Below are positions 1-64,000 of a DNA stretch of 64,000 nucleotides, one piece after another (the first letter of the stretch is position 1; each line of letters begins with the position of its first letter). The notes below the pieces were generated by a model. That model was not told the origin of the DNA. It did not search any database and saw only the letters and a list, made by a program, of their open reading frames with translations. The position numbers were made by a program, and so were the translations under genes. This stretch comes from Myxococcus xanthus (GTDB lineage Bacteria > Myxococcota > Myxococcia > Myxococcales > Myxococcaceae), in contig NZ_FNOH01000018.1 in assembly GCF_900106535.1 (NCBI RefSeq), positions 1-64,000 of the forward strand, written 5' to 3'.

Positions 1-72
1 TGCCAGCGACTTCTTGCTACCATCTTCTTCGTTGCTGCCTCGCCGTCTTTTTTCTGCCCGGCGGGGTGTCAG

Positions 73-102
73 CTTCTATTTCAGTTCGGCGTCTTTTATC
101 AA
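73..102 (-). promoter_or_regulatory. Possible third tandem promoter
   Basis: Minus strand: TTGATA (97-102), 18-bp spacer, TAGAAG (73-78). The -10 is the same hexamer as in the two upstream copies and lies 113 bp from the second. The -35 is weaker and the spacer longer, so this is the least certain of the three. Confidence 0.4.
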
Positions 103-185
103 GCTACTTTTTCGCCGTCCTGCTGGCTTCCGGAGTCCTCAGCGCCGCCCAGTGGCTTCCGCTGTTTTCTTCCGGAGGGGCGCGG

Positions 186-213
186 CTTCTACCACCGCCG
201 CATCTCCTGTCAA
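186..213 (-). promoter_or_regulatory. rRNA-type sigma70 promoter (second copy)
   Basis: Minus strand: TTGACA (208-213), 16-bp spacer, TAGAAG (186-191), GC-rich discriminator. The block from the -35 to past the discriminator is nearly identical to the copy at 308-335, exactly 122 bp away. The two form a tandem pair reading out of the left end of the window. Confidence 0.6.
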
Positions 214-307
214 CCTACTGCGTTGACCGCCGTATTCCATATTTTCGCACTGACTCGCTCGAAGTACCTTCCGCACCAGTGTGCGGGCTTCTTTGCGAGG
301 GGCGCGG

Positions 308-335
308 CTTCTATCACCGCCGCGTTTCCTGTCAA
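308..335 (-). promoter_or_regulatory. rRNA-type sigma70 promoter (upstream copy)
   Basis: Read on the minus strand: a perfect -35 TTGACA (330-335), a 16-bp spacer, and -10 TAGAAG (308-313), followed at once by a GC-rich discriminator. A TTGACA/TAGAA(T) layout with a GC discriminator is what I know from proteobacterial rrn promoters. It points left towards the window edge. A small hairpin (CCGCAC 271-276 / GTGCGG 281-286) lies just downstream. Confidence 0.6.
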
Positions 336-431
336 CCACTGGAGCGCCTCACTCCTGCCCACTCCCCTACCACCCACCCGTTGGCCTACTGCACCTTTCG
401 GTCGACCGCACATCGAGCTTTTCAAACGCTC

Positions 432-478
432 CGGACCTGGCGAGCATCCCCATTCACGAGAAACTCGGACCAGGTCCG
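432..478 (-). terminator. Hairpin after gmk, possible terminator
   Basis: Perfect 9-bp arms CGGACCTGG (432-440) and CCAGGTCCG (470-478) are extended inward by CGAG (441-444) / CTCG (464-467) with a 2-base bulge. It lies about 200 bp after the gmk stop and before the leftward promoter pair. There is no T-tract, so it could end gmk transcription or simply be structured RNA. Confidence 0.4.
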
Positions 479-678
479 CGGTCTTATCTGAACGCCATTC
501 AGAGAACCAAAACACCCACGCGCCTGATTCCGCTCCCGATGGAGACGGGACATGTGAGTAACCGCCACCCGACGGACGCCTGTGTGACGCCCGCGCAACG
601 CGGCGAGGTGTGGCCGCTTATCCACCAAGAGATCGGACTGCGCAAGAAGTTTGATTCTGAGCACTTGCGCCGCGGTGG

Positions 679-1308
679 TCAGCCGCCGATTCCCAGGCCC
701 AGCTTCGACACGTCCACACGTTCGCGCCGGCAACGTTCGGCCACCACCACCGAGCGCAGGTCACTGAAAGCACGCTCGAAGTCGTCATTCACGACCACGT
801 AGTCGTAGGAAGCGATACCCCGCTCGATCTCAGAGCGAGCCGCCAGCATCCGGCGCCGGATGGTCTCGTCGGAGTCCGTCTGACGATCCCTCAGGCGGCG
901 CTCCAACTCTTCCATGGACGGTGGCAGCACGAAGATGGTCACTGCATCCGGGTGCTTGCGCTTGATGGCCTGCCCGCCCTGCACGTCGATGTCGAAGATG
1001 GCAGCGCTCTTGCGGGCGCGCGCCTCATCCACCACCGACTGGGGGCTTCCATAGAAGTGGCCATAGACCTCTGCCCACTCCACGAACTCGCCGCGCTCGA
1101 TCTTCGACTGGAAGGTCGCGACGTCGACGAAGTTGTAATCCACCCCCTCGCGCTCCTTCCCCCGAGGCCTTCGGGTGGTGACGCTGATGGAGAACACCGC
1201 ATCCGGCGTCTCCTTGAGGAGCCGGTGCGCGAGGGTGGTCTTCCCCGCCCCGGAAGGAGCGGAGAGCACGAGCAACAAGCCAGGCGGGAGCACGGTATTC
1301 GCGTTCAT
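679..1308 (-). CDS. gmk: Guanylate kinase
   Basis: ATP-dependent phosphorylation of GMP to GDP in the cytoplasm, 209 aa, normal for the family. The P-loop APSGAGKTT is at residues 17-25. The GMP-binding stretch around TTRRPR and the DIDVQGG motif follow, then the lid region with RRLRDRQTDSDE. The ATG at 1308 overlaps the yicC stop by 4 bp (ATGA), so the two genes are translationally coupled. The yicC-gmk pairing is common in bacteria. Confidence 0.96.
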   Translation of the reverse strand: MNANTVLPPGLLLVLSAPSGAGKTTLAHRLLKETPDAVFSISVTTRRPRGKEREGVDYNFVDVATFQSKIERGEFVEWAEVYGHFYGSPQSVVDEARARKSAAIFDIDVQGGQAIKRKHPDAVTIFVLPPSMEELERRLRDRQTDSDETIRRRMLAARSEIERGIASYDYVVVNDDFERAFSDLRSVVVAERCRRERVDVSKLGLGIGG

Positions 1309-2183
1309 TCGACGTTCTGCACCTGTTCGCGGATGCGCTCGACCTCGGCCTTCATCGCCACCACGCGCACGGAAATCTCGGCGTGCTGGCTCTTGGAGCC
1401 GGTCGTGTTCACCTCGCGGTGCATCTCCTGCACGAGGAAATCCATTCGGCGGCCAGCGGGCTCGTTGCTGGCCATGAGGGCCCGGAACTGCTCAAGGTGG
1501 CTCGCCAGGCGGGTGACCTCCTCGGCGATATCCGTGCGCTCGGCGAAGAGCGCCACTTCCTGGGCCAGCCGCTGCGGGTCCACCGCGACGCCGCTCGCGA
1601 GCTCGGCAATCCGGTCGGTGAGCCGCTGCTGGTACTCCTGCACGGCCTTCGGAGCGAGCTGAGCCACCTCCTTGCTCCACCCTTCCAGCAGCTTCACCCG
1701 GGCATCCAGGTCGGCGTAGATGGCTTCGCCTTCGACCTGGCGCATCTTCTCCAGCGCCGTGAGCGCCTGGTCCAGCGCCGCCTGGAGCGCCTGGGAGGCG
1801 GAGTCCAGCTCCACGCCCTTCTCTTCCAGACGCACCACGCCGGGCTGGTTCGCCACCTGCGACCAGGCGACATCTCCCGGCAGGCCCAGCTCGCTGGCCA
1901 GCTCTCGGAACGCGCGCACGTACTCCCGCGCCAATCCGAGGTCCACGGTGGGGACCGTCCCCGACGCGGTGGGGGCCTGCCGCTTCACCAGCAGTTCCAC
2001 CGAGCCACGGGCGAGCCGGTCCTTCACCTGCTTGGACACCAGCGGTTCCTGGGACGACAGCTCCCGGGGAAGACGAACCTTCACTTCACAGAACTTGTGG
2101 TTGAGCGAGCGCAGCTCCACGGAGACTTCTTCGTCCCCCACGCGCGCGCGGCCCGCGCCAAACCCCGTCATGCTCTTCAACAT
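1305..2183 (-). CDS. yicC: YicC/YloC family endoribonuclease
   Basis: 292 aa. It starts with the family hallmark MTGFG (after MLKS) and carries the C-terminal signature FLVQEMHREVNTTGSKS. Members are described as stress-related endoribonucleases. The frame is open further upstream, but the MTGFG hallmark decides the ATG at 2183. That leaves an 84-bp divergent gap to the plus-strand glycosyltransferase. It overlaps gmk by 4 bp and is transcribed first in that pair. Confidence 0.93.
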   Translation of the reverse strand: MLKSMTGFGAGRARVGDEEVSVELRSLNHKFCEVKVRLPRELSSQEPLVSKQVKDRLARGSVELLVKRQAPTASGTVPTVDLGLAREYVRAFRELASELGLPGDVAWSQVANQPGVVRLEEKGVELDSASQALQAALDQALTALEKMRQVEGEAIYADLDARVKLLEGWSKEVAQLAPKAVQEYQQRLTDRIAELASGVAVDPQRLAQEVALFAERTDIAEEVTRLASHLEQFRALMASNEPAGRRMDFLVQEMHREVNTTGSKSQHAEISVRVVAMKAEVERIREQVQNVE

Positions 2184-2267
2184 TGGGCGGTTGCTAGGGG
2201 CTTTCGAGGCCGAGGTCAAGCCGCGCGCTTGCGCCGCCCCCAGTTCTGTGTAGGGTCCCGCCGCGAG

Positions 2268-3362
2268 ATGTCCTGGCACAAGCGGCTCGAATTATGGGCG
2301 AAGCTGACACTGGCGCTCGTGGCGTCCGCCCTGCTGTGGCGCCCGGGCCGCCGGCGGCGTCCTGGCACCCCACTTCCTGGTCCTCGCAAGGTGCTGCTCG
2401 TGCGGCCCGACAACCGCGTGGGCGAGGCGCTCCTCACCACGCCGTTGATGCGCACCCTCAAGGCGCACCTCCAGTCCGCGCCCGAGGTCCACGTCCTGGT
2501 GCACGCGAAGGTCGCTCGAGTCCTGAACGGCCACCCGGACGCGGACGTCATCATTCCCTTCGACCGGCGCAGAATCTGGATGGGCCCCCTTGCCCCCGGC
2601 ATCGCCGCGCTGCGACGTGCCCGGTATGACGTCGTGGTCGACTGCGCCAACTGGGAGTCGCCCTCCGTCACGAGCGCGCTCGTGTCCCGGCTCGCGGGTC
2701 CCGAGGCCGTCGTCATCGGTCCAGACCTCTGGCCGGTGTCCCGTCTGCACTCCCTGCCCGTCCCCGCTCGCACGGACACGCGGAACGAAGCCGTTCAACG
2801 CACGCACCTGCTGACCCCGCTCACGAACGGCGCAGTGGCGCGTGTTTTGTCCTTCCGCGAGCCCTCCGTGGGCCCGGCCATCCGCGCCTATCTGGACGCC
2901 CTGGCCGGGAAGCCCTTCGCGGTCATCAACCCCGGTGGTCGGTTGGGACCTCGGCGGATTCCACCCGCGGCCTTCGCCGCCGCGGCTCGGGCACTGGTGG
3001 CGCTGGGGCGTACCCCCATCGTCACCTGGGGCCCCGGCGAAGAAGCGTTGGCACGAGGGGTGGTGGAGGCAGCCCCTGGCTCCGAGCTCGCGCCTGCTAG
3101 CAACCTGGACGAACTGGCTGCCCTGATGCGCGCAGCCGGCTTCACCCTCTGCAACAACACGGGGCCCATGCACCTGTCCGTCGCGGTGGGTGCTCCCACG
3201 CTGGCCTTCTTCCTGCGGATGGACATGGAGCGCTGGGGCCATGCGTACGCCCCCCACCGCATGGTGGACCTCACCCCTCTGGTTGATGGTGCGGGCGGTC
3301 AGGGCTTGGAGGAGCGGGCCGCCGAAGAGGTCCGGACGTTCGCAGCGAGCCTCCCCTCCTGA
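2268..3362 (+). CDS. Glycosyltransferase family 9 (heptosyltransferase-like)
   Basis: 364 aa. Residues 9-25 are hydrophobic and could be an N-terminal membrane anchor. The body shows the GT9 fold signatures: KVLLVRPDNRVGEALLTTP near the start of the first Rossmann domain, and NNTGPMHLSVAVGAPTLAFF in the second (nucleotide-sugar side). GT9 enzymes add heptose to the LPS inner core. The facing operon makes ADP-heptose (kinase and adenylyltransferase), which fits. The gene converges on the Trm112-like gene with only 4 bp between stop codons. The exact acceptor cannot be read from the sequence. Confidence 0.85.
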   Translation: MSWHKRLELWAKLTLALVASALLWRPGRRRRPGTPLPGPRKVLLVRPDNRVGEALLTTPLMRTLKAHLQSAPEVHVLVHAKVARVLNGHPDADVIIPFDRRRIWMGPLAPGIAALRRARYDVVVDCANWESPSVTSALVSRLAGPEAVVIGPDLWPVSRLHSLPVPARTDTRNEAVQRTHLLTPLTNGAVARVLSFREPSVGPAIRAYLDALAGKPFAVINPGGRLGPRRIPPAAFAAAARALVALGRTPIVTWGPGEEALARGVVEAAPGSELAPASNLDELAALMRAAGFTLCNNTGPMHLSVAVGAPTLAFFLRMDMERWGHAYAPHRMVDLTPLVDGAGGQGLEERAAEEVRTFAASLPS

Positions 3363-3366
3363 GGCT

Positions 3367-3555
3367 TCATGTCCCGGACACGGGAGGCTCCGCCACCGCG
3401 TGTTCGGGGGCCAGCCTGGGGATTCCCTCTTCCACGGGCCAACTCAGACGGCACGGCGCGCAGGTGACCCGGGTTTGAGCCTCCTGCGCCTGAAGGGGGG
3501 CCTTGCAGTGAGGGCAGCCCAGGACGGCCCACACCTCCTCTGCAATGAAGGCCAC
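3367..3555 (-). CDS. Trm112/UPF0434 family zinc-binding protein
   Basis: 62 aa with a GTG start at 3555, three bases after the stop of the adenylyltransferase gene. Four cysteines in two pairs (CPHC at 14-17, CAPC at 32-35) and the following LSWPVEEGIPRL segment match the small YcaR/Trm112-like family. In other Gram-negatives this gene often sits beside lpxK. Its molecular role there is not established. Last gene of the lipid A/core operon. Confidence 0.85.
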   Translation of the reverse strand: MAFIAEEVWAVLGCPHCKAPLQAQEAQTRVTCAPCRLSWPVEEGIPRLAPEHAVAEPPVSGT

Positions 3556-3558
3556 CGG

Positions 3559-4047
3559 CTACCCCGACCCCTCGCGGCCCAGGCGCCGGGCCAGGTCCGT
3601 GGTGCTGTGGTCCTTCGGGTCTCCTGAGACGGCTGTCCGCCCACCATAGGCGCGAACTTCGTCGGCCTCGGGGATGCTGTCCGGGGTGTAGTCTGTGCCC
3701 TTCACGTGCACGTCCGGCTTCAACGCCCGGATGATGACGCGAACGTTGGACTCGTCGAAGACGATGACCCGGTCCGTGCAGGCCAGCGCCGCGACGAGCT
3801 CCGCCCGCTCGCCCTCGGGGATGTAGGGCCGGCCGGGGCCCTTGTAGGCCCGGGTGGAAGCGTCCGAGTTCACCGCCACCACGAGGACATCCGCCAGGGC
3901 CCGCGCCCCTTCCAGGTACCGGACGTGCCCGACGTGCAGCAGGTCGAAGACGCCATTGGCCAGCGCCACCGTGCGCCCTTCGGCCCGCCAGCGCTCACGC
4001 TCCTCCGCCACCTTCGCGAGCGATTGGATTTTCTCGAGGGTGCTCAT
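3559..4047 (-). CDS. rfaE2: Heptose 1-phosphate adenylyltransferase
   Basis: 162 aa. Converts D-glycero-beta-D-manno-heptose 1-phosphate and ATP to ADP-heptose. The nucleotidyltransferase motif NGVFDLLHVGH is at residues 31-41, with the HxGH histidines H38 and H41. A conserved VKGTDYTPDSIPEADEV block follows. In E. coli this domain is the C-terminal half of bifunctional HldE. Here it is a separate gene overlapping the kinase stop by 4 bp. Confidence 0.93.
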   Translation of the reverse strand: MSTLEKIQSLAKVAEERERWRAEGRTVALANGVFDLLHVGHVRYLEGARALADVLVVAVNSDASTRAYKGPGRPYIPEGERAELVAALACTDRVIVFDESNVRVIIRALKPDVHVKGTDYTPDSIPEADEVRAYGGRTAVSGDPKDHSTTDLARRLGREGSG

Positions 4048-5057
4048 CTCGCGCTCCGAAGCTCTTCGAGCAGTTCATCGCGGGACACCGTCGCGGTGCC
4101 CGGCTTCTGCACCACCAACGAGCCCGCCACGTTCGCCAGCCGCGCCGCATCGCCGAGCGAGGCCTTCGCGGCCAGCGCCAGGGCAAACGTCGCAATCACC
4201 GTGTCTCCCGCGCCCGTCACATCCACCGCCGCCTTCGCGCCATGGACGGGGATGAGGTCCACGCCCCCGTCCGCATCGAAGAGCGCCATGCCATGGCGGC
4301 CTCGCGTCACCAGGAGCGCGCGGCACTCCAGTCGCTTCAACGCGGCGTGCCCCGCCTCCAGCATGTCCTCCTGGGTCCGCACGGGCCGCCCCGCGAGCGC
4401 CTCCAGCTCCGGCTCGTTGGGCTTGCAGACCGTGAGTCCCGAGAAGGATGACAGGGCATAGCGGCTGTCCACACACACGGGCATGCCGTCCGCGGCCAGG
4501 CGACGCAGCACATCGCGCACCTCGTCCCCCAGCACACCCGCGCCGTAGTCGGACACCACCACCGCGTCCGCGTCCTGGGCAGAGGCTTCGACCTGCCGCG
4601 CCAGCGCCTTGCGCATCTTCGGGGGGAGCGCGCCTCGCTGGCCTCGGTCCAGCCGCAACATCTGCTGCCGCGTGGTGCTCACCCCACCGGCCAGGATGCG
4701 CGTCTTCGTCTCCGTCTCGATGTCGCGACCGCTCACCGCGTCCAGTTGGATGCCGGATTCGGCACAGAGGCGGCGCAACTCCTTGCCCATCTCGTCCTGG
4801 CCCAGCGCGCCGACGGCGGAGACCTGACCGGACAGGGCTCGCACGTTGGCCGCCACGTTGGCGCCACCTCCGAGCTTCACCTCCGCGGACTCGTAGCGGA
4901 CGATGAGCACGGGCGCCTCCCGGCTCACCCGGTCCGTCTGTCCATAGATGTAGTGGTCGGCAACGAGGTCGCCCACCAGCAACACCTTGCGGCGGGCAAA
5001 CGCGTGCGGCAAGCGGGCGAGCGACGGCATCGAACGAACGGGCGAGACTGCGGCCAT
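4044..5057 (-). CDS. rfaE1: Heptose 7-phosphate kinase (RfaE1/HldA type)
   Basis: 337 aa PfkB-family sugar kinase. The N-terminal KVLLVGDLVADHYIYGQTDRVSREAP and GGGANVAANV segments bind the sugar. The C-terminal DVTGAGDT motif holds the catalytic base and anion hole. It phosphorylates D-glycero-D-manno-heptose 7-phosphate at C1, the step before the adenylyltransferase next door. The frame is open to 5108, which would overlap lpxK. ATG 5057 (MAAVSP) avoids this, and ATG 5030 is also possible. Confidence 0.92.
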   Translation of the reverse strand: MAAVSPVRSMPSLARLPHAFARRKVLLVGDLVADHYIYGQTDRVSREAPVLIVRYESAEVKLGGGANVAANVRALSGQVSAVGALGQDEMGKELRRLCAESGIQLDAVSGRDIETETKTRILAGGVSTTRQQMLRLDRGQRGALPPKMRKALARQVEASAQDADAVVVSDYGAGVLGDEVRDVLRRLAADGMPVCVDSRYALSSFSGLTVCKPNEPELEALAGRPVRTQEDMLEAGHAALKRLECRALLVTRGRHGMALFDADGGVDLIPVHGAKAAVDVTGAGDTVIATFALALAAKASLGDAARLANVAGSLVVQKPGTATVSRDELLEELRSAR

Positions 5058-5088
5058 GGCGGCGGTTTGTCCCACAGCCGCCCCCACC

Positions 5089-6282
5089 TCACAAGCCGCG
5101 CGGAGCATCCTCCAGTCCGAGCGCCCGCCGCAGATGGGACTCGCCTTCCAGAACCTCGACCCCCAGGCGGACCACCCAGGCCTCGAAGCCCTGGGGTAGA
5201 CGCACCGCGTCCTTTTCCGTCGTCACCACCCGGGCCCCCAGCCGCACCGCTCGCGCCTGGACGTCGCGCAGTTCGTCCGCGGTGAAGCGATGGTGGTCCG
5301 GAAACAACGCGGCATCGCGCACGTCCGTCCCGAGCGACTGCAGGGTCTTCAGGAAGCCCCCCGGCCGGGCAAGGCCCGCCAGAGCGAACACGGGCTGTCC
5401 CGTGAGCGCCGTCACGGGATGAAGGTTGCCCTCCGGGTCCACCCAGGCCGTGGGCCGATAGCGAGTCCTCACCCTGGGAATCCCCGGGCTCGAGGGCAAC
5501 CACCCGCCGAGCGTGTCAGAGAAACGCTCCGACCGCGCCTCTGTCGGCACCAGGAGGTGCGTGGTGGATTGGGGCGTGCGCGTGTCCTCGGGCCTCATGA
5601 CGGGGAGCACAGCAGCATCCGAAGCCGTGGCGGGTGCCCTGAGCCAGAAAAGCGTCGCGCGGCGGAGTGACGCCGGGGGCTCACGCAGCGGCCCCCTGGG
5701 AAGCATGTGGCCGTTGCCCAGCCCCACCGACTCATCCACGACCACGAAGTCCTCGTCTCGCGCGAGGCGGCGATGCTGGAACCCATCGTCCAGCAGCACC
5801 GTGTCCAGGCTGAAATCGTCCCGCGCACGGTAGGCACTCGCGACTCGGTCCGAGCCGACGAAGAGCCGGACCTGGGGACAGCGACGCGCCAGCAGGAGCG
5901 GCTCATCACCCGCGAGGTCCGAGGAAGGAAGCGGCTCCGTCCCGATGAAGGTCAGCGGCTCACGCGAGGCGCGGCCATAACCGCGCGTCAGGATGCCCAC
6001 CTTCCGGCCCGCTTGGACCAACTGCTCCGCCAGATGGAGCACCGCGGGCGTCTTGCCCGTACCCCCCACGTTGACGTTGCCCACGGAGATGACCTTGAGC
6101 CCCTCCACCCGCTCCGCGCGCAGCAGTCCCGCGTCGAAGAGCGCTCCCCGTACATGCACCGCGGCCGCGTACGTCCACGACAGCAACGTGAGCGGCGACA
6201 GCAGGGCGCGGCGGCCCCAGGGCTCCGGCGACGGCGGGTAGAACACCCGCTCGATGGCGGTGGGGGCATCCGGGGACGTCAC
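5089..6282 (-). CDS. lpxK: Tetraacyldisaccharide 4'-kinase LpxK
   Basis: 397 aa. Phosphorylates the lipid A disaccharide at the 4' position to give lipid IVA at the inner face of the cytoplasmic membrane. A hydrophobic N-terminal stretch (about 27-47) precedes SVGNVNVGGTGKTPAV, the LpxK P-loop (GGTGKT, 73-78). ILTRGYGR and the LLDDGFQHRRLARD block are further family signatures. It overlaps the upstream glycosyltransferase stop by 4 bp. Somewhat longer than the typical 320-340 aa. Confidence 0.95.
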   Translation of the reverse strand: MTSPDAPTAIERVFYPPSPEPWGRRALLSPLTLLSWTYAAAVHVRGALFDAGLLRAERVEGLKVISVGNVNVGGTGKTPAVLHLAEQLVQAGRKVGILTRGYGRASREPLTFIGTEPLPSSDLAGDEPLLLARRCPQVRLFVGSDRVASAYRARDDFSLDTVLLDDGFQHRRLARDEDFVVVDESVGLGNGHMLPRGPLREPPASLRRATLFWLRAPATASDAAVLPVMRPEDTRTPQSTTHLLVPTEARSERFSDTLGGWLPSSPGIPRVRTRYRPTAWVDPEGNLHPVTALTGQPVFALAGLARPGGFLKTLQSLGTDVRDAALFPDHHRFTADELRDVQARAVRLGARVVTTEKDAVRLPQGFEAWVVRLGVEVLEGESHLRRALGLEDAPRGL

Positions 6283-7307
6283 GGGGTGCGCCTCGCTCGC
6301 GCGTAGAGCGCGAGGACCTCCGCGGCAATCTGCTCGTTCGTCGGGTGCCGCACGGGCGCCCGCTGGTCGGACAGCGCCGCGGCGACCACGGCGTCCGGCG
6401 TCGGTCTCTCCACCCGCACATCCGTCAGGTCCGGCAAGGCGCCTTCATCCACCGCCACCACGCGGACGCCGCACGCACGGGCCTGGGCCGCCGCGCGGGC
6501 GCTCCAGTCATTGCCCAGGCCGAGCAGCCAGACCTCATCCAGCGCTCGCAGCCACCGCGCGAAGGCGTCCCCCTGTTGGTAGCCCGCGAACGTCACGGCA
6601 TCCGCCAGTCCCAGGTCCTGGACCTGTTTGCGCGTCTGCTCCAGCAGGCCGCCGTCCCCCACGAGCACCAAGCGCGCCTCGGGCCGCTGCTTCCGATACA
6701 GGGCAAAGGCATCCACCCCCACCGCGTGCCGGCGTGAAGGCTGGAACGTGGAGACCATTCCGATGACGGGTGTGCCTTCGAGCCCGAGCTCTGCGCGCAG
6801 CGACCGCGCGTCCGGCGCAGGCTGGAACCGGGCGTCCACCAGGGCTGGCAGTACCTGGGCCGTCGCGCCCTTCTCCAACAGGCGGGGAAGCAGTGCGCTC
6901 GCGGGGACCGTGTAGGCGTCCGCGGCCGGGAGCGAGGAGCGCAATGAGCGCGGAGCGTGCAGCGAGCGAACCAGGACGGCGCCTGAAGGCCGTCCCCACC
7001 TCGCCAGCAGGTGGTCATGACTGAAGTGCGAGTGGACCACGTCCACCGTCCGCGCCTTCAAGCGGCGCAGGTCGCGCCACATCCGCCACGGTGGGGACTT
7101 CACGGACAGCTCCAAGCCCCCTTCGTCCAGAAGACCGAGCTCCTCGAAGCGCGGAGCCGCGGGCTCCTCGGCCAGCACCTCCTTGCGCCGGCGGTCCACC
7201 GCCACCGTGACGTCGTGTCCCGCGGCGCGCTGCGCCTGGGCCAGGAGCGCCACGTTCTCGGCCGGGCCGCTGTAGAAGGGACTCGCGAGCAGGTGGAGGA
7301 TTCGCAT
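6279..7307 (-). CDS. Glycosyltransferase family 4
   Basis: 342 aa. It starts MRILHLLASPFYSGPAENV, the typical GT4 N-terminus with a glycine-rich donor-side loop. The second domain has IGMVSTFQPSRRHAVG and the C-terminal LLGLGNDWSARAAAQARACGVRVVAVD region. The usual E-x7-E motif is degenerate. The longer upstream frame is rejected because ATG 7307 sits 4 bp after the preceding stop and begins the conserved sequence. Position between waaA and lpxK suggests LPS core assembly. Sugar and linkage are unknown. Confidence 0.82.
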   Translation of the reverse strand: MRILHLLASPFYSGPAENVALLAQAQRAAGHDVTVAVDRRRKEVLAEEPAAPRFEELGLLDEGGLELSVKSPPWRMWRDLRRLKARTVDVVHSHFSHDHLLARWGRPSGAVLVRSLHAPRSLRSSLPAADAYTVPASALLPRLLEKGATAQVLPALVDARFQPAPDARSLRAELGLEGTPVIGMVSTFQPSRRHAVGVDAFALYRKQRPEARLVLVGDGGLLEQTRKQVQDLGLADAVTFAGYQQGDAFARWLRALDEVWLLGLGNDWSARAAAQARACGVRVVAVDEGALPDLTDVRVERPTPDAVVAAALSDQRAPVRHPTNEQIAAEVLALYARARRTP

Positions 7308-7311
7308 CCGG

Positions 7312-8319
7312 TCAGCGCTCCACGGTGGCCCGGTACACGTCGGCCAGGGCTCGCGCCTCGTGCTCCACGCCACACCGACGCCGGGCCTCCTCAGCCGCGT
7401 TCTGGCCAATCTGCCTGGCGCGCTCGGGCTCTCGCATCAGCATGTCCAGCAGCTCGCGCAGGCCCTGGACATCTCCGGGTTCGAAGAAGAAGCCCGTGCG
7501 GCCGTGCTCGATGAGCGTGTCCAGGTACGGCAGCTTCGAGGCCACCACGCAGCAGCCCGAGGCCATGGCCTCCACGTGCACCAGCGAATAGCCCTCCGCA
7601 TACGAGGGATGCACCAGGATGCTCAGCCCCTGATACCAGGGCTCGATGACGGACTGCTCGCCGGGCAACGCGATGCGGTCCTCGATGCCCGCCATCTGCT
7701 GATTCAGCCAATCCAGGTCCGGCCCCTTCGCGAGCCCGACCAGCACGGGTTGCCAGTCGGGGTGCGCGGGCAGGAGCGGGCGGATGGCCTGCACGAAGTC
7801 CCCCTGCCCCTTCTCCTTCCGGATGCGTCCGATGACGCCGATGCCGTAACGCCCACCCAGGCCGAGCTTGCGCCACGCCGCGTCCCGGTCCTCGGGCGGG
7901 TGGAAGCGCGTCAGGTCGATGCCATGCGAGACGACCGTGGACGGCAGCGCGATGACGTCCGCGACCTGCTTCGTCAACGAGACGAGCGCATCCGCGCCCC
8001 TCGCGATGAAGCGGGTGAAGCCGCTGGGCGCCATCGAGGTGTGCCGGGTGAAGACGAGGCGGACCTCTCGGCCCAGCAGCTTCAGCAGCATGCCCACCAG
8101 GAGCTCGTTGTTCCGGTGCGCATGCCACACCACGGGCTCGCGGCGCAGCCGACGGAGCAACTCCGGCCAGGTGATTCTGGGCAGCCCCTCACTCAAGCCC
8201 GAGCCGATGACGCGCGTCTCCGAGCCTGAATCCCGGACGAGCGCGGGTACCACCGTCTCCACGTGGCGCGTCACGCCCGTGTAGCGGTGGTGGAAATGCG
8301 GATGGACGATGAGTGTCAT
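7312..8319 (-). CDS. Glycosyltransferase family 4
   Basis: 335 aa retaining GT-B enzyme. The N-terminal domain has HRYTGVTRHVETVVPAL, the middle GVIGRIRKEKGQGDF, and the C-terminal domain HPSYAEGYSLVHVEAMASG with the E-x7-E pair that contacts the nucleotide sugar. The ATG at 8319 overlaps the waaA stop by 4 bp. It probably adds a core or outer-core sugar to Kdo-lipid A. Confidence 0.86.
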   Translation of the reverse strand: MTLIVHPHFHHRYTGVTRHVETVVPALVRDSGSETRVIGSGLSEGLPRITWPELLRRLRREPVVWHAHRNNELLVGMLLKLLGREVRLVFTRHTSMAPSGFTRFIARGADALVSLTKQVADVIALPSTVVSHGIDLTRFHPPEDRDAAWRKLGLGGRYGIGVIGRIRKEKGQGDFVQAIRPLLPAHPDWQPVLVGLAKGPDLDWLNQQMAGIEDRIALPGEQSVIEPWYQGLSILVHPSYAEGYSLVHVEAMASGCCVVASKLPYLDTLIEHGRTGFFFEPGDVQGLRELLDMLMREPERARQIGQNAAEEARRRCGVEHEARALADVYRATVER

Positions 8320-9599
8320 CGCGGGTCCGGCCTCCCGTGCGGAAACAACGTCGTCATCGCCTCCGCGTTCCTTTCACTGGCGCCCGAAATACGGCCCACC
8401 GTCTCCAGCGCCTGGGCACCCAGGCTCGCGAGCCGCTCCGGTGATTCGAGCAGCGACACGAGCGCCTGCTCCAAGGCCGCGGCGTCCTGAACCTGGAGCC
8501 CACCCTGCCCTGTCAGCAACGCGACACTGTCCCGGAAGTTGTCCATGTGCGGCCCGTAGAGCACCGGCTTCCCCTGCCCCGCGGGCTCCAGGATGTTCTG
8601 CCCGCCGCGCGTCGTGAACGAGCCGCCGACGAACACCACCGTCGCCAGCCGGTAGGCCCTCGACAGCTCGCCGATGGTGTCCAGCACCACGACCTGGCCC
8701 CGCTCCGGATTGCCCTGCGAGCGCAGCCCCACGCTCAGTCCCGCCTCGCGCGCAAGCGTCACGATTCGCGCCGCCCGGTCCACGTACCTGGGGGCAATCA
8801 CCAACCGCAGCTCCGGCCACCGCTCGCGCAGCCGCGCGTACACCCCCAGGAGCTGGGCTTCCTCGCCCTCATGGGTGCTTCCGGCAATCCATACCCGCTC
8901 GCCCGGCGTCAGGCCCAGCGCCGTGCGAAGGTTCTCGTCCTCGGGCACCGGGCCCGCGGCGAGCGCGTCGAACTTCGTGTTCCCCGTCACCTTCACCCAG
9001 TCCGGCCTGGCACCGAGCTGCCGCGCACGGACGGCTTCGTCCTCCTCGCGCATGAGGAGGAGGTCCAAATCCCGCAGCGGGTTGCCGATGAGGCGGAACA
9101 GCGTCTGGTACTTCCCGACGTTCGCGGGCGAAAAGCGCCCGTTCGTCATCACCACTCGCGCCCCACCCCGCTTCGCCGCGCGGATGAGGTTGGGCCAGAT
9201 TTCGGTGTACTCCAGCACCAGTACGTCCGGACGGATGGCCCGGACCGCTCGCCGCGTCGCGCCCCAGAGGTCATAGGGCACGTAGACGACCCCGTCGATG
9301 TCGTTGGCCAGCCGGCCCTTCGCCATCGCGTAGCCGCTGTCCGTCATGGTCGACAGCAACAGGCGGCAGCCCGGGAAACGAGCCCGCAGCGGGCCGAACA
9401 TCGGCGAGAGGGCCAGCAGGTCCCCGGCGCTCGCGCCATGCAGCCAGAGGACGGGCCCGTCCCCGGGAGGCAGGTGGCTGTGCGGGCCATAGAAGCCCAA
9501 GCGCTCCATCAGCCCATGGCGCGTCTTCCGGTGCAGTGCGAGCACCGGGAACAGGACTGCGAAGAGCAGGTAGGTGACGAGGACGTAGAGGACGCGCAT
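8316..9599 (-). CDS. waaA: Kdo transferase WaaA (KdtA), Asp at the catalytic Glu
   Basis: 427 aa. Transfers 3-deoxy-D-manno-octulosonic acid from CMP-Kdo to lipid IVA at the cytoplasmic membrane. Residues 3-22 form the N-terminal membrane anchor. Family signatures: RLGFYGPH, HGASAGD, TEIWPNLI, VTGNTKFD, STHEGEE, FVGGSFTTRGGQNILEPAGQGKPVLYGPH. The motif usually written ASxGE reads ASAGD here, so residue 60 is Asp where, as I recall, the catalytic base is Glu (E31 in Aquifex). The number of Kdo residues added cannot be predicted. Confidence 0.93.
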   Translation of the reverse strand: MRVLYVLVTYLLFAVLFPVLALHRKTRHGLMERLGFYGPHSHLPPGDGPVLWLHGASAGDLLALSPMFGPLRARFPGCRLLLSTMTDSGYAMAKGRLANDIDGVVYVPYDLWGATRRAVRAIRPDVLVLEYTEIWPNLIRAAKRGGARVVMTNGRFSPANVGKYQTLFRLIGNPLRDLDLLLMREEDEAVRARQLGARPDWVKVTGNTKFDALAAGPVPEDENLRTALGLTPGERVWIAGSTHEGEEAQLLGVYARLRERWPELRLVIAPRYVDRAARIVTLAREAGLSVGLRSQGNPERGQVVVLDTIGELSRAYRLATVVFVGGSFTTRGGQNILEPAGQGKPVLYGPHMDNFRDSVALLTGQGGLQVQDAAALEQALVSLLESPERLASLGAQALETVGRISGASERNAEAMTTLFPHGRPDPR

Positions 9600-9621
9600 G
9601 GGCGGCTGGTCGCGCCGTCTA

Positions 9622-10791
9622 TCAGATGCCCGGCCCCGGGGGCAGCACGCGCACGGGGCTGGGCACCAACCAGGGCCGCCATTCCGTCCCGAAGAAGCGC
9701 CCGGGTGCCCGCACCCACACTTCCACCTGCGCCACCCCCGGCTCGGTCAGCTCGACGGACCGGCCGTCCGCCCCCAGGCGGGCGCTTCCCCACACCCGCA
9801 CCTGCACCGACTCCGCGTCGGGAAGCCCCGGGAGCCGGACGGTCAGCGTGTCGCCCACATGCGCTTCACGCCGCACACCGTCCAGGCCCTCCAATGCGAA
9901 GCCCCCAGGCTCCCCCAGGGCGCGGAAGGCGCACAGGGACTGACCACCGCCCAGGGCCCGGCTGACCTGCTCCGCCGCTTCCTTCGCGTCCGGGGGCAAC
10001 GGGAAGGGCACCTGTTCCGGTGGCAGGTACATGGCCAGGGATTCGAATACGGCCCGGTACGGCGGCAGGCCGTGTGCGTCATGTGCGCAGAACGCCACGC
10101 GCGGCCGCTCACTCGACAGCTCCAGGAAGCGGGCCGTGGGCTCCGACTCCGGCGCGACGAGCAACATCACGCCATGCACCGGGTTGGCCAGCGAGGCCCC
10201 CACCGCGGGCACCAGGCGACTCACCGGATTGCGCACCGCGTGCCGGAAGAAGGTGTCCGCCGAGTACAGCTCGAAGCCGGGCACCACCTTCGCGCTCGCC
10301 TCGTCCTTCCAGGGGTTGCGCTTCTGGACGGGGTGGGCCAGCACCGCCGTGCCTCCCGCCGCCGCCACGGCGCGCACCGCGTCGCCCGGCGGCATCCACG
10401 CGCGCATGCCCTCCAGCGGGCGCGACATGCCGAAGGCCACGAGGTGCCCGTCCGACGTCGAAATCTCCACGCCGGGCACCAACAGCACGCCCTGGACGTA
10501 AGCGGGCGCTCGGAGCGCGAAGTCGTTGTGGTCGGTGAGCACCACGAAGTCCAGGCCCGCCGCCTTCGCCGCCGCCGCCACCGCGTCCGGCGTGCCTCGC
10601 CCATCCGAACGCGTGGTGTGGACGTGGAAGGCCCCTCTCGCCCACCGGGGTGCTTCGTCCTTCGGGACCACCACGGGGTACCGCGCCATGGACGCCGAGA
10701 GCGCGAAGAAGCCCACGTACCCCAGGACCAGCAGCGCCAACCCCAGAACGGCCCGGAGCCCCTTCCCCACCGCTACCGTCAATCCGCTCAC
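9622..10791 (-). CDS. Membrane-anchored PHP-domain metallophosphoesterase-like protein
   Basis: 389 aa from a GTG at 10791 whose GTGA overlaps the msbA stop. Residues 11-31 form one transmembrane helix. The PHP domain follows: AFHVHTTRSDG with metal ligands H56 and H58, VLTDHND, PGVEIST, VLAHP, then FCAHDAH. The last 120 residues look like a beta-rich domain (SVQVRVWGS, QVEVWVRAPG). The topology puts the catalytic domain most likely in the periplasm. It is locked between msbA and waaA, so a role on LPS or a phosphorylated envelope sugar is attractive, but no substrate can be named. Confidence 0.8.
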   Translation of the reverse strand: MSGLTVAVGKGLRAVLGLALLVLGYVGFFALSASMARYPVVVPKDEAPRWARGAFHVHTTRSDGRGTPDAVAAAAKAAGLDFVVLTDHNDFALRAPAYVQGVLLVPGVEISTSDGHLVAFGMSRPLEGMRAWMPPGDAVRAVAAAGGTAVLAHPVQKRNPWKDEASAKVVPGFELYSADTFFRHAVRNPVSRLVPAVGASLANPVHGVMLLVAPESEPTARFLELSSERPRVAFCAHDAHGLPPYRAVFESLAMYLPPEQVPFPLPPDAKEAAEQVSRALGGGQSLCAFRALGEPGGFALEGLDGVRREAHVGDTLTVRLPGLPDAESVQVRVWGSARLGADGRSVELTEPGVAQVEVWVRAPGRFFGTEWRPWLVPSPVRVLPPGPGI

Positions 10792-12572
10792 GCCGCGCCT
10801 CGCTCCGAGGAGCCCTCCGTCTGCATCCTCCACAGCGCCGCATACCGCCCGCCTCGCTGGAGCAACTCCGCGTGCGAGCCACTCTCGACGACGCGCCCCG
10901 CCTCCATCACGTTGAGGACGTCCGCGTTCACCACCGTGGACAGCCGGTGCGCAATCACCAGCGCCGTGCGGCCTGGAAGGACCGCCGCCAGCGCCGCCTG
11001 CACTTCGCGCTCGCTCTCCGGGTCGAGGCTGCTGGTCGCTTCGTCCAGCACCAGCACGGGCGCCTGCGCCAGCACCGCGCGGGCGATGCACAACCGCTGG
11101 CGCTGGCCTCCACTGAGCGCCACGCCCCGCTCGCCGATGCGCGTGTCATAGCCTTCGGGTAGTGCGCGGATGAAGCCGTCCGCGTGCGCCACCTTCGCCG
11201 CGGCCTCCACCTCTTCCCGCGTGGCGTCCGGCCTCGCGTAGCGCAGGTTGTCCAGCACCGTGCCGTGGAACAGCAGCGGCTCCTGCGTCACCAGCGCGAA
11301 CTGGGCCCGGACGCTCGTGGCCGTGTACCGGTCCGCGTCCACACCATCCAGGAGGAGCTGGCCCTTCTGTGGCCGCTCGAAGCGCAGCAGCAGCGATGTC
11401 ACCGTGCTCTTGCCTCCGCCGCTGCCACCCACCAGCGCCGTCACCTGCCCCGCCTTCAGCTCCAGCGTCAGGCCGTCCAGCGCGGGCCGCTCTCCATAGG
11501 CGAATCGCACGCCCTCGAACTGGATGCTCCGCGACAGGGTCGGCGCGGGCACCGCGTCCGGCGCGTCCTCCACTGGGTGCTTCATGTCGAGCAGCGAGAA
11601 AAGTCGCTCACCCGCCGCGCCCGCCTGCACCGCGAACTGCGTCACCCGGCCCAGGTCCTTCACCGGCTGGTACACCAGGATGACCGCCGTCAGCAGCGAG
11701 AGCAGCGCCTCCGGCTCCATCAGCCGCGCGCTCGCCGCATACGCCAGTGCGCCCGCCAGTGCCGCCGCGGCCAGCACCTCCATCAGCCCTGGCACCGCGC
11801 CACGCGCCCACGCCGCGCTCACCACCGCCTTCTCGTGCGCCTGCGCGAAGGCGGAGAAGCGAGCCAGCTCCGCCGCCTGCCCGTTGAAGGCCTGGATGGT
11901 GCGCAGACCGCCCAGCCCTTCGTGGAGCTGCCCCGCCAGGTTGCCGAGCTGCGTCTGGCCTTCCCGCGTGCGCTTGAGCACCTTGCGCGTCAGCTTCGAG
12001 GCCGGCAGCGCCGCCAGCGGAATCACCAGCAACATGAGGCCGCCCAACATCGGGCTCATCGCCAGCGCCACGCCCGCCAGGATGATGACCTGGAGGGTGT
12101 CGCGCAGGTACGAGCCCACCGTGTACATGGCCGCCGCTTCCACGGCGCTGACGTCCGAGGAGAAGCGGCTGAGCAGGTCCCCCATCCGCTCGCGCGCGAG
12201 CTGGGCGGGCGACAGCGCGGTGAGGCGCTGGAACAGGTCGCGCCGCAGGTCCTTCACCACGCGCTGCGCGAACAGGCCCATGAAATAGAACTGCGCCAGG
12301 TACCCCACGCCCTTCGCAGCGCCAACGATGACCATCACCAGCGGGAAGCCCCACAGGGCCGCCTCGCGGGGCAGGTCCGCCAACCAGGGCACGCGCTGCG
12401 CGCTGGCGAAGCCTTCTTCACCGCCCGACAGCAGGAAGCGCAGCGCCGGGCCCGTGAGATACGCGTACGCGCCCGTCGTCAGACCCACCGCCGCCATGCC
12501 GACGAAGGCGAGCAGGAGTACACCGAAATGCGGGCGCGCATAGCGCAACAACCGCCAGAGAATCGAATGCAT
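10788..12572 (-). CDS. msbA: MsbA-type lipid A/LPS ABC exporter
   Basis: 594 aa half-transporter: about six transmembrane helices over residues 1-310, then the ATPase. Walker A GGSGGGKST, Q-loop TQEPLLF, signature LSGGQRQR, Walker B VLVLDEATSSLD and H-loop IAHRLS are all present. It works as a homodimer that flips Kdo-lipid A to the periplasmic leaflet. The surrounding lpx, waa and heptose genes support MsbA over a generic exporter. It starts 2 bp after the upstream regulator gene stops. Confidence 0.9.
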   Translation of the reverse strand: MHSILWRLLRYARPHFGVLLLAFVGMAAVGLTTGAYAYLTGPALRFLLSGGEEGFASAQRVPWLADLPREAALWGFPLVMVIVGAAKGVGYLAQFYFMGLFAQRVVKDLRRDLFQRLTALSPAQLARERMGDLLSRFSSDVSAVEAAAMYTVGSYLRDTLQVIILAGVALAMSPMLGGLMLLVIPLAALPASKLTRKVLKRTREGQTQLGNLAGQLHEGLGGLRTIQAFNGQAAELARFSAFAQAHEKAVVSAAWARGAVPGLMEVLAAAALAGALAYAASARLMEPEALLSLLTAVILVYQPVKDLGRVTQFAVQAGAAGERLFSLLDMKHPVEDAPDAVPAPTLSRSIQFEGVRFAYGERPALDGLTLELKAGQVTALVGGSGGGKSTVTSLLLRFERPQKGQLLLDGVDADRYTATSVRAQFALVTQEPLLFHGTVLDNLRYARPDATREEVEAAAKVAHADGFIRALPEGYDTRIGERGVALSGGQRQRLCIARAVLAQAPVLVLDEATSSLDPESEREVQAALAAVLPGRTALVIAHRLSTVVNADVLNVMEAGRVVESGSHAELLQRGGRYAALWRMQTEGSSERGAA

Positions 12573-12574
12573 CG

Positions 12575-14467
12575 CTAGCGCCCCACCTTGCGCAACGCCG
12601 CCTTCGCGAGCTGGGAGTACGGGTTGTACTCCAGCACCCGCTGCAGCTTCTTCCGCGCCAACGGCGCGTCTCCCAGGTCCATGTCGATGATGGCCGAGAT
12701 GATGTGCAACCGCTCCACGTATGGCCCCAGCGACAGCGCCTTCTTCAGCACCTGCTGCGCCTTCTGCGCCCGCACCATCGGCGCCCCCGTGGGCATCCGG
12801 TACGTCGCCCAGGCGAGGAAGGGGTAGTACTCCGGCTCGTCCGGATTGAGCGACACCGCTTCCTCGAAGGCCTTCGCCGCCAGCGGGAAGTCGCGGCGCT
12901 TCAGGGCGGACTCGCCCCGGCGCAGCGCGATTTCCGCATCCACGACCACCGCCGCGTTCCGCCCCACGTCCATCCGGCTGAAGAGGTACTGGAGGTAGGC
13001 CTTGCGCTTCTCCTCCACGCTCAGCACCCGGTACGACGCGGACAGCCGGTCCTGCACCAACTCCAGCAGGTCCTTCAGGTCGGAGATGTCGAACTCGGCG
13101 TAGGTGTCCGGATGAAAGCGCATCGCCGTCTCGTGATAGGCGCGCTCCACCGCCTCCGCGTCCGCCGCGATGTCCAGCCCCAGCCCTCCGAAGTAGCTGC
13201 GGGTGATGATGCGCAGCGCTTCCTCACGCAGCGAGGCCGCTGTCTCGGGCGGCAGGGCCTTGCGCTTGCGCGGCGCGATCCGGTCCGGCAGCACCGCCGC
13301 GGACAGCACGTCCGTGCCCGTGGCCACGGGCGTCGAGGAGAACGTCACCCCACCCGTCAGCTTCAGGAACCACAGCAGCGAGTACGCCATGCGCAGCTCG
13401 CCACGCCCGTGCGCCAGCAGGTCCTTCAGCGCGATGCGGCCGTTGACCTGCATGGCGATCTTCAGGTCGTCCGTGTCCAGCCCCATGGCCTGCAGGTCGC
13501 GCCCGAACTCTTGTGAGCGCACTGGGTAGTCGCCCATGTGCGCCCGCAGCGCGCCCGCCATCACCCTCATGGTAAAGCAGCGGCGCGCGCCATCCAGCAC
13601 CGGCGCCAGCGGCGGAACCTCCACCGACGCGACCTCCGACGTGAATTCGTCTCCCGCGTAGAAGGCGTAGCGGCCCTCGCGCATCCCCAGCACCCGCTCC
13701 ACCCTGTCCCGGTTGTAGTCGCGCAAGAGCTGCAGCAGTTCCTCGCCCGCCGCCTCCACGCCCGCGTCCGCGAGCGCCGCGCCGATGCGCAGACCGGAGT
13801 CCAGCGCCTCCGTCACCCGCTGCGCCTGCTGCGGGTTGAGCACGTTCCGGGCAAGCAGGTAGCCAGGCAGCGAGTCCGCTTTCGCCGTGGAGTCATAGCT
13901 CACGGACCCGCCGCGCAAGAAGTACACGCGCCGGCTCAAGCCCCGGTGCGCCACCACGAGCACACCATCCCGGCGCAACCGATAGATGGAGTGGAACAGC
14001 GCCGGCAGGGGGTGGCCCTTCAGCGCGCCTGAATTGACGGCGGGCCGGGACAGCGTGGCCGCCAGCCCGGTGAGCTGCACCGCCTGCGCCGCGCGCACCA
14101 GAGCCTCCAGCCGGGGCACCAGCTCGCCCGGCTTGAGCGGGTCCGAGACATAGGCGTTCACCTTGAGGTCCAGCACCGAGCTCACGCCCCGCGCGCGCCC
14201 CAGGTGTCCCTTGTCGATGGCGACAATGGGCACCCTGCCACCCTGTCCGTGGCCTCGGATGAGATGCACCACGTGTGCGCCTTCCACGCGCGGAAGGTCC
14301 ACCGACAGCACCACCACGTCCGGGTTGTCCGCCGCGAAGTGCTCCAACGCCGTCACCGGATCGTTCACCGCGCGAACGGTGTACCCAGCCTGGGAGAGCA
14401 GGCCTTTGAGGTGCTCGAGCGTGGGGGGATGGCTCTCGGCGAGCAGAAGCGTCTTCAAGGGGGCCAC
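12575..14467 (-). CDS. Receiver, DUF4388-like and J-domain-like TPR protein
   Basis: 630 aa, GTG start. Residues 1-125 resemble a receiver: D57 in VDLP is at the phosphoacceptor position and DPLKP holds the conserved lysine, but the acidic pair is reduced to one glutamate (E11). The middle (about 150-400) resembles DUF4388 effector modules found in gliding bacteria. Around 430-490 is a J-like helix hairpin with HPD (AMRFHPDTY). The C-terminus carries TPR-like repeats (AAKAFEEAVSLNPDEPEYY). First gene of the lipid A/core operon, so possibly its regulator or an assembly scaffold. Function unknown. Confidence 0.72.
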   Translation of the reverse strand: MAPLKTLLLAESHPPTLEHLKGLLSQAGYTVRAVNDPVTALEHFAADNPDVVVLSVDLPRVEGAHVVHLIRGHGQGGRVPIVAIDKGHLGRARGVSSVLDLKVNAYVSDPLKPGELVPRLEALVRAAQAVQLTGLAATLSRPAVNSGALKGHPLPALFHSIYRLRRDGVLVVAHRGLSRRVYFLRGGSVSYDSTAKADSLPGYLLARNVLNPQQAQRVTEALDSGLRIGAALADAGVEAAGEELLQLLRDYNRDRVERVLGMREGRYAFYAGDEFTSEVASVEVPPLAPVLDGARRCFTMRVMAGALRAHMGDYPVRSQEFGRDLQAMGLDTDDLKIAMQVNGRIALKDLLAHGRGELRMAYSLLWFLKLTGGVTFSSTPVATGTDVLSAAVLPDRIAPRKRKALPPETAASLREEALRIITRSYFGGLGLDIAADAEAVERAYHETAMRFHPDTYAEFDISDLKDLLELVQDRLSASYRVLSVEEKRKAYLQYLFSRMDVGRNAAVVVDAEIALRRGESALKRRDFPLAAKAFEEAVSLNPDEPEYYPFLAWATYRMPTGAPMVRAQKAQQVLKKALSLGPYVERLHIISAIIDMDLGDAPLARKKLQRVLEYNPYSQLAKAALRKVGR

Positions 14468-14517
14468 AGTCTACACCTTCACCCGCGCCCGCATCAGGTA
14501 CGATGCGCGACTCTCAC

Positions 14518-15669
14518 ATGACGAATCCACCCCGCATCCTCGTCGTCGCCGGCGAGGCGTCAGGCGATACCCACGCCGCCGAGCTCGTCGCCGCCCTCCG
14601 GGCCCGCCGTCCCGACCTCACCTTCTTTGGCATGGGCGGTGCCCGCCTGGCCGCCCAGGGAGTGGAGCTGCTCTTCGACGCCCGGGAGGTGTCCGTCATG
14701 GGCATCACCGAGGTCCTGCCCCGGATTCCCCGCATCCTTCAAATCCTGAAGGGCCTGGCCGAGGCCGCCGCCGAGCGCAAACCGGACGTCGCCATCCTGG
14801 TGGACATCCCTGACTTCAACCTGCGCCTGGCCAAGAAACTCAAGGCGCTGGGGGTCCCCGTCGCCTACTACGTGTCGCCCATGATCTGGGCCTGGCGCCG
14901 GGGTCGGGTGCGCACCATCAAACGGTTGGTGGACCGGATGCTCTGCATCCTCCCGTTCGAGGAAGACTTCTACCGGGAGGCCGGCGTCAGCGCTCGCTAC
15001 GTCGGCAGCCCGGTGGTGGAGCAGGTTCCCTCACCGGATACGGCCACGGCCTTCCGCGAGCGGCTGGGGCTGTCGAAGGACGCCCCCACACTCGCGCTGC
15101 TGCCCGGCAGCCGGATGGGCGAAATCCGCCGTCTGCTTCCCGACATGGTGGAGGCGGCGAAACGCCTCTCCGCCGAGCGGCCCGGACTCCAGGTCGTCGT
15201 CCCCCTCGCGCCCACCATCGACCGGGAGGAAATCACGTCCCGCTTCGAAGGCAGTGGCGTGACGCCCATCCTGGTAGAGGGACGGGCACCCGAGGTCGTG
15301 GGCGCCAGTGACGCCGCGGTGGTGGCCTCCGGTACCGCCGTCCTGGAAGCCGGGCTGATGCAGCGCCCCCTGGTGGTCGTCTACCGTGTGTCACTCATCA
15401 CGTACTGGGTGGGCCGGTTGATGCTGAAGGTGGCCTTCGTGTCCCTCATCAACCTGCTGGCGGGCCGACGCGTCGTCCCCGAGCTGCTCCAGGGGGAGAT
15501 GACGCCCGAGCGCATCGCCGAGGAGGTCCGCCGCGTCTGGATACCCGGTGCTCCCCGGGAGGAGATGCTCCAGGGGTTGGCGGAGATGCGCGGCCGGCTG
15601 GGCGAGACGGGCGCGGCCACCCGGGCGGCGGAGTCCGTACTGGAGCTGCTGCCCCCGGGCCGCGTTTAG
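14518..15669 (+). CDS. lpxB: Lipid-A-disaccharide synthase
   Basis: 383 aa GT19 enzyme. Condenses UDP-2,3-diacylglucosamine with lipid X to give the disaccharide, peripherally at the inner membrane. Signatures: VAGEASGDTHAAELV near the start, FFGMGGARLAAQG, VLVDIPDFNLRLAK, YYVSPMIWAW and LLPGSRMGEI. An ATG 15 bp further upstream exists, but MTNPPRILVVAGEASGD is the usual N-terminus. Divergent from the msbA operon across 50 bp, with LpxI, which makes lipid X, encoded 3 kb away. Confidence 0.95.
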   Translation: MTNPPRILVVAGEASGDTHAAELVAALRARRPDLTFFGMGGARLAAQGVELLFDAREVSVMGITEVLPRIPRILQILKGLAEAAAERKPDVAILVDIPDFNLRLAKKLKALGVPVAYYVSPMIWAWRRGRVRTIKRLVDRMLCILPFEEDFYREAGVSARYVGSPVVEQVPSPDTATAFRERLGLSKDAPTLALLPGSRMGEIRRLLPDMVEAAKRLSAERPGLQVVVPLAPTIDREEITSRFEGSGVTPILVEGRAPEVVGASDAAVVASGTAVLEAGLMQRPLVVVYRVSLITYWVGRLMLKVAFVSLINLLAGRRVVPELLQGEMTPERIAEEVRRVWIPGAPREEMLQGLAEMRGRLGETGAATRAAESVLELLPPGRV

Positions 15670-15686
15670 GGTATGTCGGCCGGGTC

Positions 15687-16391
15687 ATGAACCCAGCCCT
15701 GGTCTGCATCCCCACGTACAACGAGCGGGAAAACATCGAGGCCATCGTCCAGGCGGTGCTGGAGACCGACCCCCGGGTCGACATCCTCATCGTGGACGAC
15801 AATTCGCCCGATGGCACAGGGCAACTCGCGGATGGGCTCGCCGCACAGGATTCGCGCGTGCGCGTCCTCCACCGCGAGAAGAAGGAGGGCCTGGGCCGCG
15901 CCTACCTCGCCGCGTTCCGTTGGGCCCTGGCCGAGCAGTACACGTACATCCTGGAGATGGACGCCGACTTCAGCCACGACCCGCGCTACCTGCCCGGCAT
16001 CCTGGATGCGGCCGAGGCTGGCGCGGACCTGGTGCTCGGCTCGCGCTACGTCACGGGCGGCGGCACGGTGAACTGGGGCGTGGGGCGGCAGCTCATCAGC
16101 CGCGGTGGCAGCCTCTACGCACGGTCGATTCTGGGCGTGGGCATCCAGGACCTCACCGGCGGCTTCAAGTGCTTCCACCGCCGGGTGCTGGAGGCCATCG
16201 ACCTGGATTCGGTGAAGAGCACCGGTTACGCGTTTCAAATCGAGCTGACCTACCGCACGCTGCGCAAAGGCTTCACCGTGCGCGAAGTGCCCATCGTCTT
16301 CGAGGACCGGCGCGTGGGTCACTCCAAGATGAGCAAGAAAATCTTCGCCGAGGCTCTCACCATGGTGTGGAAGCTGCGGCTCACGGTGTAA
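15687..16391 (+). CDS. Polyprenol-phosphate mannosyltransferase-like GT2 enzyme
   Basis: 234 aa GT2 enzyme of the dolichol-phosphate-mannose synthase type. IPTYNERENI opens the fold, VDDNSPDGT binds the nucleotide, and the DxD motif is D92-A-D94 in EMDADFSHDPRYL. LTGGFKCFHRR and RVGHSKMS are family-typical. There is no C-terminal membrane domain, so it is the soluble single-domain form. It would charge a polyprenyl phosphate with a hexose for periplasmic glycosylation. It follows lpxB by 17 bp and precedes marC by 12 bp. Confidence 0.88.
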   Translation: MNPALVCIPTYNERENIEAIVQAVLETDPRVDILIVDDNSPDGTGQLADGLAAQDSRVRVLHREKKEGLGRAYLAAFRWALAEQYTYILEMDADFSHDPRYLPGILDAAEAGADLVLGSRYVTGGGTVNWGVGRQLISRGGSLYARSILGVGIQDLTGGFKCFHRRVLEAIDLDSVKSTGYAFQIELTYRTLRKGFTVREVPIVFEDRRVGHSKMSKKIFAEALTMVWKLRLTV

Positions 16392-16403
16392 GCCCAGGCT
16401 GTC

Positions 16404-17030
16404 ATGCCGGAATACGCGTCGCTGTTCCTCGTCTCGCTGTCGGCCATCTTCTTCGTGGTGGACCCCATTGGCGTCGTCCCGCTGTTCCTGGCGATGACGG
16501 CCGGGGACTCGCAGGAGAAGGTGCGCCGCACTGCCATGCGCGCCTGCCTGGTGGCCTGCGGGATGATGCTGTTCTTCGCCCTCTTCGGCGGCGTCATCTT
16601 CAAGGTGTTCGGCGTGTCGCTGGGCGCCTTCCGGGTGGCCGGTGGCATCCTGCTGCTCATCACCGCGTTGGACATGCTTCGCGCCCGCCCGGCGGAGACG
16701 CGCACCACGCCGTCCGAGGAACAGGAAGGCGTGGTGAAGGAGGACGTGGCCATCGTCCCCCTCGCCATTCCACTGCTGGCGGGCCCGGGCGCCATCGCCA
16801 CCGCCATGGTGCTGATGGCCAAGGGCGACACGCTCGTCTCCGCCATCCCCGTGCTGGCCGCCGTCGTGCTGACGTTCGTGGCCAGCTACTTCATCCTCCG
16901 CGCCTCCGGGCTCATCCAGCGCGTGCTGCGCCAATCCGGCGTGGCCATCGTCGAGCGGGTGATGGGACTCATCCTGGCCGCCATCGCGGTGCAGTTCATC
17001 GCGGACGGTGGCAAGGAGCTGTTCAAGTAG
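16404..17030 (+). CDS. MarC family integral membrane protein
   Basis: 208 aa with about six transmembrane helices. VDPIGVVPLFLAMT near the N-terminus and PLAIPLLAGPGAIATAMVLM in the second half are the paired MarC signatures. Despite the name, MarC is not a proven drug-resistance transporter and its substrate is unknown. Its last 8 bases overlap the 3' end of the convergent lipoprotein gene. Confidence 0.9.
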   Translation: MPEYASLFLVSLSAIFFVVDPIGVVPLFLAMTAGDSQEKVRRTAMRACLVACGMMLFFALFGGVIFKVFGVSLGAFRVAGGILLLITALDMLRARPAETRTTPSEEQEGVVKEDVAIVPLAIPLLAGPGAIATAMVLMAKGDTLVSAIPVLAAVVLTFVASYFILRASGLIQRVLRQSGVAIVERVMGLILAAIAVQFIADGGKELFK

Positions 17031-17490
17031 GTCCGGGGATGGCCACCCACTCTGGGCCCTTGCGCTTCAGCAGGCCCTGCGGCTTGCCCTCCAGTGACAG
17101 CTCGTCGTGGCTGGCGCGGTGCGCGTCGTACGCGTAGCCGTCCTGGATCTCCTGCAGGTACACCACCACCGCGTCGAGCACGTTCTCCTGCACCACCTTG
17201 AAGGTGGCGTCGCCACAACTGGGCGCGTCACCGGAGAAGAAGCGCTCCAGCATCGCCTCCTCCGGACGGCGTACGTACACCACCACCGGCGCGGGCTCAT
17301 CGCGACCGGCCGCGACGACTTCGCGGACGACCTGGGATGGCACCGGCTCCCGCAGCAGCCGGTGCACGAGCTCACACTTCTCAGCCTCCACGCCCTGACG
17401 CTCCGCGAGACGCGCCTGGTGCGCGCATCCCGTGCTCCCCAGCACCCCCAGCCCGAGCAACGCCCATGCCTTCTGGTGGAATCGGTCCAT
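17023..17490 (-). CDS. Hypothetical lipoprotein
   Basis: 155 aa. A hydrophobic signal ends in LGSTGC with the lipobox cysteine at C22, followed by AHQARLAERQGVEAEKCELVHRLL. I do not recognise the mature domain. ATG 17490 is chosen because it begins a clean lipoprotein signal. It lies 29 bp downstream of the OmpA-family gene, so both may act at the outer membrane, and it converges on marC with an 8-bp overlap. Confidence 0.7.
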   Translation of the reverse strand: MDRFHQKAWALLGLGVLGSTGCAHQARLAERQGVEAEKCELVHRLLREPVPSQVVREVVAAGRDEPAPVVVYVRRPEEAMLERFFSGDAPSCGDATFKVVQENVLDAVVVYLQEIQDGYAYDAHRASHDELSLEGKPQGLLKRKGPEWVAIPGPT

Positions 17491-17519
17491 GCGTCCTTTC
17501 CTCTCCCTCGATGACTGCG

Positions 17520-18542
17520 CTACAGCTTCCGCCACCGCGGGGGGCGAGGCGCGTGCTGAAGCACCGGCTCCTCCACTGCGATGATGTATTCCGCGCGGCG
17601 GTTGCCCGCCTCCGCTGTCTCGTCGGGCGTCGCGACGGCCGGGGCCTCTTCTCCCAGCCCTTCGTAGTACACGGGCACCCGCAGCCCCTTCTTCCGGAAA
17701 TAGGCCGCCAGACTCTTCGCCCGCCGCACCGACAGGTCCAGGTTCTCCGCCGCGGCCCCCACGGTGTCCGTGTGTCCCATCACGTAGAGCCGCAGCGACG
17801 CGAAGCGACCGTACTTCGTCAGCGCGTCCACGATGAGGGCGTGGCTCTTGTCCAGCTTGCCCCGCTCCGTCGCCGGAATGTCCGCTTGGCCCGAGGCGAA
17901 GTTCACCTCCTCGTGCGGAATGTCCACCTGCCACGGATACAGGTCGACGCCCGTGTAGAACTCCGCCGTGTCGAACGCACGGAGGGAGATCTTCATCACC
18001 CGCCCCTCCGCCGCCGGCCACGTCAGCTCCAGTGGCGTCCCCCCCGCCTCCCCCTTGAATGGCACCTCGCCCTCGAAGGCCTTCTTCCCGGTGTCCATCA
18101 ACACCGTCAACTCCGCGCGCTTCGCGGGCCGGGACAGGACGAAGCGCAGCCGGCGCGCGGCCACGTCCACGTCCTCCTTGCGGACGTCCAGCTTCAGCGT
18201 GCCGTAGAGCTCCGTGTCGAAAGACAACGGCATCACGCCGGATTCCGCATCCGGGAAGCGCACCGTGAGCGCTCCCTCGTAGCGGAAGCGGCCTTCCGGC
18301 TGATTCAGCTCGATGCGGCGCGTGAGGCCCGGACTCCCGCCGCCCTTCACCTCCACGTCCTGGCCGTCGCTGCGCTTCAGCTTCACCTCGAAGCCCGCGA
18401 TGGGCTCCTCGATGTGGACCAGCAGCGCCGGGAGCTTCTCCCCCAGCACGGCGCGCCCCTCCAGGGAGACTCGAACGGCGTCCGCGAGCACCGGCATCGG
18501 CGAAGACAGGACAAAGGCGAGGAGCAGCAGGCGGGCGTTCAT
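17520..18542 (-). CDS. OmpA-family outer membrane/peptidoglycan-binding protein
   Basis: 340 aa. Signal peptide of about 20 residues (MNARLLLLAFVLSSPMPVLA). Residues 21-190 are beta-rich and not recognised. The C-terminal 130 residues form an OmpA-like domain: FASGQADIPATERGKLD, VMGHTDTVGAAAENLDLSVRRAKSLAAYF and the NRRAEY end are its peptidoglycan-binding signatures. It probably tethers the outer membrane or a protein complex to the cell wall. 245 bp separate it from lpxI, so it may have its own promoter. Confidence 0.85.
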   Translation of the reverse strand: MNARLLLLAFVLSSPMPVLADAVRVSLEGRAVLGEKLPALLVHIEEPIAGFEVKLKRSDGQDVEVKGGGSPGLTRRIELNQPEGRFRYEGALTVRFPDAESGVMPLSFDTELYGTLKLDVRKEDVDVAARRLRFVLSRPAKRAELTVLMDTGKKAFEGEVPFKGEAGGTPLELTWPAAEGRVMKISLRAFDTAEFYTGVDLYPWQVDIPHEEVNFASGQADIPATERGKLDKSHALIVDALTKYGRFASLRLYVMGHTDTVGAAAENLDLSVRRAKSLAAYFRKKGLRVPVYYEGLGEEAPAVATPDETAEAGNRRAEYIIAVEEPVLQHAPRPPRWRKL

Positions 18543-18787
18543 GGCGCGGTGTAGGCCTCGGGTGTCACGGGCCGCGACCAACCGCGGCACGTGTGGATGG
18601 ACTGCTCCGCGAGGGTAGGACGAGGTGGCGTGCAGGGAAACGCTCCCCGTGGGGGACGTTGGAGGTGCAACGGTATTCAATCGCCCCCCATCCCAGGGGA
18701 GCCCGGACAGGGGAACGAGGCCCTGCTGGTCGCAGTCCGTCCCACACCTGAACGGGCAGGTCCCGCTCCGTCACCCGCCGCCGGGGC

Positions 18788-19618
18788 TCAGGGCACGCCG
18801 ACGATGGTGATGCCCCTGGACTCGGCGCCCGCGAAGAGGGCCGGGGCGTCCAGCAGCACCGTGCGTCCCACCTCGAGCGCCAGCACGCGCGCGCCCACCT
18901 CCTGCATGACTTCCAGCGTGTGAGGGCCCACGGCCGGCAGGTCGAAGCGGAGGTCCTGCTGCGGCTTGCAGCGCTTCACCACCACGGCGCCTGAATTGCC
19001 ACCCAGCCTGCCGCCCCGGAGAATGGCCTCGTCCGTGCCCTCCACCGCCTCCAGCGCCAGGACGTGGCCGTTGTGCACCACCACTGTCTGCCCCACGTCC
19101 GCCTGGCCCAGCAGCATGGCGACCTCGCGGCCCAGGGCCACGTCCTTCTCCTGCGCCGGGTGCAGCCGAGGCCCCGCGAGGTGGCCCTCCGGGCACAGCA
19201 CCTCACCCAGGAAGTCCGTGGGAGCGATGATGGTGACGCCGCGCGACTCGAAGTCCGAGGCCACCGCGCGCAGCAGCGCATCATCCCGGAAGCTTCGCAG
19301 CCGGGAGATGATGCGCACCGCGCCCAGGTCCGGCCGGGCTTCCGCCAGCGCCCGCACGCGGCCGATGCCGCCCGCCATGACCGCCTGCTTCACGCCCGCT
19401 TCCCGGAAGGCCTTCTGGATGCGGTCCACCTGACCGACACGCACCCACGTCAGCCGGTCCACCTCCGCCGCCAACGCCGGGTCCGTCTCTCCCCGGTGCG
19501 CCACGGCCACGACTTCCAGGCCCTTCTTCCTCGCGGCGCGCGCGAAGAGAAAAGGCAGCCGACCATTGCCCGCGATGAGGCCAATCCGATCCACCGCCGA
19601 TTCCCCTCCGTCGCTCAC
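18788..19618 (-). CDS. lpxI: UDP-2,3-diacylglucosamine pyrophosphatase LpxI
   Basis: 276 aa, GTG start, 4 bp after lpxA. Hydrolyses UDP-2,3-diacylglucosamine to lipid X and UMP. RIGLIAGNGRLPFLFARAAR opens the N-terminal domain. GRVGQ-like turns and EGTDEAILRGGRLGG, KRCKPQQDLRFDLPAVGP and RGITIVG in the C-terminal domain identify the LpxI (DUF1009) family. LpxI replaces LpxH in alphaproteobacteria, deltaproteobacteria and others. No lpxH-like gene is seen in the window. Confidence 0.94.
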   Translation of the reverse strand: MSDGGESAVDRIGLIAGNGRLPFLFARAARKKGLEVVAVAHRGETDPALAAEVDRLTWVRVGQVDRIQKAFREAGVKQAVMAGGIGRVRALAEARPDLGAVRIISRLRSFRDDALLRAVASDFESRGVTIIAPTDFLGEVLCPEGHLAGPRLHPAQEKDVALGREVAMLLGQADVGQTVVVHNGHVLALEAVEGTDEAILRGGRLGGNSGAVVVKRCKPQQDLRFDLPAVGPHTLEVMQEVGARVLALEVGRTVLLDAPALFAGAESRGITIVGVP

Positions 19619-19622
19619 GGCG

Positions 19623-20399
19623 TCAGCGCGTGAGGCCGCGCTTGCTCTGCTGGATGAACTGGATGAGGTGGTCCACCTCGGAGTGGCCCGCCAGCTCCGC
19701 GCGCAGCCGCACCATGGCCTCCTGGAGCGTCAGCTTCGAGCGGAACAGGATGCGGTGCGCTTCCTTCACCCGCTCGATCTGCTCCTTGGAGAAACCGCTG
19801 CGCTCCAGGCCCACCGTGTTGAGGCCCACCAGCTCCGCCCGGTCTCCCTGGGCGGTGGCGTACGGCGGGATGTCCATGGTCACCATGGCGCCGCCGGAGA
19901 TGAAGGCGTGCTTGCCCAGGCGGGTGAACTGATGCACCGCCGCAAGGCCGCTGATGATGACGTGGTCCTCCATCGTCACGTGGCCCGCGAGCGCGGAGCC
20001 ATTGCCGATGCGGCAGCCATTGCCCACCACGCAGTCATGCGCGACGTGACAGTTGGCCATGAAGAGGTTGCCACTGCCAACGCGGGTCGCGCCGCCACCA
20101 CCGGCGGTGCCCTTGTGCAGCGACACGAACTCGCGAATCTGGTTGTCGTCGCCGAGCACCAGCTCCGTGTCCTCGCCCGCGTACTTGAGGTCTTGCGGGT
20201 CGGCGCCAACGGAGGCGAACTGGAAGATGCGATTGCGCTCGCCCAGCGTCGTGCGGCCTTCGATGACGACGTGGGGCCCCACGCGGGAGCCTGCACCAAT
20301 CGTTACCTGGGGACCGATGATGGAATAGGGGCCGACCTCGACGGTTTCGTGAAGGCGGGCGTCGGGATGAACCACCGCGGTGGGATGAACCTGAGCCAT
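19623..20399 (-). CDS. lpxA: UDP-N-acetylglucosamine O-acyltransferase
   Basis: 258 aa. First step of lipid A synthesis: transfers an (R)-3-hydroxyacyl chain from ACP to UDP-GlcNAc. The N-terminal two-thirds is left-handed beta-helix hexapeptide repeats (VHPTAVV, TIGAGSRV, VVGNGCRIGNG). H121 in NCHVAHDCVVGN matches the catalytic histidine (H125 in E. coli). The C-terminal helical part holds QIERVKEAHRILFRSKLT. Sits 29 bp after fabZ. Confidence 0.96.
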   Translation of the reverse strand: MAQVHPTAVVHPDARLHETVEVGPYSIIGPQVTIGAGSRVGPHVVIEGRTTLGERNRIFQFASVGADPQDLKYAGEDTELVLGDDNQIREFVSLHKGTAGGGGATRVGSGNLFMANCHVAHDCVVGNGCRIGNGSALAGHVTMEDHVIISGLAAVHQFTRLGKHAFISGGAMVTMDIPPYATAQGDRAELVGLNTVGLERSGFSKEQIERVKEAHRILFRSKLTLQEAMVRLRAELAGHSEVDHLIQFIQQSKRGLTR

Positions 20400-20428
20400 G
20401 AAGTCTCCTCGTGCTCGCGGGGCGCGAA

Positions 20429-20890
20429 TCAGGATGCCGCGCTCTCAGCCGCGTCGGCGTCCTTGTCCACGACGGTTGCCAGGAACTCGCCTTCGGCGAC
20501 ACGCGCGCCGTCGACCGTCGCCAGGCCCTTCGTCTTCCAGACAGCGCCCTTGTGACGCACCACCTCGATCTCCAACTGGAGGCGATCCCCCGGCAACACC
20601 GGCTTGCGGAAGCGCGCGCCGTCCACGCCCATCAGGTACGTGAGCTTGCGCGACGGATCCATGTTCTCGCTCTTGTAGGCGAGGATGGCCGTCGCCTGCG
20701 CCAGCGCCTCCAGGATGAGCACACCCGGCATCACCGGGTGACCGGGGAAGTGCCCGTTGAAGAAGGGCTCGTTGATGGTGACGTTCTTGTAGGCCGTCAG
20801 CTTCTGGCCCGGGATGATCTCCACCACCCGGTCCACCAGCAGGAACGGGTACCGATGCGGCAGCAGATTGAGAATCTCTCCGATGTCCAT
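20429..20890 (-). CDS. fabZ: (3R)-hydroxyacyl-ACP dehydratase
   Basis: 153 aa hot-dog fold enzyme of fatty acid synthesis. LLPHRYPFLLVDRV and NGHFPGHPVMPGVLILEALAQ are diagnostic. H47 and E61 are the expected catalytic pair. It competes with LpxA for 3-hydroxyacyl-ACP, which explains its conserved place in lpx operons. Its ATG overlaps the lpxD stop by one base (TGATG). The frame extends upstream inside lpxD, but the conserved N-terminus fixes ATG 20890. Confidence 0.96.
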   Translation of the reverse strand: MDIGEILNLLPHRYPFLLVDRVVEIIPGQKLTAYKNVTINEPFFNGHFPGHPVMPGVLILEALAQATAILAYKSENMDPSRKLTYLMGVDGARFRKPVLPGDRLQLEIEVVRHKGAVWKTKGLATVDGARVAEGEFLATVVDKDADAAESAAS

Positions 20891-21939
20891 CACGGCCCCT
20901 TTTCCTTCTCCAGCGTCTCCACCCGGCGCCGCAGGGCGCGCACTTCCTTGAGCAGGTCCGCCATCTGGCCCGCCGCGGCGCTGGCCCGCAGCCACTCTCG
21001 GTGGGGAACGGCGGGGCTACCGCTCACCACCTGGCCGTCCGGCACGTCGTGCGCGACGCCGGACTGCGCGCCCACCTTGGCCAGGTCACCGACGCGGATG
21101 TGCCCCACCACGCCAACCTGCCCCGCGAGCACCACGCCCGTCCCAACCTCCGCCGAGCCGGACACACCGGCCTGAGCGCAGATGAGGGACAGCGGGCCCA
21201 CTCGCACGTTGTGGGCAATCTGCACCAGGTTGTCGAGTTTCGCGCCGCGCCCCACCACGGTCTCGCCCACCGTCGCGCGGTCGATGCAGGTGCACGCCCC
21301 TACCTCGACGTCGTCCTCGATGCGGACGATGCCGACCTGGGGAATCTTGAAGTGCTCCGGCCCCGCCTCGCCTTCCGGGTTGAAGGCGAAGCCGAAGCCG
21401 TCCGCGCCCACCACGCTGGAAGCGTGGAGGATGACGCGCGCGCCCACGATGCAGCGCTCGCGCACCGTGACGTTGGGGTACAGGACGCAGTCCTCCCCCA
21501 CCTCGGCCTGTTCGCCCACGTAGGCGCCCGGGTACAGCACCGTGCGCGCGCCCACCCGTCCGCCCCGGTCCACCGACGCGCCGGGCAGCAGCACGGCCTC
21601 CGGATGGACGGTGGCCTCGGGATGGACCCAGGCGCCGGGCCTCACGCCCGCGGCGGGACGCTCTGGCGCATGGAACAGGCGCAGCAGCTTCGCGTACGCC
21701 AGATGCGGGTTGGCCACCCGGACCAGCGCCACGCCCTCGCGGGGGGGCACGTCGGCGCCCACCAGCACCGCCGAGGCACGGGTGGCCTCGAACTGGCGCC
21801 GATAGCGCGGGTTTCCGTAGAAAGACACGTCTCCCGGGCCGGCTTCTTCAAGCCCGTTGAGTCCGTGAATGAGCTGTGAGGGGTCACCGAGGAGCTCTCC
21901 ACCCACGTGGGCGGCGAGTTCCCCGAGCTGGCGGGGCAT
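20890..21939 (-). CDS. lpxD: UDP-3-O-acylglucosamine N-acyltransferase
   Basis: 349 aa. Adds the N-linked hydroxyacyl chain in the third step of lipid A synthesis. An N-terminal uridine-binding domain (QLGELAAHVGGEL, INGLxGLEEAGPGDVSFY-like) is followed by a long left-handed beta-helix. VQIAHNVRVGPLSLICAQAGVSGS contains the conserved catalytic histidine region. The C-terminal helix (LLKEVRALRRRVETLEKE) is typical. ATG 21939 begins the conserved start, 31 bp after skp. Confidence 0.95.
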   Translation of the reverse strand: MPRQLGELAAHVGGELLGDPSQLIHGLNGLEEAGPGDVSFYGNPRYRRQFEATRASAVLVGADVPPREGVALVRVANPHLAYAKLLRLFHAPERPAAGVRPGAWVHPEATVHPEAVLLPGASVDRGGRVGARTVLYPGAYVGEQAEVGEDCVLYPNVTVRERCIVGARVILHASSVVGADGFGFAFNPEGEAGPEHFKIPQVGIVRIEDDVEVGACTCIDRATVGETVVGRGAKLDNLVQIAHNVRVGPLSLICAQAGVSGSAEVGTGVVLAGQVGVVGHIRVGDLAKVGAQSGVAHDVPDGQVVSGSPAVPHREWLRASAAAGQMADLLKEVRALRRRVETLEKEKGP

Positions 21940-21970
21940 GGGAGCGGTCTGCACGAGTTGGGAGTGACGG

Positions 21971-22525
21971 CTACTTCTTCGTCGGGGCGTCCTTCGCCGC
22001 CGTCTTCTTCGAGCTGTTGTACGCCCGGATGACCTCGTTGGAGATGTCGTGCTGCGAGCGGGCGTAGACGATGCCGGAGTCGCGGCGCTCGAGGACGAAG
22101 CCCAGGTCATCGCGCTCGGCGATGGTGTTGATGATGGAGTCGATCTTGTCGATGATCGGCTTCATCTCCTGCTGCTCCTTGTTGGCGGCCTCGGCGCGGC
22201 TCTTCTCCCACTTCTGGGCGAGCAACATCACCTTGCGCTGGAGCTCGGCCTCCTTCTGGGCCTTGCTCTCCGCGCTCATGGCGCTGGCCTGCTTGTCGAG
22301 CGTCTCCTTCTCGGCGCGGAGCGCGTTCTGCTCCTTGTCGATTTCCTTCTGGCGGTCGTCGAGCCACTTCTGGAGACGGGACTTGGCGGCCTTTCCGTCA
22401 TCCACCTCCAGCATGACTTTCTGGAGGTCCACGTAGGCGACCTTCAGCTCGGCGGCCGAGGCGGCCACCGGGAGGGCGAGCGACAGAGCGGCGGCCGTGG
22501 CCGCGATGGTGGTGCGAAGCGACAT
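21971..22525 (-). CDS. skp: Skp/OmpH family periplasmic chaperone
   Basis: 184 aa. Signal peptide ends at ASA-A (about residue 24). KVAYVDLQKVMLEVDDGKAAKSRLQKW starts the core, then a long, highly charged coiled-coil arm (about 45-125) returns to GIVYARSQHDISNEVIRAYN. Skp trimers carry unfolded outer membrane proteins to the BAM complex. A GAGGAG ribosome site 9 bp upstream supports ATG 22525 over the in-frame TTG nine bases earlier. Follows bamA by 107 bp. Confidence 0.92.
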   Translation of the reverse strand: MSLRTTIAATAAALSLALPVAASAAELKVAYVDLQKVMLEVDDGKAAKSRLQKWLDDRQKEIDKEQNALRAEKETLDKQASAMSAESKAQKEAELQRKVMLLAQKWEKSRAEAANKEQQEMKPIIDKIDSIINTIAERDDLGFVLERRDSGIVYARSQHDISNEVIRAYNSSKKTAAKDAPTKK

Positions 22526-22632
22526 GTTCAGCAACTCCTCAGGAAGGGTACAAGCTCCGACGTACGCCTATCGGGCATCTTCAATTCCCTCCGCCCGTGG
22601 GCGCGGACGCCGGACGACGGGCCAAGGGCTTA

Positions 22633-25089
22633 TCAGAAGAAGTTGCCGATAGTGAACTCGAACAGAATGTTGTCGTCCTCCGGCCGCTTGGTGAGCGGGA
22701 TGCCCCACTCGAAGCGCAGGGGGCCAATGGGCGAGAACCAGCGGAATCCAAAGCCGGCGGCATGGAAGAGACCGGCCGGCAGCCGGTCCTGGCGGTCCTC
22801 GAAGAAGCGCTCATTCGCCGCGAAGGCGTTACCCGCGTCGTAGAAGACGACGCCGCGCAGGCCGGCCTTCTCGAAGATGGGGAACTCCAGCTCGAAGTTG
22901 AAGATGAGCTGCTTGTTACCGCCGACCCGGAAATCGGTGACGGTCGCGTCCGGACTGCCGGAGCGGGGAACCTTCACGGACGGGCTGATGCTGCGCAGGA
23001 AGTACCCGCGGACGCTGTTGATGCCGCCCACGTAGTAGAGCTCGGAGATGGGCAGCGGCTTGTTCTGGTCCAGTTGCTGGATGTAGCCAATGGTGGCGTT
23101 CGTCTTGAAGACGAAGCCCAGCGGCATGGGGAAGTACAGCCGCGAGTAGGCCGTGTACCGGTTGTAGAGGAACGTACCGCCCAGGAAGTCCGGGGCGAGC
23201 TCCACCGAGCCGTAGTGGATGAAGCCACGCGACGGGAACAGGCGGTTGTCGCGCCGGTCGAACGACAGCGACAGGCGGGCCGCGCTGGTCGTTCCGGACA
23301 GGAACTGGTTGGCCAGCAGCACCGCGCCCAGGTTCTGCCCGGCCTCCACGTTGACCCACTCACGCGAGTAACCAATGGTGCCCAGCAGGTCGTCGATGAA
23401 CTGGTAGCCGATGGACACCGTGCCACCGGTCGAATTGCGGATGAAGCCTTCGTAGTCCGCCTGGATGCGGAAGAACTCCGCCGACAGCAGGTAGCGCGTG
23501 TCCAGGAAGTACGGGTCGTAGAAGGACAGCTGCACCAGGGAGCGCAGACCGGAAATCTGCGCGGACGCGGAGACGCTCTGGCCCCAGCCCAGGAAGTTGT
23601 TCTGGGCGATCTGCGCCGTGAAGATGAAGTTCTCCACGTTGGAGAAGCCCAGGCCGACCTGGAACGTACCGGTGGCCTTCTCCTTCACCTCCACCTGGAG
23701 GACGATGGTGTCGTCCGCCGAGCCGGGGCGCTGGGTGATTTCCACTGTCTCGAAGAAGCCCAGCGCGGTGACGCGCTCGCGGCTGCGGCGCACACCGGTG
23801 CCGCTGTAGAGCTCTCCTTCGTAGACGCGCAGCTCGCGGCGGATGACCTTGTCACGCGTCTTGCTGTTGCCCACCACGTCGATGCGCTCGATGGTGACCT
23901 GGGGCCCCTTCTGCACGTCGAAGGTCAGGTCCACCGTGCGGTTGTCCGCGTTGACGCTGGTGATGGGGTTGATGTTCGCGTAGGCGTAGCCGCGGTCGTA
24001 GTAGACGTCCGAGACGGAGAGGATGTCCTGCGACAGCTGCGAGCGGTTGAAGCGCCCGCCGGTGGCGGACTTCATCATCGACGCCATCTGCTCCTTGGTG
24101 ACGTCGTCGAGCAGGTCCCCGGAGAAGTCGATCTTCCCGATGTCGTACGGCTCGCCCTCCGTCACGCGGAGGGTGATGAAGATGAAGCGCTTGTCCGCGG
24201 AGAGCTGGACGGTGGGCTTGTCCACCCGGACGTTGATGAAGCCCTTGTCGTAGTAGGCGATCTGGATGACGGCCAGGTCGCGCTGGAAGGCCTCCTCGCG
24301 GTAGGTGCCCTCACCGGTGAAGAAGGAGAGGAACCCGCCCTCGCGGGTGATCATCGTCTCCTTCAGCTCCGAGGCGGACAGCTTCTCCGCCCCGAGGATG
24401 GTGATCTGCTTCACCATCACCTTGGCGCGCTCGTTGATGTTGAACACCACATCCACGTTGGCGCCGCCCTCGACGGGCTTGAGCTGGTGGCTGACCTCGG
24501 CGAGGAAGTAGCCCTTCTCCACGTACTTCGCCTGGATCTTCTGCACGCTGGAGCGCACCAGCTCCATGTCCAGGATGGTGGAGGGCTTGACGTCAATCTC
24601 CTCCTTCAGGTCGTCCTTGCTCAGCTCCTCGTTGCCGACGAGCTGGACGAGCCGGACGGTGGGGCGCTCCTCCACGCGCACCACGTAGGCGACGCCGCGG
24701 GCCAGCCGCTGGACGAGCAGCTCCACGTCCTGGAAGTAGCCCAGCGCCCACACCGCCCGGAGGTCCTGGGCGGTGCGCGTGGGGCTCAGTTCGTCCCCCA
24801 CACGGGTGCGGAGGGCGCGGCGGATGGCTTCGGCCTCAACGCGCCGGTTGCCTTCGACGCGGACCTCCACCACCCGGCGGGCATCCTCCGGCGACACCGG
24901 GGCGTCATCGGGGAGCGCGGGCTCGGAGGCCACGTCGGCAGGAGCAGCGGGAGCGGTCACCTCGGGCACGGCAGAAGGCGCGGCGGCGCCCTCATCCTCT
25001 TGCGCCAGCACGGAGCCGGGCACGAGGGACCACATGGCGACCGCCAGCAGCGGGAGCAGTGACTTGCGCGACAGAACGGGGTGCCTCAA
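22633..25089 (-). CDS. bamA: Outer membrane protein assembly factor BamA
   Basis: About 818 aa. Inserts beta-barrel proteins into the outer membrane. A signal peptide (SLLPLLAVAMWSLVPGSVLAQ) and a Pro/Ala-rich linker are followed by five POTRA domains (VEVRVEGNRRVEAEAIR opens the first) and a 16-strand barrel. The barrel ends in FEFTIGNFF, with the C-terminal Phe of outer membrane proteins. VGGINSVRGY is the conserved loop-6 VRGY/F motif. The start is uncertain: TTG at 25089 places arginine and lysine just before the hydrophobic core, and TTG 25119 is the upstream alternative. Confidence 0.94.
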   Translation of the reverse strand: MRHPVLSRKSLLPLLAVAMWSLVPGSVLAQEDEGAAAPSAVPEVTAPAAPADVASEPALPDDAPVSPEDARRVVEVRVEGNRRVEAEAIRRALRTRVGDELSPTRTAQDLRAVWALGYFQDVELLVQRLARGVAYVVRVEERPTVRLVQLVGNEELSKDDLKEEIDVKPSTILDMELVRSSVQKIQAKYVEKGYFLAEVSHQLKPVEGGANVDVVFNINERAKVMVKQITILGAEKLSASELKETMITREGGFLSFFTGEGTYREEAFQRDLAVIQIAYYDKGFINVRVDKPTVQLSADKRFIFITLRVTEGEPYDIGKIDFSGDLLDDVTKEQMASMMKSATGGRFNRSQLSQDILSVSDVYYDRGYAYANINPITSVNADNRTVDLTFDVQKGPQVTIERIDVVGNSKTRDKVIRRELRVYEGELYSGTGVRRSRERVTALGFFETVEITQRPGSADDTIVLQVEVKEKATGTFQVGLGFSNVENFIFTAQIAQNNFLGWGQSVSASAQISGLRSLVQLSFYDPYFLDTRYLLSAEFFRIQADYEGFIRNSTGGTVSIGYQFIDDLLGTIGYSREWVNVEAGQNLGAVLLANQFLSGTTSAARLSLSFDRRDNRLFPSRGFIHYGSVELAPDFLGGTFLYNRYTAYSRLYFPMPLGFVFKTNATIGYIQQLDQNKPLPISELYYVGGINSVRGYFLRSISPSVKVPRSGSPDATVTDFRVGGNKQLIFNFELEFPIFEKAGLRGVVFYDAGNAFAANERFFEDRQDRLPAGLFHAAGFGFRWFSPIGPLRFEWGIPLTKRPEDDNILFEFTIGNFF

Positions 25090-25165
25090 GGGGAGACCGG
25101 CCAGGAAAAGGCGGGGCAATCTACGGGAAGGCCCAGCAGGGCCTCAATGCAAAATTGCCAGGACA

Positions 25166-25840
25166 TCACGCCTCCGACACCTCGCCCCCTGCCAACCTGA
25201 GGCGGCGGGGCATGGAGCGGGCAAGCGTCTCGTTGTGGGTGACGACCACGGCGGTGATGCCTTGCTCGCGGTTGACCTCCCGCAGGAGCTGGTGGATGCC
25301 CTCGCCCGTCGCCGGGTCGAGGTTGCCGGTGGGCTCGTCCGCCAGCAACACCGCGGGCTTGAGCACCAGGGCGCGCGCCAGGGCCACGCGCTGGGCCTCA
25401 CCACCCGACAATTCCCCTGGACGGTGGTCCACGCGGTGTCCCAGTCCCACCCGCTCCAGCAGTTCACGGGCGTAGGCGTAGGCGGCGGTGCGGTCCTGTC
25501 GCCGGATGAGGGCGGGCATGGCTACGTTCTCCAGGGCGGTGAACTCCGGCAAGAGGAAGTGGCTCTGGAAGACGAAGCCGATGGTCTGGTTCCGGAACTC
25601 GGCGATCTCCGCGTCGTTCATGGAGAACACCGAGCGGTCCTCGAACATCACCTCGCCGGCGGCCGGGGCATCCAGTGTGCCCAGGACGTGCAGGAAGGTG
25701 CTCTTCCCCGCCCCGGACGCGCCCACCAGCGAGACGAGCTCTCCCCGCTGGATGTCCAGCGAGACGCCTCGAAGGATGTCGATGCGCTTGCCGTGCAGGA
25801 AGTAGCTCTTGAAGACGTTGCGGATGGACAAGAGCGCCAT
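25166..25840 (-). CDS. lolD: Lipoprotein-releasing ABC transporter ATPase LolD
   Basis: 224 aa ATPase of the LolCDE/LolDF complex, which extracts mature lipoproteins from the inner membrane. Walker [10 protein letters not shown], signature LSGGEAQR, Walker [13 protein letters not shown] and H-loop VVVTHNE are intact. [20 protein letters not shown] is typical of the LolD/MacB group. It starts 2 bp after the permease stop, which pins it to that partner. Confidence 0.94.
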
Positions 25841-25842
25841 GG

Positions 25843-28212
25843 CTACTCCGCCTTGAGGCCTTCCACCGGCTCCACACTGCTGGCCTTGAGGGCCGGGTAG
25901 ATGGAGGCGAGGTAGGTGACGAGCACCGCGATGACGACGGCCAGCACGGTCTGCACCGGCTCGACGCGCACCGGCACCGCCGGGATGTAATAGACGTCCG
26001 GGTCCAGCTTGATGCCGACCTTCTCGATGAAGACGCACCAGGACAGGCCGGAAATCAGACCGAGGAAGCCGCCCGCGACGCCAATCTGCAGGCCCTCCGC
26101 GAGGAATATCTTCACGATGCCGCCATCGGGGACCCCCAGTGCCTTGAGGACGGAAATCTCCTTCCGCTTCTCCAGCACCAGCATGATGACGGTAGCGACG
26201 ATGAGGCCCGCGGCCACGATGATGATGATGGAGAGGATGATGCCCATCACCAGCTTCTCCAGGCGCAGCGCGGAGAAGAGGTTCTTGTTCATCTCTCCCC
26301 AGTCGCGTGCCCGGTAGGGATAGCCGCCCAGCACCTTCACCACCTGCGAGGCGATGCGCCGCGCATCGTCGATGTCCGCCACCTTCAGTTCGATGCCCGT
26401 GGCCCCCTTCACGTCGAAGAAGTCCTGGGCCTCGTTGAGGAGGATGTAGACGAACTTGGAGTCGTACTCGTACATGCCCGAGTAGAAGATGGCCGCCACG
26501 CGGAAGGCGCGGCTCTTCGGAATCGGGCCGGACGGCCCCAGCTCGGTGCCCAGCGGGGAGACGACGTTCACCCGGTCTCCCACCACCACGCGCAGCGACG
26601 CCGCCAGCTCACGGCCAATGACGATGCCCGGCAGCACCGGCGCCTTCTTGGGCGTCCCGGAGCGGCGGATGATGTCGTCCTCCTCGACCCCACTCTCCTC
26701 CGCGGGCTCCTCGTCCGGCAGGCCGCGGTGGACGATCTTCTCCGGCGTATAGAGGATGTCGAGCGAGCCGCCACCGAGGATGTTCTTGGGCAGGTCCGTC
26801 ACCTCGCCCACCGTGCCCGGGTCGATGCCCTTGATGATGACGCCGTCCACGTTGCCCTCGGACGCAATCATCACCTGGTTGATGATGAAGGGCGTCTGTC
26901 CCACGACACCGGGCACCTTGCGGACGGACTCCATGACCTTGGCGTACTCGGGCAGGTCGCCCGCGTACTTGGACACCACGGCGTGCGCGTTGGTGCCCAG
27001 GATTTTCTGCTGCAGGTCGGCCTCGAAGCCGCTCATCACCGACAGGACGATGATGAGCGCCATCACCCCCACGCCCACGCCGCCCACGGACAGGGCGGTC
27101 ATCATCATGGTGGGCGACTGCTCCCGAAGCTTGAGGCGGTTGAGGTCGGAGGCGGCCGCCAACGGGTCCTTCAGGCCCAGCTCGCGAATGCGGGTGCGCT
27201 CCACGGCCGCTTCCGCCGAGCGAATGATGAAGTAGATGAGCAGCGGGGGGATGATGCCGAGCATCAGCACCGCCAGCGTCCCCAGCAGCAGCGACGGCCG
27301 GAACACCGCCACGTGCCGGCGCGCGACAAAGAGCTCGAACCCCAGCTTCAGGTCCACCCGGCCGCTGCCGGCGGCGATGAAGCCGGTGTTGATGCCCAGC
27401 ACCAGCGCCAGCACCAGGAAGGTGAAGACGAGCCAGTACCCCAGCTCCGGGCGGCCAATCAGCCCCGCGACGTACGTCACCTCGCGCAGCCGGTAGCCCA
27501 GCGCGAGCTGCAGCCCGGGCAGCCGCTCCATCAACGTGAGGATGATGGGGATGGGCAGGCCCAGGTACAGCACGCCGATGGTGGCCTCGGGCAGCGACAG
27601 CCGCTGCGCGCGCGACGCGCCGATGAAGCCGGAGATGAAGGCCACCATGCCACCCGCGAGCAGCGCGATGGCGAAGGCCCCGGTGGGCGGCAGCGACAAA
27701 CCGCCGCTGGCGCCCTTCCCCGCCGAGCCCAGCTCCGTGGCGGACACGCCGCTGGACAGCACCGTCTGCAGGAGGACGAGGACCACCTCCGCCAGCAGCA
27801 TGCCGCCGCCGTAGGCGCCCAGGGTGCTCCAGTAGAAGTCCCGGTAGCGCGCCAGGCGCGGGTACAGCGTGGCGCCCGCAGCCGGGCTGGGCCCTTCGGT
27901 GGGCTCCGGCGCGCGGCGGATGCCGGCGGCGATGAGCGCCCACCCCGCGAGCCAGACGACGGAGCCCGCGACGAGGAGGCCCGTGTTGGGCACCGTCGCG
28001 ACGGGCTGCTCGGACACGAGCAGCAGCGCGTTGAGGGCCTGGACCAGCCCGCCCCACCCCAGCAGGGACAGCCCCAGGGAGGAGCTGGTCTCCAGCCAAG
28101 CTTGAGAGGACGTGAGCGCCACCCCGAGCAGGCTGAAGCCCACCAGGGCGACCAGCGCCCCAATCCAGATGAAGGTCCAGCGATGGACGGTCTGCCGTTC
28201 GGCGGAGTGCAC
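25843..28212 (-). CDS. LolC/E-type permease with long extra membrane domain
   Basis: 789 aa, about twice the usual LolC/E length. The C-terminal half is a standard permease: [36 protein letters not shown] first helix, a large periplasmic domain, then three helices with [24 protein letters not shown] and [17 protein letters not shown]. The first 360 residues add about eight predicted helices that I do not recognise. [10 protein letters not shown] near residue 285 looks like the usual LolC N-terminal approach segment, split from the core by an extra helix. It is the only LolC/E homologue here, so it may act as a homodimer with LolD. Confidence 0.85.
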
Positions 28213-28224
28213 GCGGCCTCCTGG

Positions 28225-29778
28225 CTACTTCGCCAGTGGCTTGAGGAGGGGAAACAGGATGACGTCCCGGATGCTCTGCGAATCCGTGAACAGCATGGCG
28301 AGCCGATCAATCCCGATGCCTTCACCGGCGGTGGGCGGCATGCCGTGCTCGAGGGCCCGGATGTAGTCCTCGTCGTAGTCCATGGTCTCCTGCTGGCCCC
28401 GCTGCTTCGCGTCCAGCTGAGCCTGGAAGCGGCCCTTCTGGTCCAGCGGGTCGTTCAGCTCGGAGAAGGCGTTCGCGATTTCGCGGCCCGCCACGTACAG
28501 CTCGAAGCGGTCCGTCACGTCCGGGTTCTGGTCATTGCGCCGGGCCAGCGGCGAGACGGCGGTGGGGAAATGGGTGATGAAGGTGGGATGGATGAGCGTG
28601 TGCTCGACGTGGTGCTCGAAGAGCGCGCCCACCAGCTCACCGTGGTTCATCGTGTCGATGGCCCGCCGCTCGGCCTCCGAGTGGCTCGTCTTGAGCAGTT
28701 CGTGGCGCAGCCGGTCCGCGTCCGCCATGTCCTTGTCGGACAGGCCGCTCACCACCTCGCGGATGGCCTCCGTCATGGAGATGCGCTTCCAGCCCTTGCC
28801 GAAGTCGAGCACGTGGTCGCCGTACTTCACCTTCGTGTCGCCGGTGACGGCCTTGGCGGCCTCCGAAATCATCTCCTCGGAGAGGTCCATCAGGTCCTCG
28901 TACGTGGCGTACGCCTGATAGAACTCCAGCATCGTGAATTCCGGGTTGTGCCGGGTGCTGATGCCTTCATTGCGGAAGTTGCGGTTGACCTCGTAGACGC
29001 GCTCCAGGCCGCCCACCACCAGGCGCTTGAGATACAGCTCCGGGGCGATGCGCATGTACAGGTCAATGTCGAGCGCGTTGTGGTGCGTGGTGAAGGGCCG
29101 CGCCGCCGCGCCGGACACGAGCGGGTGCATCATCGGCGTTTCGACCTCGACGAAGTCACGCGTGTCGAGGAAGTTCCGGATGAAGCGGATGAGCTTGTTG
29201 CGCCGGAGGAAGGTCTGCTTCACGTCCGGGTTGGACACGAGGTCCAGGTACCGCTGACGGTAGCGGACCTCCACGTCCGTCAGGCCGTGCCACTTCTCCG
29301 GCAGGGGGCGCAGGGACTTGGTGAGCGGGGTGAACTTCGTGGCGGAGAGCGTGAGCTCGCCCGTCTTCGAACGGAACACCGGACCGGTGGCGGCCAGGAA
29401 GTCGCCCAAGTCACAGAGCTTGAAGGTCTCATAGGAGTCCCCCAAGGCGTCCTTCTTCATGTGGACCTGGATTTCGCCCGAGCGGTCGCGCAGCTTGATG
29501 AAGGCGGCCTTGCCGAAGGAGCGCATGGCCACGACGCGGCCGGCGACGTCATAGGGCGGAGGCGCGGCCTGCTCGATTTCCTCGGCGGACTGAGCGGCGT
29601 GCTTCTCGTGGATTTCGGCGGCCTGGTGCTGGGGACGGTAGCCGTTGCCGTACGGATTGAAGCCGGCCTCGCGCCACTTCGCGGCCTTCTCCAGCCGCTG
29701 GTCGTAGATTTCCTGTTCCTTCGTCCCGAGGTCGCCCTCGCCCGCACTCTTCTCGCTCTTGTTTTCGGTCTCGGCCAT
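28225..29778 (-). CDS. lysS: Lysyl-tRNA synthetase, class II
   Basis: 517 aa. Charges tRNA-Lys. The N-terminal OB-fold anticodon domain (PPYDVAGRVVAMRSFGKAAFIKLRDRSGEIQ) precedes the class II core: motif 1 near FVEVETPMM, motif 2 FRNEGISTRHNPEFTMLEFYQAY, motif 3 GIGIDRLAML. ATG 29778 is chosen; an in-frame codon 15 bp upstream is less conserved. Placed 12 bp before the lolC/E-like gene, so it shares the envelope operon. Confidence 0.96.
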   Translation of the reverse strand: MAETENKSEKSAGEGDLGTKEQEIYDQRLEKAAKWREAGFNPYGNGYRPQHQAAEIHEKHAAQSAEEIEQAAPPPYDVAGRVVAMRSFGKAAFIKLRDRSGEIQVHMKKDALGDSYETFKLCDLGDFLAATGPVFRSKTGELTLSATKFTPLTKSLRPLPEKWHGLTDVEVRYRQRYLDLVSNPDVKQTFLRRNKLIRFIRNFLDTRDFVEVETPMMHPLVSGAAARPFTTHHNALDIDLYMRIAPELYLKRLVVGGLERVYEVNRNFRNEGISTRHNPEFTMLEFYQAYATYEDLMDLSEEMISEAAKAVTGDTKVKYGDHVLDFGKGWKRISMTEAIREVVSGLSDKDMADADRLRHELLKTSHSEAERRAIDTMNHGELVGALFEHHVEHTLIHPTFITHFPTAVSPLARRNDQNPDVTDRFELYVAGREIANAFSELNDPLDQKGRFQAQLDAKQRGQQETMDYDEDYIRALEHGMPPTAGEGIGIDRLAMLFTDSQSIRDVILFPLLKPLAK

Positions 29779-29852
29779 GACGCGCTTTCCCAAAGGCGCG
29801 GCACCGTAGCCAAGCCTCCCCCGGGAAGCAACGCAACACAGCGGATGGCCGC

Positions 29853-30236
29853 TCAGGGAGCGACCATCACCAGGAAGGCGGCCACGGCGGCCGCCAGCAA
29901 CAGCGGGATGAGGACCTCCACCGGGAGCCGGTAGTTCATATGCAGGGTGTGCAGGCCCCGCAGACCGAAGCGGCGCTTGCGGCGCACACGGTTCATCACC
30001 AGGGAGGCGAGCGCGGGTGGGGCCTTCTCACGCTCCACGCGCTGGAGCCGCTGCACCGTGCTGGAATAGCGCTGCCAGCCCTGGCGGCAGTCGTCGCAGC
30101 CGTCCAGGTGGGTGCGAACCTCCTGCGCCTTGGGGGCGGGAAGCTCGTCGTCGGCGAGCGCGAGGAACAGGGCCCTCGCCTCGCGATGGTTCATCCGCGG
30201 TTCCACGTCCCGCAGTCTGCGATGAATGCCGTTCAT
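29853..30236 (-). CDS. Zinc-finger anti-sigma factor, membrane anchored
   Basis: 127 aa. The cytoplasmic N-terminal part carries a ZAS-type motif H43-x3-C47-x2-C50 (RTHLDGCDDC). A single transmembrane helix lies at the C-terminus (about 107-125), leaving almost no periplasmic domain. It should sequester the sigma factor encoded just upstream, whose stop codon it overlaps by 4 bp (ATGA). With so short an outer part, a partner protein or an intracellular cue may be the signal. Confidence 0.87.
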   Translation of the reverse strand: MNGIHRRLRDVEPRMNHREARALFLALADDELPAPKAQEVRTHLDGCDDCRQGWQRYSSTVQRLQRVEREKAPPALASLVMNRVRRKRRFGLRGLHTLHMNYRLPVEVLIPLLLAAAVAAFLVMVAP

Positions 30237-30859
30237 GGCTCAAGCCGCCCCAGGAGGTCCGCCAGCTTTTCCCGGGCCCGGTGGAGCCGGCTCTTCACCG
30301 TGCCCTCCGGTAGCTCGGTGATGTCGATGATTTCGTCGTAGCTGAGGCCTTCGATGTCGCGCAGCGCCACCAGCATGCGTGCGTCCGGCTCCAGTTGGGA
30401 GATGGCCCACTGCACCCGGGCGCGCTCACGCGCGGATTCCAGGGCCGCATCCGGGCCGGGCGCGGTGCCCCCACCTTCGGAGAGCAGGGCCGCGGCCTCG
30501 TCGAACACTTCGGAGCGGCCCCGGCCCCGGCGCTTCAGGTACTTGAGCCGGTTGATGCAGTGGTTGCGGGTGATGCGGAACAGCCAGGTGGACAGCTTCG
30601 AGTCCTCGCGGAAGCGGCGGACGTTCTGGTGCACGCTGACGAAGATTTCCTGCACCAGGTCGTGAGCTTCCTCACGGTCTCCCACCATGCGGACGCAGAA
30701 ATCGTAGAGCCGGTCCTGGTGGGTGCGCACCAGCAGCTCGAAGGCGTCCGGCTCCCCCCGGCGCAGCCGGGCCAGCAGCGCCGCGTCCTGACGGCGCGAC
30801 TCGGGCGCGTCCGCGGCGGCCTCTTCCTGTCCGATTTCGAGCACGCCGCCCGATGACAC
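30233..30859 (-). CDS. ECF (RpoE-type) sigma factor
   Basis: 208 aa, GTG start at 30859 with a GGGAGG ribosome site 6-7 bp upstream. Region 2 (FELLVRTHQDRLYDFCVRMVG, DLVQEIFVSVHQNV, STWLFRITRNHCINRLK) and region 4 (LEPDARMLVALRDIEGLSYDEIIDITELPEGTVKSRLHRAREKL) are complete, with a variable linker. It directs RNA polymerase to stress-type promoters when released from the anti-sigma. A possible own promoter is at 30937-30966. It heads a run of lysS, Lol, BAM and lpx genes. Confidence 0.94.
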   Translation of the reverse strand: MSSGGVLEIGQEEAAADAPESRRQDAALLARLRRGEPDAFELLVRTHQDRLYDFCVRMVGDREEAHDLVQEIFVSVHQNVRRFREDSKLSTWLFRITRNHCINRLKYLKRRGRGRSEVFDEAAALLSEGGGTAPGPDAALESARERARVQWAISQLEPDARMLVALRDIEGLSYDEIIDITELPEGTVKSRLHRAREKLADLLGRLEP

Positions 30860-30928
30860 GCGTGTCCTCCCGCGACAGCCCCTCCGCAGGAGGTGCCACC
30901 GTCCCTCAGCCTACCTTGGTCCCCTGCC

Positions 30929-30956
30929 CCGCGGCCCTCGGACAGCAGGGCCGCGG
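30929..30956. terminator. GC-rich hairpin after prfB
   Basis: Perfect 10-bp arms CCGCGGCCCT (30929-30938) and AGGGCCGCGG (30947-30956) with an 8-base loop, 43 bp after the prfB stop. There is no U-tract on the minus strand, so termination efficiency is uncertain. Confidence 0.5.
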
Positions 30957-30966
30957 AAAAGGTTCC
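30937..30966 (-). promoter_or_regulatory. Candidate ECF-type promoter for the sigma gene
   Basis: Minus strand: GGAACC followed by TT (-35, 30961-30966), 17 bp, then GTCCGAG (30937-30943). GGAAC at -35 and GTC at -10 are the common ECF promoter elements. It lies about 80 bp upstream of the GTG start and overlaps the prfB hairpin, so terminator and promoter may share DNA. Confidence 0.4.
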
Positions 30967-30999
30967 GGGCGAAGGCGAGGAAATGGTGAGGCCCGGCGC

Positions 31000-32122
31000 C
31001 TAGTCCGCGCCCGCGCTGCGGTTGGGGTTCTTCACGCCCAGCAGTTGGGAGGTGACGAACTCCTCCAGGTCCCCATCCAGCACGGCGTCCACGTTGCCCG
31101 TCTCGATGCCGGTGCGCAGGTCCTTGACCATGCGGTACGGCGCCAGGACGTAGGAGCGGATCTGCGAGCCGAAGGAGATGTCCTTCTTCTGCGCCTCGGC
31201 GGCGTCGCGCGCGGCCTCGCGCTTCTTCATCTCCAGTTCGTACAGGCGGCCCCGCAGAATCTTGAAGGCCATGTCCTTGTTGGCCGACTGCGAGCGCTCC
31301 GTCTGGCAGGTGATGATGATGCCGGTGGGCAGGTGGCGCAGCTGCGCGGTGGACGACGTCTTGTTCACCTTCTGGCCGCCCGCGCCGCCGCCGCGGATGA
31401 ACTTCAAATCGATGTCCTTCTCCGGGATGTCGATCTGGATGGTGTCATCCACCTCTGGATAGACGTCCACGGACGCGAAGGCCGTCTGCCGGCGCGCGTT
31501 GGCGTCGAAGGGCGAAATCCGCACCAGCCGGTGCACGCCGACTTCCGCCTTCAGGTAGCCGTAGGCGAAGTCACCTTCGATGCGCAGGGAGACGTTCTTG
31601 AAGCCCGCCTCTTCACCCGGCACCTCGTCGTTGATTTCGACCTTCCAGCCCTTGTTCTCGCAGTAGCGGGTGTACATGCGCAGGAGCATGGCCGCCCAGT
31701 CCATGGAGTCCGTGCCACCGGCGCCGGCGTTGATGTCCATGAAGCAGCTGCTGCGGTCCTGCTCGCCGGACAGCATGCGCGCCAGCTCCAGCTTGGCGAC
31801 GTCACCCTCCAGCCCCGTGAGGGAGCCTTCCGCCTCCTGGGTGGTGGCCTCGTCGTTGGCCTCGACGGCCAGCTCGAAGAGCACCTGCGCGTCATCCAGG
31901 CCGCGCATCACCTTGTCGTAGGCGCCGACGCTGGCCTCCAGCGTGGACTTCTCCTTCAAGAGCGCCTGCGCCTTGGTGTTGTCGTCCCAGAAGGTGGGCA
32001 GCGTGGAGTCGCGTTCAATCAGCGCGATGCGGGACCGCTTGCGGTCGAGGTCAAAGATGCCCCCGGAGCGCCAACACACGCTCCCTGAGGCCGTTGATCT
32101 TCTCCATCGAATCGTTCGCCAT
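31000..32122 (-). CDS. prfB: Peptide chain release factor 2, programmed +1 frameshift
   Basis: 373 aa after frameshifting. Recognises UGA and UAA stop codons. A 23-codon first frame (MANDSMEKINGLRERVLALR, then GHL) from ATG 32122 ends at an in-frame UGA (32051-32053) in the context GGGGGCATCTTTGAC. Slipping +1 at CTT-T continues as DLDRKRSRIALIERD. The main frame has GGAGGQKVNKTSS with the catalytic GGQ and the usual domain order. The frameshift lets RF2 regulate its own synthesis. Lies 18 bp after the DUF4105 gene. Confidence 0.97.
32041..32060 (-). promoter_or_regulatory. RF2 +1 ribosomal frameshift site
   Basis: Minus strand: SD-like GGGGG, CAT, the slippery CTT (32054-32056), UGA (32051-32053), then C. 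This is the conserved prfB frameshift signal with the SD-like element correctly spaced before CTT. UGA-C is a poor termination context. Confidence 0.95.
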
Positions 32123-32140
32123 GGCTTCTTTCCGTGTCCT

Positions 32141-33463
32141 CTAAGGAGTCTTCAGCGATGCGACGGCATCCCGCCGTCCGGCTGACGCGCGGTCCGCCCT
32201 GGGGAGGCGCGCCAGTACTCGGTCCAGACCGAATGCGCCCGCCATGCCCAGGGAGATGGGCAGGATGAGCGCGATGAGCCGCCAGTTGTCCTGGTCGAAG
32301 GGCGGCAACACCTTGAGCACCACGCCCAGCACCCCCAGGGCGGCCAGCAGCGTCCACACCTTGAACAGGCGCATGCGGGCCTTCTGGCTGCCCCACGTCA
32401 GCGCCACGCCGAAGGGCAGCGCCAGCAGCGTCAGCGGGTTGGCCAGGAAGAGATTCTCATTGCGGTGCGTCACCGTGTGGTCCGTCACCAACCCCATGAT
32501 GAACAGCGCGGTGCCCGGCAACCCGAGCGCCAGCCCCACCACGGCGTTCTCCAGCCCGAGCAGCAGGCGGGCCACGCGGCTGCCCCGCTGGCGCTCCCAC
32601 ACCGCCAGCCCGACGGCCAGGCCGCCCAGGGCCAGGCCCAACGCGAGGATCCACGGGCCCCACGGGGGAGGCGCCGCCGGCGGACGCTGACGTCGGGAGG
32701 ATTCGTAGTAGTTCCAGCTCTTCGCCGCGAGCGACGCCGTCTGCCCGTCCGCGCCCTTCACCTGGAGCGCCGCGACCTGAGTCTCCAGCTCATCCGGAAG
32801 GAAGGCCTCCTCCCACTTCGTGATGGGACGGTCGATCTCGTCGTTCATCATGAAGTCGAGCAGCACGCTCATGGGCGCGTTCACCGAGGTGTAGCGACGG
32901 GTGTGCTCGCGCAGCGTCATCCGCCCCGGTGCCCGGTCCGCCTCGCGGAGCTGGCCGCCCGTGGCCACATCAATCATGTCCCGCAGCCGCGTGACGCAGT
33001 TGTCGTTGTAGTGGTGGTACAGGTACTCGCGGTTCTCCGGGAGCACGTTCTCCGCCAGCCGCTTCGCCACGACGACGCGCTGCTCGGGCGTGAGGTTGAG
33101 CTCCTGCACGCGGACGTCGCGGTCCTCGGCCTGGTAGAAGCGGAAGGTGCCCCCCACCGACGACTGGCCCACCCAGAACTCCAGCCGGCCCATGGCGAAG
33201 CGCGCGAGCATGGCCTCGTCGAAGGAGAACATGCCGTAGTTGTAGAGGCGCGACATCTGCCGCCGCCGGTCCTCCACCACCAGCGAACCGTGGCCCCACC
33301 AGGACGGCACGTCATCCCCGGGACTGAACGTCACCAGGAGGATGGCCAGGTCCTCGCCCTGGCTTTCTCCCGTGCCCCACGGCGGCATGGAGGCCGCGCG
33401 CGCGGGCGCCGCCAGGAGCAGCAGGCCGAGCAGGCAGGAGGCGATGAGTGATGGGCGGAGCAT
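32141..33463 (-). CDS. DUF4105 (Lnb N-terminal-like) membrane protein
   Basis: 440 aa from ATG 33463. Signal peptide (LIASCLLGLLLLAAPARA). The periplasmic domain to about residue 255 has DUF4105 features: VTFSPGDDVPSWWGHGSLVVED, YNYGMFSFDE and NDNCVTRLRDMID, with the paired His and Cys-like residues of this NlpC/P60-related fold. About five C-terminal transmembrane helices follow (from residue 270). The enzymatic activity of the family is not established. It sits between ybeY and prfB. Confidence 0.83.
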   Translation of the reverse strand: MLRPSLIASCLLGLLLLAAPARAASMPPWGTGESQGEDLAILLVTFSPGDDVPSWWGHGSLVVEDRRRQMSRLYNYGMFSFDEAMLARFAMGRLEFWVGQSSVGGTFRFYQAEDRDVRVQELNLTPEQRVVVAKRLAENVLPENREYLYHHYNDNCVTRLRDMIDVATGGQLREADRAPGRMTLREHTRRYTSVNAPMSVLLDFMMNDEIDRPITKWEEAFLPDELETQVAALQVKGADGQTASLAAKSWNYYESSRRQRPPAAPPPWGPWILALGLALGGLAVGLAVWERQRGSRVARLLLGLENAVVGLALGLPGTALFIMGLVTDHTVTHRNENLFLANPLTLLALPFGVALTWGSQKARMRLFKVWTLLAALGVLGVVLKVLPPFDQDNWRLIALILPISLGMAGAFGLDRVLARLPRADRASAGRRDAVASLKTP

Positions 33464-33562
33464 GGCTTGGTCCAACACGCGGGAGGCCGCCTACCTATCA
33501 CGCACGCCGCCCGGCTCAACGGGATGGATACTGGATTGTCCAGCGGGGAGCCGGCGGAGGGC

Positions 33563-34447
33563 CTACATGAGGCTGCGAGCGCGGCGGGCCTTGGCATCCA
33601 CCTGGAGCGAGTCCGCCACCATGCCTCGCTCGCCCAGGAGCTGTTCCTCCAGGGCCGCCATGCGCTTGGCATCCCGGGGGCGCTCGTGGTCGTGCCCCAG
33701 CAGGTGGAGCAGGCCATGCGCCAGGTAGCGCGCCATCTCCGACTCCAGCGTGCGGCCGTACTCCTTGGCCTGGCGCTTCGCCGTGTCCAGGGAGATGACC
33801 ACGTCCCCCAGCGGGCGCGGTCCAGGCGTGCCCTTGGGCAGGTCGCCCGCGGGGAAGCTCAGCACGTCCGTCGCCTTGTCCTTCTTGCGCCAGGTGCGGT
33901 TGAGCCGGCGGATGGCCCGGTCGTCCACCAGGGACAGGGACAGCTCCACGCCGGATAGCTCGAGCTGCACCAGGTACGCCCTGGCCCAGGTGGTCAGCAG
34001 GCGCGCGAAGTCCCGGCCCTGGCCATGCGCCACCTGGATGGTGACGTGGTTCTCCTGCACGCGAGGCTTGGGCGTCTCCATGTGCGCCAGCTCCGGGCGG
34101 AACGCGGGCGCGCACACCGACCAGTAGTCACACGCCCCCTGGCCGTCGTTGCGGTACACCACGCGCTTGCCGCGCGGCACCAGTCCGACCTCGCCCGCGG
34201 AGATGCGCTCGCGCCGCCCCTCCACCACGATGGTCAGCTCGCCCGTGAGGACGATGACGACCTCATCGAATTCGGGGCGCTGCGCGGGCTCCGACCACCC
34301 GGGGGGCGCCAGCATCCGCGCGACGGACGCGGAGTCCGTGCTGGTGGTGGCCGCGCCCACGAACTCCTCGATGCGCTTGCCGTCGTCACGGGGAATCAGC
34401 TTCCCCTTGCGCAATCTCACGCCATTGCCCCTTCGTGCTCCGCTCAT
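33563..34447 (-). CDS. ybeY: Cupin-YbeY fusion: rRNA maturation endoribonuclease
   Basis: 294 aa. Residues 125-294 are YbeY, the metal-dependent RNase for 16S rRNA 3'-end maturation and ribosome quality control. The zinc motif H-x3-H-x5-H is H244, H248, H254 in HGLLHLLGHDH, preceded by KKDKATDVLSFP. Residues 1-122 form a cupin-like barrel (GWSEPAQRPEFDEVVIVLTGELTIVVEG, ISAGEVGLVPRGKRV) absent from ordinary 150-aa YbeY. An internal ATG at 34081 with GGAG 9 bp upstream could also start a stand-alone YbeY. Start overlaps the pgpH stop by 4 bp. Confidence 0.88.
   Translation of the reverse strand: MSGARRGNGVRLRKGKLIPRDDGKRIEEFVGAATTSTDSASVARMLAPPGWSEPAQRPEFDEVVIVLTGELTIVVEGRRERISAGEVGLVPRGKRVVYRNDGQGACDYWSVCAPAFRPELAHMETPKPRVQENHVTIQVAHGQGRDFARLLTTWARAYLVQLELSGVELSLSLVDDRAIRRLNRTWRKKDKATDVLSFPAGDLPKGTPGPRPLGDVVISLDTAKRQAKEYGRTLESEMARYLAHGLLHLLGHDHERPRDAKRMAALEEQLLGERGMVADSLQVDAKARRARSLM
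34079..34094 (-). promoter_or_regulatory. Possible internal YbeY start with ribosome site
   Basis: Within the cupin-YbeY frame, GGAG (34091-34094) precedes ATG (34079-34081, Met123) by 9 bp. Initiation here would give a 172-residue protein, close to normal YbeY length, starting just before the conserved domain. Confidence 0.4.
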
Positions 34448-36945
34448 GTGCCCCCCGCGGTCCGCGCCTTGTCCTTGCCTTCCGCGGGCCGAGGCACCGC
34501 GCCCGCCACCACCAACGGCGGCGCCTTGCCCCCACCCACGGCGCCCGCCGGGTAGGCCGGACGCGTGTGGTAGATACCCTCGAGCGTGTGCAGGAAGGAC
34601 TGCGAGATGAGGTTGAGGTCCTTCAGCGTCAGGTCACACTCGTCGAGCTGACCCTCGGAGAAGATGAGGTTGATGATCTTCTGCACCTGCGCGAGGAGCT
34701 TGGGCGTGGTGGGGTCCGTCATGGAGCGCGTGGAGGCCTCCACCGCGTCGGCGATCATCACCAGCGCCGCCTCGCGGAACTGCGGCTTCGGCCCCGGGTA
34801 GCGGTAGATGCTCTCGTCGATGGGCGGAGCACCTTCCTTGCCCTCCTGCTCCTTCAAGGCCTTGTGGTAGAAGTACCCCACCGTGCGCGTGCCGTGGTGC
34901 TGCGGAATCGCATCCGCCACCAGCTTGGGCAGCCGGTACTGACGGGCCATCTCCAGGCCCTCCGTCACGTGGCGCTTGATGATGACCGCGCTCATCGCCG
35001 GCGCGAGCGCGTCATGGCGGTTCTCACCCTTCTGGTTCTCCCCGAAGTAGAGCGGATTCCGGCCCTTGCCGATGTCGTGGTAGTACGCACACGAGCGCGC
35101 CAGCAGCGGGTTGGCCCCAATCGTCTCCGCCGCGTTCTCCACCAGCGAGCCGATGATGATGGAGTGGTGGTACGTGCCGGGCGCCTGGACGATGAGCTCC
35201 TTGAGCGCCGGGTGGTTCAGGTTGGCCAGCTCCAGCAGCTTGATGTCTGACGCGTAGCCGAAGGTGGCCTCGATGAGTGGCGTGAGCGCCATCACCATCA
35301 CCGGCACCGCCAGCGAAGAGCCCGCGAAGGCGCTCACCGCGGTGATGAGGGTGTCGGCCGACAGGCCCTTGCCTTCCACGAGGAAGAGGAAGAGCACCGC
35401 CACCAGATTCACCGCGCCCGTCACCAGACCCGCGCGGAAGATGCCCACGCGGTCCTTCGCCTTCACGATGCGGTCGGCCGCCACCAGCGAACCCACCAGC
35501 GTGAAGACGCCGAAGGCCAGCGAGTTGCCCAGCATCACTCCGGTGAGACAGGCGAAGACGAGCGCGAAGAAGAGCGCCAGCTCCTGCGTGAGGATGAAGC
35601 GCACCAGCATGGCGCCGGCCGCCACCGGGAAGGCGTAATAGAAGGCCTCGATGGGCAGCGCGGTGTAGCGGTCCTGCACCGCGTCCGCGATGGACACCCA
35701 GATTTGCAGCAGGCCCAATAGGCCCAGCAGCAGCAGTCCCAGCAGTACGCCGTCCTTGCGCGTGGGACGGAAGCGCCGGAACGCGGCGCGGCAGAAGAAG
35801 TACGTCGAGACGATGAGAAGGCCCACCAGGCCCGTGCCGCCCACCTGGAGCTGGACCAGGTCCAGCCGGTCCGTCTCCGCGCGCATGCCGCGCAGGATGA
35901 CCAGGTGCGACTCATTGACCAGCTCACCGTCGCCAATGACGCGCTGGCCCTTCTTGATGGAGATGACGGCGTCCTTCACCGCCTGGGCCGCCTGGTTCCG
36001 GCGCGCGTCCGACTCCGCGATGTTGATGGTGAGGTTCGGCCGAACCAGCCGCTGGGCCAGCCGGAGGATGGCGCGGCGCTGAACGCCCGGCGCGTCCGGC
36101 ATCAGGTTACCGGGCACCGAGGCGAAGCGCTCCATCTCCTGGTGCGCCTCGGGGACGTCCACCACCTGGGTGGAGCCCCCCGACAGGGACTCCTCGGCCT
36201 TGTTCACCACGTCGCGGACGGTGAGGCCCTGATGCGCCTCCCGCGCCAGCTCCTCCCGAGAGCCCGCCACATGGATCGCGCCGCGCTCGGAGCGATACGC
36301 CCGCTCCAGTACCAGCAGCGTGGCCGTCTCCGCCTCCTGCGAGAAGCGGGTGGCATAGAGCGCCTGGAAGTCCTCGGCCTCCAGCACGGCGTCGCGCTTG
36401 CCGAAGAAGCGCTCCTGGAGCTCCGCCCGCATCTTCTCGCGGGTGCTGCGCTCCAGCTCCAGCATCTCCGGGGACGCTGCGGGCTTGCGCCGGCGGGGCG
36501 TTTCGCGCTCCTCGGGTTCCGAATCGGACTGCGCCTCCGTGAGCTCGTCCAGATGCAGCCGCATGGACGCGAAGGCGGAACTTACCGTCGACCGCAGCTG
36601 CCCCAGGACGGCGGGGTTCAGGTCGTACACCGGTTTGACGGCCGCGCGCGCTTCCTGGCGCCGCTGCTGCGTCATGGCGCGGTGGACGATCTCGTAGTCC
36701 CGCGCGGCCTTGAAGCCGGCGGGCGAGCTGGCTCGGAACGGCTTGCCGAGGTTCTCCTCCGCCAGCGCCGGAATCTGCTGACTGTAGAGACCTGGTGAGA
36801 TGACGAAGCCCGCGCCAATGGAGACGGCGAGCAGGAGAAGGACCTGGATGGCGCGCCGCCCCCAGACGCCGTTGTCCAGTCCGAGGCGTTCGGCGAGCGC
36901 GTCCAGTGGACTGCGCCCAGGGGGCTGCGTTTCCGGTTCGGCCAT
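34444..36945 (-). CDS. PgpH-type 7TM HD-domain phosphodiesterase
   Basis: 833 aa. One N-terminal helix (about 38-55), a large extracytoplasmic 7TMR-HD-type domain, then seven transmembrane helices (about 355-560) and a cytoplasmic HD domain. The metal ligands lie in GTYHHSIIIGSLVENAAE, SCAYYHDIGKGRNP (about residue 620), HVTEGLEMAR and QHHGTRTVGYFYHKA. The family in Firmicutes (PgpH) degrades cyclic di-AMP; whether that is the substrate here is unproven. The phoH-pgpH-ybeY order is conserved in many bacteria. Confidence 0.9.
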   Translation of the reverse strand: MAEPETQPPGRSPLDALAERLGLDNGVWGRRAIQVLLLLAVSIGAGFVISPGLYSQQIPALAEENLGKPFRASSPAGFKAARDYEIVHRAMTQQRRQEARAAVKPVYDLNPAVLGQLRSTVSSAFASMRLHLDELTEAQSDSEPEERETPRRRKPAASPEMLELERSTREKMRAELQERFFGKRDAVLEAEDFQALYATRFSQEAETATLLVLERAYRSERGAIHVAGSREELAREAHQGLTVRDVVNKAEESLSGGSTQVVDVPEAHQEMERFASVPGNLMPDAPGVQRRAILRLAQRLVRPNLTINIAESDARRNQAAQAVKDAVISIKKGQRVIGDGELVNESHLVILRGMRAETDRLDLVQLQVGGTGLVGLLIVSTYFFCRAAFRRFRPTRKDGVLLGLLLLGLLGLLQIWVSIADAVQDRYTALPIEAFYYAFPVAAGAMLVRFILTQELALFFALVFACLTGVMLGNSLAFGVFTLVGSLVAADRIVKAKDRVGIFRAGLVTGAVNLVAVLFLFLVEGKGLSADTLITAVSAFAGSSLAVPVMVMALTPLIEATFGYASDIKLLELANLNHPALKELIVQAPGTYHHSIIIGSLVENAAETIGANPLLARSCAYYHDIGKGRNPLYFGENQKGENRHDALAPAMSAVIIKRHVTEGLEMARQYRLPKLVADAIPQHHGTRTVGYFYHKALKEQEGKEGAPPIDESIYRYPGPKPQFREAALVMIADAVEASTRSMTDPTTPKLLAQVQKIINLIFSEGQLDECDLTLKDLNLISQSFLHTLEGIYHTRPAYPAGAVGGGKAPPLVVAGAVPRPAEGKDKARTAGGT

Positions 36946-37078
36946 GGGGGTCCTCACCCTAGATAAGGCGTCGCGGATCCTTCAAGGACGCAGCGCCTGG
37001 GAATATTCACAAGGGTGGGATGGAGTACGCCCGCCCGGCAGGGTACGCTCGGGTGGGCGCAAGTAGGTATTGGCACCG

Positions 37079-38164
<1,086 letters not shown>

Positions 38165-38251
38165 TGCGGATTCTTCCTCGGTCTATGTCGCTACGGCTGA
38201 CACCAACGTAACGCCGCCCCCAGGGCCGCGAAAGACGACTTTGTGTCAGGA

Positions 38252-39367
38252 CTAGCGCAAGGGTGGCAGGAGAATGAACTGCCGAGCGGCCAACCGCCGG
38301 TAATAGTACTCTTCCCGCCACGGGTATTTCAGTTCGCCCGGTTTCAACAGTCCAGCCTGCACCAAAGAATCCAGACGTTCGGGCAGCTCACCGCGTTCCA
38401 GGCGAAACACCTCGAGCGCGGCCTCGATGCGGACGCGCTGGGCCTGGGAAACATGACGTTGGGCCGCTGAGTCCGCAAATACCGCGGCAACGCCCGCTTC
38501 GTGGTCCGGGCGCAAGGCCCGGGGAACCACCAGCACCACCGCCGCTAGCACCCCCACGGTGGCGACGAGGCGCCCCAACGGACCCGCCACGCGCGCAAGC
38601 AGGCGCTGGTCCCCAGAAACGGGGGCCGGGGCGCCCTCCGGGAGTATCGGCCGGACGTACTCGCCCTTCACCAGGTTGTAGAGCGCCTTGCACGTCTCGA
38701 ACTCGCCCAGGCAGGAGATATCCACCAGCTTGCGCAAATCCCTCCCGGGCGAGAGCTCATCGTAGATGCGCCGCTCCGAAGGACCGATGGCGCCCAGCTC
38801 CCCACCCTCTTCTCCGCGCGGCTGAGGCAGGGCCTTGATGCGCTCGAAGACCAGGTCGTCGCGGTGGATTTTCTGCCGGATGACCGGCCACTCATCCACC
38901 ATCCGGAAGCCCTCCATGAGCACCGTCTCGGCGCGCAACGGATGGATGGCTTCCGCGTCCGGCTCCACCGGCTCCTGGATGAATTCGTAGGTGCCCGACT
39001 TCCAGGTGAAGAGACGGTAGAGGGTCTCCGTGGCCTGAAGCTGCATCATCGCCTGGAAGCGCTCGGCGGTGAGGGCCTGGCTGGAGACGAGCACGTCCCC
39101 CAGCCGCTTGAGCGTCCGGCGCTGCGTCTCCAGGGCCGCCTCGAGCTGCGTCTCGGTGATGAGCTCCGAGCGCACCAGCATGGCGCCGATGAGCTCCTTG
39201 CGCTTCCGGGTGACGCTCTCCGCCTTGATGATGTGGCCATCGTTGAAGCCGATGCGCACTTCCTGGTCCTTGGCGCGGACGTGGAGCGTGCCCGTCTTCT
39301 GCTGCTGCCCGATGAGCTGCAGGATGTCGCCAATACCAAAGTCCTTCAGGGTGCCTTGCAGGGACAT
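38252..39367 (-). CDS. DUF4388 domain membrane protein
   Basis: 371 aa. MSLQGTLKDFGIGDILQLIGQQQKTGTLHV and GFNDGHIIKAES are the DUF4388 signature; the domain continues to about residue 150 with WKSGTYEFIQEP. Further on are GRDLRKLVDISCLGEFETCKALYNLV, one transmembrane helix (about 263-283) and a short C-terminal domain ending PPLR. DUF4388 proteins are abundant in myxobacteria, where they are probably regulatory adaptors. Starts 6 bp after the TPR gene. Confidence 0.8.
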   Translation of the reverse strand: MSLQGTLKDFGIGDILQLIGQQQKTGTLHVRAKDQEVRIGFNDGHIIKAESVTRKRKELIGAMLVRSELITETQLEAALETQRRTLKRLGDVLVSSQALTAERFQAMMQLQATETLYRLFTWKSGTYEFIQEPVEPDAEAIHPLRAETVLMEGFRMVDEWPVIRQKIHRDDLVFERIKALPQPRGEEGGELGAIGPSERRIYDELSPGRDLRKLVDISCLGEFETCKALYNLVKGEYVRPILPEGAPAPVSGDQRLLARVAGPLGRLVATVGVLAAVVLVVPRALRPDHEAGVAAVFADSAAQRHVSQAQRVRIEAALEVFRLERGELPERLDSLVQAGLLKPGELKYPWREEYYYRRLAARQFILLPPLR

Positions 39368-39373
39368 CGCCGT

Positions 39374-41581
39374 TCACTCCCCCCGCCGCAGACGGCGTAG
39401 ACCGCGCAACGACAGCAGGTGGACCCCCAGCAGCAGCAACGCCGCGGGCGCGAGCTTGAGGTAGAGGGGGGCTTCACCGTAGGGCCCTCGCACCAGGCCC
39501 TGGTGCAGGAGCACCGCGGCCAGCGCGAAGAGGAAACCGAACGCATACAGCGCGCCGCGGACCGGCACACCCGAGGCCACGTGCCCCGCTCCCGCTAGCA
39601 CCGCGCCCAGGCTGTACGCCACGCGGCCCGTCCAGGCCTGATGCCGGTCCACCTGGAGCTGCTTTCGCGCCCTCAGCTGCTGCGGCACCAGCCCCCGGCG
39701 GGAGAAGACGTTGACGCACTGGCCACATTGCTTGCTGCCGATGCCCAGCTCCGGGTCGCAGCGCACGCACACCGCGCGGCCACAGCGCTCACACACCTTG
39801 GCCGCCTTCAAGCGGTCCCCCAAGAAGCCCCACAGGGCCAGCAGCACCGCCAGCGCCGCGGCCCCCGCGGAGGCCATGGGCCCGGGAGGAAGCCCTGGGA
39901 GCAGCCAGCGCGACACCTGCGTCTCCACCTGGCGCCCCGCCCCCGTGCCATCCGCGAGCGGAAGCCAGTCGGATTCCGCCAGTTGCGGGGCCAGCAGCAG
40001 CAGGTTGAGGAGCAGCCGGTCCTCCGGCGGCGGGTCCCGGACCAGCAGCGTTCCATCCAGCGCCTGCGCCGAGGCCATGGCCGTGGCGGCGCGATCCAGC
40101 TCCTTGCCGACCTCCGAGTCCGGCAGCGTCTTCGCCCTGCGGCGGACCACCTGCGCCAGGTTGTAGTGCGGAGCCGCCAGGTCCGGCGCCGACTGCGAGG
40201 CCTGCACGTAGAGCAGTGCCGCACCCTCCGCGTCTCCCAGCGCGACCAGGGTGTTGCCGAAGCGCGTAAGCAGGCGCGCATCCGAGCTCTTCAGCGCCGA
40301 GGCGGCCTTGAAGTGAGTCCTCGCCTCTTCCAGCAAGCCGCGCCGGGATTCGAAGTACGCCAGCGACAGCACCTCCGCGAACGTCGCCGAGCGGGACTCC
40401 ATCCGCGCCAGTACGCGCGCCCGCGCCTCCTCGGCGGACAGGCCGCCCCGCTCCAGGAGGTACACGTCCTCGGCCGGCGTGCCCGCGAACGCCGTGACAC
40501 GCGCGAGTTGCCCCGCCGCCAGCGGAAAGAGCCCCACGCCCGCCACCAGCACCGCCGCCACGATCCGCTCCGTGCGCGAGAGATAGAGAGACACGGTGGC
40601 CAGCATCACCAGCAGCGCGGGCAGCACGCCCAGCCCCAGCACCCACGGCAGGCTCAAGAGCAGCAGCCCCAGGACCAGGGACTGCCACCGGGAGACGACT
40701 CGCGGCAGCAGATGGTGGAAGTCATGCAGCGCGTAACGGAGCTTCCGTAGGAAGAACAAGCCCATCAGCAGCACCGCGGTGGCCCCCCAGGCCAGCAGCA
40801 CCAGGGCGCCCAGGTCCGCCAACGCGGGCCGACGATAGCGGGCATCCTGCGCCAGTGTCGCCAGTGCCTGCCGCACCTGCCCCAACGTGCGGGACACGTC
40901 GCCCGGCTTCTCCAAGGCGTAGAGCTCCGCGAGCTCGAAGCGCGCGTAGGGCAGCCCCGGCGACAGCTCGACCGCCACCTCCGCCAACCGCACCGCGCCG
41001 GCCATGTCCCCCGCGCGGCGACGCACGGCCGCTTCGCGGAGGAAGCCCACGCTCAGGGGCTCCAGGTCCGTGGCGGCCAGCTCGACGCGCAATGTCCGCA
41101 GTTCCTTGAGGGACGCCGCCGCGGCGTCTCGATCATTCGTCGCGCGGGCCTGCCGCCACCGGTTCCAGAGGGCCTCCAGGTCCGCATCCGTCACCCGCGG
41201 CGCCAGCACCGGACTCAGCGTCACCGGCCTGGGGGTGATGACCGTGGGTTCAGCGACCGGCGGAGGACTGGCCGCCGCGGGAGTCCGGCCATTGGCGGGG
41301 ACCGATTCGGCGGCCCTGACATTGCGCACGGGCCCCCTGGGCGCGCCGTCGGCGTCCTCGGTGGAGGCATCCTCCGCGGCGGGGACGTCTTCTTCCGGCA
41401 CGTCCTCCGCGTAGGCGGCGTCATCCACCGGATCCATGGACTCATCCCGCAGGTCGGGCTCCATGGGGCCCGGATCCACCTCGGGAAGGCGCGTGGGGGC
41501 TTCCAGCTGCGCGGACGCCACGACGGGCACCAGAAGCGTGAAGCCACTGAGAAGGAGGGCAAGAAGCGGCAGGCGGATCAT
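39374..41581 (-). CDS. TPR-containing polytopic membrane protein with zinc ribbon
   Basis: 735 aa from ATG 41581, which begins a signal-like segment (LPLLALLLSGFTLLVPVVASA). Then a Pro/Glu/Asp-rich disordered stretch to about 130, helical TPR-like repeats, four or so central helices (about 255-370), more TPR-like repeats, a further helix, and a Cys-rich zinc ribbon near residue 600 (CERCGRAVCVRC, CGQC), followed by helices to the end. I do not recognise the whole. It heads the DUF4388-phoH-pgpH-ybeY-prfB run. Confidence 0.72.
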   Translation of the reverse strand: MIRLPLLALLLSGFTLLVPVVASAQLEAPTRLPEVDPGPMEPDLRDESMDPVDDAAYAEDVPEEDVPAAEDASTEDADGAPRGPVRNVRAAESVPANGRTPAAASPPPVAEPTVITPRPVTLSPVLAPRVTDADLEALWNRWRQARATNDRDAAAASLKELRTLRVELAATDLEPLSVGFLREAAVRRRAGDMAGAVRLAEVAVELSPGLPYARFELAELYALEKPGDVSRTLGQVRQALATLAQDARYRRPALADLGALVLLAWGATAVLLMGLFFLRKLRYALHDFHHLLPRVVSRWQSLVLGLLLLSLPWVLGLGVLPALLVMLATVSLYLSRTERIVAAVLVAGVGLFPLAAGQLARVTAFAGTPAEDVYLLERGGLSAEEARARVLARMESRSATFAEVLSLAYFESRRGLLEEARTHFKAASALKSSDARLLTRFGNTLVALGDAEGAALLYVQASQSAPDLAAPHYNLAQVVRRRAKTLPDSEVGKELDRAATAMASAQALDGTLLVRDPPPEDRLLLNLLLLAPQLAESDWLPLADGTGAGRQVETQVSRWLLPGLPPGPMASAGAAALAVLLALWGFLGDRLKAAKVCERCGRAVCVRCDPELGIGSKQCGQCVNVFSRRGLVPQQLRARKQLQVDRHQAWTGRVAYSLGAVLAGAGHVASGVPVRGALYAFGFLFALAAVLLHQGLVRGPYGEAPLYLKLAPAALLLLGVHLLSLRGLRRLRRGE

Positions 41582-41697
41582 CCAGAGAGTGGATTGTAGG
41601 CGACCCAGGGCCAAGCGCGAAAACGAACGCCAGCCTGGCTGCCCACCTGCCGCGTTTGCCGGACAGCACCAGACCCGTGCGTGCTACAGGAACGTGC

Positions 41698-42888
41698 ATG
41701 GCGGACACGACGCTGACCCCCGGGGCGGAGCTGGAGCGACTGGTCGACATCATGCGGAAGCTGCGCGCTGAAGGCGGCTGCCCGTGGGATCGCGAACAAG
41801 ACCTGCGCTCGCTGCGGCCCTACCTCCTGGAAGAGGCCTTCGAGGTCTTGGAGGAGATGGACCGGGTCGCCTACGGTGGCTCCTGGCGGACCTTCTGCGA
41901 AGAGCTGGGAGACCTGCTTTTCCAGATTGTCTTCCACGCCCAGCTCGCCTCGGAGCTTGGAGAGTTCTCCCTGGCTGACGTGGCGAAGGCCATTGGCGAC
42001 AAGCTGGTCAGCCGGCATCCCCATGTCTTCGGCAACGGCCAGCGAATGGAAGGCGCCGAGCAGGTCCTGGACAACTGGGCCAAGCTGAAGGCCGCGGAGA
42101 AGAAGCGCAAGACGGGCCGGGAGGGCTCGGTGCTGGACGGCGTCCCCGTCGCCGCCCCGGCGCTGATGCGCGCCGAGCGGCTCACGGAGAAGGCCAGCCG
42201 CATCGGCTTCGACTGGCCGGACGTCGCCAGCGTGCGCGCCAAGCTGACGGAGGAGTTGGGGGAGCTGGACGAGGCCATCGCCGCGAATGATCGGGATGCC
42301 ATCGAGCACGAGCTGGGGGACGTGCTGTTCTCGCTCGCCAACCTCGCGCGCTTCGTCGGAGCCCCCGCCGAGGACGCGCTGCGGATGGCCATCCGCCGCT
42401 TCACCGCCCGCTTCCAGCACATCGAGTCCGCCCTCCGCGCCGAGGGTGTCGCCCTGGGGGACGCCACCCTGGAACACATGGAGCGTCACTGGCAGGAGGC
42501 CAAGGCGCGCGAAAAGGCCCTGCCATCTCCGACGTGGGTTCCGCGCGCGCCCGTCACCACGCTGAGGCTGGGCGTGGCGGATCTTCCCGCGCAGCGCGCC
42601 TTCTGGGACGTCCTGGCTCCGCGGCTGGGGTGGATCACCCGACGGGCTCCGGCGGCGGATCAGGCCCGCTATGAGGACGGGGGCATCCTGATCGCCTTCG
42701 AAGCGGCAGGGACGCCCACAACGGGCCTGCGGCTGAGCCTGACGGCCCCCTCCCTGGCGGCGGTGGAGCGACTCCCCGGCATCCTCGCGGAGATTCCGGG
42801 GAGTCGGCTGATCCAGCACCAGGCCGGCCGGCTCACCTTTCAAGATCCCGCGGGGCTGGTGTGGGAATATACGACTTCGGTAGAGTGA
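41698..42888 (+). CDS. mazG: MazG-VOC fusion: NTP pyrophosphohydrolase
   Basis: 396 aa. Residues 10-265 are a full-length tandem MazG, which hydrolyses nucleoside triphosphates to monophosphates. CPWDREQDLRSLRPYLLEEAFEV has the metal ligands E45, E46 and E49, and EELGDLLFQIVFHAQ follows. The second unit has EELGELDEAI and ELGDVLFSLANLARF. Residues 285-396 are an added VOC/glyoxalase-like domain (TTLRLGVADLPAQRAFWDVLAPRLGW, ending FQDPAGLVWEY). The MazG unit alone would be normal length. ATG 41698 starts the conserved region. Confidence 0.9.
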   Translation: MADTTLTPGAELERLVDIMRKLRAEGGCPWDREQDLRSLRPYLLEEAFEVLEEMDRVAYGGSWRTFCEELGDLLFQIVFHAQLASELGEFSLADVAKAIGDKLVSRHPHVFGNGQRMEGAEQVLDNWAKLKAAEKKRKTGREGSVLDGVPVAAPALMRAERLTEKASRIGFDWPDVASVRAKLTEELGELDEAIAANDRDAIEHELGDVLFSLANLARFVGAPAEDALRMAIRRFTARFQHIESALRAEGVALGDATLEHMERHWQEAKAREKALPSPTWVPRAPVTTLRLGVADLPAQRAFWDVLAPRLGWITRRAPAADQARYEDGGILIAFEAAGTPTTGLRLSLTAPSLAAVERLPGILAEIPGSRLIQHQAGRLTFQDPAGLVWEYTTSVE

Positions 42889-42957
42889 TTTTCCTCGCAG
42901 GTGCCCTCGGCGGGGCGTCCAGAGCCCGGAAATCCCGGCTGGAGGCCCACACCCGCC

Positions 42958-42986
42958 TTGACGCCTGCGAGGCGTCGCAGTAAGGA
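42958..42986 (+). promoter_or_regulatory. Candidate rpsT promoter with palindromic spacer
   Basis: TTGACG (42958-42963), 17-bp spacer, TAAGGA (42981-42986), 42 bp before the rpsT start. The spacer region contains a perfect 7-bp palindrome, GACGCCT (42960-42966) and AGGCGTC (42970-42976), which could be an operator or, if transcribed from mazG, a hairpin. The -10 match is weak. Confidence 0.4.
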
Positions 42987-43027
42987 CGGCCCCTCTTTTA
43001 GCCTGCCATTACCGCTGGAGATTTCTC

Positions 43028-43303
43028 TTGGCCAACACCAAGTCCGCAGAGAAGCGTCACCGTCAGTCCCTGAAGCGCCGTGCGCGCAACGTCACCGTGC
43101 GCGGTGAGGTGAAGACCGCCGTCAAGTCCGCCCGCGAGGCGCTCGGCAGCAAGGATGGGGCGAAGATGACGGACGCCATCAAGTCGGCCGCCAAGGCGCT
43201 GAGCAAGGCCGCCACCAAGGGCGTGCTGCACAAGCGCACCGCTTCCCGCCGCATCTCGCGTCTCGCGAAGGCCGCCACCAAGGCCGCCCGCGCGCAGGCC
43301 TAG
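43028..43303 (+). CDS. rpsT: 30S ribosomal protein S20
   Basis: 91 aa, highly basic, all-helical. ANTKSAEKRHRQSLKRRARN is the conserved N-terminus binding 16S rRNA. It starts with TTG at 43028, preceded by GGAG (43017-43020). A TTG start for S20 is known in other bacteria and is linked to feedback control of its translation. Ends before a clear hairpin. Confidence 0.97.
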   Translation: MANTKSAEKRHRQSLKRRARNVTVRGEVKTAVKSAREALGSKDGAKMTDAIKSAAKALSKAATKGVLHKRTASRRISRLAKAATKAARAQA

Positions 43304-43314
43304 TCGAAGCCTCG

Positions 43315-43333
43315 GGGCCACCTCGCGTGGCCC
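43315..43333 (+). terminator. rpsT terminator hairpin
   Basis: Arms GGGCCAC (43315-43321) and GTGGCCC (43327-43333) with a 5-base loop, 12 bp after the rpsT stop. A second perfect 8-bp hairpin (GAGGAGGC 43358-43365 / GCCTCCTC 43370-43377) overlaps the stop of the convergent lptE-like gene and could serve that direction. Confidence 0.6.
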
Positions 43334-43375
43334 TGCTTCATTCGTGCAGGCTGCCGGGAGGAGGCTCTTGCCTCC

Positions 43376-43906
43376 TCACCAGGCACCCGCGAGCCGGTCG
43401 TAGCCATCCCGCATCAAGACCTCCGCGAGGCGCTCGAGCGCGACCTGCCGGTTCGCCTCCGCCTCCAGGATGTCTCCGCTTCCCAGCACATAGTCCTCCG
43501 AGCCGAAAACCTCCGTCTGCTTGAGGACCTGTCCGTCCTTCACCACGCGGAGCTGCGCCCGAGCGGAGACGCGGAAGAAGAAGCCCGGGCTGGTGCTCTT
43601 GCCGACAACGGTCGTGGGCGTGTTCGCCACCGACAGCACCGTGCCCTCCATGCGCCCGTCGCAGGACTCCGCGCTGCCCAGCCGGCCCACGCGGATCAGC
43701 TCCTGCCGTAGGAAGCGCGTGAAGACTGTTTCCAGCGTGGGCTCGGGCGTAGCGTTGAGGAAGACGGGCGCGCAGAGGGACGTCACGCCAGCCGGGAGAC
43801 CATCTCCGCGAGGCGCCAGGCGGTAGCCACAGCCCGCGGCTACCCACATTCCCACCACCACGCCAATGCGAAGACGCCGGGGTCCGACAGCGCAGGGTCG
43901 CGACAT
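43376..43906 (-). CDS. lptE: LptE-like LPS assembly lipoprotein
   Basis: 176 aa from ATG 43906. Lipobox VAAGC with C26 followed by GYRL, the classic LptE mature start. Then FLNATPEPTLETVFTRFLRQELIRVGR and SARAQLRVVKDGQVLKQTEVFGSEDY, the alternating LptE fold. It should plug the LptD barrel at the outer membrane and help place LPS at the surface. LptE is poorly conserved; placement downstream of leuS, as in E. coli, supports the call. Confidence 0.82.
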   Translation of the reverse strand: MSRPCAVGPRRLRIGVVVGMWVAAGCGYRLAPRGDGLPAGVTSLCAPVFLNATPEPTLETVFTRFLRQELIRVGRLGSAESCDGRMEGTVLSVANTPTTVVGKSTSPGFFFRVSARAQLRVVKDGQVLKQTEVFGSEDYVLGSGDILEAEANRQVALERLAEVLMRDGYDRLAGAW

Positions 43907-43937
43907 GCGCGGCACCCTACCCGGCCCGATCGGCCCG

Positions 43938-44516
43938 TCAAGACAGAGGGCCACCGTCTTGTGTCGGTGGAGGCGGCAGCGGTGACGACTCGCCGTCGAC
44001 AGCCACGCCGCGCACCCGCAGGGCCTCCGACAACGACGTCCACGCCGCCAACAGCCGCGTGTCCCGGGGAGAGCCCCGCCGCGCCAACCCCAGGGGCCAG
44101 CGCACCTGCGCCCCCTGCCGAGGCACCAGGACGAGCCCGTGTGAACGGCACGTCAACGCCAGCAGGCCGCCCAGCGCCGCCATGCCCAACCCCAGCACCT
44201 TCAGCGCGACGGGCTGCGCCCACAGGCCCAGCAAGGCGAAGACGGTCAACGCCAGCGCCTCCCGGAAGTAGCGCGACTCCAGCCGCGCCTCCCGCAGCGA
44301 GTCCAACTCCACGGGAGGCACCATGACCGACGGGTGCGGTTGATAGAAGAGCCGCGTCCCCTGGCCGGAAAGCATGCGCCCTCCGCCCAGGTCCGCGACG
44401 AAGAACGGCTCCCCCGGTGCCGGGCCCCCGGGAAGGGGCGCTTCGGGAAGCACGGCCTCGCAGGCAATGCACCGCGGGCGGCCCGCGGGTTGGGGCCGCC
44501 CACATGCACCACACAT
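43938..44516 (-). CDS. Zinc-ribbon membrane protein, unknown
   Basis: 192 aa. Two CxxC pairs at the N-terminus (MCGACGRP, CIAC) form a zinc ribbon. About residues 80-130 hold two transmembrane helices (ALTVFALLGLWAQPVALKVLGLGMAALGGLLALT). The tail is Pro-rich. A GTG at 44537 is possible, but ATG 44516 has GAGG 8 bp upstream. It lies between leuS and lptE. I do not recognise a function. Confidence 0.65.
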   Translation of the reverse strand: MCGACGRPQPAGRPRCIACEAVLPEAPLPGGPAPGEPFFVADLGGGRMLSGQGTRLFYQPHPSVMVPPVELDSLREARLESRYFREALALTVFALLGLWAQPVALKVLGLGMAALGGLLALTCRSHGLVLVPRQGAQVRWPLGLARRGSPRDTRLLAAWTSLSEALRVRGVAVDGESSPLPPPPTQDGGPLS

Positions 44517-44549
44517 GACGAGGACCTCGGCCGGCACCCGGATCCCCGC

Positions 44550-47057
44550 TCAGGTCGCGACGAAGTTCACGAGGCGCTTGGGGACGAAGACGAACTTGCG
44601 CAGCGTCTTCCCCGCCAGGGCCACCTGGACCTTTTCGTCCGCTTCTGCCGCGGCGCGAACATCCGCCTCCGCCGCGTCCGCCGCCACGCGAATCTCCGCG
44701 CGCAGCTTGCCGTTCACCTGCACGGCGTAGGGGATGACGTCGTCCACCACCAGCGCCGGATCGAACTCCGGCCAGGACTGCGCGACGGTGAAGTCCTTGC
44801 TGCCATAGGCCTCCGCGATTTCGTCCGCGATGTGCGGCGTGAACGGCGTGAGCACAACCGCCAGCAACCGCACGGCCTCCGCCATGGCGGCCTTCTCCGC
44901 GGCCGTTTCAGGTGTCCCCAGTGCGTAGAGCGCGTTGAGGCCTTCCATGATGCCGGCGATGGCCGTGTTGAAGGACAGGCGCTCGATGGCCTCCCCCACC
45001 CGCTTCAGCGTCTTGTGGGCGGCGCGGAGGATCTCCAGCGCCTTGCCCTCGTAGGGCCCGTCATGGGTGGCACCCGCGGCCGCCGCCTGGTGCGTGGCGG
45101 CCAGCGCCCAGACGCGCTTGAGGAAGCGGTACACGCCCTCCACCTGCTCATCGGACCAGTCGAAGTCCCGCTCTGGCGGGCCCGCGAACAACACGTAGGC
45201 CCGCGCCGTGTCCGCGCCGTACTTCTGGACGATGGAGGCAGGCGCCACCACGTTGCCCCAGCGCTTGGACATCTTCCGGCCATCCGGCCCGTTGACGATG
45301 CCCTGGGTGATGAGGCGCTTGACGGGCTCATCCACGGGGCTCAGCCCCAACAGCTTCATCACCCGCGTCCAGAAGCGGAAATAGAGCAGGTGCATCACCG
45401 CGTGCTCGGGCCCCCCCACGTAGATGTCCACGGGCAGGAAGCGCTGGGCCTCCTTCGGGTCGAACGGCGCGGCGTCGTAGTGCGGCGACAGGTAGCGCGC
45501 GAAGTACCAGCAGGAGTCAACGAAGGTGTCCATCGTCTCCGCCTCGCGCCGGGCAGGCCCGCCGCACTTCGGACACGAGGTGTTCACCCACGAGGCCACC
45601 TTCGCCAGCGGCGGCTCACCCTTGCCGGTGAGCACCGCCTGGGTGTCGATCTCCGGCAGGCGCACGGGCAGCTGCGCCACCGGCACCGGGATGCCATTGC
45701 GGTCCGGGTCGCACTTCTCGCAGTAGACGATGGGGATGGGCGTGCCCCAGTAGCGCTGGCGGCTGAAGCCCCAGTCCTTCTGGCGGTACGTCACCGTCGC
45801 CTTGCCCTTGCCGTCCTTCTCCAGCAACGCGGCCATGGCCTGACGCGCCTGCTCGGATGTCTGGCCCGTGTAGGCGCCCGAGTCCTCCAGCACGCCGTAC
45901 TCCGTATAGGCCGCCTCCAGCTTGTCACCCGGCGGGAGCTTGTCACCGGACGCGGGCTGGATGACGACCTTCACAGGCAGGCTGTACTTGCGCGCGAAGG
46001 CGAAGTCGCGCTCGTCATGCGCGGGCACGCTCATCACCGCGCCGGTGCCGTAGTCGCTCAGCACGAAGTTGGCGATCCAGATGGGGACCGCCTGGCCGGT
46101 GAAGGGATTCTCCGCGTAGGCGCCAGTAAAGACGCCCTCCTTCTCCGTGCCCTCGCCCAGGCGCTCCGTCTTGGACTGCGCGGCCATGCGCTTGGCGAAG
46201 GCTTCCACCTCCGCGCGGCGCTCCGGCGTCGTCACCTGGGCCACCAACTCGTGGTCCGGCGCCAGCACCACGTAGGTGCAGCCGAAGATGGTGTCGATGC
46301 GGGTGGTGAACACGCGCAGCGCGGTGTCGTGCCCCTGCACGCGGAAGTCGGCCTCGGCACCGTCCGAACGGCCAATCCAGTTCCGCTGCGCGGCGGTGAT
46401 GCGGTGGGGCCACTCCTTGAGCGTGTCCAGCGCGTCCAGCAACTCCTGCGAGAACCGGGTGATGCGGAACGCCCACTCGGGCATCTCCTTGTCCACCACG
46501 GGGGAGTCGCAGCGCTCGCAGACGCCGTCCTTCACCTGCTCGTTGGCGATGACGGTGTGGCAGCCCGTACACCAGTTCACCTTGCTGAAGCGGCGATAGA
46601 CGAGCCCACGCTCCAGCATCTGGATGAAGAACCACTGATTCCAGCGGTAGTACTCGGGATCGCTGGTGTTGACCTCGCGATCCCAGTCGTAGCAGTAGCC
46701 CAGGCTTTTGATTTCCTTCTTGAAGGACGCGATGTTCTCGGCCGTGCGCACCGCCGGGTGCACGCCGTCCTTGATGGCCGCGTTCTCGGCCGGCAGGCCG
46801 AGCGCATCCCAGCCCATGGGATGCAGCACGTCGAAGCCCTTCATCCGGAAGTAACGCGCGTACACGTCCCCGAGCAGGTAGTTGCGGACATGCCCCATGT
46901 GCATCTTCCCGCTGGGGTACGGCAGCATCTCGAGCACGTACTTCTTGGGTGCACCGGGGCGGCTGCCTGCCCGGAAGATGCCCGCGTCGTCCCAACGGGT
47001 CTGCCACTTACCTTCAATCGCCTGCGGCTCGTAACGCTCGTTCATCACCATACCCAT
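44550..47057 (-). CDS. leuS: Leucyl-tRNA synthetase
   Basis: 835 aa class Ia synthetase. The HIGH-like motif is PSGKMHMGHVRNY near residue 45. The zinc and editing (CP1) domains hold TTRIDTIFG and GTGAVMSVPAHDERD. KMSKR in PDGRKMSKRWGN is the second signature, and the C-terminal VQVNGKLRAEI domain is complete. Three closely spaced ATGs (47057, 47051, 47045) precede NERYEPQ; the first is used here but any may be real. Confidence 0.96.
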   Translation of the reverse strand: MGMVMNERYEPQAIEGKWQTRWDDAGIFRAGSRPGAPKKYVLEMLPYPSGKMHMGHVRNYLLGDVYARYFRMKGFDVLHPMGWDALGLPAENAAIKDGVHPAVRTAENIASFKKEIKSLGYCYDWDREVNTSDPEYYRWNQWFFIQMLERGLVYRRFSKVNWCTGCHTVIANEQVKDGVCERCDSPVVDKEMPEWAFRITRFSQELLDALDTLKEWPHRITAAQRNWIGRSDGAEADFRVQGHDTALRVFTTRIDTIFGCTYVVLAPDHELVAQVTTPERRAEVEAFAKRMAAQSKTERLGEGTEKEGVFTGAYAENPFTGQAVPIWIANFVLSDYGTGAVMSVPAHDERDFAFARKYSLPVKVVIQPASGDKLPPGDKLEAAYTEYGVLEDSGAYTGQTSEQARQAMAALLEKDGKGKATVTYRQKDWGFSRQRYWGTPIPIVYCEKCDPDRNGIPVPVAQLPVRLPEIDTQAVLTGKGEPPLAKVASWVNTSCPKCGGPARREAETMDTFVDSCWYFARYLSPHYDAAPFDPKEAQRFLPVDIYVGGPEHAVMHLLYFRFWTRVMKLLGLSPVDEPVKRLITQGIVNGPDGRKMSKRWGNVVAPASIVQKYGADTARAYVLFAGPPERDFDWSDEQVEGVYRFLKRVWALAATHQAAAAGATHDGPYEGKALEILRAAHKTLKRVGEAIERLSFNTAIAGIMEGLNALYALGTPETAAEKAAMAEAVRLLAVVLTPFTPHIADEIAEAYGSKDFTVAQSWPEFDPALVVDDVIPYAVQVNGKLRAEIRVAADAAEADVRAAAEADEKVQVALAGKTLRKFVFVPKRLVNFVAT

Positions 47058-47384
47058 CGAGTCTCTTAGAGGAGGGACGTGCCCCAGGCAACAGTCTCGC
47101 CCGGAGAAATCCGTCCCGGACGGACGGCGGCCCCAGGATCGGCTGACGGGGGGCCCCGGGGCCTGGCCGCGGCCCAGGCCGGAGACGCGCAGCAGCCTCG
47201 CTGAGGACAGATGCAAGTCCAGCGGGCTCCAGCGGCAGGCAAACATTCCCGCCAACTTGAATTCAAAGATTAACAATAAAAGTGAGGATATGCCGTTGAC
47301 GGCCAATCGTTGAGCCAGTGACGATTCGCCTCACCGGCATCCTGCCTTGGGGGGAGCCGTCCATCCGCAGCGAGTGAGGACCGA
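47058..47384. other. Divergent leuS/susC intergenic region
   Basis: 327 bp. The leuS-proximal half is extremely GC-rich with hairpins: GGCCTGG (47160-47166) / CCAGGCC (47174-47180), and CCGTCC (47111-47116) / GGACGG (47118-47123). I found no T-box consensus. The middle (47240-47295) is unusually AT-rich and is the likely promoter zone for both directions. An inverted repeat AATCGT (47305-47310) / ACGATT (47321-47326) on the susC side could be an operator. Confidence 0.5.
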
Positions 47385-50426
<3,042 letters not shown>

Positions 50427-50429
50427 GCC

Positions 50430-51773
50430 ATGACCATCCAACTGACCAAGAAGGCATTCGTGGGGCTCTTCACCGTCCTGGGCCTGAGCGGCTGCGGGAG
50501 CCTGGACGTCCCGGACCTGAACAACCCCAGCCTCGATGACTTCCGCGAGCGGCCCACGCGCCCCGCGGTGCTCACCGCCGCCACGGGATTGCTCCTCGGC
50601 CACCGCGCTGGTGTCGCCGCTCCCAACGGCTACGTGGCCCAGCTCGGCATCATCGGGCGCGAGGCGTACGTCTTCGACCCCGCGGACCCGCGCGCCGTCG
50701 GCGAACTGCTGGGCCCTACCCTGGACCCTGGCGGCCCGGCGTTCGGCGGCAATCACTGGACCAACCCCTACCTGAACATCCGCAACGCCAACGCGCTGCT
50801 GGACTCCCTCGACCAGGTCCCCAACACGCCCGACGCTGAGAAGGAGGGCCTCCGCGGCTTCGCGAAGACGATGCAAGCCCTGGACTTCCTCGTGGTCATC
50901 AACACGCGGGACATTGAAGGGGCCCCCATCGACGTCAACCTGCCCATTGGCCAACTGGCCCCCATCGTCGGCAAGGAGGCGGTGTTCGAGCGCATCGCCG
51001 CCCTGCTCGACGAGGGCCACGCCCACCTGGGGAGCGCGGGTGAGTCCTTCCCGTTCCAGCTCAGCCCAGGCTTCGCCGGCTTCAACACGCCCACGACGTT
51101 CCGACAGTTCAACCGCGCGCTCGCCGCGCGAGTGGCTGTGTACCGGGGACGCTACCCCGAGGCGCTCACCGCCCTGAGCCAGTCCTTCCTCAATCAGAGC
51201 GCATCGTTGGACCTGGGCGTCTATCACTCCTTCGGGACGAACTCCGGCGACACGGACAACGGCCTCATCAGCGTCAACGTCTACGCGCACCCGTCGATCG
51301 TCACTGACGCGGAGTTCCAGGAGAATGACACCGTGGATGACCGCGTCGTCCGGAAGCTCACGCGCCTGCCCGAGCCCAGGACCGCGGCGGACGGGAAGCT
51401 GTCGACGGAGTGGCGCTTCCGCATCTACCCCACGAACAACTCGCCCGTGCCCATCATCCGCAACGAGGAGCTCATCCTCCTGCGCGCCGAAGCCAACATT
51501 GGAGATCGGAACCTCGGACCGGCGGTGGACGACCTCAACTTCATCCGCACCACCTCCGGCCGGCTGCCCCCGCGCCTGGACATCGATGAGAACAATGCCC
51601 TGGATGAGTTGCTGAAGCAGAAGCGGTACTCGCTCCTGTTCGAGGGTGGCCACCGGTGGATTGACCTTCGGCGCTACGGGCGGCTCGACACGCTTCCCCG
51701 TGAGCTGGACCCGGACATCGAGCCCCACGAGCGCTTCCCCATCCCCGCAGCGGAGATGAACGCGCGGCAGTAA
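50430..51773 (+). CDS. SusD/RagB-like surface lipoprotein
   Basis: 447 aa. Lipobox LSGC with C22, then a helical TPR-rich SusD fold: ALLDSLDQVP, FAKTMQALDFLVVINTRDIEGAP, FRQFNRALAARVAVYRGRYPEAL, and the C-terminal IIRNEELILLRAEANIG and KRYSLLFEGGHRWIDLRRYGRL, both strongly conserved in SusD. It forms the lid over the SusC barrel. The ligand is not evident, and no glycosidase, peptidase or SusR-like regulator is adjacent. Confidence 0.93.
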   Translation: MTIQLTKKAFVGLFTVLGLSGCGSLDVPDLNNPSLDDFRERPTRPAVLTAATGLLLGHRAGVAAPNGYVAQLGIIGREAYVFDPADPRAVGELLGPTLDPGGPAFGGNHWTNPYLNIRNANALLDSLDQVPNTPDAEKEGLRGFAKTMQALDFLVVINTRDIEGAPIDVNLPIGQLAPIVGKEAVFERIAALLDEGHAHLGSAGESFPFQLSPGFAGFNTPTTFRQFNRALAARVAVYRGRYPEALTALSQSFLNQSASLDLGVYHSFGTNSGDTDNGLISVNVYAHPSIVTDAEFQENDTVDDRVVRKLTRLPEPRTAADGKLSTEWRFRIYPTNNSPVPIIRNEELILLRAEANIGDRNLGPAVDDLNFIRTTSGRLPPRLDIDENNALDELLKQKRYSLLFEGGHRWIDLRRYGRLDTLPRELDPDIEPHERFPIPAAEMNARQ

Positions 51774-51794
51774 GCGCTGCTCGCAATCCCTGAA

Positions 51795-51831
51795 GCTCCA
51801 GGTGCACGGCAGACAGGCGTGCACCTGGAGC
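51795..51831. terminator. Strong bidirectional terminator hairpin
   Basis: Perfect 14-bp arms GCTCCAGGTGCACG (51795-51808) and CGTGCACCTGGAGC (51818-51831) with a 9-base loop, placed between the convergent ends of the susD-like gene (51773) and the dehydrogenase gene (51840). No U-tract is seen on either strand. Confidence 0.75.
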
Positions 51832-51839
51832 GCGGGCGC

Positions 51840-52730
51840 TCAGTCGCCCTGCTTCAGCCCGGCCCGTTCGGCGACGAGCGCCCCCAGCGCGGACCAGTCC
51901 AAATCGCCGTGGCCCTGCGCGACGCCTCCCAGGAACTGGTCCTTCACGAGGCTGGCCAGGGGCATGGGCACCTCGGCGGTGCGCGCGGCGCCCAGGACGA
52001 GCTCCACGTCCTTGAGGCCCAGCCGCATCTTGAAGCCCGCCGGGCTGTACTTCTCCTCGGCGATGAGCTGCGCGTACCCCTCGAAGATGGGTGCGCGCGC
52101 GAAGACGGACTGGAAGACCTCCAGGAACACCTTCGGCTCGATGCCGGACTTGCGCGTCAGGGCGAAGGACTCGGCGAGCGCCTCCATCATCGACGCGATG
52201 AGGAAGTTGCCCGACAACTTCACGACGTTGGCCGCCGGGGCACGGTCACCCAGCACGGTGAGGCCGCGCCCCAGCGTCTCCAGCAGCGGACGGCAGCGGT
52301 CCATGTCCTGCTTCGGACCGGCGGCCACCACCCACAGCTGCTTCGACGCCGCGGCGGTAGGGCGGCCGAACACCGGCGCGGCGAGATACCGCTGGCCGGC
52401 GCTCGCATGCGCCTCCGCCAACCGTTCGGAAAGCGCCACGGAGAGCGTGCTCGACGAGACGTGCACCGCGCCCGGCGCCAGTCCCGCCAGGAGGCCGTCC
52501 TGGCCGAACACCGCGGATGTCACGGCCGCATCGTCCGCCAGCATGCTGAAGACGACCTCCGCGCCTCGAGCCGCCTCCGCGGGGCTGCGGGCGACCCGCG
52601 CCCCCTTCTCTTTCAACGGCGCGGCCTTGGACTCGGTGCGGTTCCACACCGTCAGCTCGTGCCCCGCGGCCGCTAGGCTCGCCGCCATGGGCAGTCCCAT
52701 GTTGCCCAGGCCAATGAATCCCACCTTCAT
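51840..52730 (-). CDS. NAD(P)-dependent beta-hydroxyacid dehydrogenase family protein
   Basis: 296 aa. The Rossmann motif GFIGLGNMGLPMAASLAAAGHELTVWNRT begins the protein. SSSTLSVALSERLAEAHASAGQRYLAAPVFGRP and NVVKLSGNFLIASMMEALAES hold the substrate loop and conserved catalytic lysine of the 3-hydroxyisobutyrate dehydrogenase/glyoxylate reductase/imine reductase superfamily. The exact substrate cannot be assigned. It lies 92 bp after the ABC permease, so probably has its own promoter. Confidence 0.88.
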   Translation of the reverse strand: MKVGFIGLGNMGLPMAASLAAAGHELTVWNRTESKAAPLKEKGARVARSPAEAARGAEVVFSMLADDAAVTSAVFGQDGLLAGLAPGAVHVSSSTLSVALSERLAEAHASAGQRYLAAPVFGRPTAAASKQLWVVAAGPKQDMDRCRPLLETLGRGLTVLGDRAPAANVVKLSGNFLIASMMEALAESFALTRKSGIEPKVFLEVFQSVFARAPIFEGYAQLIAEEKYSPAGFKMRLGLKDVELVLGAARTAEVPMPLASLVKDQFLGGVAQGHGDLDWSALGALVAERAGLKQGD

Positions 52731-52822
52731 GCGCGTCTCCTCCCGGAAACGGCCCGGATAATCCGCGCCCAGGAGCCCCACCACCGCAAAGCACGCGCAC
52801 GTCCAGGAGCGAACGGGACGAC

Positions 52823-54553
52823 CTATTCTGGCCGGTCCTCGGAGACATCCAGACGCTCGAAGGCGTGGCCCAGCGCCATGACGCCCAGCCACACCTCTCC
52901 CACCAACACCCCCGCCGCGACGAAGCCCGCCACGGGCAGGGCCCAGGGGCCCAACAGCGTCGACACAGGGAGGCCCACCACGAGCGCCACCAGCCCCGCG
53001 GGAATCAACCCCACCAGCATCACCACCAGCGTGCCCACGACGGCCAGCAGGCGCTGGCCCATCGCCTCGATGCCGCGTGCCCGCTCGCCTGTGTCTGCCG
53101 GTACCCACGAGGGAAAGAGGACCACCGCCGCGTTCTGCACGAAGAGGCCCGACAGCGACACGGCCGGAAGCAGGAACGCCAGCGCCAGCCCTCCGGGCCA
53201 CCACCAGCCGCCCAGGCGCGAGGCCTCCACGCCGGGCCCCAGGACGAGCGCCACGGCCAACAGCGCGAGCTGGAACGAGGCCAGTGCCAGCGAGGATGCC
53301 GCCAACTGAGCGCGCACCACCTGCCGCCCTGTCAGTGGCATGGCGCGCAGCAGGTCCAGCTTGGGCAGGTCCATCCGCAGGTCCATGCGGAACGCGCTCG
53401 GCCCCACCACCGTCAGCATCACCGACAACGCCAGCGCCACCGGCCCGAGCACCCGCCGCGTGTCCGTGAACAGACGCGTGTCGCCCATCATCGCCGCGAT
53501 GGCACCGCCCAGGATGATGAAGGCGAGGAACACCGCGAACCCGCCCCCCATCCGCTTGCGCGCAATCAGGTTCTTCCAGATGAGTGCCACCTCCGGTCGG
53601 CCTCGAGGCAGCAGCCGGAATGGAGGGCGGCTCAACGTGAGCGAGCCCACCCGCGTCATCCGCCCCGAGGCCCGCAGCATGCGCTCCCGTGAGCGGGACT
53701 CCGCGCGCACCACCGCCGTCTCCTCGAACGGAACTTCGGCCCAGAGCACCCAGCCGTAGTGCGCCGCCATCAGCGCCAACGCCGGTGGCAGGGCCCACAG
53801 GAAGTCGCCCACGCTCTGCGCCAGCGCGGGCGCCACCAGCAGCCGGCCCGGCCACAACACGGCCGCCACGCCGGGTGACACCGTCAGCGCCTGCAACCAC
53901 CCGCGAAGCGCGCGGCCTGACGACAGGTCCTCGGGTACCGGGTGCTCTCGCAGCGAGGTGAACACCGCCAGCGCCACGAGCGCCAGGACACCACCCACCG
54001 CGCCCCAGCGGACCACCTGGCCCCAGAGGCCCCATGCCGACAGCCGCGTGCGCACGAAGGACGCCGCCGTCGAGTGCAGATAGAGCGTGCCCAGGGCCAG
54101 ACACGCCCCCACGAAGAAGAGGGCGGGATGCGGGCTGATGGTCCTCCCAAGGAACAGCGTGGCGAACAGCGCGCCCAGCGACGTGCCCAGGAGCCCGCGC
54201 ACCAGCTTGTATTGCAGCAGGGCCCTACGAGAAACGGGCGCGGGGAAGAGTTGCACCACCTCCGTCTCCGAGAAGGTCAGCGACGGCCGGTCCCGGCCCA
54301 GCGCCCACGCGGCGAACAATGTCCCCAGCGCGGAGCCGACCAGCGACAACTCGGCGAACAACCGCACACCTTCGGGCACCGTGCCCGCCGACCCACGGAA
54401 GTCCAAACGCCGGAAGAAGACGGAATAGAGATACGCCGCGCCTACCAGCACGCCCAGGAGGTAGCGCGGCTTGCGCAGCCGCTCCAACTGCCGCCGGATG
54501 CGATTGCGCCAGGTCGCGGCCCAGAGGAAGGCCACCGCGCGAGGGAAGCTCAC
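52823..54553 (-). CDS. ABC-2 type exporter permease
   Basis: 576 aa from a GTG at 54553 whose GTGA overlaps the ATPase stop. About twelve hydrophobic segments in two halves (about 30-260 and 340-570) with a charged loop between (RAESRSRERMLRASGRMTRVG), resembling a fused ABC-2 permease. The frame is open far upstream inside the ATPase gene, but that stretch has no ABC permease features. Substrate unknown; partner is the adjacent ATPase. Confidence 0.82.
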   Translation of the reverse strand: MSFPRAVAFLWAATWRNRIRRQLERLRKPRYLLGVLVGAAYLYSVFFRRLDFRGSAGTVPEGVRLFAELSLVGSALGTLFAAWALGRDRPSLTFSETEVVQLFPAPVSRRALLQYKLVRGLLGTSLGALFATLFLGRTISPHPALFFVGACLALGTLYLHSTAASFVRTRLSAWGLWGQVVRWGAVGGVLALVALAVFTSLREHPVPEDLSSGRALRGWLQALTVSPGVAAVLWPGRLLVAPALAQSVGDFLWALPPALALMAAHYGWVLWAEVPFEETAVVRAESRSRERMLRASGRMTRVGSLTLSRPPFRLLPRGRPEVALIWKNLIARKRMGGGFAVFLAFIILGGAIAAMMGDTRLFTDTRRVLGPVALALSVMLTVVGPSAFRMDLRMDLPKLDLLRAMPLTGRQVVRAQLAASSLALASFQLALLAVALVLGPGVEASRLGGWWWPGGLALAFLLPAVSLSGLFVQNAAVVLFPSWVPADTGERARGIEAMGQRLLAVVGTLVVMLVGLIPAGLVALVVGLPVSTLLGPWALPVAGFVAAGVLVGEVWLGVMALGHAFERLDVSEDRPE

Positions 54554-55299
54554 GGCGCCTGGGTTCCCGAGCTGGTGATTCGGACGAAGAGCTCTTCCAG
54601 CGAGGCGTGCTCCCCTTCCGCGCCACTCAGTCGCGCGCGGATGTCTTCCAGGCTGCCCAGCGCCATGGCCTTGCCGCCCGCGATGACGAGCAGCCGGTGG
54701 CACAACTCCTCCACCAGCGGCAGCAGATGCGAGGACAACACCAGGGCCGCGCCCTCCTCCGCCCGGCGCCGCAGCGACGCCTTCATCCGCCGAATGCCGA
54801 TGGGGTCCAGGCCGGTGAGTGGCTCGTCCAGGAGGATGAGCTTTGGCGAATGCAGGAAGCCACAGGCGATGGACAGCTTCTGCTTCATGCCTCGCGACAG
54901 CTCGCCCGGCAGGGACTTCTCCTTGCCCGTCAGCTCCATCTCCTCCAGCAGCGCGCGGCCCCGCTCCTCCCAGTCCTCCACGCCGTAGAGCCGCGCCGTG
55001 AAGTTCAGGTGCTCCCACACCGTGAGGTATTCAAAGAAGCGCGGCTCGTCCGGCAGGAAGGCCAGCGCGCGCTTCGCGTCCACCGGCGTCCGCGACAAGT
55101 CATATCCCGCGACCAGGATGCGGCCCGAGCTGGGCGGCAGGATGCCCGCCAGGCACCGCAACGTGGACGTCTTCCCCGCGCCGTTGGGCCCCACCAACCC
55201 GAGCACCTCGCCGGGCGCCACCTCGAAGGTGAGCCCCTGCACGGCCTTCACCTCGCCGTACGCCTTCTCCAGGCCCTCCACCCGCAGGACGGAATCCAT
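54550..55299 (-). CDS. ABC exporter ATPase
   Basis: 249 aa. Walker A GPNGAGKTST, Q-loop, signature LSRGMKQK, Walker B LILLDEPLTGLDP and H-loop SSHLLPLVEELCHR place it in the CcmA/NatA-like ABC-2 exporter group. It starts 16 bp after cheY, in the same direction as the Che operon, so it is probably cotranscribed. Forms a transporter with the permease that overlaps it. Confidence 0.9.
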   Translation of the reverse strand: MDSVLRVEGLEKAYGEVKAVQGLTFEVAPGEVLGLVGPNGAGKTSTLRCLAGILPPSSGRILVAGYDLSRTPVDAKRALAFLPDEPRFFEYLTVWEHLNFTARLYGVEDWEERGRALLEEMELTGKEKSLPGELSRGMKQKLSIACGFLHSPKLILLDEPLTGLDPIGIRRMKASLRRRAEEGAALVLSSHLLPLVEELCHRLLVIAGGKAMALGSLEDIRARLSGAEGEHASLEELFVRITSSGTQAP

Positions 55300-55315
55300 T
55301 CGTGCGCGCTCGCCT

Positions 55316-55696
55316 TCAGTCCAGCTTCAGCAGGTCCCGAACGGTATCCAGCACGACCTTCGCCTGCACGGGTTTCACCAGGTACGCGCTCGCGCCCAGC
55401 TTCATCGCGCGCTCCCGGTCCGCCGCCGCACCCTCCGTGGTGACGACGATGATGGGGACGTTCCGGTACTCGGTCGCCTGCCGGATGTGGCTGATGAGCT
55501 TCAGCCCGTCCATCAGCGGCATGTTGATGTCCGTGAGCACCAGGTCGAAGCGGCCCTGCGTCAGCTTCTTCAAGCCCTCGGCGCCGTCCTGGGCCTCGGT
55601 ACACACCACGCCGGACAGGCGCTGCAACGCGTACATGATGCTGCGCCGCATGGCCTGCGAGTCATCCACCACCAAGGCTCGAATCTGCTGCGTCAT
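55316..55696 (-). CDS. CheY-like single-domain response regulator
   Basis: 126 aa, receiver only. Acidic pair D11, D12, phosphoacceptor D56 in LTDINMP, T86 and K108 (AYLVKPV) are all in place. It should be phosphorylated by the CheA of this operon and act on an unknown output. The partial receiver at the right edge of the window is closely similar in layout, so the operon has at least two such proteins. Confidence 0.92.
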   Translation of the reverse strand: MTQQIRALVVDDSQAMRRSIMYALQRLSGVVCTEAQDGAEGLKKLTQGRFDLVLTDINMPLMDGLKLISHIRQATEYRNVPIIVVTTEGAAADRERAMKLGASAYLVKPVQAKVVLDTVRDLLKLD

Positions 55697-55737
55697 GGGC
55701 CGGGGACGTTAGCACCCGTGCGCCAGGGGCCGGAGTT

Positions 55738-56775
55738 TCAGCGCCGCCGCCGCGCCAGGGCCGCGAGCGCCGGGCCGATGTCACCCAGTGGAATCACCCG
55801 CTTCACCGCCCCGGTGGCGATGGCCTCCCCCGGCATGCCGAACACCACCGAGGTCTCCTCCGACTGCGCCCAGACCTCGCCGCCAGCGCGGTGCACCGCG
55901 CGCGCGCCCTCCGCACCGTCGGCGCCCATGCCCGTGAGCACCACCCCCAGGGCCTTGGCGCCGAGCACCTGCGCCATGCTGACGAAGAGGCGGTCCACAC
56001 AGGGCGCGTACTTGTCCACGGGCGTGGGCGGCGGCGTTTGCAGCTCCAGCCGGGAGCCCCGCTCGGCCACCACCATGTGCCGCCCGCCTGGAGCGATGTA
56101 CACGTGCCCGGGCTGTACCAGGTCTCCGTCACGAGCCTCCGTCACCGAGAAGGGGCCGATGCGGTCCAACCGGTCCGCGAAGGCGCGGGTGAACTGCGGC
56201 GGCATGTGCTGGCAGACCAACACGCACGGCGTGGGCTCCACGGCGAGTCCCTCCAGCACCCGCTGCACCGCGGGGGGGCCCCCCGTGGAGGCGCCCACGG
56301 CCACCACCAGTGGCGGCTCGCCCGCCACCGCCATGGCGCGAGCCCCTGGCGCCGCGTGCCGGTAACCGGGGCGCACGTGCCGCGCCGCCCGGACCTTCTC
56401 CAGCAGCTCCACCCGAAGCGCCTCCATGGCCTCGAACGTCGGGTGCTGCGGCTTGGCGATGAAGTCGAATGCCCCCAACTCCAGCGCCTTGAAGACATCC
56501 GAGCGGTGCGAATAGCTGGAGATGACGATGACGGGCGTGGGCGCCGTGCGCATGAGCAGGCGGAGGAATGTGTACCCGCCGAGCTTCGGCATCTCCAGGT
56601 CCAGCGTCACCACGTCGGGCTTCAGGTCCACGACCTTCTTCAGCCCCTCTTCGCCATCCGCCGCGCGGTCCACCACTCGCACGTCCGGCTCCGACTCCAA
56701 CATCGTGGAGAGGGTCCGCCGGTTGTGGGCAGAGTCGTCGATGACCAGTACGGAGATGACGCCCTTGCTGCTCAT
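55738..56775 (-). CDS. cheB: Chemotaxis methylesterase CheB
   Basis: 345 aa. Receiver domain with D13, D14 and phosphoacceptor D59, then the methylesterase domain: catalytic S163 in GASTGG, H190 in CQHMPP and D286 in TGMGADG. It removes methyl groups from chemoreceptor glutamates. Overlaps the cheR stop by 4 bp and precedes cheY by 41 bp. Confidence 0.95.
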   Translation of the reverse strand: MSSKGVISVLVIDDSAHNRRTLSTMLESEPDVRVVDRAADGEEGLKKVVDLKPDVVTLDLEMPKLGGYTFLRLLMRTAPTPVIVISSYSHRSDVFKALELGAFDFIAKPQHPTFEAMEALRVELLEKVRAARHVRPGYRHAAPGARAMAVAGEPPLVVAVGASTGGPPAVQRVLEGLAVEPTPCVLVCQHMPPQFTRAFADRLDRIGPFSVTEARDGDLVQPGHVYIAPGGRHMVVAERGSRLELQTPPPTPVDKYAPCVDRLFVSMAQVLGAKALGVVLTGMGADGAEGARAVHRAGGEVWAQSEETSVVFGMPGEAIATGAVKRVIPLGDIGPALAALARRRR

Positions 56776-57644
56776 CGACGCGCTCCTTCGTCCAGCTCCG
56801 GCCTCCGGTACACCAGGTCCCCGCGCAGGTGAACGAACTCGAAGTCCGAGCCCAGGTTCAGCAGGTTCTCTGAGTGTCCCAGCAGCAGGTACCCCCCTGG
56901 CACCAGCCGGTCCCGAACGATGCGCAGGAACTTCCGGCGTGCCGCCAGGTCGAAGTAGATGAGCACGTTGCGGCAGAACACCACGTCCATGCGTGGCACC
57001 AGTTGGCTACCCACCTCGTCCAGCAGGTTGTGGTGGCCAAACGACACCCAGGCGCGCACTTCGTCCCGGACGCGCACGCGGCTGTTGCCCAGCGAAACGA
57101 AGTGGCGTTCCAGCAATTCCGGCGAGGTGGCACGCAGCGCGGAAGGCCCGTACTCCGCTCGCCGCGCCATGGCCAACACGCGCCGGGAGATGTCCGTGCC
57201 CAGGACTTCCACGTCCCAGTCGTCGAAGCGGCGGCTGTCCTTGAGGAGCATCGCCAGCGTGTAGGCCTCCTCCCCGGACGAGCACCCCGCGGACCACACC
57301 CGCAGGCGCCGCAACCGCGCGTTGCGCTGCCCCACCACCGGGAGCAGTTCGTCCGTGAAGGCCTTGAGCTGCGTGGGCTCGCGGAAGAAGTACGTCTCGT
57401 GAGTGGTGAGGGATTCGACGGCCGCCTCCAACTCGGCGTGCCGGTTGGCGTCGTAGCGTAGGTAGCGGTGGTACGCGCCGTAGTCTGGCAGCCCCAGCAA
57501 CTCCAGCCGGGGCCACAGCCGGCGCTCCATCACGAACTTCATGTCCTCGTGCACCAGGATGCCGCAGTGCGAATACACGTGGTCCCGGAGGAGACGGAAC
57601 TCCTCCGCTGACATCTCCGGACGTCCGTCGTCGAAGCGCGCCAT
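56772..57644 (-). CDS. cheR: Chemoreceptor methyltransferase CheR
   Basis: 290 aa SAM-dependent methyltransferase. The N-terminal helical domain (FRLLRDHVYSHCGILV) precedes TTHETYFFRE, the SAM motif VWSAGCSSGEEAYTLAM, GTDISRRVLAMAR and VVFCRNVLIYFD. The usual NETxFFRE reads HETYFFRE. No C-terminal TPR or pentapeptide-binding extension. Starts 9 bp after the HEAT-repeat gene stops. Confidence 0.95.
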   Translation of the reverse strand: MARFDDGRPEMSAEEFRLLRDHVYSHCGILVHEDMKFVMERRLWPRLELLGLPDYGAYHRYLRYDANRHAELEAAVESLTTHETYFFREPTQLKAFTDELLPVVGQRNARLRRLRVWSAGCSSGEEAYTLAMLLKDSRRFDDWDVEVLGTDISRRVLAMARRAEYGPSALRATSPELLERHFVSLGNSRVRVRDEVRAWVSFGHHNLLDEVGSQLVPRMDVVFCRNVLIYFDLAARRKFLRIVRDRLVPGGYLLLGHSENLLNLGSDFEFVHLRGDLVYRRPELDEGARR

Positions 57645-57653
57645 GAAGCCCTC

Positions 57654-59633
57654 TCAGCGCCGGAGCAGGCGCTCCACGGCATCGGAGAGGGCTCGCAGCG
57701 CCAGGGCGTCCGACTCCGCCTCCAGCGCCTCCCGGGCGGCGGACAGACACTCCGGCCCCGCCGAATCGCCCAGCACTCGCGCCGCCGCCGCGCGGACATC
57801 CCAGCGCGCATGACGCAGCAGGGACAGCGCCATCGTCACCCCGGCCGACGACTCCGCCCCCGCCACCAGCGCCGCCTTCACCACCTCCACGTCCGGATGC
57901 CCCGCGGCCTCCCGCAACACCCCTGGGCCCGCCGCTCCCATCCGCGCCAGGGCCCGCACCGCGGCCACCGCCAGCGCGCCATCCGCATCCCGCGTCAGGG
58001 CCACCAGGTCCGGCACCCGGTCCAACGCGCCGCAGTCCCCCGCCGCCTCCACCGCGGCCACCCGCACGGAGGGGTCCTCGTCCCTCAGGACCGGAGACAG
58101 CAGCGCGCCCGCGTCAGGCCCACCCAGTCGCGCCAGGGCCCGCGTGCCCGCGATGCGCACCGGCACGGACTCATCCGCGAGCGCCGCGCGCACCAACTCC
58201 CGACCGACGTCGCCATCCAGCTCACACGCCGCCACCACCGCCGCCGCCCGCCACCGAGGGTCCTCGTCCCGCGCCAGCCGCTTCAACGTGGGCAGGGCCG
58301 GCACTCCGCCCACGCGGGCCAGGGCGGCGACCGCCGCGGGCGTGGCCCTGCGCGCCACCGCGTCCTCCAGCGCCTCCAGCACCGCCGGCCGACACGACTC
58401 CGCCAGCCCGGCCAGGGAGCGCATCGCCGCGCCCGCGAGGGATGGCTCTTCCAGCAGGGCGACGAGCGGCGACACCGCCGAGGCCGCGCCTGTCCGCCCC
58501 AAGGCACGCACCACCACCGCGCGAAGCTCGTCCTCCACCCACTCCAGCAACGCGCACAGCGGCGCCACCGCCGAGGCGTCGACCAGGTCCACCAGCGCTT
58601 CGGCCGCGGCGGCCCGCGCCGGCAGGGACAAGTCCGGCAGGCGATGAAGCAAGATGTACCCGCCGTCCGGCCCCAACCTGCCCAGCGTGCGCAGGACCTC
58701 GCGCAGCAGCCGCGCCTCGCGCGCACACTCCGCCACGGGCACGGCCAGCGAAGCATCGCCCAGCGAGGCCACCGCCACCAGCGTGCCCGCGCACACCATG
58801 ACGTCCTCGGACGCCAGCGCCGCAGTCAATCGCGGCGTCATACCGGGCAGGGGCAAGAGGGCCTTCCGCACCACCGCTTCGAGCTCCCCGCGCCGCGCGC
58901 CTGCGGAACGCGCGGCCTGGGTCCCCAGCGCGGACAGCGCCGCCTCTCGCACCGAGCGCAACTCCGACGTGAGCCCCTGGCAGATGCGCACCGTCGCGTC
59001 CGCCTCCGGAAGGAGGCCCAGCATCCGGTAGGCGCTCCGCTGAAGCCGAGGGTCCTCCAGCAAGGCCTTCACCACCGGCAGGGGCGCCGCATGCTGAAGC
59101 AGCGTCAACCCTTCCAGGGCGGACAGGCGAAGCAGCGGCTCCGGCTCGGCCAGCAGCGTCTCCAGCGCGGTGACGGCCTGCGCGCCGCCAATGCGTCCCA
59201 GCGCCTCCGCCGCGGACACACGCACGTTGAGGTCCGCGTCCGAGAGCGAACGCACCAGGGGGCCCTCCGCCTCGCGCTGCCCCAACTGCCCAAGGATGTC
59301 CGCGGCGAACTTGCGTTGGTCCGGGTCCGGATGGGCCAGCAGGTCCACCAACGGGCCCAACGCAACACTGCCCAACCCCGCGAGCGCCTCCGCCGCCGCG
59401 TTCCGAGCCCCCGTCTCCCCTCGCTCCCCCAGCACGGAGATAAGCCGGGCCGCGAGCTCGCTCGAGGCGGGCATCCGCTTGAGGGCCTCCGCCGCGACGT
59501 GGCGCACGCGCCAGCTCTCGTCATGCAAGCCGACGATGAGAATCTCCAGAACGCCCGCGGTGCACGGGTCCAGCGACTGGAGTGCGAGGTAGCGCGCCTC
59601 TTCCTCGACCGGGGGCTCGGAGTGGGGGTTCAT
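57654..59633 (-). CDS. HEAT-repeat (PBS lyase-like) protein in Che operon
   Basis: 659 aa made almost wholly of about 17-20 HEAT/PBS-lyase repeats (for example DESWRVRHVAAEALKRMP, DADLNVRVSAAEALGRIGG, DEDPSVRVAAVEAAGDCG). No signal peptide, no catalytic motif. Such alpha-solenoids are binding scaffolds. Its ATG overlaps the 4-TM gene stop and cheR follows after 9 bp, so it belongs to the Che operon, perhaps as an output or array scaffold. Partner not identifiable. Confidence 0.88.
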   Translation of the reverse strand: MNPHSEPPVEEEARYLALQSLDPCTAGVLEILIVGLHDESWRVRHVAAEALKRMPASSELAARLISVLGERGETGARNAAAEALAGLGSVALGPLVDLLAHPDPDQRKFAADILGQLGQREAEGPLVRSLSDADLNVRVSAAEALGRIGGAQAVTALETLLAEPEPLLRLSALEGLTLLQHAAPLPVVKALLEDPRLQRSAYRMLGLLPEADATVRICQGLTSELRSVREAALSALGTQAARSAGARRGELEAVVRKALLPLPGMTPRLTAALASEDVMVCAGTLVAVASLGDASLAVPVAECAREARLLREVLRTLGRLGPDGGYILLHRLPDLSLPARAAAAEALVDLVDASAVAPLCALLEWVEDELRAVVVRALGRTGAASAVSPLVALLEEPSLAGAAMRSLAGLAESCRPAVLEALEDAVARRATPAAVAALARVGGVPALPTLKRLARDEDPRWRAAAVVAACELDGDVGRELVRAALADESVPVRIAGTRALARLGGPDAGALLSPVLRDEDPSVRVAAVEAAGDCGALDRVPDLVALTRDADGALAVAAVRALARMGAAGPGVLREAAGHPDVEVVKAALVAGAESSAGVTMALSLLRHARWDVRAAAARVLGDSAGPECLSAAREALEAESDALALRALSDAVERLLRR

Positions 59634-60007
59634 GTGTCGAAGACCTGGTCAGACCCTGGCTGGAGGTAGAACCAGAGGGCGTAGGCCCCCAGGGCCGTGC
59701 CCAGGGGAACATTGGGAATGGCGAGGATGCCCAGCACCAGTGTCAGCGTCCTCGACCACGCTTTGCGGTAGAGCAACCCGAAGCCGGTGATGACACCCGG
59801 CAACCCCAGCAGCGCCAGGCACCCGCCCACGCCCATGCCCACGGCAACAATCAGCGCCCGTTCCTCGGGCTTCGCGCTCGGCAACATCCCGCCCATCGCC
59901 CCGAAGAACAGCATCACTCCCACGGCGATGAGCACCGACAGCCCGTTGATGACGATGAAGAGGATGCCGAGGATTCGACGGTGCTGCTCCAGTCCTTGAT
60001 GGCCCAT
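59630..60007 (-). CDS. Small four-helix membrane protein
   Basis: 125 aa. Four hydrophobic segments: about 12-36, 50-76, 84-104 and 106-118 (GILFIVINGLSVLIAVGVMLFF; ALIVAVGMGVGGCLALLGLPGVITGFGLLY; TLVLGILAIPNVPLGTALGAYALWFYL). I do not recognise a family. It lies between a cheW and the HEAT gene, overlapping the latter by 4 bp, so may anchor the HEAT protein to the membrane. Confidence 0.72.
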   Translation of the reverse strand: MGHQGLEQHRRILGILFIVINGLSVLIAVGVMLFFGAMGGMLPSAKPEERALIVAVGMGVGGCLALLGLPGVITGFGLLYRKAWSRTLTLVLGILAIPNVPLGTALGAYALWFYLQPGSDQVFDT

Positions 60008-60028
60008 CTCAATCCCCCATGTGTGCGC

Positions 60029-60553
60029 CTACGTCGTGTTCCTTGAAGACTCGCGCTCCAACTCCACGCGCAGCAATGCCTTGAGGTCCAGCAGCAGCCG
60101 GAGCCGGTCCGGTGGTCCACAGACACCGACGACAAAGGGCGTGTGTCCCGCCACCCTCAGCGCGGGCGCGGGCTTGATGTCGCCGCGCCGCACGCGCAGC
60201 ACCTCCGCCACCCGGTCCACCTTCACCGCCACGCGCCGCGTGCCCAGCTTGCAGACCAGCAGCCGCGTCTTCGGTGTCTCCGGCCCCGGCGAGCCCAGGA
60301 GCCGGCACCGCAGGTCCACCACCGGCAGGATGAGGCCGCGCAGATGGAGCACACCCTCCACGAACGCCGGAGCGTGGGGGATGGGGGTGATGCGCTGGAG
60401 CGGGAGGATTTCCTCCACCCGCATGATGTCCAGCACGTACTCCTCCGCGCCGATGAAGAAGGCACAGAGTTGCACCACCGTGTCCGCGGCCGAGGACACT
60501 TCATCCGGGACCACGTGGGGACGCCGCGACAGCAGGTTGACGGAGTCCTTCAT
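60029..60553 (-). CDS. CheW-like coupling protein
   Basis: 174 aa. LCAFFIGAEEYVLDIMRVEEIL, PAFVEGVLHLRGLILPVVDLRCRL and the later beta-strands define one CheW domain. A CheW links receptors to the CheA kinase. ATG 60553 overlaps the other cheW stop by 4 bp; the frame continues upstream inside that gene but the conserved domain starts after this ATG. Confidence 0.92.
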   Translation of the reverse strand: MKDSVNLLSRRPHVVPDEVSSAADTVVQLCAFFIGAEEYVLDIMRVEEILPLQRITPIPHAPAFVEGVLHLRGLILPVVDLRCRLLGSPGPETPKTRLLVCKLGTRRVAVKVDRVAEVLRVRRGDIKPAPALRVAGHTPFVVGVCGPPDRLRLLLDLKALLRVELERESSRNTT

Positions 60554-61116
60554 GGGGCGAGCGCCTGTTCCGCGTCCAAGAGGATGTAGAGCATGGGGCC
60601 ACGCCGGCCCATGCCCACCACGCAATCCCTGTCACCCACGCGCAACCCCGGTGGCGGTGCCTCCAGCATGGACGGCTTGAGCTTCACCACGCCCACCACG
60701 CCATCCACCCACACCCCCGCGGGCCCCGTCTCCGTGCGCAGCACGAGGATGCGAGCACTCCGGGGCGGCGCCGGCGCGTCGGGCCCGGCGACCAGGGGCG
60801 CCCGCTCCGCCAGCCGCAGCCGCACCTTGACGTCGTACACGGGCAGCAGCTCACCGCGCAGGTTCATCACCCCCAGGAGCTGAGGCTCGGCGCGGGGAAT
60901 CTCCGTCAACGGCGGGACCTTGGAGATTTCACGCACCCCCCGGATGGGGACCGCGTAGCACTCCCCTTCCAGGCGGAAGGCCAGGTACTCCTCGGGCACC
61001 TCTTCGGGGGCCGAGGGCAATACGCCGTCGCTGCCCGCCGCGAAGTCCTGGAGCCCGGAGACGTCCTCGTCAGGACGGTAGAAGAAGTCGTCGAGCAGTT
61101 CCGAGAACCGGGACAC
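60550..61116 (-). CDS. CheW-like coupling protein
   Basis: 188 aa, GTG start at 61116. The first 40 residues are acidic and likely flexible (SELLDDFFYRPDEDV). The CheW domain follows: YLAFRLEGECYAVPIRGVREI, LLGVMNLRGELLPVYDVKVRL, and a C-terminal VVGMGRRGPMLYILLDAEQAL. Two dissimilar CheW proteins in one operon suggest two coupling roles, or that one works with CheA only. Confidence 0.92.
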   Translation of the reverse strand: MSRFSELLDDFFYRPDEDVSGLQDFAAGSDGVLPSAPEEVPEEYLAFRLEGECYAVPIRGVREISKVPPLTEIPRAEPQLLGVMNLRGELLPVYDVKVRLRLAERAPLVAGPDAPAPPRSARILVLRTETGPAGVWVDGVVGVVKLKPSMLEAPPPGLRVGDRDCVVGMGRRGPMLYILLDAEQALAP

Positions 61117-61159
61117 AGCGACGCAGGATAGCAGCCGGCGCGCCCGTCCGCAGCGAGGG

Positions 61160-63748
61160 TCAGGCGCGACGCCGCTCCACGGCCATGCCCTCTTCCAGGA
61201 GCGCCGCCACGTCCAGCACCAGGACGGTGCGCCGGTTGCCCAGTTCGGTGGCGCCGGAGATGCCCCGGACGGACTGGAGCCGGCCCCCCAGGGGCTTGGT
61301 GACGATGTCCTGCTGACCGTGCAATTCGTCCACGGCGATGCCCAAGCGCTCCTGGGCCAGGCCCACCACCACCACGAAGTGGCGGCTCACCGGACGCTCC
61401 GGCAAGGCGAACATGCGAGACAGCCGCACGAAGGGCAACGTCTGTCCGCGCAGGTCCAGGACCTCGCGCCGCTCCACGGTGCGGATTTCCTTGGGCTGGA
61501 CGGAGATGATTTCCAGCACGCTGTTGAGCGGCACCGCGTAGGTGCGGCCACTGACGCCCACCAGCAGCGCGCGAATGATGGCCAGCGTGACGGGGAGCGT
61601 GAGGTGAAAGGCGGTGCCCTTTCCGCGCTCGCTCCACACGTCGATGATGCCCGACAGGTTGCCCAGGTTGTTCTTCACCACATCCAGGCCGACGCCCCGG
61701 CCTGAGAGCTCGGACACGCTGCGGGCGGTGGAGAAGCCGGGCTGGAAGATGAGGTTGAGCAGCTCCCTCCGGCTCATCTCCTGGGCCTGCGCGAAGGTGA
61801 TGAGGCCGCGCGTGATGGCCACCTCGCGAACGCGCACCTCGTCGATGCCGGAGCCGTCGTCACTCACCTCGATGACGACGTGGTTGCCCTTCTGCTCGGC
61901 GCGCAGGCCCACCACCGCGCGCCGGGGCTTGCCTGCGGCCAGACGGGCGTCGGGGGATTCGACGCCGTGGTCGATGGCGTTGCGGATGAGGTGCATCAGC
62001 GGGTCGCTGAGTTCCTCGACGATGAGCTTGTCCAGCTCCACCTCACCGCCGCTGATGGCGAGCTCGATTTCCTTGCCCGCCTCGCGGGTGATGCGTCGCA
62101 CCAGCCGTGCCAGCTTGTCGAACACCTGGCCGACGGGGACCATCCGCGCTTCCAGGAGGCCTTCCTGAAGGGCTTCCAGCTTGCGCTCCAGGCCTCGCGT
62201 TTCGCGCGCCAGCTCCTGGCCGAATAGCTTGGAGAGCGCCACCGCGCCGTCCTGCCTCGCGGACTCCGCGAGCCGCTGGAGATTGGCCTTGATGAGCAGC
62301 AGCTCGCCCACCATGTTGATGAGGCCATCCAGGCGACCGATGTCCACCCGCACGGTCTGCGTCAGGGAGCGCAGCGACGTGTCCGCCGTCAGCGCCGCAG
62401 GGGTGCTCACGGGGGCGCCGGCCGGTGCCGCTGGGGCTACCGAGAGGCCCTTGGGTGATGCCTTGGCGGCGCCCTGGAGGTAGGCGACGACGGGCACGCT
62501 GGAGGGTCCGGGCACGGGAGTCAGTGAAGGCGAGCCGCTGGCATTGGCAGGCACGTCGGCGTCCGACGTGGGCCATTCCAGGGGCCCGGGCTCCGTGTCT
62601 TCCGGTACGTGCGAAAGGAGCGGCTGCTGCGCCTCGGGAGACATCGCGGCGGGCGTCGCGCGCACACCCTTCTTCTTTCCGCCGCCCTTGGGCGACGTCG
62701 AATGCCCTGCCGCGGGCGCATCCTTGGCGTCCGCGGACGTGCCTCGGCTTGCGGCGCCTCGGGAGCCGCGCGAGGGCGTTGCTCCCTTCCGCGACGCCTC
62801 TGGGGCCGTATCCGTCACGCGGACGGGTGCATCAGGTGCCGCGAGGCCCCCTGCCACTGCGTCCTGAGCAGTGCTTGCGTCCCCATCGTGCGTCGCCGCG
62901 TCTCCAGTCCGCGTCTCGGACTTCGCGCCCCCGGACGCGCGAATCGTCGCGGCGGGTTGCGCGGCCTGAAGCAGCGCGCTCGTCGCAGCCGCCGCGGCCG
63001 GGCGCACCGTCAACGCGGACAGCTCCGCGGGCGTTCCCTCCAGTCCCGTCTCCAGGGACACACGGTCGACCTGCGCACCGAAAATCAGGTCGAACGCGAT
63101 GCCATGCGCGCCACCCGGCTGCGCGGACGGCAACGTGCTGATGACCTCGCCCAGCGGCTTGAGCCTCGCGTTGAGCTCCGCCAGTCCCTTGTCGAAGTCG
63201 GACAAATCAAAGGCGGCCCGCACGCGCCACAGCGACACACCCCGCCGCACGTTCTCCCGCAGCCGGTGTTCCTCATACTCCGTGAAGACGGAGCGGACCT
63301 GCGCCTCCAGCTCCAACCGGTCCAGCGGGTCGTCCGCGGCAACCTCCGCCGGAGCGCCCATCGACGCCATCCGCGCGGCCATCGCCTCCACGCGGGCGGA
63401 CAGGCTTTCGCTCTCCGCGCCGCGAGCGGCCTCGCCCAGCAGCGCCTGGAACGCATCCAGCGCTTCAATCAGCGCATCCAGGACCGCGCCGTCCAGCAGC
63501 AGCTTCCCCAGCCGAAGCCTGTCGAGCAGGTCCTCCGTCCCATGCGCCAGCCGGGAGATGCGCTCCTGGCCGAACAGCCCGGACAGCCCCTTGAGCGAAT
63601 GCGCCGCGCGGAAGATGCCATTGACCAGGTCCGGGTCCGCCTCGGAGCCCCGGCGCTCGTCGAGCACGAGCAGGTCCCTGGCCAGGGCGTCGAGAATCTC
63701 CGTCGCCTCGGCCACGAACTCGGCCAGCGCCTTGCTTCCCGGACTCAC
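61160..63748 (-). CDS. cheA: Chemotaxis histidine kinase CheA
   Basis: 862 aa. P1 Hpt domain with H50 in IFRAAHSLKGLSGLFG. A long Ala/Thr/Pro-rich linker (about 230-470) replaces a recognisable P2. The dimerisation domain (TVRVDIGRLDGLINMVGELLLIK), the ATPase (LMHLIRNAIDHGVESP, ISDDGSGID-like, GRGVGLDVVKNNLGNL) and a C-terminal CheW-like P5 domain (TYAVPLNSVLEII) follow. Autophosphorylates and passes phosphate to the operon's receivers. Overlaps the upstream receiver gene by 4 bp. Confidence 0.95.
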   Translation of the reverse strand: MSPGSKALAEFVAEATEILDALARDLLVLDERRGSEADPDLVNGIFRAAHSLKGLSGLFGQERISRLAHGTEDLLDRLRLGKLLLDGAVLDALIEALDAFQALLGEAARGAESESLSARVEAMAARMASMGAPAEVAADDPLDRLELEAQVRSVFTEYEEHRLRENVRRGVSLWRVRAAFDLSDFDKGLAELNARLKPLGEVISTLPSAQPGGAHGIAFDLIFGAQVDRVSLETGLEGTPAELSALTVRPAAAAATSALLQAAQPAATIRASGGAKSETRTGDAATHDGDASTAQDAVAGGLAAPDAPVRVTDTAPEASRKGATPSRGSRGAASRGTSADAKDAPAAGHSTSPKGGGKKKGVRATPAAMSPEAQQPLLSHVPEDTEPGPLEWPTSDADVPANASGSPSLTPVPGPSSVPVVAYLQGAAKASPKGLSVAPAAPAGAPVSTPAALTADTSLRSLTQTVRVDIGRLDGLINMVGELLLIKANLQRLAESARQDGAVALSKLFGQELARETRGLERKLEALQEGLLEARMVPVGQVFDKLARLVRRITREAGKEIELAISGGEVELDKLIVEELSDPLMHLIRNAIDHGVESPDARLAAGKPRRAVVGLRAEQKGNHVVIEVSDDGSGIDEVRVREVAITRGLITFAQAQEMSRRELLNLIFQPGFSTARSVSELSGRGVGLDVVKNNLGNLSGIIDVWSERGKGTAFHLTLPVTLAIIRALLVGVSGRTYAVPLNSVLEIISVQPKEIRTVERREVLDLRGQTLPFVRLSRMFALPERPVSRHFVVVVGLAQERLGIAVDELHGQQDIVTKPLGGRLQSVRGISGATELGNRRTVLVLDVAALLEEGMAVERRRA

Positions 63749-64000
63749 GGCAGCTTCAGGTAGCGCCGCAGGAGCGCTTCCAGGCTCCCGGGGAGGAAGG
63801 GCTTGACCAGATACTCCGCGGCGCCCAGCGCGAGCCCGCGCTCGCGGTCCTGATCGCGCCCCTCCGTGGTGATGATGAAGAGCGGCACTTCGCGGTAGTT
63901 GGGGTTCTTCTTGACGAAGTTGATGAGCTCCAGCCCGTTGATGTCAGGCATGTTGATGTCGGTGATGATGAGCTCGAAGCGGTGACGCGGCAGCAGCTTC
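63745..64000 (-). CDS. Response regulator receiver (partial)
   Basis: The 3' end of a CheY-like gene whose start lies beyond the right edge. The visible 84 residues include LIITDINMPDINGLELI with the phosphoacceptor Asp, FIITTEGRDQD with the conserved Thr, and AAEYLVKPF with the conserved Lys. Ends four bases inside cheA. Whether an N-terminal extra domain exists cannot be seen. Confidence 0.9.
   Translation of the reverse strand, partial: KLLPRHRFELIITDINMPDINGLELINFVKKNPNYREVPLFIITTEGRDQDRERGLALGAAEYLVKPFLPGSLEALLRRYLKLP

Follow-up and report, generated by a model that had tools for sequence, protein, structure and literature searches.

Transport by the Lol system is an antibiotic target whose mechanism is known mainly from E. 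coli. The commonest Lol arrangement is a lolF gene adjoining lolD, LolCDE being the rare one (PMC11784454). In E. coli LolCDE, lipoproteins are suggested to enter sideways between TM1 of LolC and TM2 of LolE (PMC8333309), LolC Glu263 and LolE Asp264 clamp the lipoprotein Cys+1 (PMC9595528), and the LolA-recruiting hook is described as essential, yet tolerant of single changes (PMC10865981). M. xanthus has sorting signals of its own, +2 Lys for the inner membrane and +7 Ala for the matrix (PMC3222651). In one open-access library, we did not find LolF described in connection with myxobacteria or Myxococcota, nor a double-length architecture of this kind.

The window, i.e., the whole stretch of 64,000 nucleotides at the start of contig NZ_FNOH01000018.1, holds what the first-pass annotation took for a double-length LolC/E-type permease beside lolD, and its open reading frame indeed codes for an ordinary core plus 366 added residues (Table 1). 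The lysS stop codon ends at 28225, ahead of the AGGAGG motif at 28222-28217, and the lolD start codon lies just past the lolF stop. The gene run lysS-lolF-lolD-bamA-ompH-lpxD-fabZ-lpxA occupies one strand (19623-29793 of the window), placing lipoprotein, outer membrane protein and lipid A genes together, and is an envelope-building cluster. LolD is the best of the 13 TIGR02211 matches in the genome at E 1e-40, with a score (278.2) under the cut-off of that model (307.75), while LolA and Lnt each have one match over the cut-off in the genome. Among the named relatives found, LolF of M. xanthus AM003 came closest (99%). M. xanthus DK1622 has its Omp85 gene as MXAN4728 and its OmpH gene as MXAN4727 (PMC3222651), and the lolD and lolF genes of that strain would be the next two, 4729 and 4730. 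Among the 64 LolF loci that we read closely, a LolD match was present at 55 (54 downstream, one in the same ORF) and a LysS match upstream at 54, all on the same strand as lolF; the nine loci without LolD comprised seven second copies (LolF2, see below) and two copies cut by a contig end. The single-ORF case (L109 of genome G168, family f21) has a LolF core and a LolD match in one 906-aa frame and looks like a lolF-lolD fusion.

The core was recognized by an FtsX domain (PF02687, residues 658-782, E 5e-16), the only FtsX match in the whole chain, and by a MacB_PCD domain (PF12704) from residue 372 with 27.8 bits against a cut-off of 27. The NCBIfam lolCE model TIGR02212 gave 298.8 bits in two stretches, below its cut-off of 362.45, and the protein was therefore filed as LolF-type by homology rather than as a member of TIGR02212. 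The ADOP model reached 28.5 bits against a cut-off of 622.3, matching only the C-terminal FtsX region. The nearest solved relatives were LolF, LolC and LolE, the best being LolF (9w37), and in the VIA search residues 289-786 of the model matched LolE of 9rld with a Z of 28.9 (400 residues aligned, rmsd 5.3). According to the alignment, the core retains the LolC-type hook, the Glu equivalent to LolC 263 and the U-loop, and the "double LolC/E" is better named LolF. The variable loop in its periplasmic domain is longer in other families.

Table 1. Features of the lolF locus, in coordinates of the window
Feature	Position	Strand	Basis
lysS (lysyl-tRNA synthetase), upstream of lolF	28225..29793	-	
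Shine-Dalgarno sequence AGGAGG, 4 nt 5' of the lolF GTG	28217..28222	-	sequence
lolF, extended LolF-type permease, 789 aa, GTG start	25843..28212	-	ORF, domain and profile matches, structure match
Residues 1-104: helix pair at the N-terminus (12-35, 77-97), separated by two short helices	27901..28212	-	models
Residues 105-288: predicted four-pass membrane module (128-154, 176-202, 207-230 broken, 255-281)	27349..27900	-	models, profiles
Elbow helix, residues 289-301, equivalent to the N-terminus of ordinary LolC/E/F	27310..27348	-	
Residues 302-366: insertion, predicted proline-centred hydrophobic hairpin (about 306-330) and charged linker	27115..27309	-	
LolF core (TM1, periplasmic domain, TM2-TM4), residues 367-789	25846..27114	-	
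Loop 488-528 in the periplasmic domain, variable, partly low-confidence	26629..26751	-	
LolA-recruiting hook, residues 555-565	26518..26550	-	P560/G562 align with E. coli LolC P174/G176
E652, aligned to E. coli LolC Glu263 (clamp on lipoprotein Cys+1)	26257..26259	-	
U-loop (shoulder loop) of the acyl-chain cavity, residues 739-746	25975..25998	-	numbering matched by pattern
lolD, ABC ATPase, ATG 2 nt past the lolF stop	25166..25840	-	
bamA (Omp85), downstream of lolD	22633..25119	-	

The added residues had been described as roughly eight helices, and a hydropathy scan does place eight hydrophobic stretches before core TM1. AlphaFold2 models of the full-length protein (63-row alignment, pLDDT 82.3, pTM 0.72) and of its N-terminal 304 residues alone (51 rows, pLDDT 82.6, pTM 0.65) agree closely on the helices, i.e., 12-35, short 39-49 and 54-65, 77-97, 128-154, 176-202, a broken 207-218/220-230, 255-281 and the elbow at 291-301; helices 306-318 and 321-348 after the elbow come from the full-length model only. 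Of the eight stretches, the models turn 48-66 into short helices, break 210-228 and make 308-326 part of a hairpin. With passes and hairpin read from model helix lengths and charges, the added part is predicted to form about six membrane passes and a proline-centred hairpin between the elbow and core TM1, so that the figure of eight stands for hydrophobic stretches and not for passes. The membrane topology was inferred from positive charges: the mean number of K+R per loop across 45 family sequences is high in 98-127, 282-305 (5.0) and 332-366 (5.9) and low in 36-76 (0.6) and 155-175, which fits six passes with the elbow and the linker in the cytoplasm, while loop 231-254 (mean 3.0) fits poorly with the periplasmic placement that this topology gives it. 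L104, a relative without extension, begins MRFETFVALRHM, i.e., the elbow motif is the N-terminus of an ordinary LolF, and the extension therefore has two components, a module before the elbow and an insertion behind it. As reported, an insertion does exist between the approach segment (the elbow, 291-301) and the start of core TM1 at 367; a central proline in the hydrophobic stretch that follows the elbow recurs in several families, and the insertion is absent in L053-L057 and L092.

All 26 other genomes of the genus carry the full-length protein, and a match to the core was found in 139 of 145 genomes of the class and in 153 of the 156 genomes of the phylum that are at least 90% complete. At the 64 loci, hydrophobic stretches before the core were counted instead of residues, since stop-to-stop frames overstate length. 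This survey of homologues, suggested in the first-pass annotation, shows extensions in other families and zero to ten stretches across the loci. Three other families of the phylum lack the extension, zero stretches preceding the core in L104, L110, L112 and L113 (families f17, f15 and f18); the zeros obtained for L093, L101, L121 and L126 are spurious, the profile match having started late. One stretch was counted in L105 and L111 and three or four in the other countable f11 loci, three to six in many further loci, while seven to ten precede the core in L051 (f8), in f16 and in most f1 loci. A profile of the module (residues 100-287 of family f1 as seeds, iterated six times against 1998 ORFs) reached 41 of the 64 LolF ORFs and no other ORF of the 1998. 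Outside f1, it reached 15 of 38 LolF, in f2, f3, f5, f8, f9 and f10 as well as f16; 12 of the 17 loci of the same class outside f1 were reached, and f16 is a family outside the class. As these profile matches show, the extension is not special to Myxococcus: further families of its class, and one family beyond the class, have a homologous module. The profile left 23 of the 64 unreached, some of them with 4-6 added stretches, and the additions in f4, f6, f7, f11, f19 and f21-f23 may have a separate origin or be too far diverged. The core tree (44 rows) allows gain as well as loss of the extension in the phylum. As a side observation, L135 (BNCN01000006.1), titled Comamonas sp. KCTC 72670, has a Myxococcus-like lolF (92%), and its title looks wrong.

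Selection was gauged by omega in nine pairs (seven LolF1-LolF1, one LolF2-LolF2 and one mixed), which gave 0.14-0.56 for the fast-evolving residues 1-104, 0.10-0.47 for 105-288, 0.06-0.24 for 289-366, 0.10-1.48 for the loop 488-528 and 0.02-0.29 for the remaining core. The extension is under purifying selection, with its front part loosely kept, and 51 rows show no or almost no variation at F126, G195, E209, G273, G284, D287 and E293. We consider it probable that the protein is a housekeeping LolF whose integral N-terminal module shapes or guards the side entrance for lipoproteins. In a Myxococcus near M. xanthus, its work would be that of a housekeeping LolF, with two LolF (a putative homodimer) and two LolD pulling lipoproteins from the inner membrane and handing them to LolA, and the core would keep the working parts for this, namely the elbow helix, the clamp E652, the U-loop, the hook and the coupling helix. 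In the same chain, the N-terminal 366 residues would make up an integral membrane module of layered build, i.e., a four-pass unit joined to the elbow and common to other families of the class, a helix pair before it, and a hairpin between elbow and TM1. The module being joined to the elbow and to TM1, a helix that borders the side entrance, we infer that it shapes or guards this entrance, whether by gating, by dimer support or by docking of lipoproteins or a partner protein. A role at the side entrance is the simplest guess; for gating, no family, fold or experiment speaks in favour. With none to ten stretches depending on the locus, the extension cannot be needed for Lol function generally.

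The same variation in size between families, with some Myxococcota LolF having no extension whatsoever, would also be expected if membrane helices had gathered in front of LolF by neutral accretion and were tolerated without effect on transport, as would the quick evolution of residues 1-104 and of the loop 488-528 and the want of a recognized family. We regard such accretion as possible but rather unlikely, given that residues 105-366 are under purifying selection, that seven positions are invariant or nearly so in the 51 rows and that the four-pass unit is present in several families.

Searches with the extension returned no recognized family or fold: Pfam on 51 members gave three families, each matched by a single one of the members (E 0.005-0.01), a sequence profile against the PDB had a best E of 0.023, Foldseek against the PDB a best E of 1.1 with none at or below 0.001, and the search of BFVD a best E of 0.59. 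ADOP and BceB are FtsX-type ABC permeases with membrane helices beyond the basic four, and the structure matches to BceAB cover the core here, not the extension. The top VIA row for the module (residues 128-295) was LucB of the mycobacterial Mce1 lipid transporter (8fed_K; Z 7.6, rmsd 3.8, 125 aligned), a Z within the range that unrelated helical bundles reach. LucB is a four-helix protein beside an ABC lipid transporter and has a weak fold likeness to the module; in contrast to this likeness, no sequence similarity between the two was found, and LucB is a subunit of its own, which binds Mce1C (PMC9882608). LucB also matched the core helices in the full model (Z 8.7), as could be expected if the N-terminal part were a worn duplicate of the permease membrane domain, as in ADOP; we hold this to be improbable, the 51 members having no FtsX match in the module at E 0.01, no sequence similarity being seen, and such Z values for helical bundles possibly reflecting just a common arrangement. 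That the extra region is a separate protein, with an internal start giving an ordinary LolF of about 430 aa, is very improbable in spite of the many in-frame GTG codons that occur early in such genes (as seen at the near-identical locus L038), as the start signal stands at the first GTG, all 26 other genomes of the genus retain length and open frame, and the elbow is split from the core by an insertion under strong purifying selection; an internal start was rejected on these grounds. A LolF with an integral module at its side entrance remains the reading that we prefer for the window copy.

This copy had been called the only LolC/E gene beside lolD, which is correct as far as lolD is concerned and normal for LolDF, where lolF beside lolD is the commonest arrangement. 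The proposed search of the genome for another LolC/E gene did return one, a second full-length lolF (LolF2) at G000:C25:32334-34697 (L038:7332-9698) that is 92% identical and has no lolD in the 17 kb read. Such lolD-less copies were found in 7 of 96 family genomes and in three genomic settings. Within LolF of the M. xanthus group, they branch as a single clade (support 100/97, or 100/100 without the C25 copy), in which the C25 copy is tied to those of G017 and G024 (99/96 and 92/84), and this nesting points to a duplication in that group followed by transfer to other Myxococcus and to Citreicoccus (G062). G018 has a scar at the syntenic place (L194:7343-7595), made of 174 bp and 82 bp of the C25 locus, and LolF2 was accordingly lost there; G006, G023 and G001 are without the whole stretch of approx. 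6.2 kb, by loss or through never having had it. Between the C25 and window copies, dS is 0.033 in residues 367-487 versus 0.18-0.27 in the five other regions, which suggests that the C25 copy exchanged sequence with the main copy by gene conversion. Contamination as a source of the C25 copy was rejected, because four near relatives have its S8 protease neighbour at 97-98% identity, gene conversion within a single genome would leave such a low-dS tract, and pieces of the same locus persist in G018. Ten neighbour proteins of LolF2 were scanned (among them cellulase, HAD, dienelactone hydrolase, subtilase, amidohydrolase, deaminase, ureidoglycolate lyase and DUF2306); the neighbours differ among the three settings and these ten gave no functional clue.

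Compared with 45 family LolF rows (one sequence occurring twice), E652Q, I743M and L290M were found in seven of seven LolF2, Y742F in six of seven, and L362Q in six of seven versus 1 of 45; further differences at the family level, such as R241H and E640A (each in six of the seven), are not in the cavity. Position 652 is Glu in all 57 other LolF of the phylum alignment. At seven of the 90 near-invariant columns, two or more of six LolF2 differ, and all seven are located in the published cavity (389, 399, 652, 742, 743) or the hook (560, 562), regions that hold 18 of the 90 (hypergeometric 4e-6, with positions listed after seeing the data). Differences in a single LolF2 concern column 645 in the C25 copy, outside cavity and hook, and column 736 in G062. 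P560 aligns with P174 of LolC, the hook apex. The hook is changed only in G007, G013, G008 and G014 (L039-L042), with P560 replaced by A or V and G562 by M, both of them residues that do not vary in the other LolF, and the C25 copy in the genome of the window keeps it. In E. coli, substrate entry was abolished by LolC E263Q and by LolE D264N, neither of which restored growth; changing LolE D264 to A, F, E or K disturbed substrate entry in every case, but only F and K appeared lethal (PMC9595528).

A LolF2 with Gln in place of the clamp Glu might thus be unable to bind lipoproteins, and tentatively, it could be a decaying or inhibitory copy and not a partner of the main protein. The E. coli result for E263Q is in line with this, as are its presence in only 7 of the 96 family genomes and the scar in G018. 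On the other hand, the frames are open, with no stops, in all seven copies, omega is 0.15-0.31 in three LolF2 pairs, the coupling helix is almost unchanged, and the repeated changes at sites near-invariant across the phylum fall in functional regions. A more doubtful possibility is that LolF2 is a LolE-like partner, with the LolF homodimer of some myxobacteria splitting again into LolF1 in the role of LolC and LolF2, both served by the same LolD. LolF1 would then keep the clamp Glu and the hook, LolF2 would act with a Gln clamp and an altered U-loop, the hook apex would be lost in one of its lineages, and the gene would have spread between species. If true, a LolC/LolE-type pair would have arisen a second time, and recently, and a LolF2 that works as a partner would open the origin of the two-subunit LolCDE to study in living species.

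The extended protein is a real, conserved new variant of LolF, not a new kind of system, and a large clade-specific membrane module in a core transporter means that the LolF plan is not fixed; LolF2 with its changed clamp is a more pointed lead than the extension. Compared with the solved LolF (9w37/9w35/9w2w), the protein is alike in core sequence, elbow helix, hook, clamp Glu, U-loop and lolF-lolD order. The solved LolF has approx. 410 aa (ordinary LolC/E/F approx. 400-415, with the elbow at the N-terminus), whereas here there are 789 aa with the elbow at 289-301; the protein differs further by about six predicted additional passes, a hairpin inserted behind the elbow and, within the periplasmic domain, a variable loop. 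With E. coli LolC and LolE it has the core fold in common, combining a LolC-type hook and Glu263 with a LolE-type U-loop. In contrast to E. coli LolCDE, which is built with two unlike subunits, a single protein with a large N-terminal extension stands here beside lolD.
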